A stretch of DNA of 35,593 nt from Syntrophobacter sp. SbD2 (GTDB lineage Bacteria; Desulfobacterota; Binatia; UBA9968), in NCBI GenBank assembly GCA_945889495.1, contig CAMDBU010000050.1:1-35593 (forward strand). The letters are read 5' to 3'. Numbering within the stretch: the stretch's first letter is position 1; every line of letters begins with the position of its first letter. A model generated the notes under the pieces. That model did not search any database. It saw nothing but the letters and a program-made list of their open reading frames with translations, and was not told the DNA's origin. This document shows positions 1 to 35,593 of the stretch, piece after piece. Made by a program: the position numbers and the translations under genes.

Positions 1-183
1 GACGCACACACTTGGCCTATACCGAACGCCAGCTAAGAAGCAGGGGTTCCGCTACGGTCCGATTTCTACCTTGGAGGCTGCTACCAACAAACCGACCTGA
101 CATTTTCGCCTTGCCGTTAACATGACAGATTGACGTTGCTACGACAGAGGATTTTGGCTTTGACCGATGGCACAGAGGGGAAC

Positions 184-257
184 TAACCACGAAAAACACG
201 AAAGTCACGAAAGTTCGATCCGGACCATATTCGTGCCTTTCGTGTTTTTCGTGGTTA
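184..257. repeat. Inverted repeat, cacgaaa class
   Basis: Perfect 21-bp arms at 184-204 and 237-257 flank a 32-bp centre. The arms are built from short direct repeats of an acgaaa-like unit. It lies just downstream of the stop codon of the last minus-strand gene, the same placement as the other palindromes here. There is no uridine tract typical of an intrinsic terminator. I see no gene in 1-183. Confidence 0.8.
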
Positions 258-272
258 AATCCTGGGTTCGAA

Positions 273-1442
273 TCAGTACGGGCTCGCGACTTGATGTAGT
301 AGCTGCTGCTCGCGGCCGTCGCGGCTCGATTGCAGCATGGCTAGACAGACCTCCAGGGTCGCTTTGCCCCAGTGACCGTCGTGAGGCATCGGCAGGTCTT
401 GGGTAATCGCACGGCGGAACTCGTCGAGCTCGACTTTGAGCGGGCCGTCCCACTTGTCGCAAGTCACCTCCGACCGTCCCCGTTCGTCGTAAATAAACAC
501 CCCTTCGGAAGATTGGCGCAGCGCGCCGCGCTCGCAGCTAACGATGGTGATGCCGAAAAACGGCTGGCGCGGCCGCCGGTTGGCGTCGCCGTCGCCGCGC
601 TCGATGTCGAAGGCCACGCCAGAGCGGCTGGTATTTTTATCGAGCTGGCCGGCGGCGCGCGCTTGGCGCAAGCGCTGCCCCGGCCCCGACTGGCGGTCGC
701 CGCCAAAGACGTCGCCTTCGATGAACTCGCGATCGTCGAAATAGCCGTAGCCGTCGTAGATCAATGTCGCGCTGACGCTGCCTTGGAACTGCAACAGCGC
801 CGAGTAATTGCCCTCGGTGTCGTTGTCCGGCGACCAGCGGCCGGCATGGGCGCGCACGCTCTCGACCAGGCCGCCACCCAACAGCCGGGCGATGTCGACC
901 TGATGCGGTGCCTGGCGGTAACAGACGCCGCCACCCAATGCGGTATCGATTTCCATCGGCTCCCGCGGCCTGAGCAGCCAAGGCGAGTAGCGAATCGTAT
1001 GCACCTGGGTCACCCGGCCCAACCGGCCGCTGCTGATCACCTCGCGCATCTTGCGGATCGGCGCGTTCCAGCTGCGCGTGTGCGCGACCATGAGTTTGAC
1101 GCGATTTTTCTCCGCCGCGGCGATCATGCGGTCGCAGTCCGCCAAGGTCAAAGCCATGGGTTTCTCGACCATGACATGCTTGCCCGCTTGCAGCGCCGCA
1201 ATCGCGTGGCCCGCGTGAAACGGATTGGGGGTGGCGACATAGACCGCGTCCAACGCCTTCATGGCGCACAGCGCCTCGACGCTGTCGAAAGTCTCGATGC
1301 CAAATTCCTTGGCGTACAGCGCTCGCCCTTCGGCACGCAGGTCGGCGCCGGCGACGAAGTCGAAGCCAGTAGTTTTGCTAACCGCGAGCGGCAGCGATCT
1401 ACCGCCGGTGCCGAGGCCGACGAGGCCGATTTTTAGATTCAT
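273..1442 (-). CDS. Gfo/Idh/MocA-family oxidoreductase, Pht4-type dihydrodiol dehydrogenase-like
   Basis: A 389-residue NAD(P)-dependent dehydrogenase, probably cytoplasmic. The Rossmann motif GLGTGG is at residues 9-14 and the family's catalytic EKP triplet at 93-95, followed by the MocA-type C-terminal domain. Architecture, length and the C-terminal HQVASP ending resemble phthalate 4,5-cis-dihydrodiol dehydrogenase (Pht4), which belongs to this family; that comparison is from memory. The start is the ATG at 1442, because the Rossmann fold begins within a few residues; the reading frame is open further upstream without homology. It follows a Rieske oxygenase after 155 bp, which fits oxidation of the cis-dihydrodiol product. 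A paralogue sits at 30503-31690. Substrate is inferred; a sugar or inositol dehydrogenase is less likely given the context. Confidence 0.85.
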   Translation of the reverse strand: MNLKIGLVGLGTGGRSLPLAVSKTTGFDFVAGADLRAEGRALYAKEFGIETFDSVEALCAMKALDAVYVATPNPFHAGHAIAALQAGKHVMVEKPMALTLADCDRMIAAAEKNRVKLMVAHTRSWNAPIRKMREVISSGRLGRVTQVHTIRYSPWLLRPREPMEIDTALGGGVCYRQAPHQVDIARLLGGGLVESVRAHAGRWSPDNDTEGNYSALLQFQGSVSATLIYDGYGYFDDREFIEGDVFGGDRQSGPGQRLRQARAAGQLDKNTSRSGVAFDIERGDGDANRRPRQPFFGITIVSCERGALRQSSEGVFIYDERGRSEVTCDKWDGPLKVELDEFRRAITQDLPMPHDGHWGKATLEVCLAMLQSSRDGREQQLLHQVASPY

Positions 1443-1511
1443 GATTGATCCATATTCCGAGTTCCAATCGTTACAGATGTTCCACACGTACCTCTTTTCT
1501 CTTTAGAGGCG

Positions 1512-1556
1512 GGCGGGTTTTCTAACCCGCCATTAATCGCGGACAAGAATGTCCGC
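1512..1556. repeat. Two adjacent small hairpins between Rieske gene and dehydrogenase
   Basis: An 8-bp stem (1512-1519 with 1524-1531, 4-nt loop) is followed by a second stem with arms gcggac at 1539-1544 and gtccgc at 1551-1556. They fill the gap between the Rieske stop at 1598 and the dehydrogenase start at 1442. No T-tract follows on the minus strand, so I call a repeat rather than a terminator. Confidence 0.6.
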
Positions 1557-1597
1557 GCTCCAATGGGGAGGACCGAGGCTGGAACCTTTGGAACAAA

Positions 1598-2836
1598 TTA
1601 ATTCTCTTCGCTATTCAAGACCGGACTATACTTGGTCGCCCCACCCTGGCGGCTCTTGCCGCCGCGAAAGCTATTTTTATTCAGCTTGGCTTCCTCCAGC
1701 CGCAGCTTGATCGAAACATTTTTCGTCGCATCGCGGAACACGTTCATCGGGTCTTGGCCGGCCTGGACTTTTTCCATCTGCTCCTTCAGCTGCTTGCGAT
1801 AGAGAATAATCCCCTTGTCCGACAGACCGAGCGCTTCTTGGGTGCGGTCGGCGACACCGCCCTGGGTCATCCAGGCGATCATGTCTTCGCCGCTGTTGTT
1901 GTCGAGCAAGGACCAGTCCGGTTCGCCCGTTGCCGCGTCGATACCCGGCACCGGCACTTGGTAGAACGGGATGACGTCCTGCGGTTTGGCGTTGTCGCGC
2001 GCGTAGCAGGTGTACCACAGATGCAGCGTGTGGCTGTCGTCCAGCGGCACACGGATCTGAAAGGTCGGCCGGCCGGTGCTGCCGCTCAGGAGAATATTGG
2101 GAAACAGCACCGGATGGCCGACCTGCCAATCTTCGCTGTCTTCGGTCTGGCCTTCGAGCATGCGGGTTTTAATCAAGCCATGCTCGAACTCGCGAAAATT
2201 GATTTTCTTATGGCTCACCGGTTTGCCTTTGAATTCCGTCCGCCCCAAACGCTCTTGGACATAATTAAAAAAATGCTGGTGCAGCCATTCCACATGCACC
2301 GGATCGAGCGAGTTCTCCATGATCTGCAACCAATTGCACGGAATCACCGCCGCGCCGATATCGCGCAGCACGCCGTCGCGGACGAATAATTCCCAGCGCG
2401 GGATCAGCGGCGCCGGCTCGGGGCCGAGATAAGCGAATACCAGGCCGCCCAACTCCTGCACCGGATAGGCCGGCATGCGGATGCGGTCTTTGAATGTGCT
2501 CGCCGGATCTTCGGCCTGTTCGTAGGGCTGCTCCAGACACTTGCCGTCCTTGCCGTAGAGCCAGCCATGATAGGAACAGCGCAAACCGTCATTGTCGGGA
2601 ATACCCAACAGCATCGACATGCGCCGGTGCGCGCAGCGCGGCCCGATCAACCCCGGCCGCCCCTGCTTGTCGCGGTAGAGCACCAAATCCTCGCCGAGCA
2701 AGCGGATCGCTTTGGTCGGCTTGTCGATCAGTTCAGCCGACGCCGCGATCGGCAGCCAATAGCGCCGCCACAACTCCCCCATCGGCGTGCCCCGGCTGAC
2801 TTGCGTTAATTGTTCATTTTCTTGTTGGCTAAGCAT
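1598..2836 (-). CDS. Rieske non-heme iron oxygenase, phthalate 4,5-dioxygenase (Pht3)-like alpha subunit
   Basis: A 412-residue oxygenase component of a ring-hydroxylating system, predicted cytoplasmic. The N-terminal Rieske domain shows C68-x-H70 and C87-x2-H90 for the [2Fe-2S] cluster. The catalytic domain has the mononuclear-iron motif with D178, H181 and H186. The C-terminal segment with DRTQEALGLSD is typical of the phthalate/vanillate-type monocomponent alpha subunits. The start is the ATG at 2836, preceded by ggagacaagc; the frame is open a little further upstream. It needs an external reductase, which the window lacks. It lies between an SBP gene upstream and a Pht4-like dehydrogenase downstream. 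Substrate unknown. Confidence 0.92.
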   Translation of the reverse strand: MLSQQENEQLTQVSRGTPMGELWRRYWLPIAASAELIDKPTKAIRLLGEDLVLYRDKQGRPGLIGPRCAHRRMSMLLGIPDNDGLRCSYHGWLYGKDGKCLEQPYEQAEDPASTFKDRIRMPAYPVQELGGLVFAYLGPEPAPLIPRWELFVRDGVLRDIGAAVIPCNWLQIMENSLDPVHVEWLHQHFFNYVQERLGRTEFKGKPVSHKKINFREFEHGLIKTRMLEGQTEDSEDWQVGHPVLFPNILLSGSTGRPTFQIRVPLDDSHTLHLWYTCYARDNAKPQDVIPFYQVPVPGIDAATGEPDWSLLDNNSGEDMIAWMTQGGVADRTQEALGLSDKGIILYRKQLKEQMEKVQAGQDPMNVFRDATKNVSIKLRLEEAKLNKNSFRGGKSRQGGATKYSPVLNSEEN

Positions 2837-2860
2837 CGCTTGTCTCCTAAATAGCGATTC

Positions 2861-2957
2861 TCGGATATTTCTCTCGCAAAGGCGCAAAGACGCAAAGGGT
2901 TTAAGAAAACATATTTCCCGAACTTTGCGCCTTGGCGCCTTGGCGAGAGATAATCCG
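2861..2957. repeat. Palindromic repeat, gcaaagacgcaaag class, copy 1
   Basis: The left part contains ctcgcaaaggcgcaaagacg and the right part its imperfect inverse ending in cgagagataatccga. The repeat begins 5 bp after the TGA of the SBP at 2963 and ends 24 bp before the Rieske start at 2836. Three further copies with the same orientation relative to transcription lie at 5125, 6472 and 16012. Confidence 0.85.
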
Positions 2958-2962
2958 AATCT

Positions 2963-4102
2963 TCATTTCTTCTCCGCCTGCCCCTCGGCGATCACTTTCA
3001 TGATCGGCTTCATGTCGAAGTAGTCCGGATTCCACTGCGGCAGATACTTTACGCCGGGATTCAACCGGTTGCGCGCCGGGATGTCGTCCTTTGAGATGTC
3101 CATCCGTAAAGAACCCTCGGCGCCGGCGTCGAGAAATTTCGCCGCCGACTTCTGAAAATCGCTCTGCCCCTCGCGCGACAAGAACCAATTGAGAAACACT
3201 TTCGCCGCGTTCGGATGGGGCGCCTGATTCATCAGTACCAAAGTCTTGGCGCGGCTTTCAACGCCAACCCCCTCTTTGAACTGCGCCGGTTCGATCAAAT
3301 CCACCGGCAAACCTTGGCTCTTGGCCTCGCTGATCGACTGGTGGCGGCAGAGACAGAGCGAATATTTTCCCGCCGCCAGCCAATCTTCGCCCTGGGGAAA
3401 GCGGGCGTAGAGCGTCAAGGCCATCTCGCCAAATAGCCGGCGCAAAAACTGCGGCCCCAAGTCTGGATTGTGATAAAAAAATCGGTCACGGGTGGCGGCA
3501 AAGCCGCCGGCCTTGGGATCGAAGGCGGCGATCTTGCCTTTCCACTTAGCGTCGAGCAAATCCCAATAGGATTTGAAACCGGTGGGGTTGACCAACTTGG
3601 TGTTGTAGCCGACGAGGAACAGCGGCGCGCCGACGTAGACGAAAATATATTTTCCTTCTGGATCGATGAACTGTTGCTTACCCTGCCACCACTTCGACTC
3701 GTCTTTGACCTCCGGCAAGATAAACGCCGAAGCGATCGGCTCGAGGACATGGCTCTGATAGAGCGTGTAGGGCGAAGTGTTGCCGAGATTGCCGATGTCG
3801 GCGAGAAATTTCCCCGCCCGCCGCTCGGCCATGATGCGCGCGATATGCTCGCCGCCGCGCGCCGCAACCAGGTTGATTTTGATCTTGGGGAATTTTTTCG
3901 TGAAACCAGTGTTGCTGATCGTCTCGCCGATCTCGGTGAGACTATAAAGCACCAGCTGCCCTTCCTGCTCGGCGGCTTTGATCGTGCGGTTCCACTCAGC
4001 CTCCCAGGCCGGAGCGGTTATAGAATCCGCCGCGGCGGCTACGCCGGCGGTAAAGCCCATCAGCGCGGCAAGCAGCAATGCCGCGATAATTTCGCGCCGC
4101 AT
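2963..4102 (-). CDS. Secreted ABC-type solute-binding protein, COG1840 (AfuA/FbpA-like)
   Basis: A 379-residue periplasmic binding protein of the type II fold. The ATG at 4102 begins a classic signal peptide: MRRE, a hydrophobic core, then cleavage near AAAA. The mature N-terminus carries the W-x3-W and AAEQEGQLV signature, and the C-terminal part has APHPNAAKVF and LSREGQ, which recur in all SBPs of this window. It has a CxC (SLCLCR) where six paralogues have CxxC. No permease or ATPase is adjacent. The frame is open upstream to 4216, but that stretch is translated palindrome. The gene follows a beta-hydroxyacid dehydrogenase and precedes a Rieske oxygenase. Ligand unknown; an aromatic acid is only inferred from neighbours. 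Confidence 0.88.
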   Translation of the reverse strand: MRREIIAALLLAALMGFTAGVAAAADSITAPAWEAEWNRTIKAAEQEGQLVLYSLTEIGETISNTGFTKKFPKIKINLVAARGGEHIARIMAERRAGKFLADIGNLGNTSPYTLYQSHVLEPIASAFILPEVKDESKWWQGKQQFIDPEGKYIFVYVGAPLFLVGYNTKLVNPTGFKSYWDLLDAKWKGKIAAFDPKAGGFAATRDRFFYHNPDLGPQFLRRLFGEMALTLYARFPQGEDWLAAGKYSLCLCRHQSISEAKSQGLPVDLIEPAQFKEGVGVESRAKTLVLMNQAPHPNAAKVFLNWFLSREGQSDFQKSAAKFLDAGAEGSLRMDISKDDIPARNRLNPGVKYLPQWNPDYFDMKPIMKVIAEGQAEKK

Positions 4103-4116
4103 ACTAGCCCCACCAG

Positions 4117-4195
4117 TCATCCCGAGCACTGCGAGGGATCTCGTCTTGGATGGTGCATACCAAGACGAGATCCCTCGGCGTCGCCTCGGGATGAC
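4117..4195. repeat. Large palindrome, gagggatctcg class
   Basis: Outer 11-bp arms at 4117-4127 and 4185-4195 enclose perfect 17-bp inner arms at 4133-4149 and 4160-4176 with a 10-bp loop. It sits between the dehydrogenase stop at 4242 and the SBP start at 4102, just 14 bp before the start, so the transcript would fold over the SBP leader. It is the only copy of this class here. Confidence 0.88.
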
Positions 4196-4241
4196 AGAAA
4201 AAGGAAGTCCAGTCATTCTCTAGCCCCGGCGCGAAAACCTA

Positions 4242-5105
4242 TCATTCAGGAACTTTATCATCGTCAAAATCGATGACGATCTCCCAGCCATGGCGGGAAA
4301 ACGTTTGATGCGCGGCCTCAGTGCCCGGCAATTTGATGCCGAGCTGTTCGGCCATCTTCAGAGCGTTGCCGGTCCGGCCCGGACGGAGCCGGAAGCGGTG
4401 TTTGCGCACGCCATGGTTGAAAACATCGCCGACCATCTCATCCAGGCGCCAGGTCTGGGCGCAACCGGCCGACGCCGCGCGGGCGAACTGCTGCAATGGC
4501 AAACCGGCTTTCTCGGCCAGCAACATGCCCTCGTAAATCGCCAGCTCGGAGAGCGCCTGCATCATCTGATTGATTTTCTTCCCCACCTGGCCGTTACCGT
4601 TGGCGCCGAGATAAGTCACCATGCGCCCGACATGTTGCAGCACCGGTAGGCAGCGCTGATAGGCTTCGTAGCTGCCGCCGACAAACAGCGTGAGATTGCC
4701 GTTGGTCGCGCCGATGTCGGCGCCGCTCAGCGGCGAGTCGAGCATCTCGATACCGCGCTGGCGCAGCGCGTTGGAAACCTTCACCGCGGTCTCCTGGCTG
4801 GTGCTGCTGAGATCGACGAAGACGACATTCTTGTTCGCGCTTTCGGCGATGCCCTCGGCGCCGCAGGCGACTTTCTCGACGTCGTCGGGTTGCAGCGAAG
4901 CCAGAACAATCGTTGAACCATCGGCAACCTCACATGGCGTGGCGGCACGCGTCGCCCCTTCCTGAAGAAGCCCCGCCATCCTCGACGGGTCCAAATCGAG
5001 AATCGTCACTGGATATCCAGCGTGCAACAACCTCCGCGCAATCGCCCCGCCCATATTGCCCAAGCCAATGAAACCGAGCCGCTCATTCGAGCTTTGTGTT
5101 TTCAT
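4242..5105 (-). CDS. NAD(P)-dependent beta-hydroxyacid dehydrogenase (HIBADH family)
   Basis: A 287-residue protein of the 3-hydroxyisobutyrate/6-phosphogluconate dehydrogenase-like superfamily. GLGNMG at residues 14-19 binds the dinucleotide. The substrate-binding segment LDSPLSGAD is near 122-130 and the catalytic lysine K176 lies in GNGQVGKKINQ. The start is the ATG at 5105, after an aaggat Shine-Dalgarno; an earlier frame-open stretch reads into the upstream repeat. The gene lies between a Rieske oxygenase and an SBP, so it may oxidise or reduce a hydroxyacid from the same aromatic route, but the substrate cannot be read. The second Asn of the usual NN after the catalytic lysine is Gln here. 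Confidence 0.88.
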   Translation of the reverse strand: MKTQSSNERLGFIGLGNMGGAIARRLLHAGYPVTILDLDPSRMAGLLQEGATRAATPCEVADGSTIVLASLQPDDVEKVACGAEGIAESANKNVVFVDLSSTSQETAVKVSNALRQRGIEMLDSPLSGADIGATNGNLTLFVGGSYEAYQRCLPVLQHVGRMVTYLGANGNGQVGKKINQMMQALSELAIYEGMLLAEKAGLPLQQFARAASAGCAQTWRLDEMVGDVFNHGVRKHRFRLRPGRTGNALKMAEQLGIKLPGTEAAHQTFSRHGWEIVIDFDDDKVPE

Positions 5106-5124
5106 CGTATTGATCCTTTTCGGA

Positions 5125-5224
5125 TTCGGAATTGCCTCTCGCAAAGGCGCAAAGACGCAAAGGTTTTAAGAAAGTTTCTCTTCCGAACTTGGCGCCTTTG
5201 CGCCTTTGCGAGAGATAATCCGAA
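5125..5224. repeat. Palindromic repeat, gcaaagacgcaaag class, copy 2
   Basis: This is the same class as 2861-2957, with the best-preserved symmetry: ctctcgcaaaggcgcaaaga on the left and the inverse ending gcgagagataatccgaa on the right. It starts 7 bp beyond the Rieske TGA at 5232 and ends 19 bp before the dehydrogenase ATG at 5105, so it fills almost the whole intergenic gap. Confidence 0.88.
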
Positions 5225-5231
5225 CACTCTT

Positions 5232-6437
5232 TCAGATTTGCGCGGCCTGCTCCTGCAACTCCGCCAGCAACTCTTGCCTGCTCTGCGGCACCGCGTCCGC
5301 CGGATATTGCTCGATGCCGATGTCGAGGTCGACCATAGCGAGGTCCTCTTTCAACACGCCCTTGGGCAATTCGCCGTTGGCCACGGCGGCGACGCCGTCG
5401 CGGATCATTTTACGCAGTAAAAGAATCGCCCGGTCGCCCCAGCCCGGATGTTCGAGATTGCGGTCGACGATGGCACCTTGGCTTTCCACCATCGCCTTGT
5501 CTTCCAGCGGCACGTTGCCGCGGATCTCGCCGTAAAAGCGCCGGTCGTAAGACTTGCGCTCGCGCTGCTTGGCCTGCTTGACGTAGCCGCCGTGATAACT
5601 TTTTTCCGCCGGCGCTTCAGGATAGACGGTGATGCGCATCTCCTCGCAGTGGGTGTCGTCGATGGGGATCACCCAGATCGCTTGCTGCAATGTCGTCGTC
5701 GGCTCGCCGGGATTTTTCGGGTAAAGCTCGCGTGATTTACGATTGATCGTCGGCAGCACCGTGCCGCGCTTACGGATCGCCACATGACCGGGCTGGGCGC
5801 GCGGTTCGAGAATGTAAAGCTTGACGCCGTAGTCGCCTTCCACCGGCTTGAACGCCGGGCAGCTTTTGTAAATGCCGTGCAGATAAGTCAGATGCGTCGT
5901 GTCGGTGGTGTTCTCGACGCCCTGAAGCCAGTTGCATTTATACGCCTTGCCGCCATCGGGATCGCCGCGTTCAACGACGCGAAAACCGTCCTGCACCAAG
6001 ACATCGTAGCGCGGCAGCGGCGGCGCCGGGCGCTTGCCCAAGTAGGCGAATATGAAGCCGCCCAACTCGCGCACCGGATAGCATGGATGATTGATGTTGG
6101 GCGCGGTCTTGATCGGCTCCGCCGGCCGGTCGACGATCTTGCCGGTGCGGTCGTAACACCAGCCATGATAAGCGCAGCGAATGCCATTATCCTGAATAAT
6201 CCCATACTCCAGCGAGGCGCGCCGGTGCGCGCAGTAGGCGCCGAGCAAAGATAAATGGCCAGAGAGATCGCGGAACAACACCAACTCCTCGCCGAGGATC
6301 TTCACCGGCACCGGAATATCCTTGACCTCATCAGCCAACGCCACCGGCCACCAAAACGAGCGCAAGTAGTTCCCGCCCGGCGTCCCCGCGCCGACCCGCA
6401 CCACTTCATCCCAGCTAAGGTCGCTTGGTCTGATCAT
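5232..6437 (-). CDS. Rieske non-heme iron oxygenase, Pht3-like alpha subunit
   Basis: A 401-residue oxygenase. Rieske ligands are C69, H71, C88 and H91, and the mononuclear-iron motif has D179, H182 and H187. The C-terminal end keeps a DRNLEHPGWGDRAI segment equivalent to the DRTQE-LG-D segment of the paralogues, though more divergent. The ATG at 6437 follows aaggagacataact. It differs from the other three in its N-terminus (MIRPSDLSWDE instead of MLT/MLS-EEN), so it is a separate subfamily. It is flanked by an SBP upstream and a beta-hydroxyacid dehydrogenase downstream. It requires an electron-transfer partner encoded elsewhere. Confidence 0.92.
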   Translation of the reverse strand: MIRPSDLSWDEVVRVGAGTPGGNYLRSFWWPVALADEVKDIPVPVKILGEELVLFRDLSGHLSLLGAYCAHRRASLEYGIIQDNGIRCAYHGWCYDRTGKIVDRPAEPIKTAPNINHPCYPVRELGGFIFAYLGKRPAPPLPRYDVLVQDGFRVVERGDPDGGKAYKCNWLQGVENTTDTTHLTYLHGIYKSCPAFKPVEGDYGVKLYILEPRAQPGHVAIRKRGTVLPTINRKSRELYPKNPGEPTTTLQQAIWVIPIDDTHCEEMRITVYPEAPAEKSYHGGYVKQAKQRERKSYDRRFYGEIRGNVPLEDKAMVESQGAIVDRNLEHPGWGDRAILLLRKMIRDGVAAVANGELPKGVLKEDLAMVDLDIGIEQYPADAVPQSRQELLAELQEQAAQI

Positions 6438-6471
6438 AGTTATGTCTCCTTGTCGGTGACGACGAACTCTC

Positions 6472-6575
6472 TCGGAACCGGATTTATCTCCCCCAAAGGC
6501 GCAAAGACGCCAAGGTTTTAAGAAAATAAATTTTCCGAACTTTGCGCCTTGGCGCCTTTGCGAGAGATATTCCGA
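6472..6575. repeat. Palindromic repeat, gcaaagacgcaaag class, copy 3
   Basis: Inverted repeat with ccaaaggcgcaaagacgcca on the left and gcgccttggcgcctttgcga on the right. It lies between the SBP stop at 6592 and the Rieske start at 6437 and has the same orientation as copies 1, 2 and 4. Confidence 0.85.
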
Positions 6576-6591
6576 ATTCTGCGCCTCTACC

Positions 6592-7731
6592 TCACTTCGT
6601 CATCTCGCTAACCAGATCGGTGATCGCCGAACGGTCCCACACCGATGGTCCCCAGAGGCGAACGTAGTTAGCGCCCCTTTGGCGCTGCGCCGACACCGGC
6701 AAGTGCTCTTTGGGAATATCTTCGCGCAAGGAATTATAGCCGGGCTCGCCGCCGGCGGTTTTTTGGATCGCCATCTGGCCTTCGCGCGACAAAAACCAAT
6801 TGATGAGAACCTTGGCCGCATTGGGATGCGGCCCTTTGTTGGCCAGCGCGATCATCGTCCCGCCTGCCTCCAGACCGACGCCGTCTTTTTTCATCGAATG
6901 GGCGTCGAGCACCTCCACCGGCAAGCCTTTGCTCTTCGCTTCTTCGAGCTGTTCCGGTTTGGCCGTGATCGCCAGCGGATGCTTTCCCGAGGCGATCCAG
7001 TCGAGCTGCTGCGCTTCGTTGCGGATCAGCGTCAACCCGGCGACGGTGAAAAGTTTTTTGATGAACTCCGGTCCCAGCTGCGGATTGTTGTAGAGAAACA
7101 GCAACGGACTGGCGCCGCCCGGATCGCGCGGGTCTTTGAGCGTGATCTTGCCCTTCCACTTGGGGTCGAAGAGATCGCTGTATCCGCGCAGACTCTGGCC
7201 ATCGACCAGTTTGGGATTGTAACCGATCAGGTGCAGCGGAAACGCCGCGTAGATAAACACGTACTGGTTGTCGACATCGTTGTAGTGGTGCCGTCCTTCG
7301 AACCACTTCGCGGGATCTTTATTTTCAGGCAGGAGCAGCGCCGGCGGCAACGCATCGATCGCCTTGGCTTTGTACAGCGACGTGCTGGTGCCGCCGCCCA
7401 GACGCACCACGTCGGCCAAATATTTGCCGGCTCGCCGCTCAGCCATGATGCGCTGCAAGTGCTGCGCCGCGCTGGCGTGGATCAAGTTGACTTTGATCTT
7501 GGGATATTTTTTCTGAAACGCCTGCCACTCGGAATCGCTGGCGATCTTGTAGACGTTGACCTGGCCCTCCTGCTCGGCGGCTTTGACAGTGCGTTCCCAT
7601 TCGCTCTCCGGCGCGGCGGCTGTTTCCGCGCTCTGTGCCTGGCTCGCCACAAGCATCAGCAGCCAGAACAGCAGAGCGAACAATCCCCCCTTTGAAAAAG
7701 GCGGGCAAGGGGGGATTTTCCGGCAGATCAT
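6592..7731 (-). CDS. Secreted solute-binding protein, COG1840-like, with repeat-derived N-terminus
   Basis: A 379-residue SBP with the family motifs KAAEQEGQV, FDPKWKGKI, GPHPNAAKVL and LSREGQ. The ATG at 7731 has gaggtgg 7-8 nt upstream. The first 16 residues (MICRKIPPCPPFSKGG) are translated from an inverted repeat at 7682-7717; the hydrophobic core LFALLFWLLML follows directly and ends near a QAQSAE cleavage site. The repeat therefore appears to supply the n-region of the signal peptide. A TTG after the repeat could be an alternative start. It lacks the CxxC seen in six paralogues. It follows the Pht5-like gene by 22 bp, suggesting one transcript. Confidence 0.87.
   Translation of the reverse strand: MICRKIPPCPPFSKGGLFALLFWLLMLVASQAQSAETAAAPESEWERTVKAAEQEGQVNVYKIASDSEWQAFQKKYPKIKVNLIHASAAQHLQRIMAERRAGKYLADVVRLGGGTSTSLYKAKAIDALPPALLLPENKDPAKWFEGRHHYNDVDNQYVFIYAAFPLHLIGYNPKLVDGQSLRGYSDLFDPKWKGKITLKDPRDPGGASPLLFLYNNPQLGPEFIKKLFTVAGLTLIRNEAQQLDWIASGKHPLAITAKPEQLEEAKSKGLPVEVLDAHSMKKDGVGLEAGGTMIALANKGPHPNAAKVLINWFLSREGQMAIQKTAGGEPGYNSLREDIPKEHLPVSAQRQRGANYVRLWGPSVWDRSAITDLVSEMTK
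7682..7717. repeat. Inverted repeat inside the SBP signal-peptide region
   Basis: Arms aatcccccctt at 7682-7692 and aaggggggatt at 7707-7717 lie within the coding region of the SBP at 6592-7731. On the minus strand they encode the PPCPPFSKGG peptide, which I recall as typical of this repeat type in many genomes. Confidence 0.85.
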
Positions 7732-7753
7732 CGTCGAGCCACCTCAGAAAGAA

Positions 7754-8767
7754 TTACAGATCCAAAGTCGCCGGCGCGAACAGCTCTTCGATTTTGGCCT
7801 TCTGCGGCGTCAGTCCCTGCTCGTAGGAATAATCGATAATCGTCTCCAGCATCGGCCGGTTCGCCTTGACGCCGTAGGGATAGGGATCGTCGCCAAGAAT
7901 CTCGCGGGTCTTAGCGGCGTATTCTCGGCCGAAGAACAGGCCCGACGGCAAGCTCTCGACGAACCGGTCGCGCCAGCGTTCCTTGGCCGCGACAAAGCCC
8001 TTGTAAAGATTGAACGCCAGCCAAGGATACTTGCGCGCGACGTCGCCGCGGATGGCGTAGGCATGGTTGGCCGGGGCGAAGCCATGTTGCTTGACGAAGC
8101 GGCCGACCTCAGCGATGCGGTCGGGGAACAGCGGCTTCACTTTGCTCCAATCGCCGTCCTGGGCGCGGATATGGGTCGAGCGGTCGATGATGTTCGACTC
8201 GCGCGAGAACGCCCTGGTCACCGAGGCGACGTCGATCTCATGGTTGACCAACATCGAGGCGATGCTCTTGTCGGCGGGAATTTTGTTGAACGAGATGCCC
8301 TTCGGCGGCGTGAAACCAGTAGCCCCGCCGTGGCTCAATTCATCGGTGCGTTCCATCCACCAGTCGACCTTGTACTGCGACACGCCGAAGTCATGCTCCA
8401 ACGTCCCGCGCACCCACAGCGACGCGGTCTGCTGGTATTCGCCGACGCCGATGCGGTGGCCGGTCACGTCAATGGGCTGTTTGATCCCGGAATCGACGTG
8501 ATAGGAAAGCTCGGCGTGAAAAAACCGCCGCGAGGGAAACACTGGGATGGCGATAAAATCCATCCCCCGCGAGCGCGCGATCAGGTAGGACGACAGCGAC
8601 ATCTCGGAAATTTCAAACTCCTGAAATTTGAGCTGGCGCCAAAAAGTCTCCGACGGATCGGAATAGGTCGGCAAGAGCTCAACGCCCTCAGCCTGAATGG
8701 TGCCGTCCATCAACGGCTGGACACGCTCGTTAAACGCCGAAACGAAACTCAGTTGCAGTCGTGCCAT
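7754..8767 (-). CDS. pht5: 4,5-dihydroxyphthalate decarboxylase (Pht5)-like, PBP2 fold
   Basis: A 337-residue protein without a signal peptide, so cytoplasmic. Pht5 decarboxylases, unusually, have the fold of type II periplasmic binding proteins (NMT1/THI5-like). Family hallmarks recalled from Pht5 are all present: the PLMDG segment near residue 18, FQEFEISEMSLSSYL near 48-62, IPVFPSRRFFH near 74, VGEYQQTASLWVRG near 106, LYKGFVAAKER and the closing YEQGLTPQKAKIEELFAP. The ATG at 8767 follows cggaggttatc. The reaction would be 4,5-dihydroxyphthalate to protocatechuate plus CO2, feeding PcaGH at 31.7-33.0 kb. It lies between a bicupin and an SBP. A decarboxylase for a related aromatic diacid, or an uncharacterised PBP-like protein, remains possible. 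Confidence 0.8.
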   Translation of the reverse strand: MARLQLSFVSAFNERVQPLMDGTIQAEGVELLPTYSDPSETFWRQLKFQEFEISEMSLSSYLIARSRGMDFIAIPVFPSRRFFHAELSYHVDSGIKQPIDVTGHRIGVGEYQQTASLWVRGTLEHDFGVSQYKVDWWMERTDELSHGGATGFTPPKGISFNKIPADKSIASMLVNHEIDVASVTRAFSRESNIIDRSTHIRAQDGDWSKVKPLFPDRIAEVGRFVKQHGFAPANHAYAIRGDVARKYPWLAFNLYKGFVAAKERWRDRFVESLPSGLFFGREYAAKTREILGDDPYPYGVKANRPMLETIIDYSYEQGLTPQKAKIEELFAPATLDL

Positions 8768-8795
8768 GATAACCTCCGCTTCGAGTTGGGCGCGT

Positions 8796-9896
8796 TTACT
8801 TGTCGGTGCAGCCTGGATGATAGGGCATGTTACAGCGCGCGCCGGCCGCGTGGATCGAGCCTTCGAACTCGCGATGAATGCGCGGATCTTCGTCCTCGAA
8901 CTCGATCTGGCCGCCGCCGTTTTTAATGCTCGTGTAAGTCCCGCCCTCGCCGTCCTGCATGCGCATGAATTTAAATTTCCAACTGCCCCAGCGCAGCGCC
9001 AGATAGCGCGCCGGCGCCGCGCCGGAGTTGAAATGCTGGTGGAACCACTGATCCGGCGGCACCACCACGCTGCCCGGTTTCCAATCCACCCGCTGCATGT
9101 CTTGCCCTTCCGGCCACAGCACCGAATAGCCTTGGCCGCTGAGGATAATCACATGGGCGCCCGGACCATGCTTGTGACCTTTTTTATATGTCCCCACGGG
9201 GAACTCTGAAATATGCGCGCACATGGTCTGCCCGGCCAGGTTGAACTTCATGTTGGTGCTGCCCTTGCCGCGCTCGCTGTAGTCCGCCAGGCCGACGGTG
9301 TGGGTGTCGGGGACAAAATTTGTCGTCATGAAAAAGCGCCCGGTGACCTCGCCGTTGCCGCTGAAATAGTTGTCGTCGGAAGGATCGAAGCGGTCGATAA
9401 ACGGGAAATCGTTGTCAAAGATGAAATCGACGTTGTGAAACAGATTCATCATGAAGCAGGAGTTAGTCACCGCGAAGTAGCGCGCCGACTCGCTGCCGCT
9501 GGCGTTGAAGTGCTGATAGTAGGCGTTGATCGGCACGGCGAACAAACTCCCCGGCCCCCACTCGAACGTATGTTTTTTGCCGTCTTTCTGCCACACCGTG
9601 GTGGCGCCGTAACCCTGGGTGACGTAGACCATCTCTTCGTAGAGATGTTTTTGCACCTTGGTTTTCGCCTTGGGCGGAATCTCGCAGACATAGCCGTCGT
9701 TGACCCCGCCGGTGCCGTCGAGCACCACGAACGAACAGGGGACGCCCTTCAAATCCCAGGGCTCGACGGGAACCTTGTTCAAGTCCTCGACGAAGAAGCC
9801 GCTGACCAGCGGAATCTTCTGCTTCTGCTGCCACTCTTTATAAGTATCGATGCGTTCGTATTTGATCGCCACCGGCGACTGCGCCGCTTCCGCCAT
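8796..9896 (-). CDS. Bicupin metalloprotein, putative aromatic-ring or acid dioxygenase-like
   Basis: A 366-residue protein with two cupin domains and no signal peptide. In domain 1, H84, E88 and H129 are candidate metal ligands. In domain 2, GTYKKGHKHGPGAH gives H241, H243 and H248, with H286 in PPDQWFHQHFN. Position 248 is His where classic cupin motif 1 has Glu, so the site could be all-histidine. The two-domain layout resembles gentisate/hydroxynaphthoate dioxygenases, but I cannot assign a substrate. The ATG at 9896 follows cgggggattctttt. It lies directly upstream of the Pht5-like gene (28 bp), and a near-copy sits at 10031-11131 with a terminator between them. Confidence 0.82.
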   Translation of the reverse strand: MAEAAQSPVAIKYERIDTYKEWQQKQKIPLVSGFFVEDLNKVPVEPWDLKGVPCSFVVLDGTGGVNDGYVCEIPPKAKTKVQKHLYEEMVYVTQGYGATTVWQKDGKKHTFEWGPGSLFAVPINAYYQHFNASGSESARYFAVTNSCFMMNLFHNVDFIFDNDFPFIDRFDPSDDNYFSGNGEVTGRFFMTTNFVPDTHTVGLADYSERGKGSTNMKFNLAGQTMCAHISEFPVGTYKKGHKHGPGAHVIILSGQGYSVLWPEGQDMQRVDWKPGSVVVPPDQWFHQHFNSGAAPARYLALRWGSWKFKFMRMQDGEGGTYTSIKNGGGQIEFEDEDPRIHREFEGSIHAAGARCNMPYHPGCTDK

Positions 9897-9967
9897 AAAA
9901 GAATCCCCCGTAAAAATCTTTCGTTAACCCGTGTCGTATCGCGAGCCGCGCCAACCGTCAACCGGAC

Positions 9968-9999
9968 AAAAAAAGGCCGGCTAAAAAGCCGGCCTTTTT
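9968..9999 (-). terminator. Intrinsic (Rho-independent) terminator between the two bicupin genes
   Basis: A perfect 13-bp stem (9970-9982 with 9987-9999) has a 4-nt aaaa loop and a GGCCGGC core. On the minus strand it ends in a run of seven T, giving a strong terminator 31 bp after the stop of the bicupin at 10031. The plus strand has five T, so it may act in both directions. It is the clearest terminator in the window and splits the bicupin pair into two transcription units. Confidence 0.9.
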
Positions 10000-10030
10000 C
10001 CTGACAACGTTGAACCGTGGCGGCTTCTGA

Positions 10031-11131
10031 TTACTTCTGCGTGCAGCCAGGATGATAAGGCATGTTGCACTTGGCGCCGGCGAGTTTCATCGCCTGCTCG
10101 AAGTCCTTGTGCACCTGCGGGTCTTCATCCTCGAACTCGATCTGGTTGCCGCCTAGTTTCAGGCTGGTATAAGTCCCGCCCTCGCCGTCGGTTGCGCGCA
10201 TGAAACGATAGCGCCAGTTGTTCCAACGCAGCGCTAAATAGCGCGCCGGGTTGGCGCCGGAATTGAAATGCTGATGGAACCACTGATCCGGCGGCACCAC
10301 CACGCTGCCCTGCCCCCAATCGACCCGCTCCGGTTCGCCATCTTTCCACAGCACCGAATAGCCCTGGCCGGACAGAATGATCACATGGGCGCCCGGGCCA
10401 TGACGATGGCCTTTCTTATAAGTGCCCACGGGAAATTCCGAGATATGCGCGCCCATGGTGTTGCGCGCCAGATCGAACTTCATGTTGGTGCTGCCCTTGC
10501 CGCGTTCATCGTAGTTGGTCAGCTTGAGCGTGTGGGTGTCGGGAACAAAATTGGTCGTCATGAAAAACCGCCCGGTGATCGTCCCCTCGCCGTTGAAGTA
10601 ACCTTCGGTGGTGGGATCGAAGCGGTCGTTAAAAACGTAATCGCTGTTGAAGATGTAATCGCTGTTGTGAAACAGATTCATCACGAAACAACAGTTGGTG
10701 ACGGCGAAATAGCGCGCCGCCTCGCTGCCACTGGCGTTGAAATGCTGGTAGTCGGCGTTCATCGGGATCGCGAACATGCTGCCTGGTCCCCACTCGAAGG
10801 TATGCTTCTTCTTGCCGTCGCGCTGCCACACGGTGGTGGCGCCGTAGCCCTTGGCGACGTAGACCATCTCCTCGTACATATGCTTCTGCGGCTTGGTCTT
10901 GCCGCCGGGGGGAATCTCGCAGACATAACCGTCATTGGTGCCGCCGGTGCCATCGAGCACGACGAAGGAACAGGGCACACCTTTCAAATCCCAGTACTCC
11001 ACCGGCACGGATTTCACATCCTTGACGAAAAATCCGCGAATGCAGGGGATCTTCTGCTCCGCTTGCCAGACTTTATACGTGTCGAGCCGCTCCGGCTTGA
11101 GGTCGACGGGTTGAGTTGTCATTTCGGCCAT
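10031..11131 (-). CDS. Bicupin metalloprotein, tandem paralogue of 8796-9896
   Basis: A 366-residue protein of exactly the same length as its neighbour when started at the ATG at 11131, which has ggaggaag 6-7 nt upstream; a TTG 15 nt earlier is in frame but would read through that Shine-Dalgarno. Both cupin domains are kept: the H-x3-E and later H in domain 1, and GTYKKGHRHGPGAH with the Glu-to-His change plus PPDQWFHQHFN in domain 2. Both copies share the cysteine-containing tail CNMPYHPGCT, which could bind metal or form a disulfide. It follows a Rieske oxygenase after 210 bp of repeat. The function is unassigned; the pair probably act on related substrates. Confidence 0.82.
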   Translation of the reverse strand: MAEMTTQPVDLKPERLDTYKVWQAEQKIPCIRGFFVKDVKSVPVEYWDLKGVPCSFVVLDGTGGTNDGYVCEIPPGGKTKPQKHMYEEMVYVAKGYGATTVWQRDGKKKHTFEWGPGSMFAIPMNADYQHFNASGSEAARYFAVTNCCFVMNLFHNSDYIFNSDYVFNDRFDPTTEGYFNGEGTITGRFFMTTNFVPDTHTLKLTNYDERGKGSTNMKFDLARNTMGAHISEFPVGTYKKGHRHGPGAHVIILSGQGYSVLWKDGEPERVDWGQGSVVVPPDQWFHQHFNSGANPARYLALRWNNWRYRFMRATDGEGGTYTSLKLGGNQIEFEDEDPQVHKDFEQAMKLAGAKCNMPYHPGCTQK

Positions 11132-11207
11132 TAAAACTTCCTCCAAATCCTTACGCTAAAATTCTCGCTTGAATAAAAAATCGCCGCGCTCCGAGCCCTC
11201 CGACTTC

Positions 11208-11311
11208 CTTCCCCTTGACGGGGAAGGAGTGAGGAAGGGGTGCCGAACAATTTCAATATCGTGCGCAGCACCCCTTCACCCCTATCCTAACCTTCGCCCG
11301 TCAAGGGGAAG
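11208..11311. repeat. Inverted repeat, cttccccttgacggg class
   Basis: 15-bp perfect arms at 11208-11222 and 11297-11311, with inner complementary segments around ggaaggggtgc and gcagcacccctt. It fills most of the 210-bp gap between the Rieske stop at 11342 and the bicupin start at 11131. Relatives lie at 25316-25410 and 30330-30452. Confidence 0.85.
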
Positions 11312-11341
11312 AACCAGACACCGGAGCGCTCCAACTACCGT

Positions 11342-12508
11342 CTACGCCACCTTCTTCTCTTTCGGCAAAATCCCGATGCGCTCGTTGATCACATCGAATT
11401 CGATCAAACGATTCTTCTTGGCATCGCGCACCACACCGAGGGGTTCGCCGCCGTTGCGCACGGTGTCGATCTGCTCGCGGAGAATTTTTCTCAGCAGAAT
11501 AATTCCCTCATCGCCGACGCCCAAGTGCTCCTGGGTGCGATCCGTCGGCGCCCCTTGGGTCTCCCAGGCCATGGCGTCCTGCACCAGCACCTGATCGAGG
11601 CGGTAGTCGCCGTTGTCGTCGCGAATGCGGAAAAACTCCCAAGGCGTGTCGCCGTCCGCCGGCGATTTGTCCTTGTCATTGGGCGAAAAGTAGACGACGA
11701 ACACCTGCGTATGGGCGTCGTCCAGCGGCACGCGGATTTGCAAATTATGGCGCACCCGGCCTTCGAACATGCGCTCTTTGAAGACATGGCGCAGCGTACA
11801 GGGGAACAGCAACGGATGCTGGTCCACCACCGGCGCGTCACCGGGTTTTCGCCCCGGCGTCACGCGCCGCTTCATGATGCCGTACTCGAAGGGCGTGAAA
11901 GTATGATCCTCTTCATAGTGGTCGACGCTCGGCGCCAGGTGCGCGGTGTCGCCATGAAGCCAGTAGAGATGCGACGGGTCAACGGAATTCTCCGTCGGCT
12001 GGAGCCAGTTGCAGCGGTAAATCTCATGCTTCTCGATCCAGCGGTAGCCGTTTTCCCAGCACAGCACATCCCAGCGCGGCAATAGCGGCGCTGGCAGCGG
12101 GCCAAGATAGGTCCAGATCAGACCGCCCATGCGCTGGGCCGGATAGGCGGTCTGTTTGATCTTGTCTTTGAAGCCACCCGATTCAGGCTCGGCGGGCTGT
12201 TCAAGACATTTCCCGGTGCAGTCGAACTTCCATCCATGATAGGGACAGCGGATGCCTTCGGCGTCGACGCGGCCGAAGGCCAACGACGCTTTTCGGTGGG
12301 GACATTGCTCGGCGACCACACCGTAGCGGCCACTCTGGTCGCGATAGACGACCAGATTCTCGCCCATCAAGCGAAACGCCTTGATCGGCTTCTCATCGGT
12401 CAATTCACCGGCCGCCACCGCCGGCATCCAGTAGCGCCGCAAATACTCGCCCCCCGGCGTACCGCGGCCGACTTGGGTCAGTGTTTCGTTTTCTTCTTTG
12501 GTGAGCAT
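11342..12508 (-). CDS. Rieske non-heme iron oxygenase, Pht3-like alpha subunit
   Basis: A 388-residue oxygenase. Rieske ligands are C69-P-H71 and C88-x2-H91, and the catalytic iron motif TENSVDPSHLYWLH gives D177, H180 and H185. The C-terminal DRTQEHLGVGDEGIILLR block is the Pht3-type signature. The ATG at 12508 follows caggagtacgcg. N-terminus and spacing match the paralogue at 27899-29077 closely, so these two form one subfamily. It lies downstream of a tandem SBP pair and upstream of a bicupin. Substrate unknown; an aromatic acid is likely by family. Confidence 0.92.
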   Translation of the reverse strand: MLTKEENETLTQVGRGTPGGEYLRRYWMPAVAAGELTDEKPIKAFRLMGENLVVYRDQSGRYGVVAEQCPHRKASLAFGRVDAEGIRCPYHGWKFDCTGKCLEQPAEPESGGFKDKIKQTAYPAQRMGGLIWTYLGPLPAPLLPRWDVLCWENGYRWIEKHEIYRCNWLQPTENSVDPSHLYWLHGDTAHLAPSVDHYEEDHTFTPFEYGIMKRRVTPGRKPGDAPVVDQHPLLFPCTLRHVFKERMFEGRVRHNLQIRVPLDDAHTQVFVVYFSPNDKDKSPADGDTPWEFFRIRDDNGDYRLDQVLVQDAMAWETQGAPTDRTQEHLGVGDEGIILLRKILREQIDTVRNGGEPLGVVRDAKKNRLIEFDVINERIGILPKEKKVA

Positions 12509-12575
12509 CGCGTACTCCTGAAATGTTGAGGCTCAAAATCCAAACTACGAATCGGCTTCTATCCCAATCTTCCTT

Positions 12576-12596
12576 CCTCTCCCGCAAGGGGAGAGG
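12576..12596. repeat. Small hairpin upstream of Rieske gene
   Basis: An 8-bp stem cctctccc/gggagagg with a 5-nt gcaag loop, in the 135-bp gap between the SBP stop at 12644 and the Rieske start at 12508. No T-tract follows. It resembles half of the larger GC-rich palindromes elsewhere in the window. Confidence 0.55.
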
Positions 12597-12643
12597 GCAC
12601 CGCTCACAGACTCGGTGGACAATTCATTATGGCGCCAACGGCG

Positions 12644-13789
12644 CTACTTCCCCTTCTCCACGCCGGCCATGATATCCCGCGCCAGGTCGAAGATCGGTTT
12701 CATATCGCCGTACTCGGGTTTTACAACGTCGAAATATTTCACGCCAGTCTGCAAGCGGTTGTCCGGCGGAATATCGTCCTTGGGAATATCGATGCGCCGC
12801 GAGTTCGCCGGGTCGTCCGGATCGCCGAGCTTTTGCAGCGCGATCTGCCCCTTGCGTGACAGCATCCAGTTGATGAAAACCTTGGCCGCGTTGGGATGGG
12901 GCGCTTGATTCATGTAGCTCAAGGAGCCGCCGCCCGCCGAGAAGCTCGATCCTTCTTTCCATCGGTTGGTGTCGAAATCGTCGATCGGCAACCCCTGATT
13001 CTTCGCCCGCGCGGAATCCTTGCAGCCCATGCAGATGGCGTACTTACCCTGACCCAGCCAATTGGTCATCTGCTGGAAATTTTTCGCGTATGATATATCC
13101 ATCCCGCCGAAGAATTTCTTCATGTACTCAGGACCGATTTCCGGGTTGAAGTACCAAAACTGCATGGTCGCGCCCAAGCCGGTATCGCGCGGATCGAGGG
13201 AAACGATCTTGCCCTTCCACTTGGGATTGAGCACGTCGACGTAGGATTTAAACTCCTTGGGATTGACCAGATTGGTATTGTAGGCCAACTGAGCATTGCT
13301 CGGCGAGCCGATGAAGGCAAAGATATATTTGCCCTCGGGATCGGCGTAACGATGCTCCTTGCCGTACCACTTGGTGAGATCGGTGACTTCCGGGAGTACC
13401 AGTAACGGCGCCAGCGGATCGAGCACCTTGCCTTTGTAGAGCGTGTTGTAAAGGCTGTTGGTGCCGCCGCTGTAAACATCGGCGATGAACTTGCCGCCGC
13501 GCCGCTCGGCGATGATGCGGTTGGTCAGATCGTTGCCGCGGCCGGTGACGGCGACGACGTTGATGCCCGGATAGTCGCGTTTGAAATCCTTGAGCAGTCC
13601 TTCATAGCGGTAGATGTAGACGTTGACCTGGCCCTCTTTCTTCGCCGCCGCCAGCGTCTGCTCCCAGTCCTTTTTCCAGTCGAATTGGGCGGCTTGGGCG
13701 GAGGTGGCGAGTGCCCACAGTACCAACCCAGTCAAAACCGCAAGGGCAAAAATTTTTTCGCCCCGACGAAATTCAATACGCTTAACCAT
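12644..13789 (-). CDS. Secreted solute-binding protein, COG1840-like, CxxC subtype
   Basis: A 381-residue SBP. The signal peptide starts MVKRIEFRRGEK with a hydrophobic core and a probable cleavage at SAQAAQ. Family blocks include AAAKKEGQVNVY, VTGRGNDLTNRI, NPKWKGKIV, APHPNAAKVF and LSRKGQ. CMGC lies in the ligand-domain segment before the QGLPI motif. The C-terminal block DPANSRRIDIPKDD is intact. The ATG at 13789 has an agggggc stretch immediately upstream; the frame opens 84 nt earlier without homology. It is a tandem paralogue of 13891-15060 and sits 101 bp after it. No transporter partner is present; ligand unknown. Confidence 0.9.
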   Translation of the reverse strand: MVKRIEFRRGEKIFALAVLTGLVLWALATSAQAAQFDWKKDWEQTLAAAKKEGQVNVYIYRYEGLLKDFKRDYPGINVVAVTGRGNDLTNRIIAERRGGKFIADVYSGGTNSLYNTLYKGKVLDPLAPLLVLPEVTDLTKWYGKEHRYADPEGKYIFAFIGSPSNAQLAYNTNLVNPKEFKSYVDVLNPKWKGKIVSLDPRDTGLGATMQFWYFNPEIGPEYMKKFFGGMDISYAKNFQQMTNWLGQGKYAICMGCKDSARAKNQGLPIDDFDTNRWKEGSSFSAGGGSLSYMNQAPHPNAAKVFINWMLSRKGQIALQKLGDPDDPANSRRIDIPKDDIPPDNRLQTGVKYFDVVKPEYGDMKPIFDLARDIMAGVEKGK

Positions 13790-13890
13790 GCCCCCTCTTT
13801 CTTCGCTGCGATAACAAGAACCGCGCCGAACCGGCACCGGCAGAATATTTCCCGATGGGCTGAGCATTGTCAACCGGCTCAGCCGACAGT

Positions 13891-15060
13891 CTACTTCTTC
13901 GCTTCGATCGCCGCCATGATCTCCTTGGCGAGATCGGCGATCGGTTTTTGATCGGCGTACTCCGGCCTGACCACGTCGAAATATTTGCCGTCCGGCACCA
14001 TGCGATTGGCCGGCGGGACATCGTCCTTGGGGATATCGATGCGCCGCGAGTTTGGCGGGTCGTCGACATCGCCGAGCTTTTGCAGCGCGATCTGGCCGCG
14101 CCGCGACAGGAACCAGTTGATGAACACCTTGGCGGCATTAGGATGGGGCGCCTGATTGGGCGAACTCAGCGAGCCGCCGCCGGAGGAAAAGCTCGCGCCT
14201 TCTTTCCACCGCCCCGAGTCGAAGTCTTCCACCGGCAAGCCCTGATTCTTGGCGCGCATGGAGTCCTTGCACCCGAAACAAATCGCATAGCGCCCCTGCG
14301 CCAGCCAGTCGGTCATCTGGCGAAAGTTCTTGGCGTACTGGATCTCCATGGTACTGAAAAATTTCTTGATGAACTCCGGCCCGAGCTCGGGATTGTAATA
14401 AAAGAACTGCATGGTGCCGCCCAGACCGCCGTCGCGCAGATCAAGCGCAACGATCTTGCCTTTCCACTTTGGCTGAAGCAGGTCCCAATAGGACTTGAAC
14501 TCCTTGGGATTCACCAGCGACGTATTGTAAGCCAGTTGCGCGTCGCTCGGACTGGCCAGATAGGCAAACACATACTTGCCCTCGCCATCGGCGTAGCGAT
14601 GCTCTCTGCCGTACCACTTGGACTCGTCGGTCACTTCGGGCAGGACGAACGTCGGTTTGATCGGATCGAGCGCTTTGCCTTTGTAGAGCACGTTGTAATT
14701 GCCGCCCGGACCGCCGCTGTAAACGTCGGGAATAAATCTACCGGCGCGCCGCTCCGACATGATCCGCGTCGTCAGCTCATTGCCCCGCCCGGTAACCGAC
14801 ACGACGTTGATGCCGGGAAACTCGCGCTTGAATTCCTGCAGCAAACGCTCGTAGCGGTAAATGTAGACCGTCACCTGCCCTTCCTTCTTGGCCGCGGCAA
14901 CCGTCTGCTCCCAATCGGTTTTCCAATCGAGCTGGGCGGCCGACAGCTGCGCAGCGATCGAAAAGAGGATCAGACCGATCAGACCCATCCGTCCGAACCG
15001 ACAGACAATCCCCAATGGCTGGCCTTGCCCTGGTTGACGCTCGTTAGGCATACAACCCAT
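13891..15060 (-). CDS. Secreted solute-binding protein, COG1840-like, CxxC subtype
   Basis: A 389-residue SBP, the closest relative of the next gene (12644-13789): same VTGRGNELT, CFGC, QGLPV, APHPNAAKVF and PPNSRRIDIPKDD blocks. The ATG at 15060 overlaps the 3' end of the NMT1-like gene (stop at 15044) by 17 bp, with gggg about 8 nt upstream, which suggests translational coupling; an ATG at 15051 is also possible. The resulting n-region is long (about 25 residues) before the hydrophobic core GLIGLILFSIAAQ and cleavage near LSAAQ. The overlap indicates that both are made from one mRNA. Confidence 0.87.
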   Translation of the reverse strand: MGCMPNERQPGQGQPLGIVCRFGRMGLIGLILFSIAAQLSAAQLDWKTDWEQTVAAAKKEGQVTVYIYRYERLLQEFKREFPGINVVSVTGRGNELTTRIMSERRAGRFIPDVYSGGPGGNYNVLYKGKALDPIKPTFVLPEVTDESKWYGREHRYADGEGKYVFAYLASPSDAQLAYNTSLVNPKEFKSYWDLLQPKWKGKIVALDLRDGGLGGTMQFFYYNPELGPEFIKKFFSTMEIQYAKNFRQMTDWLAQGRYAICFGCKDSMRAKNQGLPVEDFDSGRWKEGASFSSGGGSLSSPNQAPHPNAAKVFINWFLSRRGQIALQKLGDVDDPPNSRRIDIPKDDVPPANRMVPDGKYFDVVRPEYADQKPIADLAKEIMAAIEAKK

Positions 15061-15985
15061 CAATAAACCCCGAATGATCCAACGCCCGCAAATAATGCAA
15101 ATCCCACAGCGCCAGCGGCGACTGCTCTTCCGCCTCGGGATTCTTCATGCAGCAGAGTTTATAGGCATTGGCCACCGCTTCATGGTCGGGATAGGGCTTG
15201 GGCGCGAGCTTGGCGACGCTGCGGTACTGAACATTTTTGCATTCCGGCTCGCGCTTGCGCAGCCCTTCGAGGATCGCCTCGGTTTCGCCGCGCCGCGTGC
15301 GCGCGAAGTGGATGCCCATGATCTGCGCCTTAACCAGCCGCTCAGCCAAACCAGGCTTGCTTTCCAGGGTCGCAATGTTTGAAGTCAGCGTCGGCCCGTT
15401 GATCATCGGCAGCCGGTCGAGCGCCAGCGCATGCATGCCCGCCGCTTTGAACTTGTCGGTGTTGCCGGTGACGAAGATGGCGTCGACTTTTTTCGACTTG
15501 AGCACGTCCATCTGCATTTCCTTGAATGCGTTGTTCGACTCCGACAACTCCACCCACTCGACGTCGGTCAACTTCAAACCGCCGCGCATGACAAACAGCA
15601 TATGATTGCCGCGCGGGTGGTGATAACCGCCGATGGAGTCGACCAGCGTAGTGTCGCCAATGCGCTTACCGCGCAGGTCGGCCATGGACTCAATCGGAAA
15701 ATTAGTCACCAGCGTATCTCTGGTATCGTTCGACGGTGAAGTCAGGCAGACAATCGGCTTGCCACGCTTGACCAGCAAGTAGGGCGAGATGTGATTGCCC
15801 GAGACGAAATCGACATCGCCGCCGAACAACGCCTTCTCCGCCGCCTCCGAGCTATCGCAAAACTCGAAGCTAACCTTGAGCCCGTTCCGCTCCCAGATCC
15901 CCGCCTTATCCATCACCTCCCAAATCGGCAAGTGCGAATAAGCGCGGAAGAAACCGCGTATCTGCATTGCATTTTGCTCAGGCAT
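15044..15985 (-). CDS. NMT1/THI5-like PBP-fold protein without signal peptide
   Basis: A 313-residue type II periplasmic-binding-protein-like domain (NMT1/SsuA type). Typical elements are the early FRAYSHLPIWEVMDKAGIWE helix, a DVDFVSGNH strand, MADLRGKRIG and a KKVDAIFVTGN segment. The ATG at 15985 has aaggagaagtt in front and no hydrophobic leader, so the product should stay in the cytoplasm, like the Pht5-like protein at 7754. It could therefore be an enzyme rather than a transporter subunit, but I see no proven catalytic motif. It follows an SBP after a palindromic repeat and overlaps the next SBP. Function unassigned. Confidence 0.75.
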   Translation of the reverse strand: MPEQNAMQIRGFFRAYSHLPIWEVMDKAGIWERNGLKVSFEFCDSSEAAEKALFGGDVDFVSGNHISPYLLVKRGKPIVCLTSPSNDTRDTLVTNFPIESMADLRGKRIGDTTLVDSIGGYHHPRGNHMLFVMRGGLKLTDVEWVELSESNNAFKEMQMDVLKSKKVDAIFVTGNTDKFKAAGMHALALDRLPMINGPTLTSNIATLESKPGLAERLVKAQIMGIHFARTRRGETEAILEGLRKREPECKNVQYRSVAKLAPKPYPDHEAVANAYKLCCMKNPEAEEQSPLALWDLHYLRALDHSGFIDGLYA

Positions 15986-16011
15986 AACTTCTCCTTGAAT
16001 GCTTAAGATTA

Positions 16012-16100
16012 TTTTCTCGCAAAGGCGCAAAGACGCCAAGTTCAGAAGAAGATTTTTTTTCTTAAACCTTTGCGCCTTGGCGTCTTTGCGAGAGATATTC
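16012..16100. repeat. Palindromic repeat, gcaaagacgcaaag class, copy 4
   Basis: Left arm ttctcgcaaaggcgcaaaga; right arm gcgccttggcgtctttgcga, then gagatattccga. It lies between the SBP stop at 16130 and the NMT1-like start at 15985, with the same orientation as copies 1-3. Confidence 0.87.
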
Positions 16101-16129
16101 CGAATCCGAACTCTGATTTATTTCTCCAT

Positions 16130-17233
16130 CTACTTCAAAATCTCACCCAACAGCTTCTGCACCGGCTCGGGGTCGAGGAAACCGACAACCTCGTATTGCT
16201 TCCCAGCGCCGCGTTTACCGTCGGCCAACACTTCGTCCTTTGGAATATCGATGCGCATGGAATCCGAGGCTTCCACTTCTTTCACATTCATCACATGCTG
16301 CCAAACCATTTGTCCCTGGCGCGACAGATACCAATTGATAAATAGCTTGGCCGCGTTGGGATGGGGCGCGCGATTGATCAACGCGATGACGCTACTGCCA
16401 CCGCCACCGATGGTGCCGCCCTCCTTGAGCTTATCCGGCGGCAGATCGTCCACCGGCAAGCCCTGCTGCTGCGCCTTGTCGATCTCCCGGCATAAATGGC
16501 ACAGCGGAAACTTCCCGGTGGCCAGCCAATTGGTCCCCTGGCGCCGGTCGCGAAACAGCGTAATGTCGGTCTCGGTGTAAAACTTGCGCAGAAACTCCGG
16601 TCCCAAACCGGCGCGGTGATAGAGAATCAACACCGGCGTCGCCAGCGCCGCGCTGCGCGGGTCCTGCGCCAGGACTTTTCCCTTCCACTTGGGCTGGAGC
16701 AGATCCCAATAGGACTTGATCTCGTCGGGCTGCGCCAACTTGGTGTTGTACGAAATCCCGGTGGACACGATGGTGCCCTCGAACATGAAAATATATTTGT
16801 TCTCCGGATCGGCGTACCAAAGTTTGCCGCCATACCATTTAGCAGCATCGGTCACTTCAGGAAGAATGAAAGCCGGCGCGATCGGATCGAGCATCTTGTT
16901 GAGATAAAGCATGCGCGGCCCATTGGGCCCACTGGCGGTGATGTCGGCCAAATACTTCTCCGCCCGCCGCTCGGCGACAATGCGCGTCAGCATATCGGCA
17001 GCCCGCCCACTCGCCGACGTGACCTTGATGAAAGGGAATTCTTTGTTAAACGCCGCGATGATATCAGGGTGGGTGATCTCTTGCCCGCCGTAGAGCGACA
17101 GATGGCCTTCCTTCTTCGCCGCCTCAATCACCCGCTGCCAATCGGTTTGCCATTTGGGCGGCTCAGCCGTATGCGCGATTCCAGTGAATAGCAGCGCAAC
17201 CGCCACGCCCCATTTTAGTCCGCGGGGCCGCAT
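16130..17233 (-). CDS. Secreted solute-binding protein, COG1840-like, CxxC subtype
   Basis: A 367-residue SBP. From the ATG at 17233 the signal peptide reads MRPRGLKWG, a hydrophobic core, then cleavage near AHTAE. Blocks EAAKKEGHLS, QPKWKGKVL, APHPNAAKLF and SRQGQ are present, and CHLC precedes QGLPV. No clear Shine-Dalgarno lies before 17233 because the upstream 30 bp belong to an aatccaaaatcc repeat; an in-frame ATG at 17281 is the alternative. It follows the TrpX-type gene ending at 17341. Downstream is the signal-less NMT1-like gene. Ligand unknown. Confidence 0.86.
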   Translation of the reverse strand: MRPRGLKWGVAVALLFTGIAHTAEPPKWQTDWQRVIEAAKKEGHLSLYGGQEITHPDIIAAFNKEFPFIKVTSASGRAADMLTRIVAERRAEKYLADITASGPNGPRMLYLNKMLDPIAPAFILPEVTDAAKWYGGKLWYADPENKYIFMFEGTIVSTGISYNTKLAQPDEIKSYWDLLQPKWKGKVLAQDPRSAALATPVLILYHRAGLGPEFLRKFYTETDITLFRDRRQGTNWLATGKFPLCHLCREIDKAQQQGLPVDDLPPDKLKEGGTIGGGGSSVIALINRAPHPNAAKLFINWYLSRQGQMVWQHVMNVKEVEASDSMRIDIPKDEVLADGKRGAGKQYEVVGFLDPEPVQKLLGEILK

Positions 17234-17342
17234 TTGGATTTTGGATTTTAGATTGTCGGACAAACACCTCGGCAAATGCATAACATACCGGCTCCGCCCT
17301 CCGATTCCCCAATCCAAAATCCAAAATCGGCAATCCAAAATC
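17234..17342. repeat. Inverted aatccaaaatcc repeat
   Basis: ttggattttggattttagat at 17234-17253 faces aatccaaaatccaaaatcgg at 17311-17330, with a further aatccaaaatc running into the stop codon at 17341. The same short repeat occurs before 18360 and around 21357-21490. Confidence 0.8.
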
Positions 17343-18327
17343 ATCTGATGATCCTATCCGCTCGCGCCAACACGCTTGGCGGAACCGTCACGCCGAGCTG
17401 CTTCGCCGTTTTCAGATTAATGACGAGCTCGAATTTCATCGGTTGCTGCACCGGCAAGTCGGCAGGTTTGGTTCCTTTGAGTATCTTGTCGACGTAAGTG
17501 GCCGCGCGCCGGTATTGATCAAGGGTGTCTGCTCCGTAGGAAATGAGTCCGCCTGCCGCAGACCATAATGGTGAATCACCCATCGCTGGAATGCGATTTT
17601 TGACCGCAAGTTCCAAGAGTACAGGTCGATGAAAGCCAGTAAATTGTCCCGAAAAGATAATCAACGCCTGCGCCTGATTTTTTGTCATCGCCGCGAAAAC
17701 GCCTTGAAACTGCTCCGGTTCGAGTACATGCAAAGCTTGAATTTGCACCCCCAATTTCTTCGCGGCTGATTGAGTCTCTCTTAACTCCTCCTGATCTCCG
17801 CCAGGCCCGCCGTGATATAGAACCGCAACGCGAGAGATTTTAGGAAATGCTTCCCTTAAAAGTTGTAAACGCTTTGCGCTCAAATCCGGCTGGACGTTGG
17901 TAAATCCCGTAACGCTGCCGCCAGGTTGCGCTAAGCTAGCTACCAGGCCCTCGCCGACGAGATCGCCCGCAGCACCTACGACAATTGGAATAATATTGGT
18001 TGCTTGCTTAGCAGCGACAGTAGCTTGCGTACCCTGGGTTACTATGACATCCACATTGAGCTTAACGATCTCGGCTGCCATAGGAGCGTAGCGATCGTCT
18101 TTGCCTTCAGCCCAACGGTACTCGACTGAGATGTTTTGCCCCTCAACATAACCTAACTCCCGCAATCCTTGGCGTAATGCCTCAATATTAGTTGGCATTG
18201 GAGAAGGACGGGAGCCGGAGAGCAAACCAATCCGGGAAATTATTTTCGCCTGCTGCGCCTCGGCAAGATGAACCATAGCCAATAGAATGGACACAAGTAG
18301 TAGGGAAATGACGCTTCTCAATTTCAT
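17341..18327 (-). CDS. ABC-type substrate-binding protein, TrpX/COG2984 type
   Basis: A 328-residue secreted type I periplasmic-binding protein. The ATG at 18327 follows cggaggcgccca and starts a signal peptide (MKLRSVISLLL core, cleavage near AEAQQ). Family features include RIGLLSGSRPSP, FRQGLRELGYVEGQNI-like text near residue 55, an AAEIVKLNVDVIVTQG strand, VVGAAGDLVGEGLVASL and a GGDQEELRET segment. It is a tandem copy of 18360-19343, with nearly identical 3' ends. No permease or ATPase follows, contrary to usual TrpXYZ-like operons. Base composition is less GC-rich than that of the surrounding SBPs. Confidence 0.9.
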   Translation of the reverse strand: MKLRSVISLLLVSILLAMVHLAEAQQAKIISRIGLLSGSRPSPMPTNIEALRQGLRELGYVEGQNISVEYRWAEGKDDRYAPMAAEIVKLNVDVIVTQGTQATVAAKQATNIIPIVVGAAGDLVGEGLVASLAQPGGSVTGFTNVQPDLSAKRLQLLREAFPKISRVAVLYHGGPGGDQEELRETQSAAKKLGVQIQALHVLEPEQFQGVFAAMTKNQAQALIIFSGQFTGFHRPVLLELAVKNRIPAMGDSPLWSAAGGLISYGADTLDQYRRAATYVDKILKGTKPADLPVQQPMKFELVINLKTAKQLGVTVPPSVLARADRIIR

Positions 18328-18359
18328 TGGGCGCCTCCGACAAAATCGAAAATCCAATA

Positions 18360-19343
18360 TCATCTGATGATCCGATCCGCCCGCGCCAACACCTGCGGCG
18401 GAACCGTCACGCCGAGTTGCTTCGCCGTTTTCAGATTGATGACCAACTCAAACTTCATCGGTTGCTGCACGGGCAAGTCGGCAGGCTTGGTTCCCTTGAG
18501 TATCTTGTCGACGTAAGTGGCCGCGCGGCGCCATTGATCGCGCCGATCATGTCCGTAAGAGATGAGACCGCCGGCCTCAGACCACTCGAGATTACCACTG
18601 ATCGTTGGAATGCGAACTTTGGCCGCACGATCTAAGAGTTCTCGTCGATGAGGATTCGTAAAACTGCCGCTAAAGATAATCAGTGCCTGCGCGCGTTCCT
18701 TGGTCATCGTCGCGTACGCGCTCTGAAACTGGTCGGGTTCGAGAACATGCAACGGTTGAATCTGCACTCCCAATGTCTTTGCCGCTGTGTGAGTCTCCCT
18801 CAGTTCTTCCTGATCTCCACCCGGACCGCCATGGTAAATCACCGCCACGCGGGCGAGTTTGGGAAATATCTCTTTTAGAAGTTGCACCCGTTTTGCGCTT
18901 AAATCCGGGTCGATGTTAGTGAACCCGGTTACGTTTCCGCCCGGTCGCGCCAGGCTGGCAACTAGCCCCTCGCCGACAAGGTCGCCAGCGCCACCGACGA
19001 TAATAGGAATCGTGTTGGTTGCTTGCTTGGCGGCGACGGTGGCTGCCGTGCCCTGGGTTACAATGATATCCACAGCCAGACTGACGAGCTCGGCTGCGAA
19101 GATAGCGTAGCGCTCCTCTTTACCTTCGGTAAATCGGTACTCGAACAGGATGTTTTTCCCCTCAACATAACCTAACTCCCGCAATCCCTGGCGAAACACC
19201 TCAATAGTAGGTGGCATTGGTGAAGAGCGGTTGCTGGAGAGCAAACCGATCCGGAACATTTTCTTCGTCTGCTGCGCCGCGGCAGGAACGCTAAAAGCCA
19301 AGAGGATCGAGCAAAACGCTCGCCGAGTGATTGTTTTACTCAT
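18360..19343 (-). CDS. ABC-type substrate-binding protein, TrpX/COG2984 type (tandem copy)
   Basis: A 327-residue paralogue of 17341-18327. The ATG at 19343 follows gaagggaaaaccg. The leader MSKTITRRAFCSILLAF ends near PAAAQ; the paired arginines hint at Tat export, but the motif is weak. GLRELGYVEGKN, VVGGAGDLVGEG-like text and GGPGGDQEELRET match the copy. The last about 58 residues (RRAATYVDKILKG onward) are almost identical in both. It lies 72 bp after the toxin gene, so the toxin-antitoxin promoter may also drive it. Ligand unknown. Confidence 0.9.
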   Translation of the reverse strand: MSKTITRRAFCSILLAFSVPAAAQQTKKMFRIGLLSSNRSSPMPPTIEVFRQGLRELGYVEGKNILFEYRFTEGKEERYAIFAAELVSLAVDIIVTQGTAATVAAKQATNTIPIIVGGAGDLVGEGLVASLARPGGNVTGFTNIDPDLSAKRVQLLKEIFPKLARVAVIYHGGPGGDQEELRETHTAAKTLGVQIQPLHVLEPDQFQSAYATMTKERAQALIIFSGSFTNPHRRELLDRAAKVRIPTISGNLEWSEAGGLISYGHDRRDQWRRAATYVDKILKGTKPADLPVQQPMKFELVINLKTAKQLGVTVPPQVLARADRIIR

Positions 19344-19415
19344 CGGTTTTCCCTTCGCTTATTACCGTCCCGCTCTCAAGAACGACGTCCTTGGCAGACT
19401 ATTTCGATCACTCAC

Positions 19416-19802
19416 TCACCACAGCCGACTGATTCCGTAGGGATCGAATCCGGGATCGGCACTGACTAGAGTTATGTTCTCCACTTGTGCCTGGGCTACC
19501 AATAGTCGGTCGAAGGGATCGCCGTGATGTCTGGGAAGGCTACCCTGAACTTCTGCGTATTCCACGGTGATAGGCAGAACGGTCAATGCCAAATCGGTTA
19601 TCGCTCGGTGCATCCACTCTCGATACAACATCGACAACGACAACTTGCCTAATCCAACTTTGATCGCAATCTCCCAGATTGTGCCCGCACTCAGAACCAA
19701 ATCGTTGCCGGGGTCTTGCAACGCCGTCGTCGCTTGAAGGCCAAGTTTTGAAGGATCATCCACCGCCCAGATGACAGCGTGAGCATCGACAAGCAGCCTC
19801 AC
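19416..19802 (-). CDS. PIN-domain toxin (VapC-like) of a type II toxin-antitoxin pair
   Basis: A 128-residue PIN-domain protein, in this family a Mg-dependent RNase. The conserved acidic residues are visible: D6 in LLVDAHAVIW, E44 in GTIWEIAIK, D98 in HHGDPFDRLL and D116 in LVSADPGFD. Length and spacing are normal, so it looks intact. Its ATG overlaps the antitoxin stop by 4 bp, the usual coupling of such pairs. It sits in the lower-GC segment with the TrpX pair. Target unknown. Confidence 0.93.
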   Translation of the reverse strand: MRLLVDAHAVIWAVDDPSKLGLQATTALQDPGNDLVLSAGTIWEIAIKVGLGKLSLSMLYREWMHRAITDLALTVLPITVEYAEVQGSLPRHHGDPFDRLLVAQAQVENITLVSADPGFDPYGISRLW

Positions 19803-20029
19803 TCCATGTACTCCTTGAAATCATCGAGCGGCGCATCGAAGTCTGGGGCCATGTACGTCACCGTGCCGCGCATGCTACCGAGCTTGCGCTTTGCCGGTGG
19901 CGTTGCGGCAGGGAGCAAACGAGCTACGGGCACGTTCTTTTCCGTGATGATGACCTCATCGCCAGGCTTGAGATTGTCTATCAATTCCGAAAGTTTCGCC
20001 CTTGCCTCTTTGATCGATACAGCGGTCAT
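19799..20029 (-). CDS. Phd/YefM-family antitoxin
   Basis: A 76-residue protein. The N-terminal MTAVSIKEARAKLSELID helix-turn region and PGDEVIITEKNVPVARLLP are typical of Phd/YefM antitoxins, which bind their own promoter; the C-terminal half (APDFDAPLDDFKEYME) is acidic, as expected for toxin binding. The ATG at 20029 has aggagg about 10 nt upstream. The 214 bp upstream (20030-20243) should hold the autoregulated promoter. I see a possible ttgaaa box but no convincing operator, and no gene there. Confidence 0.9.
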   Translation of the reverse strand: MTAVSIKEARAKLSELIDNLKPGDEVIITEKNVPVARLLPAATPPAKRKLGSMRGTVTYMAPDFDAPLDDFKEYME

Positions 20030-20243
20030 GGGGTTATGTCCTCCTAGCAGTCTGCGGGCAGTAGCGCTAATGTTTCGCCGATTGCCGTTTCAATTCTTGT
20101 TTCGTGAAGTCCATTCATCCGATCTACAAACCAGCTAACATTAACTTACTTTTGGCCGTCAGTTTCAAGCTTTTCTCCGTGAACCCACCCATCCGAGATC
20201 TGCTGCGCTAGGAAAATTTCTCTCACCCCTTACCCTTCAGCCC

Positions 20244-21428
20244 TTACCGTTTTCGTTGCTCCAACACTTCCTTGACGAACTTCGTAATCGGCTCCTGATC
20301 CATCCACTCGGCGCGGTCGACGAAGGGCGTGCGGCCATCGTCGACTTCGGGGCGGCGGTTGGCGCGCGGCACTTTGTCTTTGGGAATATCGATGCGCATG
20401 GAATCCGGGCCGTCGTTGCCTTGGGCAAATAGCCGTTGATAGGCCATTTGCCCCTCGCGCGACAACAGCCAGTTCAGACCGACTTTAGCGGCATGGGGAT
20501 GGGGCGCCTTGTTGATCAGCGCCACGCCGCCGGAGCCGCCGGTGATGTAGGTCCCTTCCTTCAAGTGGCCCGGCTTGAACCAATCCACCGGCAACCCTTG
20601 CACCTGCATCAAGTCCAAATCCATGCGCGACACCGGGCCGAAGATCGAGATCGCGTACTTGCCACCGGCCAGCCAATCGCCCATCTGCCGGGTATCGCGG
20701 CTGATGACGATATCGGTCTCGCTGAGGATGCGCCGGATGAAGTCGCGCCCGAGCTCTTTGTGATGGTAGAAAAAGCGCATGGCGTCGCCCGAGCCGCCCT
20801 GGGTCGGATCGTAGCCGACGATCTTGCCCTTCCATTTGGGATTGAGCAGATCCCAGTAGGACTTGATCTCGGCGGGATTGACCAGCTTGCTGTTGTACGC
20901 CACCACCATGCGGTTCTCGCCGTTGAAGTTGAGCAGATAGGAATTCTCCGGATCGACATACTGCAACTTGCCGCGCCACCACTTGGAACCGTCGGTCACT
21001 TCAGGCAACACCAACTGCGGCGGGATCGGATCGAGCGCCTTGGCTATGTAGAAAACATTGTAGCCGGTGGTCATGCCGTTGAGATAAATATCGGCGAGAA
21101 ATTTCTCACCGCGCCGCTCCGACATCATCCGCCGCGCCACGTCGGCGCCGCGATTGAACACCCCGGTGATTTTAATCTCCGGATATTTCTTGTTCATTTC
21201 GCCGAACAGCCCTTCGAACTCCGGGCTGCCGTAAAGGGTCAACTGCCCTTCCTTTTTCGCCGCCGCCAGCGTTTGTTCCCAGTCCTGCTGCCACTTCGGG
21301 GCCTCGGCAGCTTGCGCCCATGCTGCCGACAGCAACAGCACCGCAACGACGAGCCATTTTGGATTTTGGATTATCGGATCGAAATCCGGCGCCAGTGCTA
21401 TGACTAGTATCCGTTCGATACCGTCCAA
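20244..21428 (-). CDS. Secreted solute-binding protein, COG1840-like, start uncertain
   Basis: Up to 394 residues with family blocks AAAKKEGQLTLYG, NPKWKGKIV, APHPHAAKVG (one Asn to His), LSREGQ and SMRIDIPKDK. No CxxC. The signal core KWLVVAVLLLSAAWAQAAE is clear, but no in-frame ATG or GTG precedes it; the only upstream candidate is TTG at 21428, just after an in-frame stop at about 21446. An aatccaaaatcc repeat covers the codons in front of the core (IIQNPKW). The ATG inside aaaatggctcg is in another frame. The start may have been altered by the repeat, or a rare initiation codon is used. Confidence 0.8.
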   Translation of the reverse strand: MDGIERILVIALAPDFDPIIQNPKWLVVAVLLLSAAWAQAAEAPKWQQDWEQTLAAAKKEGQLTLYGSPEFEGLFGEMNKKYPEIKITGVFNRGADVARRMMSERRGEKFLADIYLNGMTTGYNVFYIAKALDPIPPQLVLPEVTDGSKWWRGKLQYVDPENSYLLNFNGENRMVVAYNSKLVNPAEIKSYWDLLNPKWKGKIVGYDPTQGGSGDAMRFFYHHKELGRDFIRRILSETDIVISRDTRQMGDWLAGGKYAISIFGPVSRMDLDLMQVQGLPVDWFKPGHLKEGTYITGGSGGVALINKAPHPHAAKVGLNWLLSREGQMAYQRLFAQGNDGPDSMRIDIPKDKVPRANRRPEVDDGRTPFVDRAEWMDQEPITKFVKEVLEQRKR

Positions 21429-21490
21429 TAAACCAATGTCGTTTCACCGTGCTCTCCCCCAATCCAAAATCCAAAATCGAAAATCCAAAA
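21357..21490. repeat. Inverted aatccaaaatcc repeat spanning an SBP N-terminus
   Basis: ttttggattttggatt at 21357-21372 faces aatccaaaatccaaaatcga at 21461-21480 and a further aaaatccaaaa. The left arm lies inside the coding region at 20244-21428, and the right arm in the gap before the stop of the next SBP at 21498. Confidence 0.8.
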
Positions 21491-21497
21491 TTCTTCA

Positions 21498-22622
21498 TCA
21501 CTTTTTACCCGCCGTCTGCGCGTCCTTAATCACCTTGGTCACCGGCGCCATATCCAACCACTCCGGCCGGCCGGCGTAAATATACTTGGCGCCCTTCTGG
21601 CGCCGGTAGTTGGCCGGGATCACGTCGGTGGAAATGTCTTCGCGCATGGACTGGCGCACGTCGTGCAGCTCGGCGTAAACCTTTTGGTAAGTCTCCTGGC
21701 CCTCGCGGGACAAGAGCCAATTGATCGCAACTTTTGCCGCGTTGGGATGGGGCGCGTTCTTGAATAGATTGATACCACCCTGGGACGGGCCGACGAAGGC
21801 GCTCTCTTTGAACTGGCCCGGCTCGAAAAACTTCACCGGCAACCCCTGCTTGGCCGCGTCTTCGACATCGCTGATGAAAAACGCCAGCGGGTATTTCCCG
21901 GCGCCCAACCAATCGTTCATCTGCCGGCCGTCGCGCGAATAGGCCAAATCCATCTCGCCGAAAAAGCGCCGCACGAACTCCGGCCCCAGATCGGGATGGT
22001 TGAACAGAAAGCGCAGCGAGTGCGCCACCGTGCTCACCCGGTTGACATCGTAGACGACGATCTTGCCCTTCCACTTGGGATCGAGAAAGTCCCAGTAGGA
22101 TTTGAACTCGGCGGGGTTGACCAGCTTGGTGTTGTAGGCGTTCTCGCCGCCATGGACGTTGCCCTGAAAGACAAAGACATACTTGTTATCGGGATCGGCG
22201 TAGTGATGCTTGCCGCCCCACCACTTGGACTCGTCGACCACTTCGGGAAGAATCAGCTGTGGCCGGATCGGCTCAAGAATATTGGCCTTGTAAAAAACCA
22301 CGTTGGGCGTCACCACGCCGTTGATGAACAGATCGACGATATACTTGCCGGCGCGCCGCTCCGACATCACCGCCTGGCCATGCTCGCTGCCCTGGCGAAT
22401 GGTATTCGACGAAACCTTGATCTCCGGATAGCGCCGCTGAAACACCTCGAAAATCTTCTCGTAGCCCTGACTGCCGTAAAATGAAATGCCGCCTTCCTTC
22501 TTCGCCGCCGCCAGCGTTTTCTCCCATTCAACACTCCAAGCATCCGCGGCCGAAGCTGTCTTAATCTGACCGAACACGAACACGATCACGAGCCACGACA
22601 ACACTCGCATCTTGCTATTCAT
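21498..22622 (-). CDS. Secreted solute-binding protein, COG1840-like
   Basis: A 374-residue SBP. The ATG at 22622 (MNSKMRVLSWL) is about 9 nt after ggag, 30 bp from the UbiD stop; an ATG at 22610 is a weaker option. Signal peptide cleavage is near TASAAD. Blocks AAAKKEGGISFYG, DPKWKGKIV, APHPNAAKVA, LSREGQ are present. It lacks the CxxC before QGLPV. Placement directly behind a decarboxylase suggests cotranscription. The closest relative in the window appears to be 20244-21428, which follows it. Ligand unknown. Confidence 0.9.
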   Translation of the reverse strand: MNSKMRVLSWLVIVFVFGQIKTASAADAWSVEWEKTLAAAKKEGGISFYGSQGYEKIFEVFQRRYPEIKVSSNTIRQGSEHGQAVMSERRAGKYIVDLFINGVVTPNVVFYKANILEPIRPQLILPEVVDESKWWGGKHHYADPDNKYVFVFQGNVHGGENAYNTKLVNPAEFKSYWDFLDPKWKGKIVVYDVNRVSTVAHSLRFLFNHPDLGPEFVRRFFGEMDLAYSRDGRQMNDWLGAGKYPLAFFISDVEDAAKQGLPVKFFEPGQFKESAFVGPSQGGINLFKNAPHPNAAKVAINWLLSREGQETYQKVYAELHDVRQSMREDISTDVIPANYRRQKGAKYIYAGRPEWLDMAPVTKVIKDAQTAGKK

Positions 22623-22652
22623 CACCCATCACTCCATTACTCCAGCACTCCA

Positions 22653-24089
22653 TCAATCCAATTTCAGCACATCCTTCCACTTCGCCGCCGCCGCCCGCCG
22701 CGTCTCCTCGGGAAAATAGCAGGTCTTGGCGTACTGATCTTTCCAATGGTACGGCTGGCAGGCGTTGATGATGGCGACCGAGTTGGTGAAGTTGCGCGCG
22801 GCGCGGGCGTCGGGGGTGATGCGCGGGTCGAGCGGCGTGCTCCAGGCTTCGGTGATCGTATTGATCGCCGTGGCCGGATCGCAGCGCGTCGCCATCGCCC
22901 ACATCACATCGTCGATGTTCGACGGATCGACATCGTCGTCGACGATGATGACAAAGCGCCGGTGATAGCCGTAGGTCGAGCCCAGCATCGCCATCGCGGC
23001 GCGCTTGGCGTGGCCGCCGTATTTCTGTTTGATCGAGATCGCCGTGATATAGCGCGTCTGATATTCCCACACGCCCTGCACGTCGGTGACGCCGGCTTTC
23101 TCTAGTGCGAGCCAGACATTGGCGGCACTCAATGGCACCGACTTGCCGGAGATCCCCGGTGGCATGCCGAAAATGATCGGGTCGTTGCGGTAAAAAACGT
23201 TTTTAACCTTCACCACCGGCTCATTGCGCGTGCCCGAAGCGTAGTAACCGGTCCATTCGCCGAACGGCCCCTCGGCCCGGCTGTCTTCCGCCGGCGGCAC
23301 GATGAAACCTTCAACGCAAAGCTCGGAAGTCGCGGGGATCGGCAGGCCGGTTTCTTTGCCACGAACATATTGCACCGGCGCGCCGAACAGCCAGCCGGCG
23401 ATCTCCAATTCTGAAACACCCCAAGGTTCGTACCAGCTGGCGACCTTTTGCAGCACCGGATCTTGGCCGAAGCTGATGACCACCGGACAGCCTTTGCCCT
23501 GGGCCCAATATTTCTCGCGGATCAGCCGGCCATGCTTGCCCGGCGAAATCCAAATGCCCAGCGTGTTCTTATCGTGCACGCAGACGCGGTAAGTGCCGAC
23601 GTTGGTCCACTGGCCGTCGGGATCCTCCATGATCACCATGCAGCCGGTGCCGATGTAGCGCCCGCCATCTTCCTCATGCCAACGCGGCGTCGGGAATTTC
23701 AGCAGATCGATCTTGTCGCCGCTATCGCAGTTCTCGGTGATCGGCCCGGATGAAACCTCCACCGGCTTGACCGGTGTCTGCTTGCCCAGCCGCTCTTTCC
23801 ACTGGCGAATGATATCCAATCCAGTCAGCTGCGGATCGAGCCCGAAAGCCAGCGCCGTGGTCGCCGCCGAACAAACCGGATTGGTGACAACGCGGAAACC
23901 CTTCGGATAGCCTTTAATCTCGTCGAACAAGACGACCTTGGGATTATTCGCCCGCGCCGCCACTTCGGTGATCGCGCCCAACTCCAAATCCCAATCCGCC
24001 CCTTTCACATGACGCAGCTCCCCGAGCTCGTCCGCCGCCGCCAGATAACCGCGCAGATCCGTGTAAACCAGTGAAGTTTCAGTTCCCAT
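22653..24089 (-). CDS. UbiD-family prenylated-FMN-dependent (de)carboxylase
   Basis: A 478-residue cytoplasmic enzyme of the UbiD/Fdc family, which uses prenylated FMN to decarboxylate or carboxylate aromatic and unsaturated acids. Visible hallmarks are an N-terminal DLRGYL, TNVGTYRV around residues 162-169, SPGKHGR near 182-188, SELCVEGFIVPP with E256 and E260, and EGPFGEWTGYY at 273-283, followed by the DDDVDPSNIDDVMWA block. Length is normal. The ATG at 24089 follows aaggaactgacg. No UbiX prenyltransferase gene is nearby, so cofactor must come from elsewhere. Neighbouring SBPs and Rieske enzymes suggest an aromatic acid substrate, not ubiquinone synthesis. Confidence 0.93.
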   Translation of the reverse strand: MGTETSLVYTDLRGYLAAADELGELRHVKGADWDLELGAITEVAARANNPKVVLFDEIKGYPKGFRVVTNPVCSAATTALAFGLDPQLTGLDIIRQWKERLGKQTPVKPVEVSSGPITENCDSGDKIDLLKFPTPRWHEEDGGRYIGTGCMVIMEDPDGQWTNVGTYRVCVHDKNTLGIWISPGKHGRLIREKYWAQGKGCPVVISFGQDPVLQKVASWYEPWGVSELEIAGWLFGAPVQYVRGKETGLPIPATSELCVEGFIVPPAEDSRAEGPFGEWTGYYASGTRNEPVVKVKNVFYRNDPIIFGMPPGISGKSVPLSAANVWLALEKAGVTDVQGVWEYQTRYITAISIKQKYGGHAKRAAMAMLGSTYGYHRRFVIIVDDDVDPSNIDDVMWAMATRCDPATAINTITEAWSTPLDPRITPDARAARNFTNSVAIINACQPYHWKDQYAKTCYFPEETRRAAAAKWKDVLKLD

Positions 24090-24117
24090 CGTCAGTTCCT
24101 TTTCGCATCCGGCATCC

Positions 24118-24174
24118 GAACATTATCAATTCTCCATTATCCATTCTCAATCGTTCAGCATCCATTCTCAATTA
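24118..24174. repeat. AT-rich repeat, attctccattatccattctc class
   Basis: Direct variants of an attctcaattat/ccattctcaa unit fill the gap between the SBP and UbiD. The TAA stop of the SBP at 24172 lies at the edge of the repeat. Related stretches lie at 25460, 27876 and 29105, each straight after a stop codon. Confidence 0.75.
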
Positions 24175-25290
24175 TTGCTTCCCCGCCATTTTCAACGCTT
24201 CATTGACGACGTCGATAATCGGCTTCATCTCGATCCACTCCGGCTTGCCGGTGTCGAGATATCTAATGCCGTCCAAGCGCCGGCCCTGCATCGGCACGTC
24301 GTCCTTGGGAATGTCGATGCGCAGGGAATCCGCTGGACTCTCGGCGGTGCTGGTGCGCTTCTGCAAGGACATCTGCCCAGCGCGCGATAGTAGCCAGTTC
24401 AGGAACACCTTCGCCGCGTTGGGATGGGGCGCGCGGTTGACCAGCGCCACGGTGCCGAACTGCTGCACCAGGCCGCCGCCTTCCTTGAAAACCCGCGGGC
24501 CGAACGGTTCCACGGGCAAGCCTTGCTGCTTCAAGGTGTCGGCGTCGCAAAAGAAACAGATTGAATACTTGCCGCTCGCCAACCAATCCGGCCCCTGGCG
24601 GAAGTCGCGGAATAGAGTCACGTCCATTTCGGCTAACAATTTCTTGATGAAGCCAGGACCAAGCTCCGCATGATAGTAAAAAAACCGCATATTGCCGGCG
24701 CCCGGCCCGGCCTCACGCATATCGCGCATGGCGATCTTGCCCTTCCACTTGGGCTGCAACAGGTCCCAATAGGATTTGAACTCCTTCACGTCGACAAGCT
24801 TGGTATTGTAGTGAATCGCGCCGTAGGTCGCCGAACCGACGTAGTTGAAGACGTATTGGTTTTCCGGATCGGAATACTGATGCTTTTTCAAATACCACTT
24901 CGATGAATCGGTGACTTCGGGGAGAATCAGCGCCGGCTTGATCGGATCGAGCGCCTTGGCGAGGTAGAACTGTTGATAGTTGGGGTTGCTGCCGGTGCTG
25001 GAGACATCGGCGATAAACTTTTCCGCCCGCCGTTCGGCGAGCAGGCGCGGCCCCAACTGATTGCCGCGGCCGGTGACGGCGGTCACTTTAATTTCCGGAA
25101 ACTCCTTCTCAAAGTCCGGCAACACGGAGTCGTAGCCGCTGATATAAACGACCACCTGCCCTTCCTTCTTGGCCGCGTCGAGGGTCTTTTCCCACTCCTG
25201 CTGCCAAGTGGGCTTGGACTGCGCGGCGATGGAAATTGTCGCGGTACTTAGTAAAAAAACTATCCAGATAATTCGGATCAGCAATGGCAT
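24172..25290 (-). CDS. Secreted solute-binding protein, COG1840-like, CxxC subtype
   Basis: A 372-residue SBP. The ATG at 25290 starts MPLLIRIIWIVFLL, a signal peptide cleaved near SIAAQ; the Shine-Dalgarno (ggata) is weak, and the frame opens upstream only through a GC-rich palindrome. Blocks AAKKEGQVVVYISGYD, VTGRGNQLG, QPKWKGKIA, CFFC before QGLPV, APHPNAAKVF and ADSLRIDIPKDD match the upstream neighbour 25486-26616, so the two are a tandem duplication. It precedes UbiD. Ligand unknown. Confidence 0.9.
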   Translation of the reverse strand: MPLLIRIIWIVFLLSTATISIAAQSKPTWQQEWEKTLDAAKKEGQVVVYISGYDSVLPDFEKEFPEIKVTAVTGRGNQLGPRLLAERRAEKFIADVSSTGSNPNYQQFYLAKALDPIKPALILPEVTDSSKWYLKKHQYSDPENQYVFNYVGSATYGAIHYNTKLVDVKEFKSYWDLLQPKWKGKIAMRDMREAGPGAGNMRFFYYHAELGPGFIKKLLAEMDVTLFRDFRQGPDWLASGKYSICFFCDADTLKQQGLPVEPFGPRVFKEGGGLVQQFGTVALVNRAPHPNAAKVFLNWLLSRAGQMSLQKRTSTAESPADSLRIDIPKDDVPMQGRRLDGIRYLDTGKPEWIEMKPIIDVVNEALKMAGKQ

Positions 25291-25315
25291 TGTATATCCG
25301 ACTCTCGCTATCAGT

Positions 25316-25410
25316 TTCCTCCCCCGCCTCGGGGGAGGATCAAGGTGGGGGCAAGCAGCCCAGGCAGGACACGACCCCCATCCTGGCCTTCCCCCGAGAC
25401 GGGGGAAGGA
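25316..25410. repeat. GC-rich palindrome, cttcccccgagacggggg class
   Basis: tcctcccccgcctcggggga on the left and ccttcccccgagacggggga on the right are each hairpins, and together form a larger inverted repeat. It lies between SBP 25486 and the start of SBP 25290; related elements are at 11208-11311 and 30330-30452. Confidence 0.82.
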
Positions 25411-25459
25411 ATAAATGCGCTCGGACGCACTCAAGACATCGACCGCTCAACCTCCGAGC

Positions 25460-25493
25460 CATTCTCCATTATCCATTTTCAATTATCAATTTT
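25460..25493. repeat. AT-rich repeat containing the SBP stop codon
   Basis: On the minus strand aattgataattgaaaatgga follows the last SBP codons. The TGA of the gene at 25486 lies inside the aattgataattg motif, so the repeat supplies the stop. Confidence 0.75.
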
Positions 25494-26616
25494 TTCCCGC
25501 CGCCTTCAGCGCTTCGTTCATGACTTCCAAGATCGGTTTCATGTCCTGCCACTCGGGCTTGCTGGTATCGAGATACTTGACGCCGTCGACACGGCGGCTG
25601 AGCCAATGAACATCGTCTTTGGGAATATCGATGCGCAGGGAATCCGCCGGATTCTCCGTGCCGTTCATGCTCTTTTGCAGCGCCATCTGCCCTTTACGCG
25701 ACAATAGCCAGTTGATGTAGACCTTGGCGGCGTTGGGATGGGGCGCCCGGTTGACGATGCCGATGGTGCCGAACTGCTGCACCAAGCCGGCGCCCTCTTT
25801 GAACACGCCGGGGCCGAAGGTATCCACCGGCAGGCCTTGCTGCTTGGAGACATCGACCTCGCAGAAAAAGCAGATCGCCGCTTTGCCGACGCCGAGCCAA
25901 TCGGTGCCCTGGCGATAATCGCGAAACAGCGTCACGTCCATCTCACCATAAAGCTTCTTGATGTAGGACGGGCCGACATCCGAGAGATGGTAAAATAGTC
26001 TGGCATTGCCCGAGCCCGGCCCCGGCACGCGAACATCCCGCGAGATGAGCTTGCCCTTCCACTTGGGGTTGAGTAGATCCCAGTAGGATTTGAAGTCTTT
26101 CACATTGACCAGCTTGGTGTTGTACGCCACCGAACCGTAGGTCGCCGAGCCGACGTAGCTGAAAACATATTGATTCTCCGGATCGGTGTAATGATGCTTG
26201 CCCTGGTACCACTTGGTCAGGTCGTTGATCTCCGGCAGGAGCAACACCGGCTTGATCGGGTCGAAGATCTTGGCCGGAAACAGTTGCTGATAGGTCGTGA
26301 CGCCGCCGGAGCTGACCACGTCGGCAAGAAACTTCTCCGCGCGCCGTTCGGCGATCAGACGCTGGCCGATCTGCGAGCCGCGCCCGGTCACCGGGCTGAC
26401 TTTGATCTCCGGGTAATCCTTCTGAAACTCGGGCAGCACTTCCTCATAGCCGCTGATATAGATCGACAGCTGCCCTTCTTTCTTCCCCGCTTCAACCACC
26501 TTTTCCCACTCCGCTTGCCAAGCCGGCTTGGCCTGGGCGGCAAACGAATCCCCGGCGCCGCTCAAGAAAAGCAGTGCCATCATCAGCCGCAGCGCTGCTT
26601 TAACATAATTGGTCAT
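25486..26616 (-). CDS. Secreted solute-binding protein, COG1840-like, CxxC subtype
   Basis: A 376-residue SBP. The ATG at 26616 follows aaggagaatcgaaaa; the signal peptide reads MTNYVKAALRLMMALLF with cleavage near SFAAQ. Blocks GKKEGQLSIYISGYE, VTGRGSQIGQ, NPKWKGKLI, CFFC before QGLPV, APHPNAAKVY and ADSLRIDIPKDD are present. It lies 13 bp after the preceding SBP, tight enough for one mRNA, and is nearly the twin of 24172-25290. No transport partner. Ligand unknown. Confidence 0.92.
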   Translation of the reverse strand: MTNYVKAALRLMMALLFLSGAGDSFAAQAKPAWQAEWEKVVEAGKKEGQLSIYISGYEEVLPEFQKDYPEIKVSPVTGRGSQIGQRLIAERRAEKFLADVVSSGGVTTYQQLFPAKIFDPIKPVLLLPEINDLTKWYQGKHHYTDPENQYVFSYVGSATYGSVAYNTKLVNVKDFKSYWDLLNPKWKGKLISRDVRVPGPGSGNARLFYHLSDVGPSYIKKLYGEMDVTLFRDYRQGTDWLGVGKAAICFFCEVDVSKQQGLPVDTFGPGVFKEGAGLVQQFGTIGIVNRAPHPNAAKVYINWLLSRKGQMALQKSMNGTENPADSLRIDIPKDDVHWLSRRVDGVKYLDTSKPEWQDMKPILEVMNEALKAAGKN

Positions 26617-26629
26617 TTTTCGATTCTCC

Positions 26630-27769
26630 TTACTTCTTTCTTTGCCCCAACGCCTTTTCGACGATGTCATAGATCGGCGTCATGTCGATGTATTCGGGTT
26701 TGTCGACGAACAGATACGGTTTGCCTTCAACCCGGCGCAGATCGCTACGCACGGTCTCCTTGGCAACGTCGTTGCGCAAGGATTCTTCGGAATTATTCGG
26801 TGTGTTGGTGGCGCGCTGCAGCGCGGTCTGCCCTTCGCGCGACAGCAGCCAATTGGCAAAGACCCGCGCCGCGTTCGGGTGAGGCGGCTGGCTTGGCAAC
26901 GCGATGGAGCCCATGTTGCCGGCGGTAATCATTCGGCTTTCTTTCCACTGCGCCGTGCGGAACTCGTCCACGGGCAATCCCTGCGCTTTGATTTTTAGGA
27001 TGTCCGAGCAGAAAAAGCAGATGGCGAACTTGCCATGGGCCAGCCAGTCCGTCGCTTGGCGGATCTCCTGGGTCAGGGTCACGTCCATCTCGCTGTAAAG
27101 CCGGCGAATAAATTCGGCCCCAAGCTCGGGCGTGTGATAATAACCGCGCAGCGCAATGCGCTGGCTGCCGGAAATCTTCGGATCGCGCGAGAGAATTTTT
27201 CCTTTCCACTTGGGATTGAGAAAATCCCAGTAGGAGCGGATCTCGCCGGCTTCCACCGACTTGGCATGATAAGAGACATATTCGCTGACGCTGCCCAGAT
27301 AGGCGAAGATATACTGGTTCTCGGCGTCGATGTAATGATGCTGTCCCTGCCACCACTTTGACTCATCGAGCACTTCGGGCAAGATCAACGCCGCGCGCAC
27401 GCTGTTGAGAATCTTGGCCTTGTAGAAAACTTCATAGGCGGTGGTCGCCCCCGCCATGTAGGCATCAACCATATATTTACCGGCGCGCCGCTCCGCCATG
27501 ATGCGCGGCGCCAGCGTATTGCCGCGCCCGGGTGTCTGGACGACGTTGATCTCGGGATATGTTTTTTGGAACTGCTGCGCCACCGCGCCCAACTCGCCCT
27601 CGGCTTGCAGAAGATAGAGCGACAGCGAACCTTCCTTTTTGGCCGCCTCCACGGTCTTGTCCCATTCCTGCTGCCATTGGGGCCGCGGCTGCGCCGCCAA
27701 GGCGGCGGTAACCGAACCAGCAAACAGCCAGAGAGCGGCAACTCGACTTGCGACACGAATCATTTTCAT
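26630..27769 (-). CDS. Secreted solute-binding protein, COG1840-like, CxxC subtype
   Basis: A 379-residue SBP. ATG codons at 27769 and 27763 both fit (MKMIRVASR); the signal core VAALWLFAGSVTAA is cleaved near ALAAQ. The Shine-Dalgarno is poor. Blocks EAAKKEGSLSLY, TPGRGNTLAPRI, NPKWKGKIL, CFFC before QGLPVDEF and PPHPNAARVF (APHPN changed to PPHPN) are present, and LSREGQ is kept. It is somewhat diverged from the two SBPs that follow it. It follows a Rieske oxygenase after 129 bp. Ligand unknown. Confidence 0.9.
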   Translation of the reverse strand: MKMIRVASRVAALWLFAGSVTAALAAQPRPQWQQEWDKTVEAAKKEGSLSLYLLQAEGELGAVAQQFQKTYPEINVVQTPGRGNTLAPRIMAERRAGKYMVDAYMAGATTAYEVFYKAKILNSVRAALILPEVLDESKWWQGQHHYIDAENQYIFAYLGSVSEYVSYHAKSVEAGEIRSYWDFLNPKWKGKILSRDPKISGSQRIALRGYYHTPELGAEFIRRLYSEMDVTLTQEIRQATDWLAHGKFAICFFCSDILKIKAQGLPVDEFRTAQWKESRMITAGNMGSIALPSQPPHPNAARVFANWLLSREGQTALQRATNTPNNSEESLRNDVAKETVRSDLRRVEGKPYLFVDKPEYIDMTPIYDIVEKALGQRKK

Positions 27770-27875
27770 CGCGGGAATCGTAGCTTCATCGCCGACTTGG
27801 AAAGACAGATATCCGATGGGCCGAAAAGATAACCGGCGAGCGCGGTCGGAAGCTCGCGTGGCACTCCAACTCCGA

Positions 27876-27900
27876 AATTGTCAATTCTCCATTCTCAATT
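27876..27900. repeat. AT-rich repeat after Rieske stop
   Basis: tgtcaattctccattctcaa followed by ttaat touches the TAA stop of the Rieske gene at 27899, as in the other members of this class. Confidence 0.65.
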
Positions 27901-29077
27901 AATTATTCGCCGCTTTCGGCGGCAAAATATGCGCGAAGCCGCCCGCCTTGCCGACCTTGATCGATTCCTCCAAATGGGTATCGATGATCGGCCCGTTGGG
28001 ATCGCGAAAGACATTGATCGGGTCCAACCCCTGCTCGACCTTTTTGATCTCGCGGACGAGCATTTCGCGGTACAGGACGATGCCGCGGTCCGAGGTGCCG
28101 AGCCGCTCGCGGGTGCGATCATGAACTGGCCCCTGAGTCTCCCACGCCATGAAGTCCTGGGCATCGACCTCATCGAGGCGATGCCTGGCGAAGGGATGAC
28201 TCTGATCGGGCGGATTTTTGAACGGCTTGCGATAATTGACCGGCACCTCACCGTCGGCCGGCCGCGGCCCGGCGGAGTCGGGAACAAAGTGAACGTAGAC
28301 AACATAGGTATGGGTGTCGTCGATCGGCACGCGGATCTGCGTGCGATTGGCTTGGCGCAGCCAGGTGGGAAACAATAACGGATGTTCCTCGACCTTGCCG
28401 TCGCCGAATACCCGCCGTTTGACGATGCCGTATTCGCACTCTTCGGTCTCATATTTTACTAAATTGTCGATGGTGCCGCGGGTGGTGCTGGTGATTTTGA
28501 AGCCGTCGGTGACCAACTCCTGGTGGAGAATATGCAGGTGCGTCGTATCCACCGAGTTCTCCATCGCTTGCAACCAATTGCAATCGAGCTGCGGCAAGGC
28601 GCGCAGCCAATGCCAGCCATCCGTGCGCGCCCAGACATCCCACTTGGGTATTTCCGGCGCCGGCAGCGGCCCCATGTAGGCCCAGTACAGGCCGGCGAGC
28701 TTTTGCACCGGATAGGCTTTCTGTTTCACCGTGAGACAGAAGTTGCTCTCCTTGGGCTCCGCCGGGGTTTCCAGACAATTGCCCTGCACGTCGTAGAGCC
28801 AACCATGGTAGGCACAAGCCAAACCGCGCTCCTCGACTCGCCCATAGGACAACGACACGCCACGATGGGAACAACGGTCATGGAGCAGACCGACCTCGCC
28901 CTTGGTCGAGCGGAACAACACCAGATCCTCGCCCAGTCGGCGCAGAAACATGGTCGGCTTTTCCGGCGTCAGATCCGCGGCGATGGCGATCGGATGCCAG
29001 TAGCGGCGCAGCAATTCCCCCGCCGGCGTGCCCGGCCCGACCTGAGTCATCATGTCATTCTCTTCAGCAGTCAACAT
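27899..29077 (-). CDS. Rieske non-heme iron oxygenase, Pht3-like alpha subunit
   Basis: A 392-residue oxygenase. Rieske ligands are C69, H71, C88 and H91, and the catalytic motif MENSVDTTHLHILH gives D177, H180 and H185. The C-terminal DRTRERLGTSDRGIVLYR block is the Pht3-type signature. The ATG at 29077 follows ttggaggatacgca. It is closest to 11342-12508 (same MLT-EEN start and ligand numbering). It sits between two SBPs, the first of which carries the amber codon. Substrate unknown; needs a reductase encoded elsewhere. Confidence 0.93.
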   Translation of the reverse strand: MLTAEENDMMTQVGPGTPAGELLRRYWHPIAIAADLTPEKPTMFLRRLGEDLVLFRSTKGEVGLLHDRCSHRGVSLSYGRVEERGLACAYHGWLYDVQGNCLETPAEPKESNFCLTVKQKAYPVQKLAGLYWAYMGPLPAPEIPKWDVWARTDGWHWLRALPQLDCNWLQAMENSVDTTHLHILHQELVTDGFKITSTTRGTIDNLVKYETEECEYGIVKRRVFGDGKVEEHPLLFPTWLRQANRTQIRVPIDDTHTYVVYVHFVPDSAGPRPADGEVPVNYRKPFKNPPDQSHPFARHRLDEVDAQDFMAWETQGPVHDRTRERLGTSDRGIVLYREMLVREIKKVEQGLDPINVFRDPNGPIIDTHLEESIKVGKAGGFAHILPPKAANN

Positions 29078-29104
29078 TGCGTATCCTCCAAAACCAGTGA
29101 ACTC

Positions 29105-29155
29105 CGACCGAGTCCGAAATTATCGATTATCCATTGTCCATTATCAATTATCCCA
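29105..29155. repeat. AT-rich repeat, attatccattgtcc class
   Basis: tatcgattatccattgtcca and ttatcaattatccc fill the gap between the original SBP stop at 29157 and the Rieske start at 29077. It is the same class as 24118, 25460 and 27876. Confidence 0.7.
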
Positions 29156-29156
29156 A

Positions 29157-29303
29157 CTACTTTCGTCCAGCCAACGCCTCGTCGATCAACTTGATCGCCG
29201 GATTGATATCCTTGGTCTCGGGATCGTCGATGTCGAAGTATTTCATGCCGTCGCGGCGCCGCTCGGCGGCCGGGATATGATCCTTATTGACATCAATACG
29301 CCG
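29157..29303 (-). other. Intact in-frame C-terminal extension behind an amber codon
   Basis: Directly after the TAG at 29304-29306 the same frame continues for 48 sense codons (RRIDVNKDHIPAAERR and onward to DEALAGRK) to a second TAG at 29157. This matches the SRRIDIPKDD-to-C-terminus region of the paralogues, for example 12644-13789. The amber stands where the paralogues have Ser in NSRRID; TCG to TAG is one base change. No other stop or frameshift is seen. Confidence 0.9.
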
Positions 29304-30284
29304 CTAGTTCTTGGGGTCGCCGGGGGTGCTCATGGTTTTTTGCAACAAAGTCTGCCCCTCGCGCGATAGAAACCAATTGATAAACACCTTGGCGGCGTTG
29401 GGATGGGGCGCGCGATTGACTAACGCCAACTGACCGTAGGCCGACGAGATGTTCACGCCCTCTTTGAAATGATGGGTCTCGAACTCGTCCACCGGCAAGC
29501 CTTGGGCTTTCGCCTTGGCCGTTCCCGAACTCTGCATCGGCAGCAGCGCCGCGACTTTCCCCGCCGCCAGCCAATCCATCGCCTGGCGAAAGTCACCGCT
29601 CATGGCGACGTCCATCTCCTGGTAAAAGCGCCGGAGAAATTCCGGGCCAATATCGGGGTGATAGTACATGTATTGGATCGTCGGTCCGACGCCGCGCAGT
29701 TTGCGAATATCGATGGACCCGACCTTGCCTTTTAGTTTGGGATTGAGAAAGTCCCAGTAGGAGCGGAAATCCTTCGGATTGATCAGCTGGGTATTATACG
29801 CCGGCGAGCCGCCCGACGAGACATTGCCCTCGTAGACAAACATGTAAGTCGCTTCTTTATCGACATACTTGTGCCGGCCTTCCCACCATTTGGAAGTATC
29901 GGTGACCTCCGGCAGCATGAGCGCCGGCCGCAGCGGATCGAGCATCTTGCCCAGATACAGCACCTGGTACAGCGACGTCCCGCCGCCGCTATATACATCG
30001 GCGAGAAATTTTTCCGCGCGCCGCTCGGCGACGATGCGCGGCGCCAGCTGGGTGCCGATGCCCGGCACCAGGGTCACTTTGATCTTCGGAAAGGCCTTTT
30101 GAAACAGCCCGGCTTCAACCACCGCGGCGTAACCGGAGATGTAAATCGTCAGCTGCCCTTCGGTCTCGGCCGCTTTGACGGTGCGTTCCCAATCCACTTG
30201 CCAGGCCAGCTTGGACTCGGCGGCGTGCACGGAACCGATGAAGCAGCAAAGCAGAAACGCGATAAGTCTTGCCAGATATTTCAT
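29304..30284 (-). CDS. Secreted solute-binding protein, COG1840-like, truncated by an amber codon
   Basis: As it stands this encodes 326 residues; with readthrough it would be about 375, the usual length here. The ATG at 30284 starts MKYLARLIAFLLCCF, a signal peptide cleaved near VHAAES; the Shine-Dalgarno is weak. Blocks KAAETEGQLTIYISGY, NPKLKGKVG (W to L compared with paralogues), QGLPVDEF, APHPNAAKVF and LSREGQ are present; CxxC is absent. The protein ends GDPKN at a TAG, and the rest of the C-terminal domain lies intact behind it. It may be a recent pseudogene, a readthrough gene or a sequencing error. It heads the SBP/Rieske series, 218 bp after the Pht4-type gene. Confidence 0.85.
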   Translation of the reverse strand: MKYLARLIAFLLCCFIGSVHAAESKLAWQVDWERTVKAAETEGQLTIYISGYAAVVEAGLFQKAFPKIKVTLVPGIGTQLAPRIVAERRAEKFLADVYSGGGTSLYQVLYLGKMLDPLRPALMLPEVTDTSKWWEGRHKYVDKEATYMFVYEGNVSSGGSPAYNTQLINPKDFRSYWDFLNPKLKGKVGSIDIRKLRGVGPTIQYMYYHPDIGPEFLRRFYQEMDVAMSGDFRQAMDWLAAGKVAALLPMQSSGTAKAKAQGLPVDEFETHHFKEGVNISSAYGQLALVNRAPHPNAAKVFINWFLSREGQTLLQKTMSTPGDPKN

Positions 30285-30329
30285 GAAGCATTCCAACGAA
30301 GCTGATACCGACGCACCATCGTCTTGCCG

Positions 30330-30452
30330 CCTTCCCCTCGACGGGGAAGAGCCTGTCCTGAGCGAAGTCGAAGGAAGTGAGGAAGCGGTGCCATCGATTT
30401 CAATGGCGTGCGCAGCACCCCCATCCTGGCCTTCCCCCATCAAGGGGGAAGG
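30330..30452. repeat. Composite GC-rich palindrome
   Basis: Arms ccttcccc at 30330-30337 and ggggaagg at 30445-30452, with the 30330-30345 and 30431-30452 parts each able to fold. The centre includes gagcctgtcctgagcgaagt, a unit with a relative at 33064-33089. It lies between the Pht4-type gene (stop at 30503) and the amber SBP (start at 30284). Confidence 0.8.
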
Positions 30453-30502
30453 AAAAGATCCGCAACCTTGAACTTTTGAACCGTTGAACCTTGAACGAAA
30501 TT

Positions 30503-31690
30503 CTATTCCGGACTAGCCACCTGATGCGACAGCATGATCTCTTTGCGCTGCTTGGCCGACTCCAACATCGCCAAGCATACCTCTAATGTCGCCGCGCCCC
30601 AGCGGCCGCCGTGAAACACCGGTCGGCCGTTGACCACGGCGTCGTACAACTCTTCCACTTCGGCTTCGCGCCCACGGCTACCCGCCGGCAGATTAATTTC
30701 CCGCTGCTCGGTCTCGCCGTAGATCTTCAAGCCGTCCGGCGTCTGGCGGATGTCGCCCTTCTGGCAGCTAACCACGGTGTGGCCGAAGAACGGCTGTTTG
30801 CGCTCGCCTGACCAGACATGGCTGTACTCGCCCTCGCGTTTGCCGCCGAAGCGCATGCCTTCTTTCAGCTGCTCTTCCTCCTCGGCGCTGCGCACCTCAC
30901 GCAAACTCTTTCGTACATTCAAATTAGTCTCCGGCGCGCGGTGCTGGCCGCCCTCGCCGACCCAGCTGAATAATTCCGCGGTGTCGAAGAAACCGTAGCC
31001 GCTATAAACCAGCGTCGCCGGCGTGCCGTCCTCGAATTCGAGAAAGCAGGTGTAGCTGCCTTCCCACTCCCGCGCCGGGTCCCAGACGCCGGTCATGGCG
31101 CGCACGCTACGCACCAGGCCGCCGCCAATCAAACGCACGATGTCGACATGGTGCGGTCCTTGATTGAGCACCACGCCGCGAGTCATGGCGAGCTCATGCT
31201 TCATGCGCGGCCGGTACATGAACTCGTTGTAGTTCCAGCTGTTGATCATACACAGCTTGCCCAACTCGCCGGACTTGACAATTTCGCGCATCTTGCGGAT
31301 CGGCGGATCGAAGCTATGGGTATGGCCGCAGAGTAATTTAACGCCGTACTTGTCCGCCGCTTCGTTCATGGCGTCGCACTCGGCCAAGTTCATCGCCATG
31401 GGCTTTTCGACGATGATATGTTTTTTATTTTTCGCCGCGATGATCGCGTGCTCGGCGTGGAGCGAGTTGGGCGTGGCGATGTAGACCGCGTCGATGTTGG
31501 GGCTGGCGCAAAGTTCTTCGACACTGTTGAAACCTTCGCCCCGGTACTGCTCGCGAAACTTGGCCACCGCGTCGGCGCGCATGTCGGCGGCGGCGGTGAT
31601 TTTGATAAACGGCAGTTTGGCGATGGGCGGCATGATCTGCGTACTCGCCACGCCCAGCCCGGCCATGCCTAGTCGTAAAACCTCACTCAC
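30503..31690 (-). CDS. Gfo/Idh/MocA-family oxidoreductase, Pht4-type dihydrodiol dehydrogenase-like
   Basis: A 395-residue NAD(P)-dependent dehydrogenase. The Rossmann GLGVAS motif is near residue 13 and VEKPMAMNL carries the EKP triplet; the PFFGHTVVSCQKGDIRQ block and the terminal LSHQVASPE match the paralogue at 273-1442 and, from memory, Pht4. The start is the GTG at 31690: tgaggagaaatcc lies immediately upstream, and the gap to pcaG is 10 bp; longer in-frame starts would run into pcaG. Cotranscription with pcaHG supports an aromatic role, probably oxidation of a cis-dihydrodiol toward the PcaGH substrate. Exact substrate unknown. Confidence 0.87.
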   Translation of the reverse strand: MSEVLRLGMAGLGVASTQIMPPIAKLPFIKITAAADMRADAVAKFREQYRGEGFNSVEELCASPNIDAVYIATPNSLHAEHAIIAAKNKKHIIVEKPMAMNLAECDAMNEAADKYGVKLLCGHTHSFDPPIRKMREIVKSGELGKLCMINSWNYNEFMYRPRMKHELAMTRGVVLNQGPHHVDIVRLIGGGLVRSVRAMTGVWDPAREWEGSYTCFLEFEDGTPATLVYSGYGFFDTAELFSWVGEGGQHRAPETNLNVRKSLREVRSAEEEEQLKEGMRFGGKREGEYSHVWSGERKQPFFGHTVVSCQKGDIRQTPDGLKIYGETEQREINLPAGSRGREAEVEELYDAVVNGRPVFHGGRWGAATLEVCLAMLESAKQRKEIMLSHQVASPE

Positions 31691-31700
31691 GGATTTCTCC

Positions 31701-32273
31701 TCACATGTCGAAGAACACCGTCTCGCCACCGCCCTGCAAGCGAATGTCGAAACGGTAGACAATTTTTCCATCGCGCTCGCCGCGCTGGGCGAGCAGAGTT
31801 TTGCGCCGCGCCTTGTTCTTGACCGAATTTAACACCGCGTCGTCGCCGTTGGCCGGCTCATCGGCGAAATAAATCCGCGTGAAAGCGTGCACCAGCATGC
31901 CACGGGCGAAAATCACCACGTTGATATGCGGCGCTTGCACCGCGCCGTCGTTGCCCGGCACCGGGCCGGGTTTGATGGTTTCGAAGCGGTAAAAACATTT
32001 CGCATCGGTGCCCGAACGGCCCCAGCCGGTGAAGCTTTTATCGAGCGGCTTTTCCTGCTTGTCGTCCGGATGATTGTAGCGGCCGTAGCCGTTGGCCTGC
32101 CAGATCTCCACCATGACGTCCGGTATCGGCACGCCGTCGCCGTCGAGGACTTGTCCTTCGATGCAGATGCGCTCGCCTTGGGTCGATGCGCTGGCCATCA
32201 AGTTCATCGGTTGGCGGGTCATGCCGATGGAGTAAAACGGACCGACGGTTTGCGATGGAGTTTCCTTGCTCAT
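31701..32273 (-). CDS. pcaG: Protocatechuate 3,4-dioxygenase alpha subunit
   Basis: A 190-residue intradiol dioxygenase subunit. It has the TPSQTVGPFYSIG start typical of PcaG, the VEIWQANGYGRYNHP block and a C-terminal FDIRLQGGGETVFFDM tail. In the PcaGH complex the alpha chain is structural and the beta chain holds the iron; here the alpha chain lacks the HIH pair (APHINVV). Its ATG at 32273 overlaps the pcaH stop by 4 bp. It opens the aromatic ring of protocatechuate between the hydroxyl-bearing carbons to 3-carboxy-cis,cis-muconate. Confidence 0.95.
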   Translation of the reverse strand: MSKETPSQTVGPFYSIGMTRQPMNLMASASTQGERICIEGQVLDGDGVPIPDVMVEIWQANGYGRYNHPDDKQEKPLDKSFTGWGRSGTDAKCFYRFETIKPGPVPGNDGAVQAPHINVVIFARGMLVHAFTRIYFADEPANGDDAVLNSVKNKARRKTLLAQRGERDGKIVYRFDIRLQGGGETVFFDM

Positions 32274-32983
32274 TGCGGTCCCTCGAAGGGCGTGGCTTGC
32301 CGGCCGCGCAGGACGACATCGAAACGATAGCCCAAAGCGAACTCCGGCTCGGTCACGTCATGGGCGTAGCTCGCCATCAAACGCTGGCGTCCAGCCTTGG
32401 TCGGCACCGAGTTGAAAATCGGGTCGAGCGGAATCAACGGATCGCCGGGAAAAAAGAATTGCGTCACCAAGCGGGTCACAAACGCCGGACCGAAGAACGA
32501 CAAATGAATATGCGCCGGCCGCCAAGCGTTGCTGTGATTGAGCCAAGGATAGGCGCCCGGCTTGATCGTCAAGTAACGATATTCGCCACGCTCGTTGGTC
32601 ACGCAGCGCCCAGCGCCGGAGAAGTTAGGATCGAGCGGCGCGTTGTGCTGGTCCACCGGATGATGATAGCGGCCGGCGGCGTTGGCCTGCCAGATTTCGA
32701 TCAGCGTATTGGGCACCGGCCGGTCGTCTTCGTCGAGCACCCGGCCAACGACGATGATGCGCTCGCCCATCGCCTCCTTGCCGCTGTCGGCGCTGCGCGT
32801 CAAATCGTTTTCGCCCGGCGCCAGCTTGATGTCGCTGAACAGCGGCCCCGTGATCTCGGACAATGTCTGCTTGAGCGGCAATAATTTTTTCAACGGCCCA
32901 CGTTTCACTGACGAGCCGTAGTCCTTGAAGCTATACGGCGGGTGGGAACGCCAGTCGCGTGGGTTGTAGGTTTTAATTTCCAT
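32270..32983 (-). CDS. pcaH: Protocatechuate 3,4-dioxygenase beta subunit
   Basis: A 237-residue catalytic subunit. The non-heme Fe(III) ligands are all visible: Y106 in AGRYHHP, Y145 in PGAYPWLNH, and H158 and H160 in WRPAHIHLS, matching the two-Tyr two-His site of PcaH. The start is the ATG at 32983; the Shine-Dalgarno is weak (aggcac). It lies 129 bp after pcaC, separated by a palindromic repeat, and overlaps pcaG by 4 bp. Length is normal and no key residue is missing, so it should be active. Confidence 0.96.
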   Translation of the reverse strand: MEIKTYNPRDWRSHPPYSFKDYGSSVKRGPLKKLLPLKQTLSEITGPLFSDIKLAPGENDLTRSADSGKEAMGERIIVVGRVLDEDDRPVPNTLIEIWQANAAGRYHHPVDQHNAPLDPNFSGAGRCVTNERGEYRYLTIKPGAYPWLNHSNAWRPAHIHLSFFGPAFVTRLVTQFFFPGDPLIPLDPIFNSVPTKAGRQRLMASYAHDVTEPEFALGYRFDVVLRGRQATPFEGPQ

Positions 32984-33012
32984 GGTGAGTGCCTGCTTCG
33001 TTCAGGAATCCT

Positions 33013-33107
33013 TTCACCACGAAGACACGAAGGTTTCGGATAATAATTCCGATCTCTGTGTTCGGAGCCTGCCCTGAGCCTGGCCGAAGGGTGTCCTCTG
33101 TGGTGAA
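33013..33107. repeat. Inverted repeat between pcaC and pcaH
   Basis: Outer arms ttcaccac at 33013-33020 and gtggtgaa at 33100-33107, with acgaagacacgaagg inside the left part. The right half holds gagcctgccctgagcctggc, a relative of the unit at 30349-30373. It fills the only long gap in the pca cluster. Confidence 0.8.
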
Positions 33108-33112
33108 AAATC

Positions 33113-33499
33113 CTATTTCCCTTCCGCTTCCATCTCTTTATACACCCGCTTGGCGACGGCGAAGGCCGAGTTGGCCGCCGGCGCGCCGGCGTAGACGCCG
33201 ACTTGCAGCAGCACCTCTTTGACTTCGTCCTGAGTCACGCCGGTGTTGCGGGTGGCGCGGATGTGCGCGCCCAGTTCGTCCAATCGCCCCAGCGCCGCCA
33301 GCATGGAAATCGTCAGCATGCTGCGTATCCGTCTCTCCAACCCCGGCCGGGTCCACACCGCCGCCCAGGCATGCTCGGTGACGTAACGCTGCCAGTCGGC
33401 GTCGAAGTCGGTTTTATTGGCTTCAGCGCGGGCGACATAGGCTTCACCCAACACCGCCTTGCGCACCGCCATGCCTTTATCGAATAGCTCGTCAGCCAA
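33113..33499 (-). CDS. pcaC: 4-carboxymuconolactone decarboxylase
   Basis: A 128-residue cytoplasmic enzyme of the CMD/AhpD family, converting 4-carboxymuconolactone to beta-ketoadipate enol-lactone. It has FDKGMAVRKAVLGEAYV at the N-terminus, the WTRPGLERRIRSMLTISMLAALGR core and ATRNTGVTQDEVKEVLLQ with AGAPAANSAF, as in PcaC. The start is TTG at 33499: aggaggtggagc lies just upstream and the length then fits the family. The gene overlaps the end of pcaD by 8 bp. A longer frame-open N-terminus has no homology. Confidence 0.93.
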   Translation of the reverse strand: MADELFDKGMAVRKAVLGEAYVARAEANKTDFDADWQRYVTEHAWAAVWTRPGLERRIRSMLTISMLAALGRLDELGAHIRATRNTGVTQDEVKEVLLQVGVYAGAPAANSAFAVAKRVYKEMEAEGK

Positions 33500-34286
33500 G
33501 CTCCACCTCCTGCAAGAATTTTTCCATACGCTCGGCCACCGCCGCCGGCTGCTCGACGCAGGGCAAATGGGCGGCATTTTCAATCAGCGCAAAGCTTGCG
33601 CCGGGGATCAAGCTCGCCAGCTCGCGCCCCAACTCCGGCGGCGTAGCGATATCTTCGGCACCGCACAGAACCAGCGTCGGTTTGCCAATCGCGCCCACCG
33701 CCTGGCGGAAATCGGCGTCGCGCAAAACCGCGCAGGTGCCAACGTAGCCATCAGCGGAAGACTGCCGCAGCATCAGCGAATAACCGCGCACGTCTGCTTT
33801 GCATTTCTCGCGAAAGCCGGCGGCGAACCAACGCTCCATCGTCATCTGGACTAGGGAATCGACGCCCTCGGCACGCACTTTATCGATGCGCTGCTGCCAA
33901 GCTTCCGCCGTGCCGATGCGCGCGCCGGTATCGGACAACACTAGCCCGCGCACTCGCTCAGGATGATATAACGCCACCGCCTGAGCGATCAGCCCACCCA
34001 CCGACACGCCGCACATCACCGCCGCAGGAATATTCAAAGCATCGAGCAGCGCCACCGCATCGCCGGCCAAATCGGCGGCGCCATAAGGCGGCGCCGGCGC
34101 TTCGCTGAGGCCATGACCGCGCAGATCGTAGCGAATCACGCGAAAGCGCGCCGCCAAACGCGCCGCCACGCCGTCCCAAATGCGTAGATCGCTGCCCAAC
34201 GAGTTGGCAAACAACAACGCCGGTTTATCCGCCCCGCCGTCGACCCGGTAATGGAGCACGAAATTTTTCAACTGGAGAAATGCCAT
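33492..34286 (-). CDS. pcaD: 3-oxoadipate enol-lactonase (alpha/beta hydrolase)
   Basis: A 264-residue alpha/beta hydrolase. The catalytic triad is visible: S95 in GVSVGG, D212 in GAEDIATPP and H240 in ENAAHLP. The oxyanion-side motif FANSLGSDLRIWD follows the first strand, and RYDLRGHGLS is typical of PcaD. The ATG at 34286 has tagga upstream and lies 10 bp after the LLM gene. It hydrolyses beta-ketoadipate enol-lactone to beta-ketoadipate, after PcaC. Other alpha/beta hydrolases share this fold, but position next to pcaC and pcaHG makes PcaD the clear choice. Confidence 0.94.
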   Translation of the reverse strand: MAFLQLKNFVLHYRVDGGADKPALLFANSLGSDLRIWDGVAARLAARFRVIRYDLRGHGLSEAPAPPYGAADLAGDAVALLDALNIPAAVMCGVSVGGLIAQAVALYHPERVRGLVLSDTGARIGTAEAWQQRIDKVRAEGVDSLVQMTMERWFAAGFREKCKADVRGYSLMLRQSSADGYVGTCAVLRDADFRQAVGAIGKPTLVLCGAEDIATPPELGRELASLIPGASFALIENAAHLPCVEQPAAVAERMEKFLQEVELG

Positions 34287-34296
34287 GGCGATTTTC

Positions 34297-35325
34297 CTAG
34301 GCCGCCGCCGCTTCAGCCGTTTGCAACCGCGGCATCACCTCCGCCGCCCACTGGCGCATGGTCTGGCGATAAACTTTCGGCGGCAAGGTGAGCAAAAAAT
34401 TCGTGATGCCGCGCTGCGCCAGCTCGGCGATGCGCTTGGCGCACTGGTCCGGCGTGCCGGCGATGGCGAAGCGTTGCTGCAAGTAATCGGTGATGAGGCT
34501 CGGATCGGCGCGCTCGTCGATTTTTTTCGTCACATCGAAGCCGTCCATAAACCGTTGCACGCCCGGCCGATCTTCCGGCGGCACGGTCTCCAGGGTGAAA
34601 CGAAAATTTTGATGCGCCCGGTTGGCGAGCCGGCCGCGCGCGATGGACCGCGCGCGATCGCCGTCGTCGTCGACGCAGGCGATGCCGGCGCCGATCAATT
34701 CTATTTCAGCCGGATCGCGGCCAGCTTCGCGCGCGCCCAGCGCCACCTGCTCCTTGGCCCACTCGACCACGCGCAGGTCGAAGCCCGCGCCCAAGATCAC
34801 GCCGTCGGCGACCTGACCGGCGGCGCGTAGCGCCCGCGGTCCCGCCGCCGCCACCCACACCGGCACGGGGAACCGTCCCGCCCGCAGCGGCACATCGCCG
34901 GCGGCGCGCTCCGCGCCCTTGGGCACATGGATGGTCCGGCCATTGACCAGCTCGCGGATCGTCCGCACGCCGGCGGCGAAGGTTGTCAGCGGTACCGCGG
35001 TGCGCGCCATCGCATAGGTCGTGCCGTCGCCGGTGCCCAAGCCGAGAATCGCCCGGCCCTGGGAGATCTCGTTGAGCGTCGCCGCCTGATTGGCCAACAC
35101 CACCGGCTCGCGGAAAGTCATGGTCATGATCGCCGTGCCCAGTTGAATCCGCTCGGTGCGCAGCGCCGCCGCGGTCAAGACTTGAAATGGATCGAGGCCG
35201 CTCATGAGCGACTCGCTGAAAAAAATCCCCTGGTAGCCCAGCGCCTCGGTCTCAACCGCGCGGTCAACCTGCGCCGCGAACCCGCGCTCTCCGGCATTGC
35301 CCGCCAATGATAACTTGATCGCCAT
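34297..35325 (-). CDS. LLM-class flavin-dependent oxidoreductase
   Basis: A 342-residue luciferase-like TIM-barrel protein (FMN or F420). Features are AAALRTERIQLGTAIMTM, LNEISQGRAILGLGTGDG and VWVAAAGPRALRAAGQVADGVILG, which are typical of the F420-type 5,10-methylene-H4MPT reductase-like branch. The ATG at 35325 has no recognisable Shine-Dalgarno. It is the first gene of the pca cluster, 10 bp before pcaD. Its role in the pathway is unknown; oxidation of a ring-derived compound is inferred only from position. No F420 synthesis gene is in the window. Confidence 0.88.
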   Translation of the reverse strand: MAIKLSLAGNAGERGFAAQVDRAVETEALGYQGIFFSESLMSGLDPFQVLTAAALRTERIQLGTAIMTMTFREPVVLANQAATLNEISQGRAILGLGTGDGTTYAMARTAVPLTTFAAGVRTIRELVNGRTIHVPKGAERAAGDVPLRAGRFPVPVWVAAAGPRALRAAGQVADGVILGAGFDLRVVEWAKEQVALGAREAGRDPAEIELIGAGIACVDDDGDRARSIARGRLANRAHQNFRFTLETVPPEDRPGVQRFMDGFDVTKKIDERADPSLITDYLQQRFAIAGTPDQCAKRIAELAQRGITNFLLTLPPKVYRQTMRQWAAEVMPRLQTAEAAAA

Positions 35326-35338
35326 GATGATTTTGAAA

Positions 35339-35366
35339 CGTATCCGACCGCTTGGCGTAAAGTCAA
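35339..35366 (-). promoter_or_regulatory. Possible promoter of the LLM-pca cluster
   Basis: On the minus strand ttgact (35366-35361) and gatacg (35344-35339) are separated by 16 nt. The -10 box is poor. A transcript would begin only a few bases before the ATG at 35325, which fits the missing Shine-Dalgarno (near-leaderless). Inferred from pattern only. Confidence 0.3.
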
Positions 35367-35380
35367 CTTCTGTGGAAGAA

Positions 35381-35456
35381 GTAAGGAGTGAGGAGTAAGT
35401 AGTCAGGAGATTCCGGATTCCGGATTCCGGATTCCGAACTCCTTACTCCTCACTAC
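35381..35456. repeat. Inverted repeat with four tandem attccgg units
   Basis: Left arm gtaaggagtgaggagtaag (35381-35399) and right arm ctccttactcctcactac (35439-35456). Between them attccgg occurs at 35410, 35417 and 35424, with attccga at 35431. It lies just upstream of the putative promoter. In 35457-35593 I see no supported gene. Confidence 0.8.
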
Positions 35457-35593
35457 TGATTCTGCTGAAAAACCCTATTGCAAATTTAGTATTCGCGCAA
35501 CGAAAGCGCAGTGAGCATTGATAAAGGTAGCGGCAGACTTTAATTTGAATTCATGAGCGTACAACGGATGAGTTCACAGCGGAGTTTTTATCA

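Follow-up and report, generated by a model that had tools for sequence, protein, structure and literature searches.

The locus considered here runs from position 30284 down to 29157 on the minus strand of the window, which is the whole 35,593-nucleotide stretch of DNA analysed, and holds a substrate-binding protein (SBP) gene interrupted by a stop codon. Read from its ATG at 30284, the frame has 326 residues (29307-30284, minus strand), begins with a hydrophobic N-terminal leader, and ends at the codon before an in-frame TAG (29304-29306), where relatives have a serine codon. On the same strand, 48 further sense codons (29160-29303) are homologous to the C-terminus of relatives, including the RRID motif and a terminal helix recognized by alignment and structure modelling, and a second TAG (29157-29159) follows where relatives end. 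An earlier reading made from the sequence only had described this arrangement and claimed that no other decay is present; translation and alignment bear it out on both counts, with neither a second internal stop nor a frameshift detected in the frame. The Pfam profiles SBP_bac_1, SBP_bac_8, and SBP_bac_11 score above their cut-offs in the first part of the gene, and phnS2 is the sole NCBIfam match, at 28.3 bits against a cut-off of 392.75 bits. The open stretch of 48 codons goes beyond chance because it is homologous to the C-terminus of relatives; length alone proves nothing, and post-stop open stretches among the 29 tabulated ORFs of the window reach 454 codons. Scans for promoters, terminators, and repeats gave no result relevant to the TAG, and this gene is not named in the publications found by a limited literature search.

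Profile scans identify both neighbours, which are also on the minus strand: a Rieske oxygenase gene with a LigXa-type C-terminus lies downstream (27899-29077) and a Gfo/Idh/MocA oxidoreductase gene lies upstream (30503-31771). Congeneric, syntenic orthologues are present in two genomes, G001 and G002. With the TAG read as an amino acid, the frame aligns to them at 86-87% identity nearly end to end (86% for G001 and 87% for G002), and both orthologues, whose comparison the sequence-only reading had called for, are intact and carry a serine codon at the site. A single nucleotide separates the TAG from their codon, as expected from the claim that the break needs one base change. The Rieske gene lies 3' of the orthologue in G001 and G002 (83% and 88% identical, respectively), and the oxidoreductase gene precedes the orthologue in G001 (93% identical) and was not found near that of G002 in a stretch with about 1500 bases on each side.

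The full frame was used to search 58 genomes, its own included, with no more than 34 candidates scored in each; the 66 matches listed at E<=1e-100 fall in 13 genomes, and the sole internal stop among them is this TAG. Serine occupies the site in 20 of 20 other sequences of a 21-row alignment, and all five other sequences of a codon comparison have a serine codon there. For 34 loci from named genomes, mostly titled Deltaproteobacteria MAGs, all but the last 12 (L127-L138) were read to a stop or to the contig end, and none of these 22 stops at the TAG site. A 31-row alignment (A2) combines 20 loci with 11 proteins of the window; L115, which runs off its contig, and L118, which is partly masked, were left out. 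L118, a close relative of this SBP family (49% identity), is on a 5.3-kb contig titled Elusimicrobia, a possible case of mis-binning or gene transfer.

Within its own genome the SBP has many paralogues: 136 of the 150 candidates scored match it at E<=0.001, a family that is very large relative to the ATPases, for which there are 72 ABC_tran matches. Eleven related SBP genes, ten of them intact and the other the gene considered here, lie on the minus strand of the one 35.6-kb contig (window positions 2963-30284), among genes for Rieske/LigXa-type oxygenases, UbiD, cupins, and protocatechuate dioxygenase-like proteins. ABC permease and ATPase families were found in none of the 23 window proteins scanned, and none of the 72 ABC_tran matches of the genome is on this contig; judged by gene content, the array apparently lacks a transporter of its own and may possibly serve aromatic compounds. 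SBP-like genes of other families lie near the array (15044-19343), one NMT1/THI5-like and two adjacent ABC_sub_bind (PF04392), and a PIN-domain protein (19416-19802) adjoins the ABC_sub_bind pair, as in toxin-antitoxin modules.

The best 30 of the 136 matches, this gene among them, were read to their stop codons. All of the other 29 carry a full C-terminus, which extends 49 to 65 residues beyond the matched stretch, compared with 0 for this SBP. The paralogues had been said to have the serine of an NSRRID motif at the site of the TAG; the serine is confirmed, but exact NSRRID is confined to closer relatives, and what the 29 others share is the wider motif S-x-R-x-D. The stop codons of the 30 are evenly divided among TAG (10, this SBP included), TGA (10), and TAA (10), and inspection by eye of up to 30 residues behind each of the nine other TAGs showed nothing family-like. 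Relative to orthologues and paralogues alike, the stop considered here is in frame and premature, as in a nonsense pseudogene.

Constraint on the two parts of the frame was estimated as dN and dS from pairwise counts over 298 codons before the stop (the first 30 alignment columns omitted) and 47 codons after it; the figures are rough, as synonymous distances are large and partly saturated in the extension, and one value was not computable. On the gene's own branch dN is 0.020 before the stop and 0.048 after it, and on the intact branches the corresponding values are 0.036 and 0.060 for G001 and 0.031 and 0.086 for G002. The extension is the faster-changing part in general and has not sped up on its own branch relative to the intact congeners. 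With an own-branch dS of about 0.46, a neutral extension would have approximately 38 nonsynonymous changes; the neutral share of the own branch, estimated against the upstream part, is 0.06 (500 bootstraps, -0.04 to 0.21). No relaxation of constraint is visible after the TAG, and a very young lesion would show none anyway. An unaccelerated extension is compatible with a stop of very recent origin, with an error, and with translation that continues past the TAG, and does not tell these apart.

The contribution of the extension to the protein can be judged from a structure model built on the read-through frame (mean pLDDT 91.6). The best fold match is MctA 7f6r (Z 26.4, 315 residues aligned, rmsd 3.9), Foldseek and the sequence profile concur on the SBP class, and fold and family profile together place the modelled read-through frame among the FbpA/MctA-like SBPs. 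The two-lobed fold of these periplasmic proteins (7f6r, 7li0, and 1mrp) is common over most of the model, and 7f6 and related chains are also matched by sequence profile; the identity is about 20%, and the gene as encoded, unlike these proteins, ends before the C-terminal part. Truncation had been predicted to remove C-terminal helices held to close the binding fold, a role that is putative. In the model one terminal helix (361-372) would indeed be lost, but not helices in the plural, since the rest of the part after residue 326 consists of bridge residues 327 and 329, a strand pair (350-351), and short turns. Alignments to solved SBPs reach model residue 371-375 in 50 of 50 rows listed, as given by their first and last residue ranges; across 31 aligned homologues Arg329 and Asp331 never vary, and conservation at Ser327 is 90% or higher. 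As modelled, the lost segment is part of the FbpA/MctA-like SBP fold.

A truncated SBP of 326 residues could still be functional, the short C-terminus being tolerated or altering specificity, and, as this would lead one to expect, the part upstream of the TAG is an undamaged frame under constraint (own-branch dN 0.020 against dS 0.46). Set against the invariance of Arg329 and Asp331, the reach of every listed solved-SBP alignment to model residue 371 or beyond, and the fact that none of the other best 30 paralogues ends at the TAG site, such a functional short form is very unlikely. The function of the short form is likely lost.

A constrained extension is also expected under continued translation, and programmed or leaky readthrough of the UAG, yielding both a short and a full-length SBP, would account for constraint on the gene's own branch. 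The base after the TAG is C. Passages of one paper report that C at position +4 raises readthrough in yeast and U at +4 lowers it in E. coli and yeast, that the leakiness of UAG is intermediate between those of UGA and UAA, and that tRNA-Gln is able to misread UAG in E. coli (PMC5289835); from these passages, some background leak is expected at UAG. The TAG is nevertheless missing from both orthologues, which have serine codons, and is thus not a conserved stop; in four other paralogues (L002, L006, L024, and L026) a TAG with CG behind it serves as the normal terminator; and folding of the 84 nt downstream of the stop does not exceed that of shuffled sequences (z -0.70, with 49 of 200 shuffles folding equally well). 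A young stop, moreover, accounts for the constraint without readthrough, which is highly improbable at this site. More improbable still is that the UAG is a species-specific readthrough switch, with the extension under full purifying selection and short and full-length SBP made in this species only. Were readthrough demonstrated, the existence of an SBP with two different C-termini would be unusual.

Decoding of TAG throughout the genome, by amber suppression or reassignment, had also been raised. Bacteria in which TAG encodes an amino acid, through pyrrolysine or amber suppressors, have in-frame TAGs with homology on both sides, as here. Unlike in those bacteria, TAG is in ordinary use as a terminator in this genome, ending 7 of the 29 tabulated window ORFs as well as 10 of the 30 paralogues. 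A suppressor tRNA, which the sequence-only reading had proposed to seek, was not found: the CTA anticodon is in none of 42 tRNA matches, all of them typed, in a set that lacks Tyr GTA, Ile GAT, and Ala TGC and so is not complete. The usual tRNA gene order is Thr-Tyr-Gly-Thr; contig C101 starts with Thr(TGT), Gly(TCC) is close to the end of C9, and a break between contigs may hide the Tyr tRNA. PylS has no match in the gene's own genome and exceeds the cut-off in none of 23 genomes and in one of 14 controls. The search for recoded TAGs elsewhere was likewise negative, with no internal stop in the matched stretches of 135 other SBP, 72 ABC_tran, and 43 luciferase-family matches, a count that stops near the end would escape, and no second gene of this kind was seen. 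These results speak against genome-wide suppression or reassignment.

Reassignment of TAG owing to an absent RF1 was considered and rejected, since RF2 is missing from the bin as well, there is a contig gap, and murA is not found above its cut-off. In the genome search for RF1, TIGR00019 gave one 61-bit match, below its cut-off, and PF00472 gave one match, in a 157-codon frame that is similar to short matches ranking second or third in relatives; three relatives (G004, G014, and G034) also show only one short RF-1 match. RF2 was also not found in the bin. The gene at C5 in G001 is prfB, and on either side of it the matching stretches break off near contig edges that face the gap, 307 bases short of the end of C82 (26634 bases) and 295 bases into C89; a shorter DNA query for the prfB region gave just four small matches. 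By this contig arrangement, RF2 would fall in the gap between C82 and C89. In G001 prfA is grouped with prmC, murA, and hisD, and the 5.5-kb prfA stretch of G001 has no DNA match in this genome, an empty answer that, without a positive control, shows nothing by itself. The only match for murA is one of 80 bits, below the cut-off; weak second matches of 56 to 85 bits occur in G001, G002, G003, and G025, each of which also has a strong one of 575-591 bits. RF1 is probably missing from the bin together with neighbours such as murA. RF1, RF2, and MurA are essential, and since TAG regularly serves as a terminator, the cell most likely does possess RF1. Release factors absent from a 95.6%-complete draft bin could be mistaken for a change of code.

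An error of sequencing, consensus, or strain mixing in the draft assembly, with the gene intact in the organism, ranks second among the explanations and is possible, if on balance doubtful. The genome is a draft of 239 contigs with an estimated completeness of 95.6% and contamination of 2.7%, the lesion is a single base with no other beside it, the extension is without excess divergence, and every relative read is intact at the TAG site. The lack of any other internal stop in the aligned stretches of the 135 SBP, 72 ABC_tran, and 43 luciferase-family matches suggests instead that such errors are infrequent in this assembly, but the same scarcity holds for real nonsense mutations. Because there is no independent sign of decay, a consensus error fits the sequence equally well.

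The explanation judged probable is that one base of a periplasmic SBP gene, a member of a large family and intact in all other respects, recently mutated to give a nonsense codon. The stop, the intact homologous remainder, the intact syntenic orthologues, the ordinary use of TAG, and the lack of a suppressor among the tRNAs found are all observed. Four options had been offered at the outset: the recent pseudogene and the error of assembly or sequence both fit all observations, genome-wide suppression is not supported, and site-specific readthrough is without positive support. Under a nonsense mutation, translation would end at the TAG, giving a 326-residue product that lacks the last 49 positions (among them Ser327, Arg329, Asp331, and the terminal helix) and that probably misfolds or has no activity. 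On this reading the population sampled would carry a pseudogene of very recent origin or a null allele, a loss made tolerable by the many related SBPs in the genome; presumably the base is real, function is lost, and paralogues compensate.

Pseudogenes are common in bacteria; one review gives 90 of 4711 genes as pseudogenes in one record of Salmonella Typhimurium LT2 (PMC11078800). Young bacterial pseudogenes with one nonsense codon have a single in-frame stop, a frame intact otherwise, intact orthologues and paralogues, and no special decoding parts found, as here; the SBP gene differs in that its inactivity, and the base itself as assembled, are putative. The sequence feature is real, and its kind is ordinary: one SBP copy carries either a nonsense allele of recent origin or an error of the consensus. 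It also counsels caution, in that a lone in-frame TAG before a pristine extension resembles recoding, yet either of these two causes produces the same picture.
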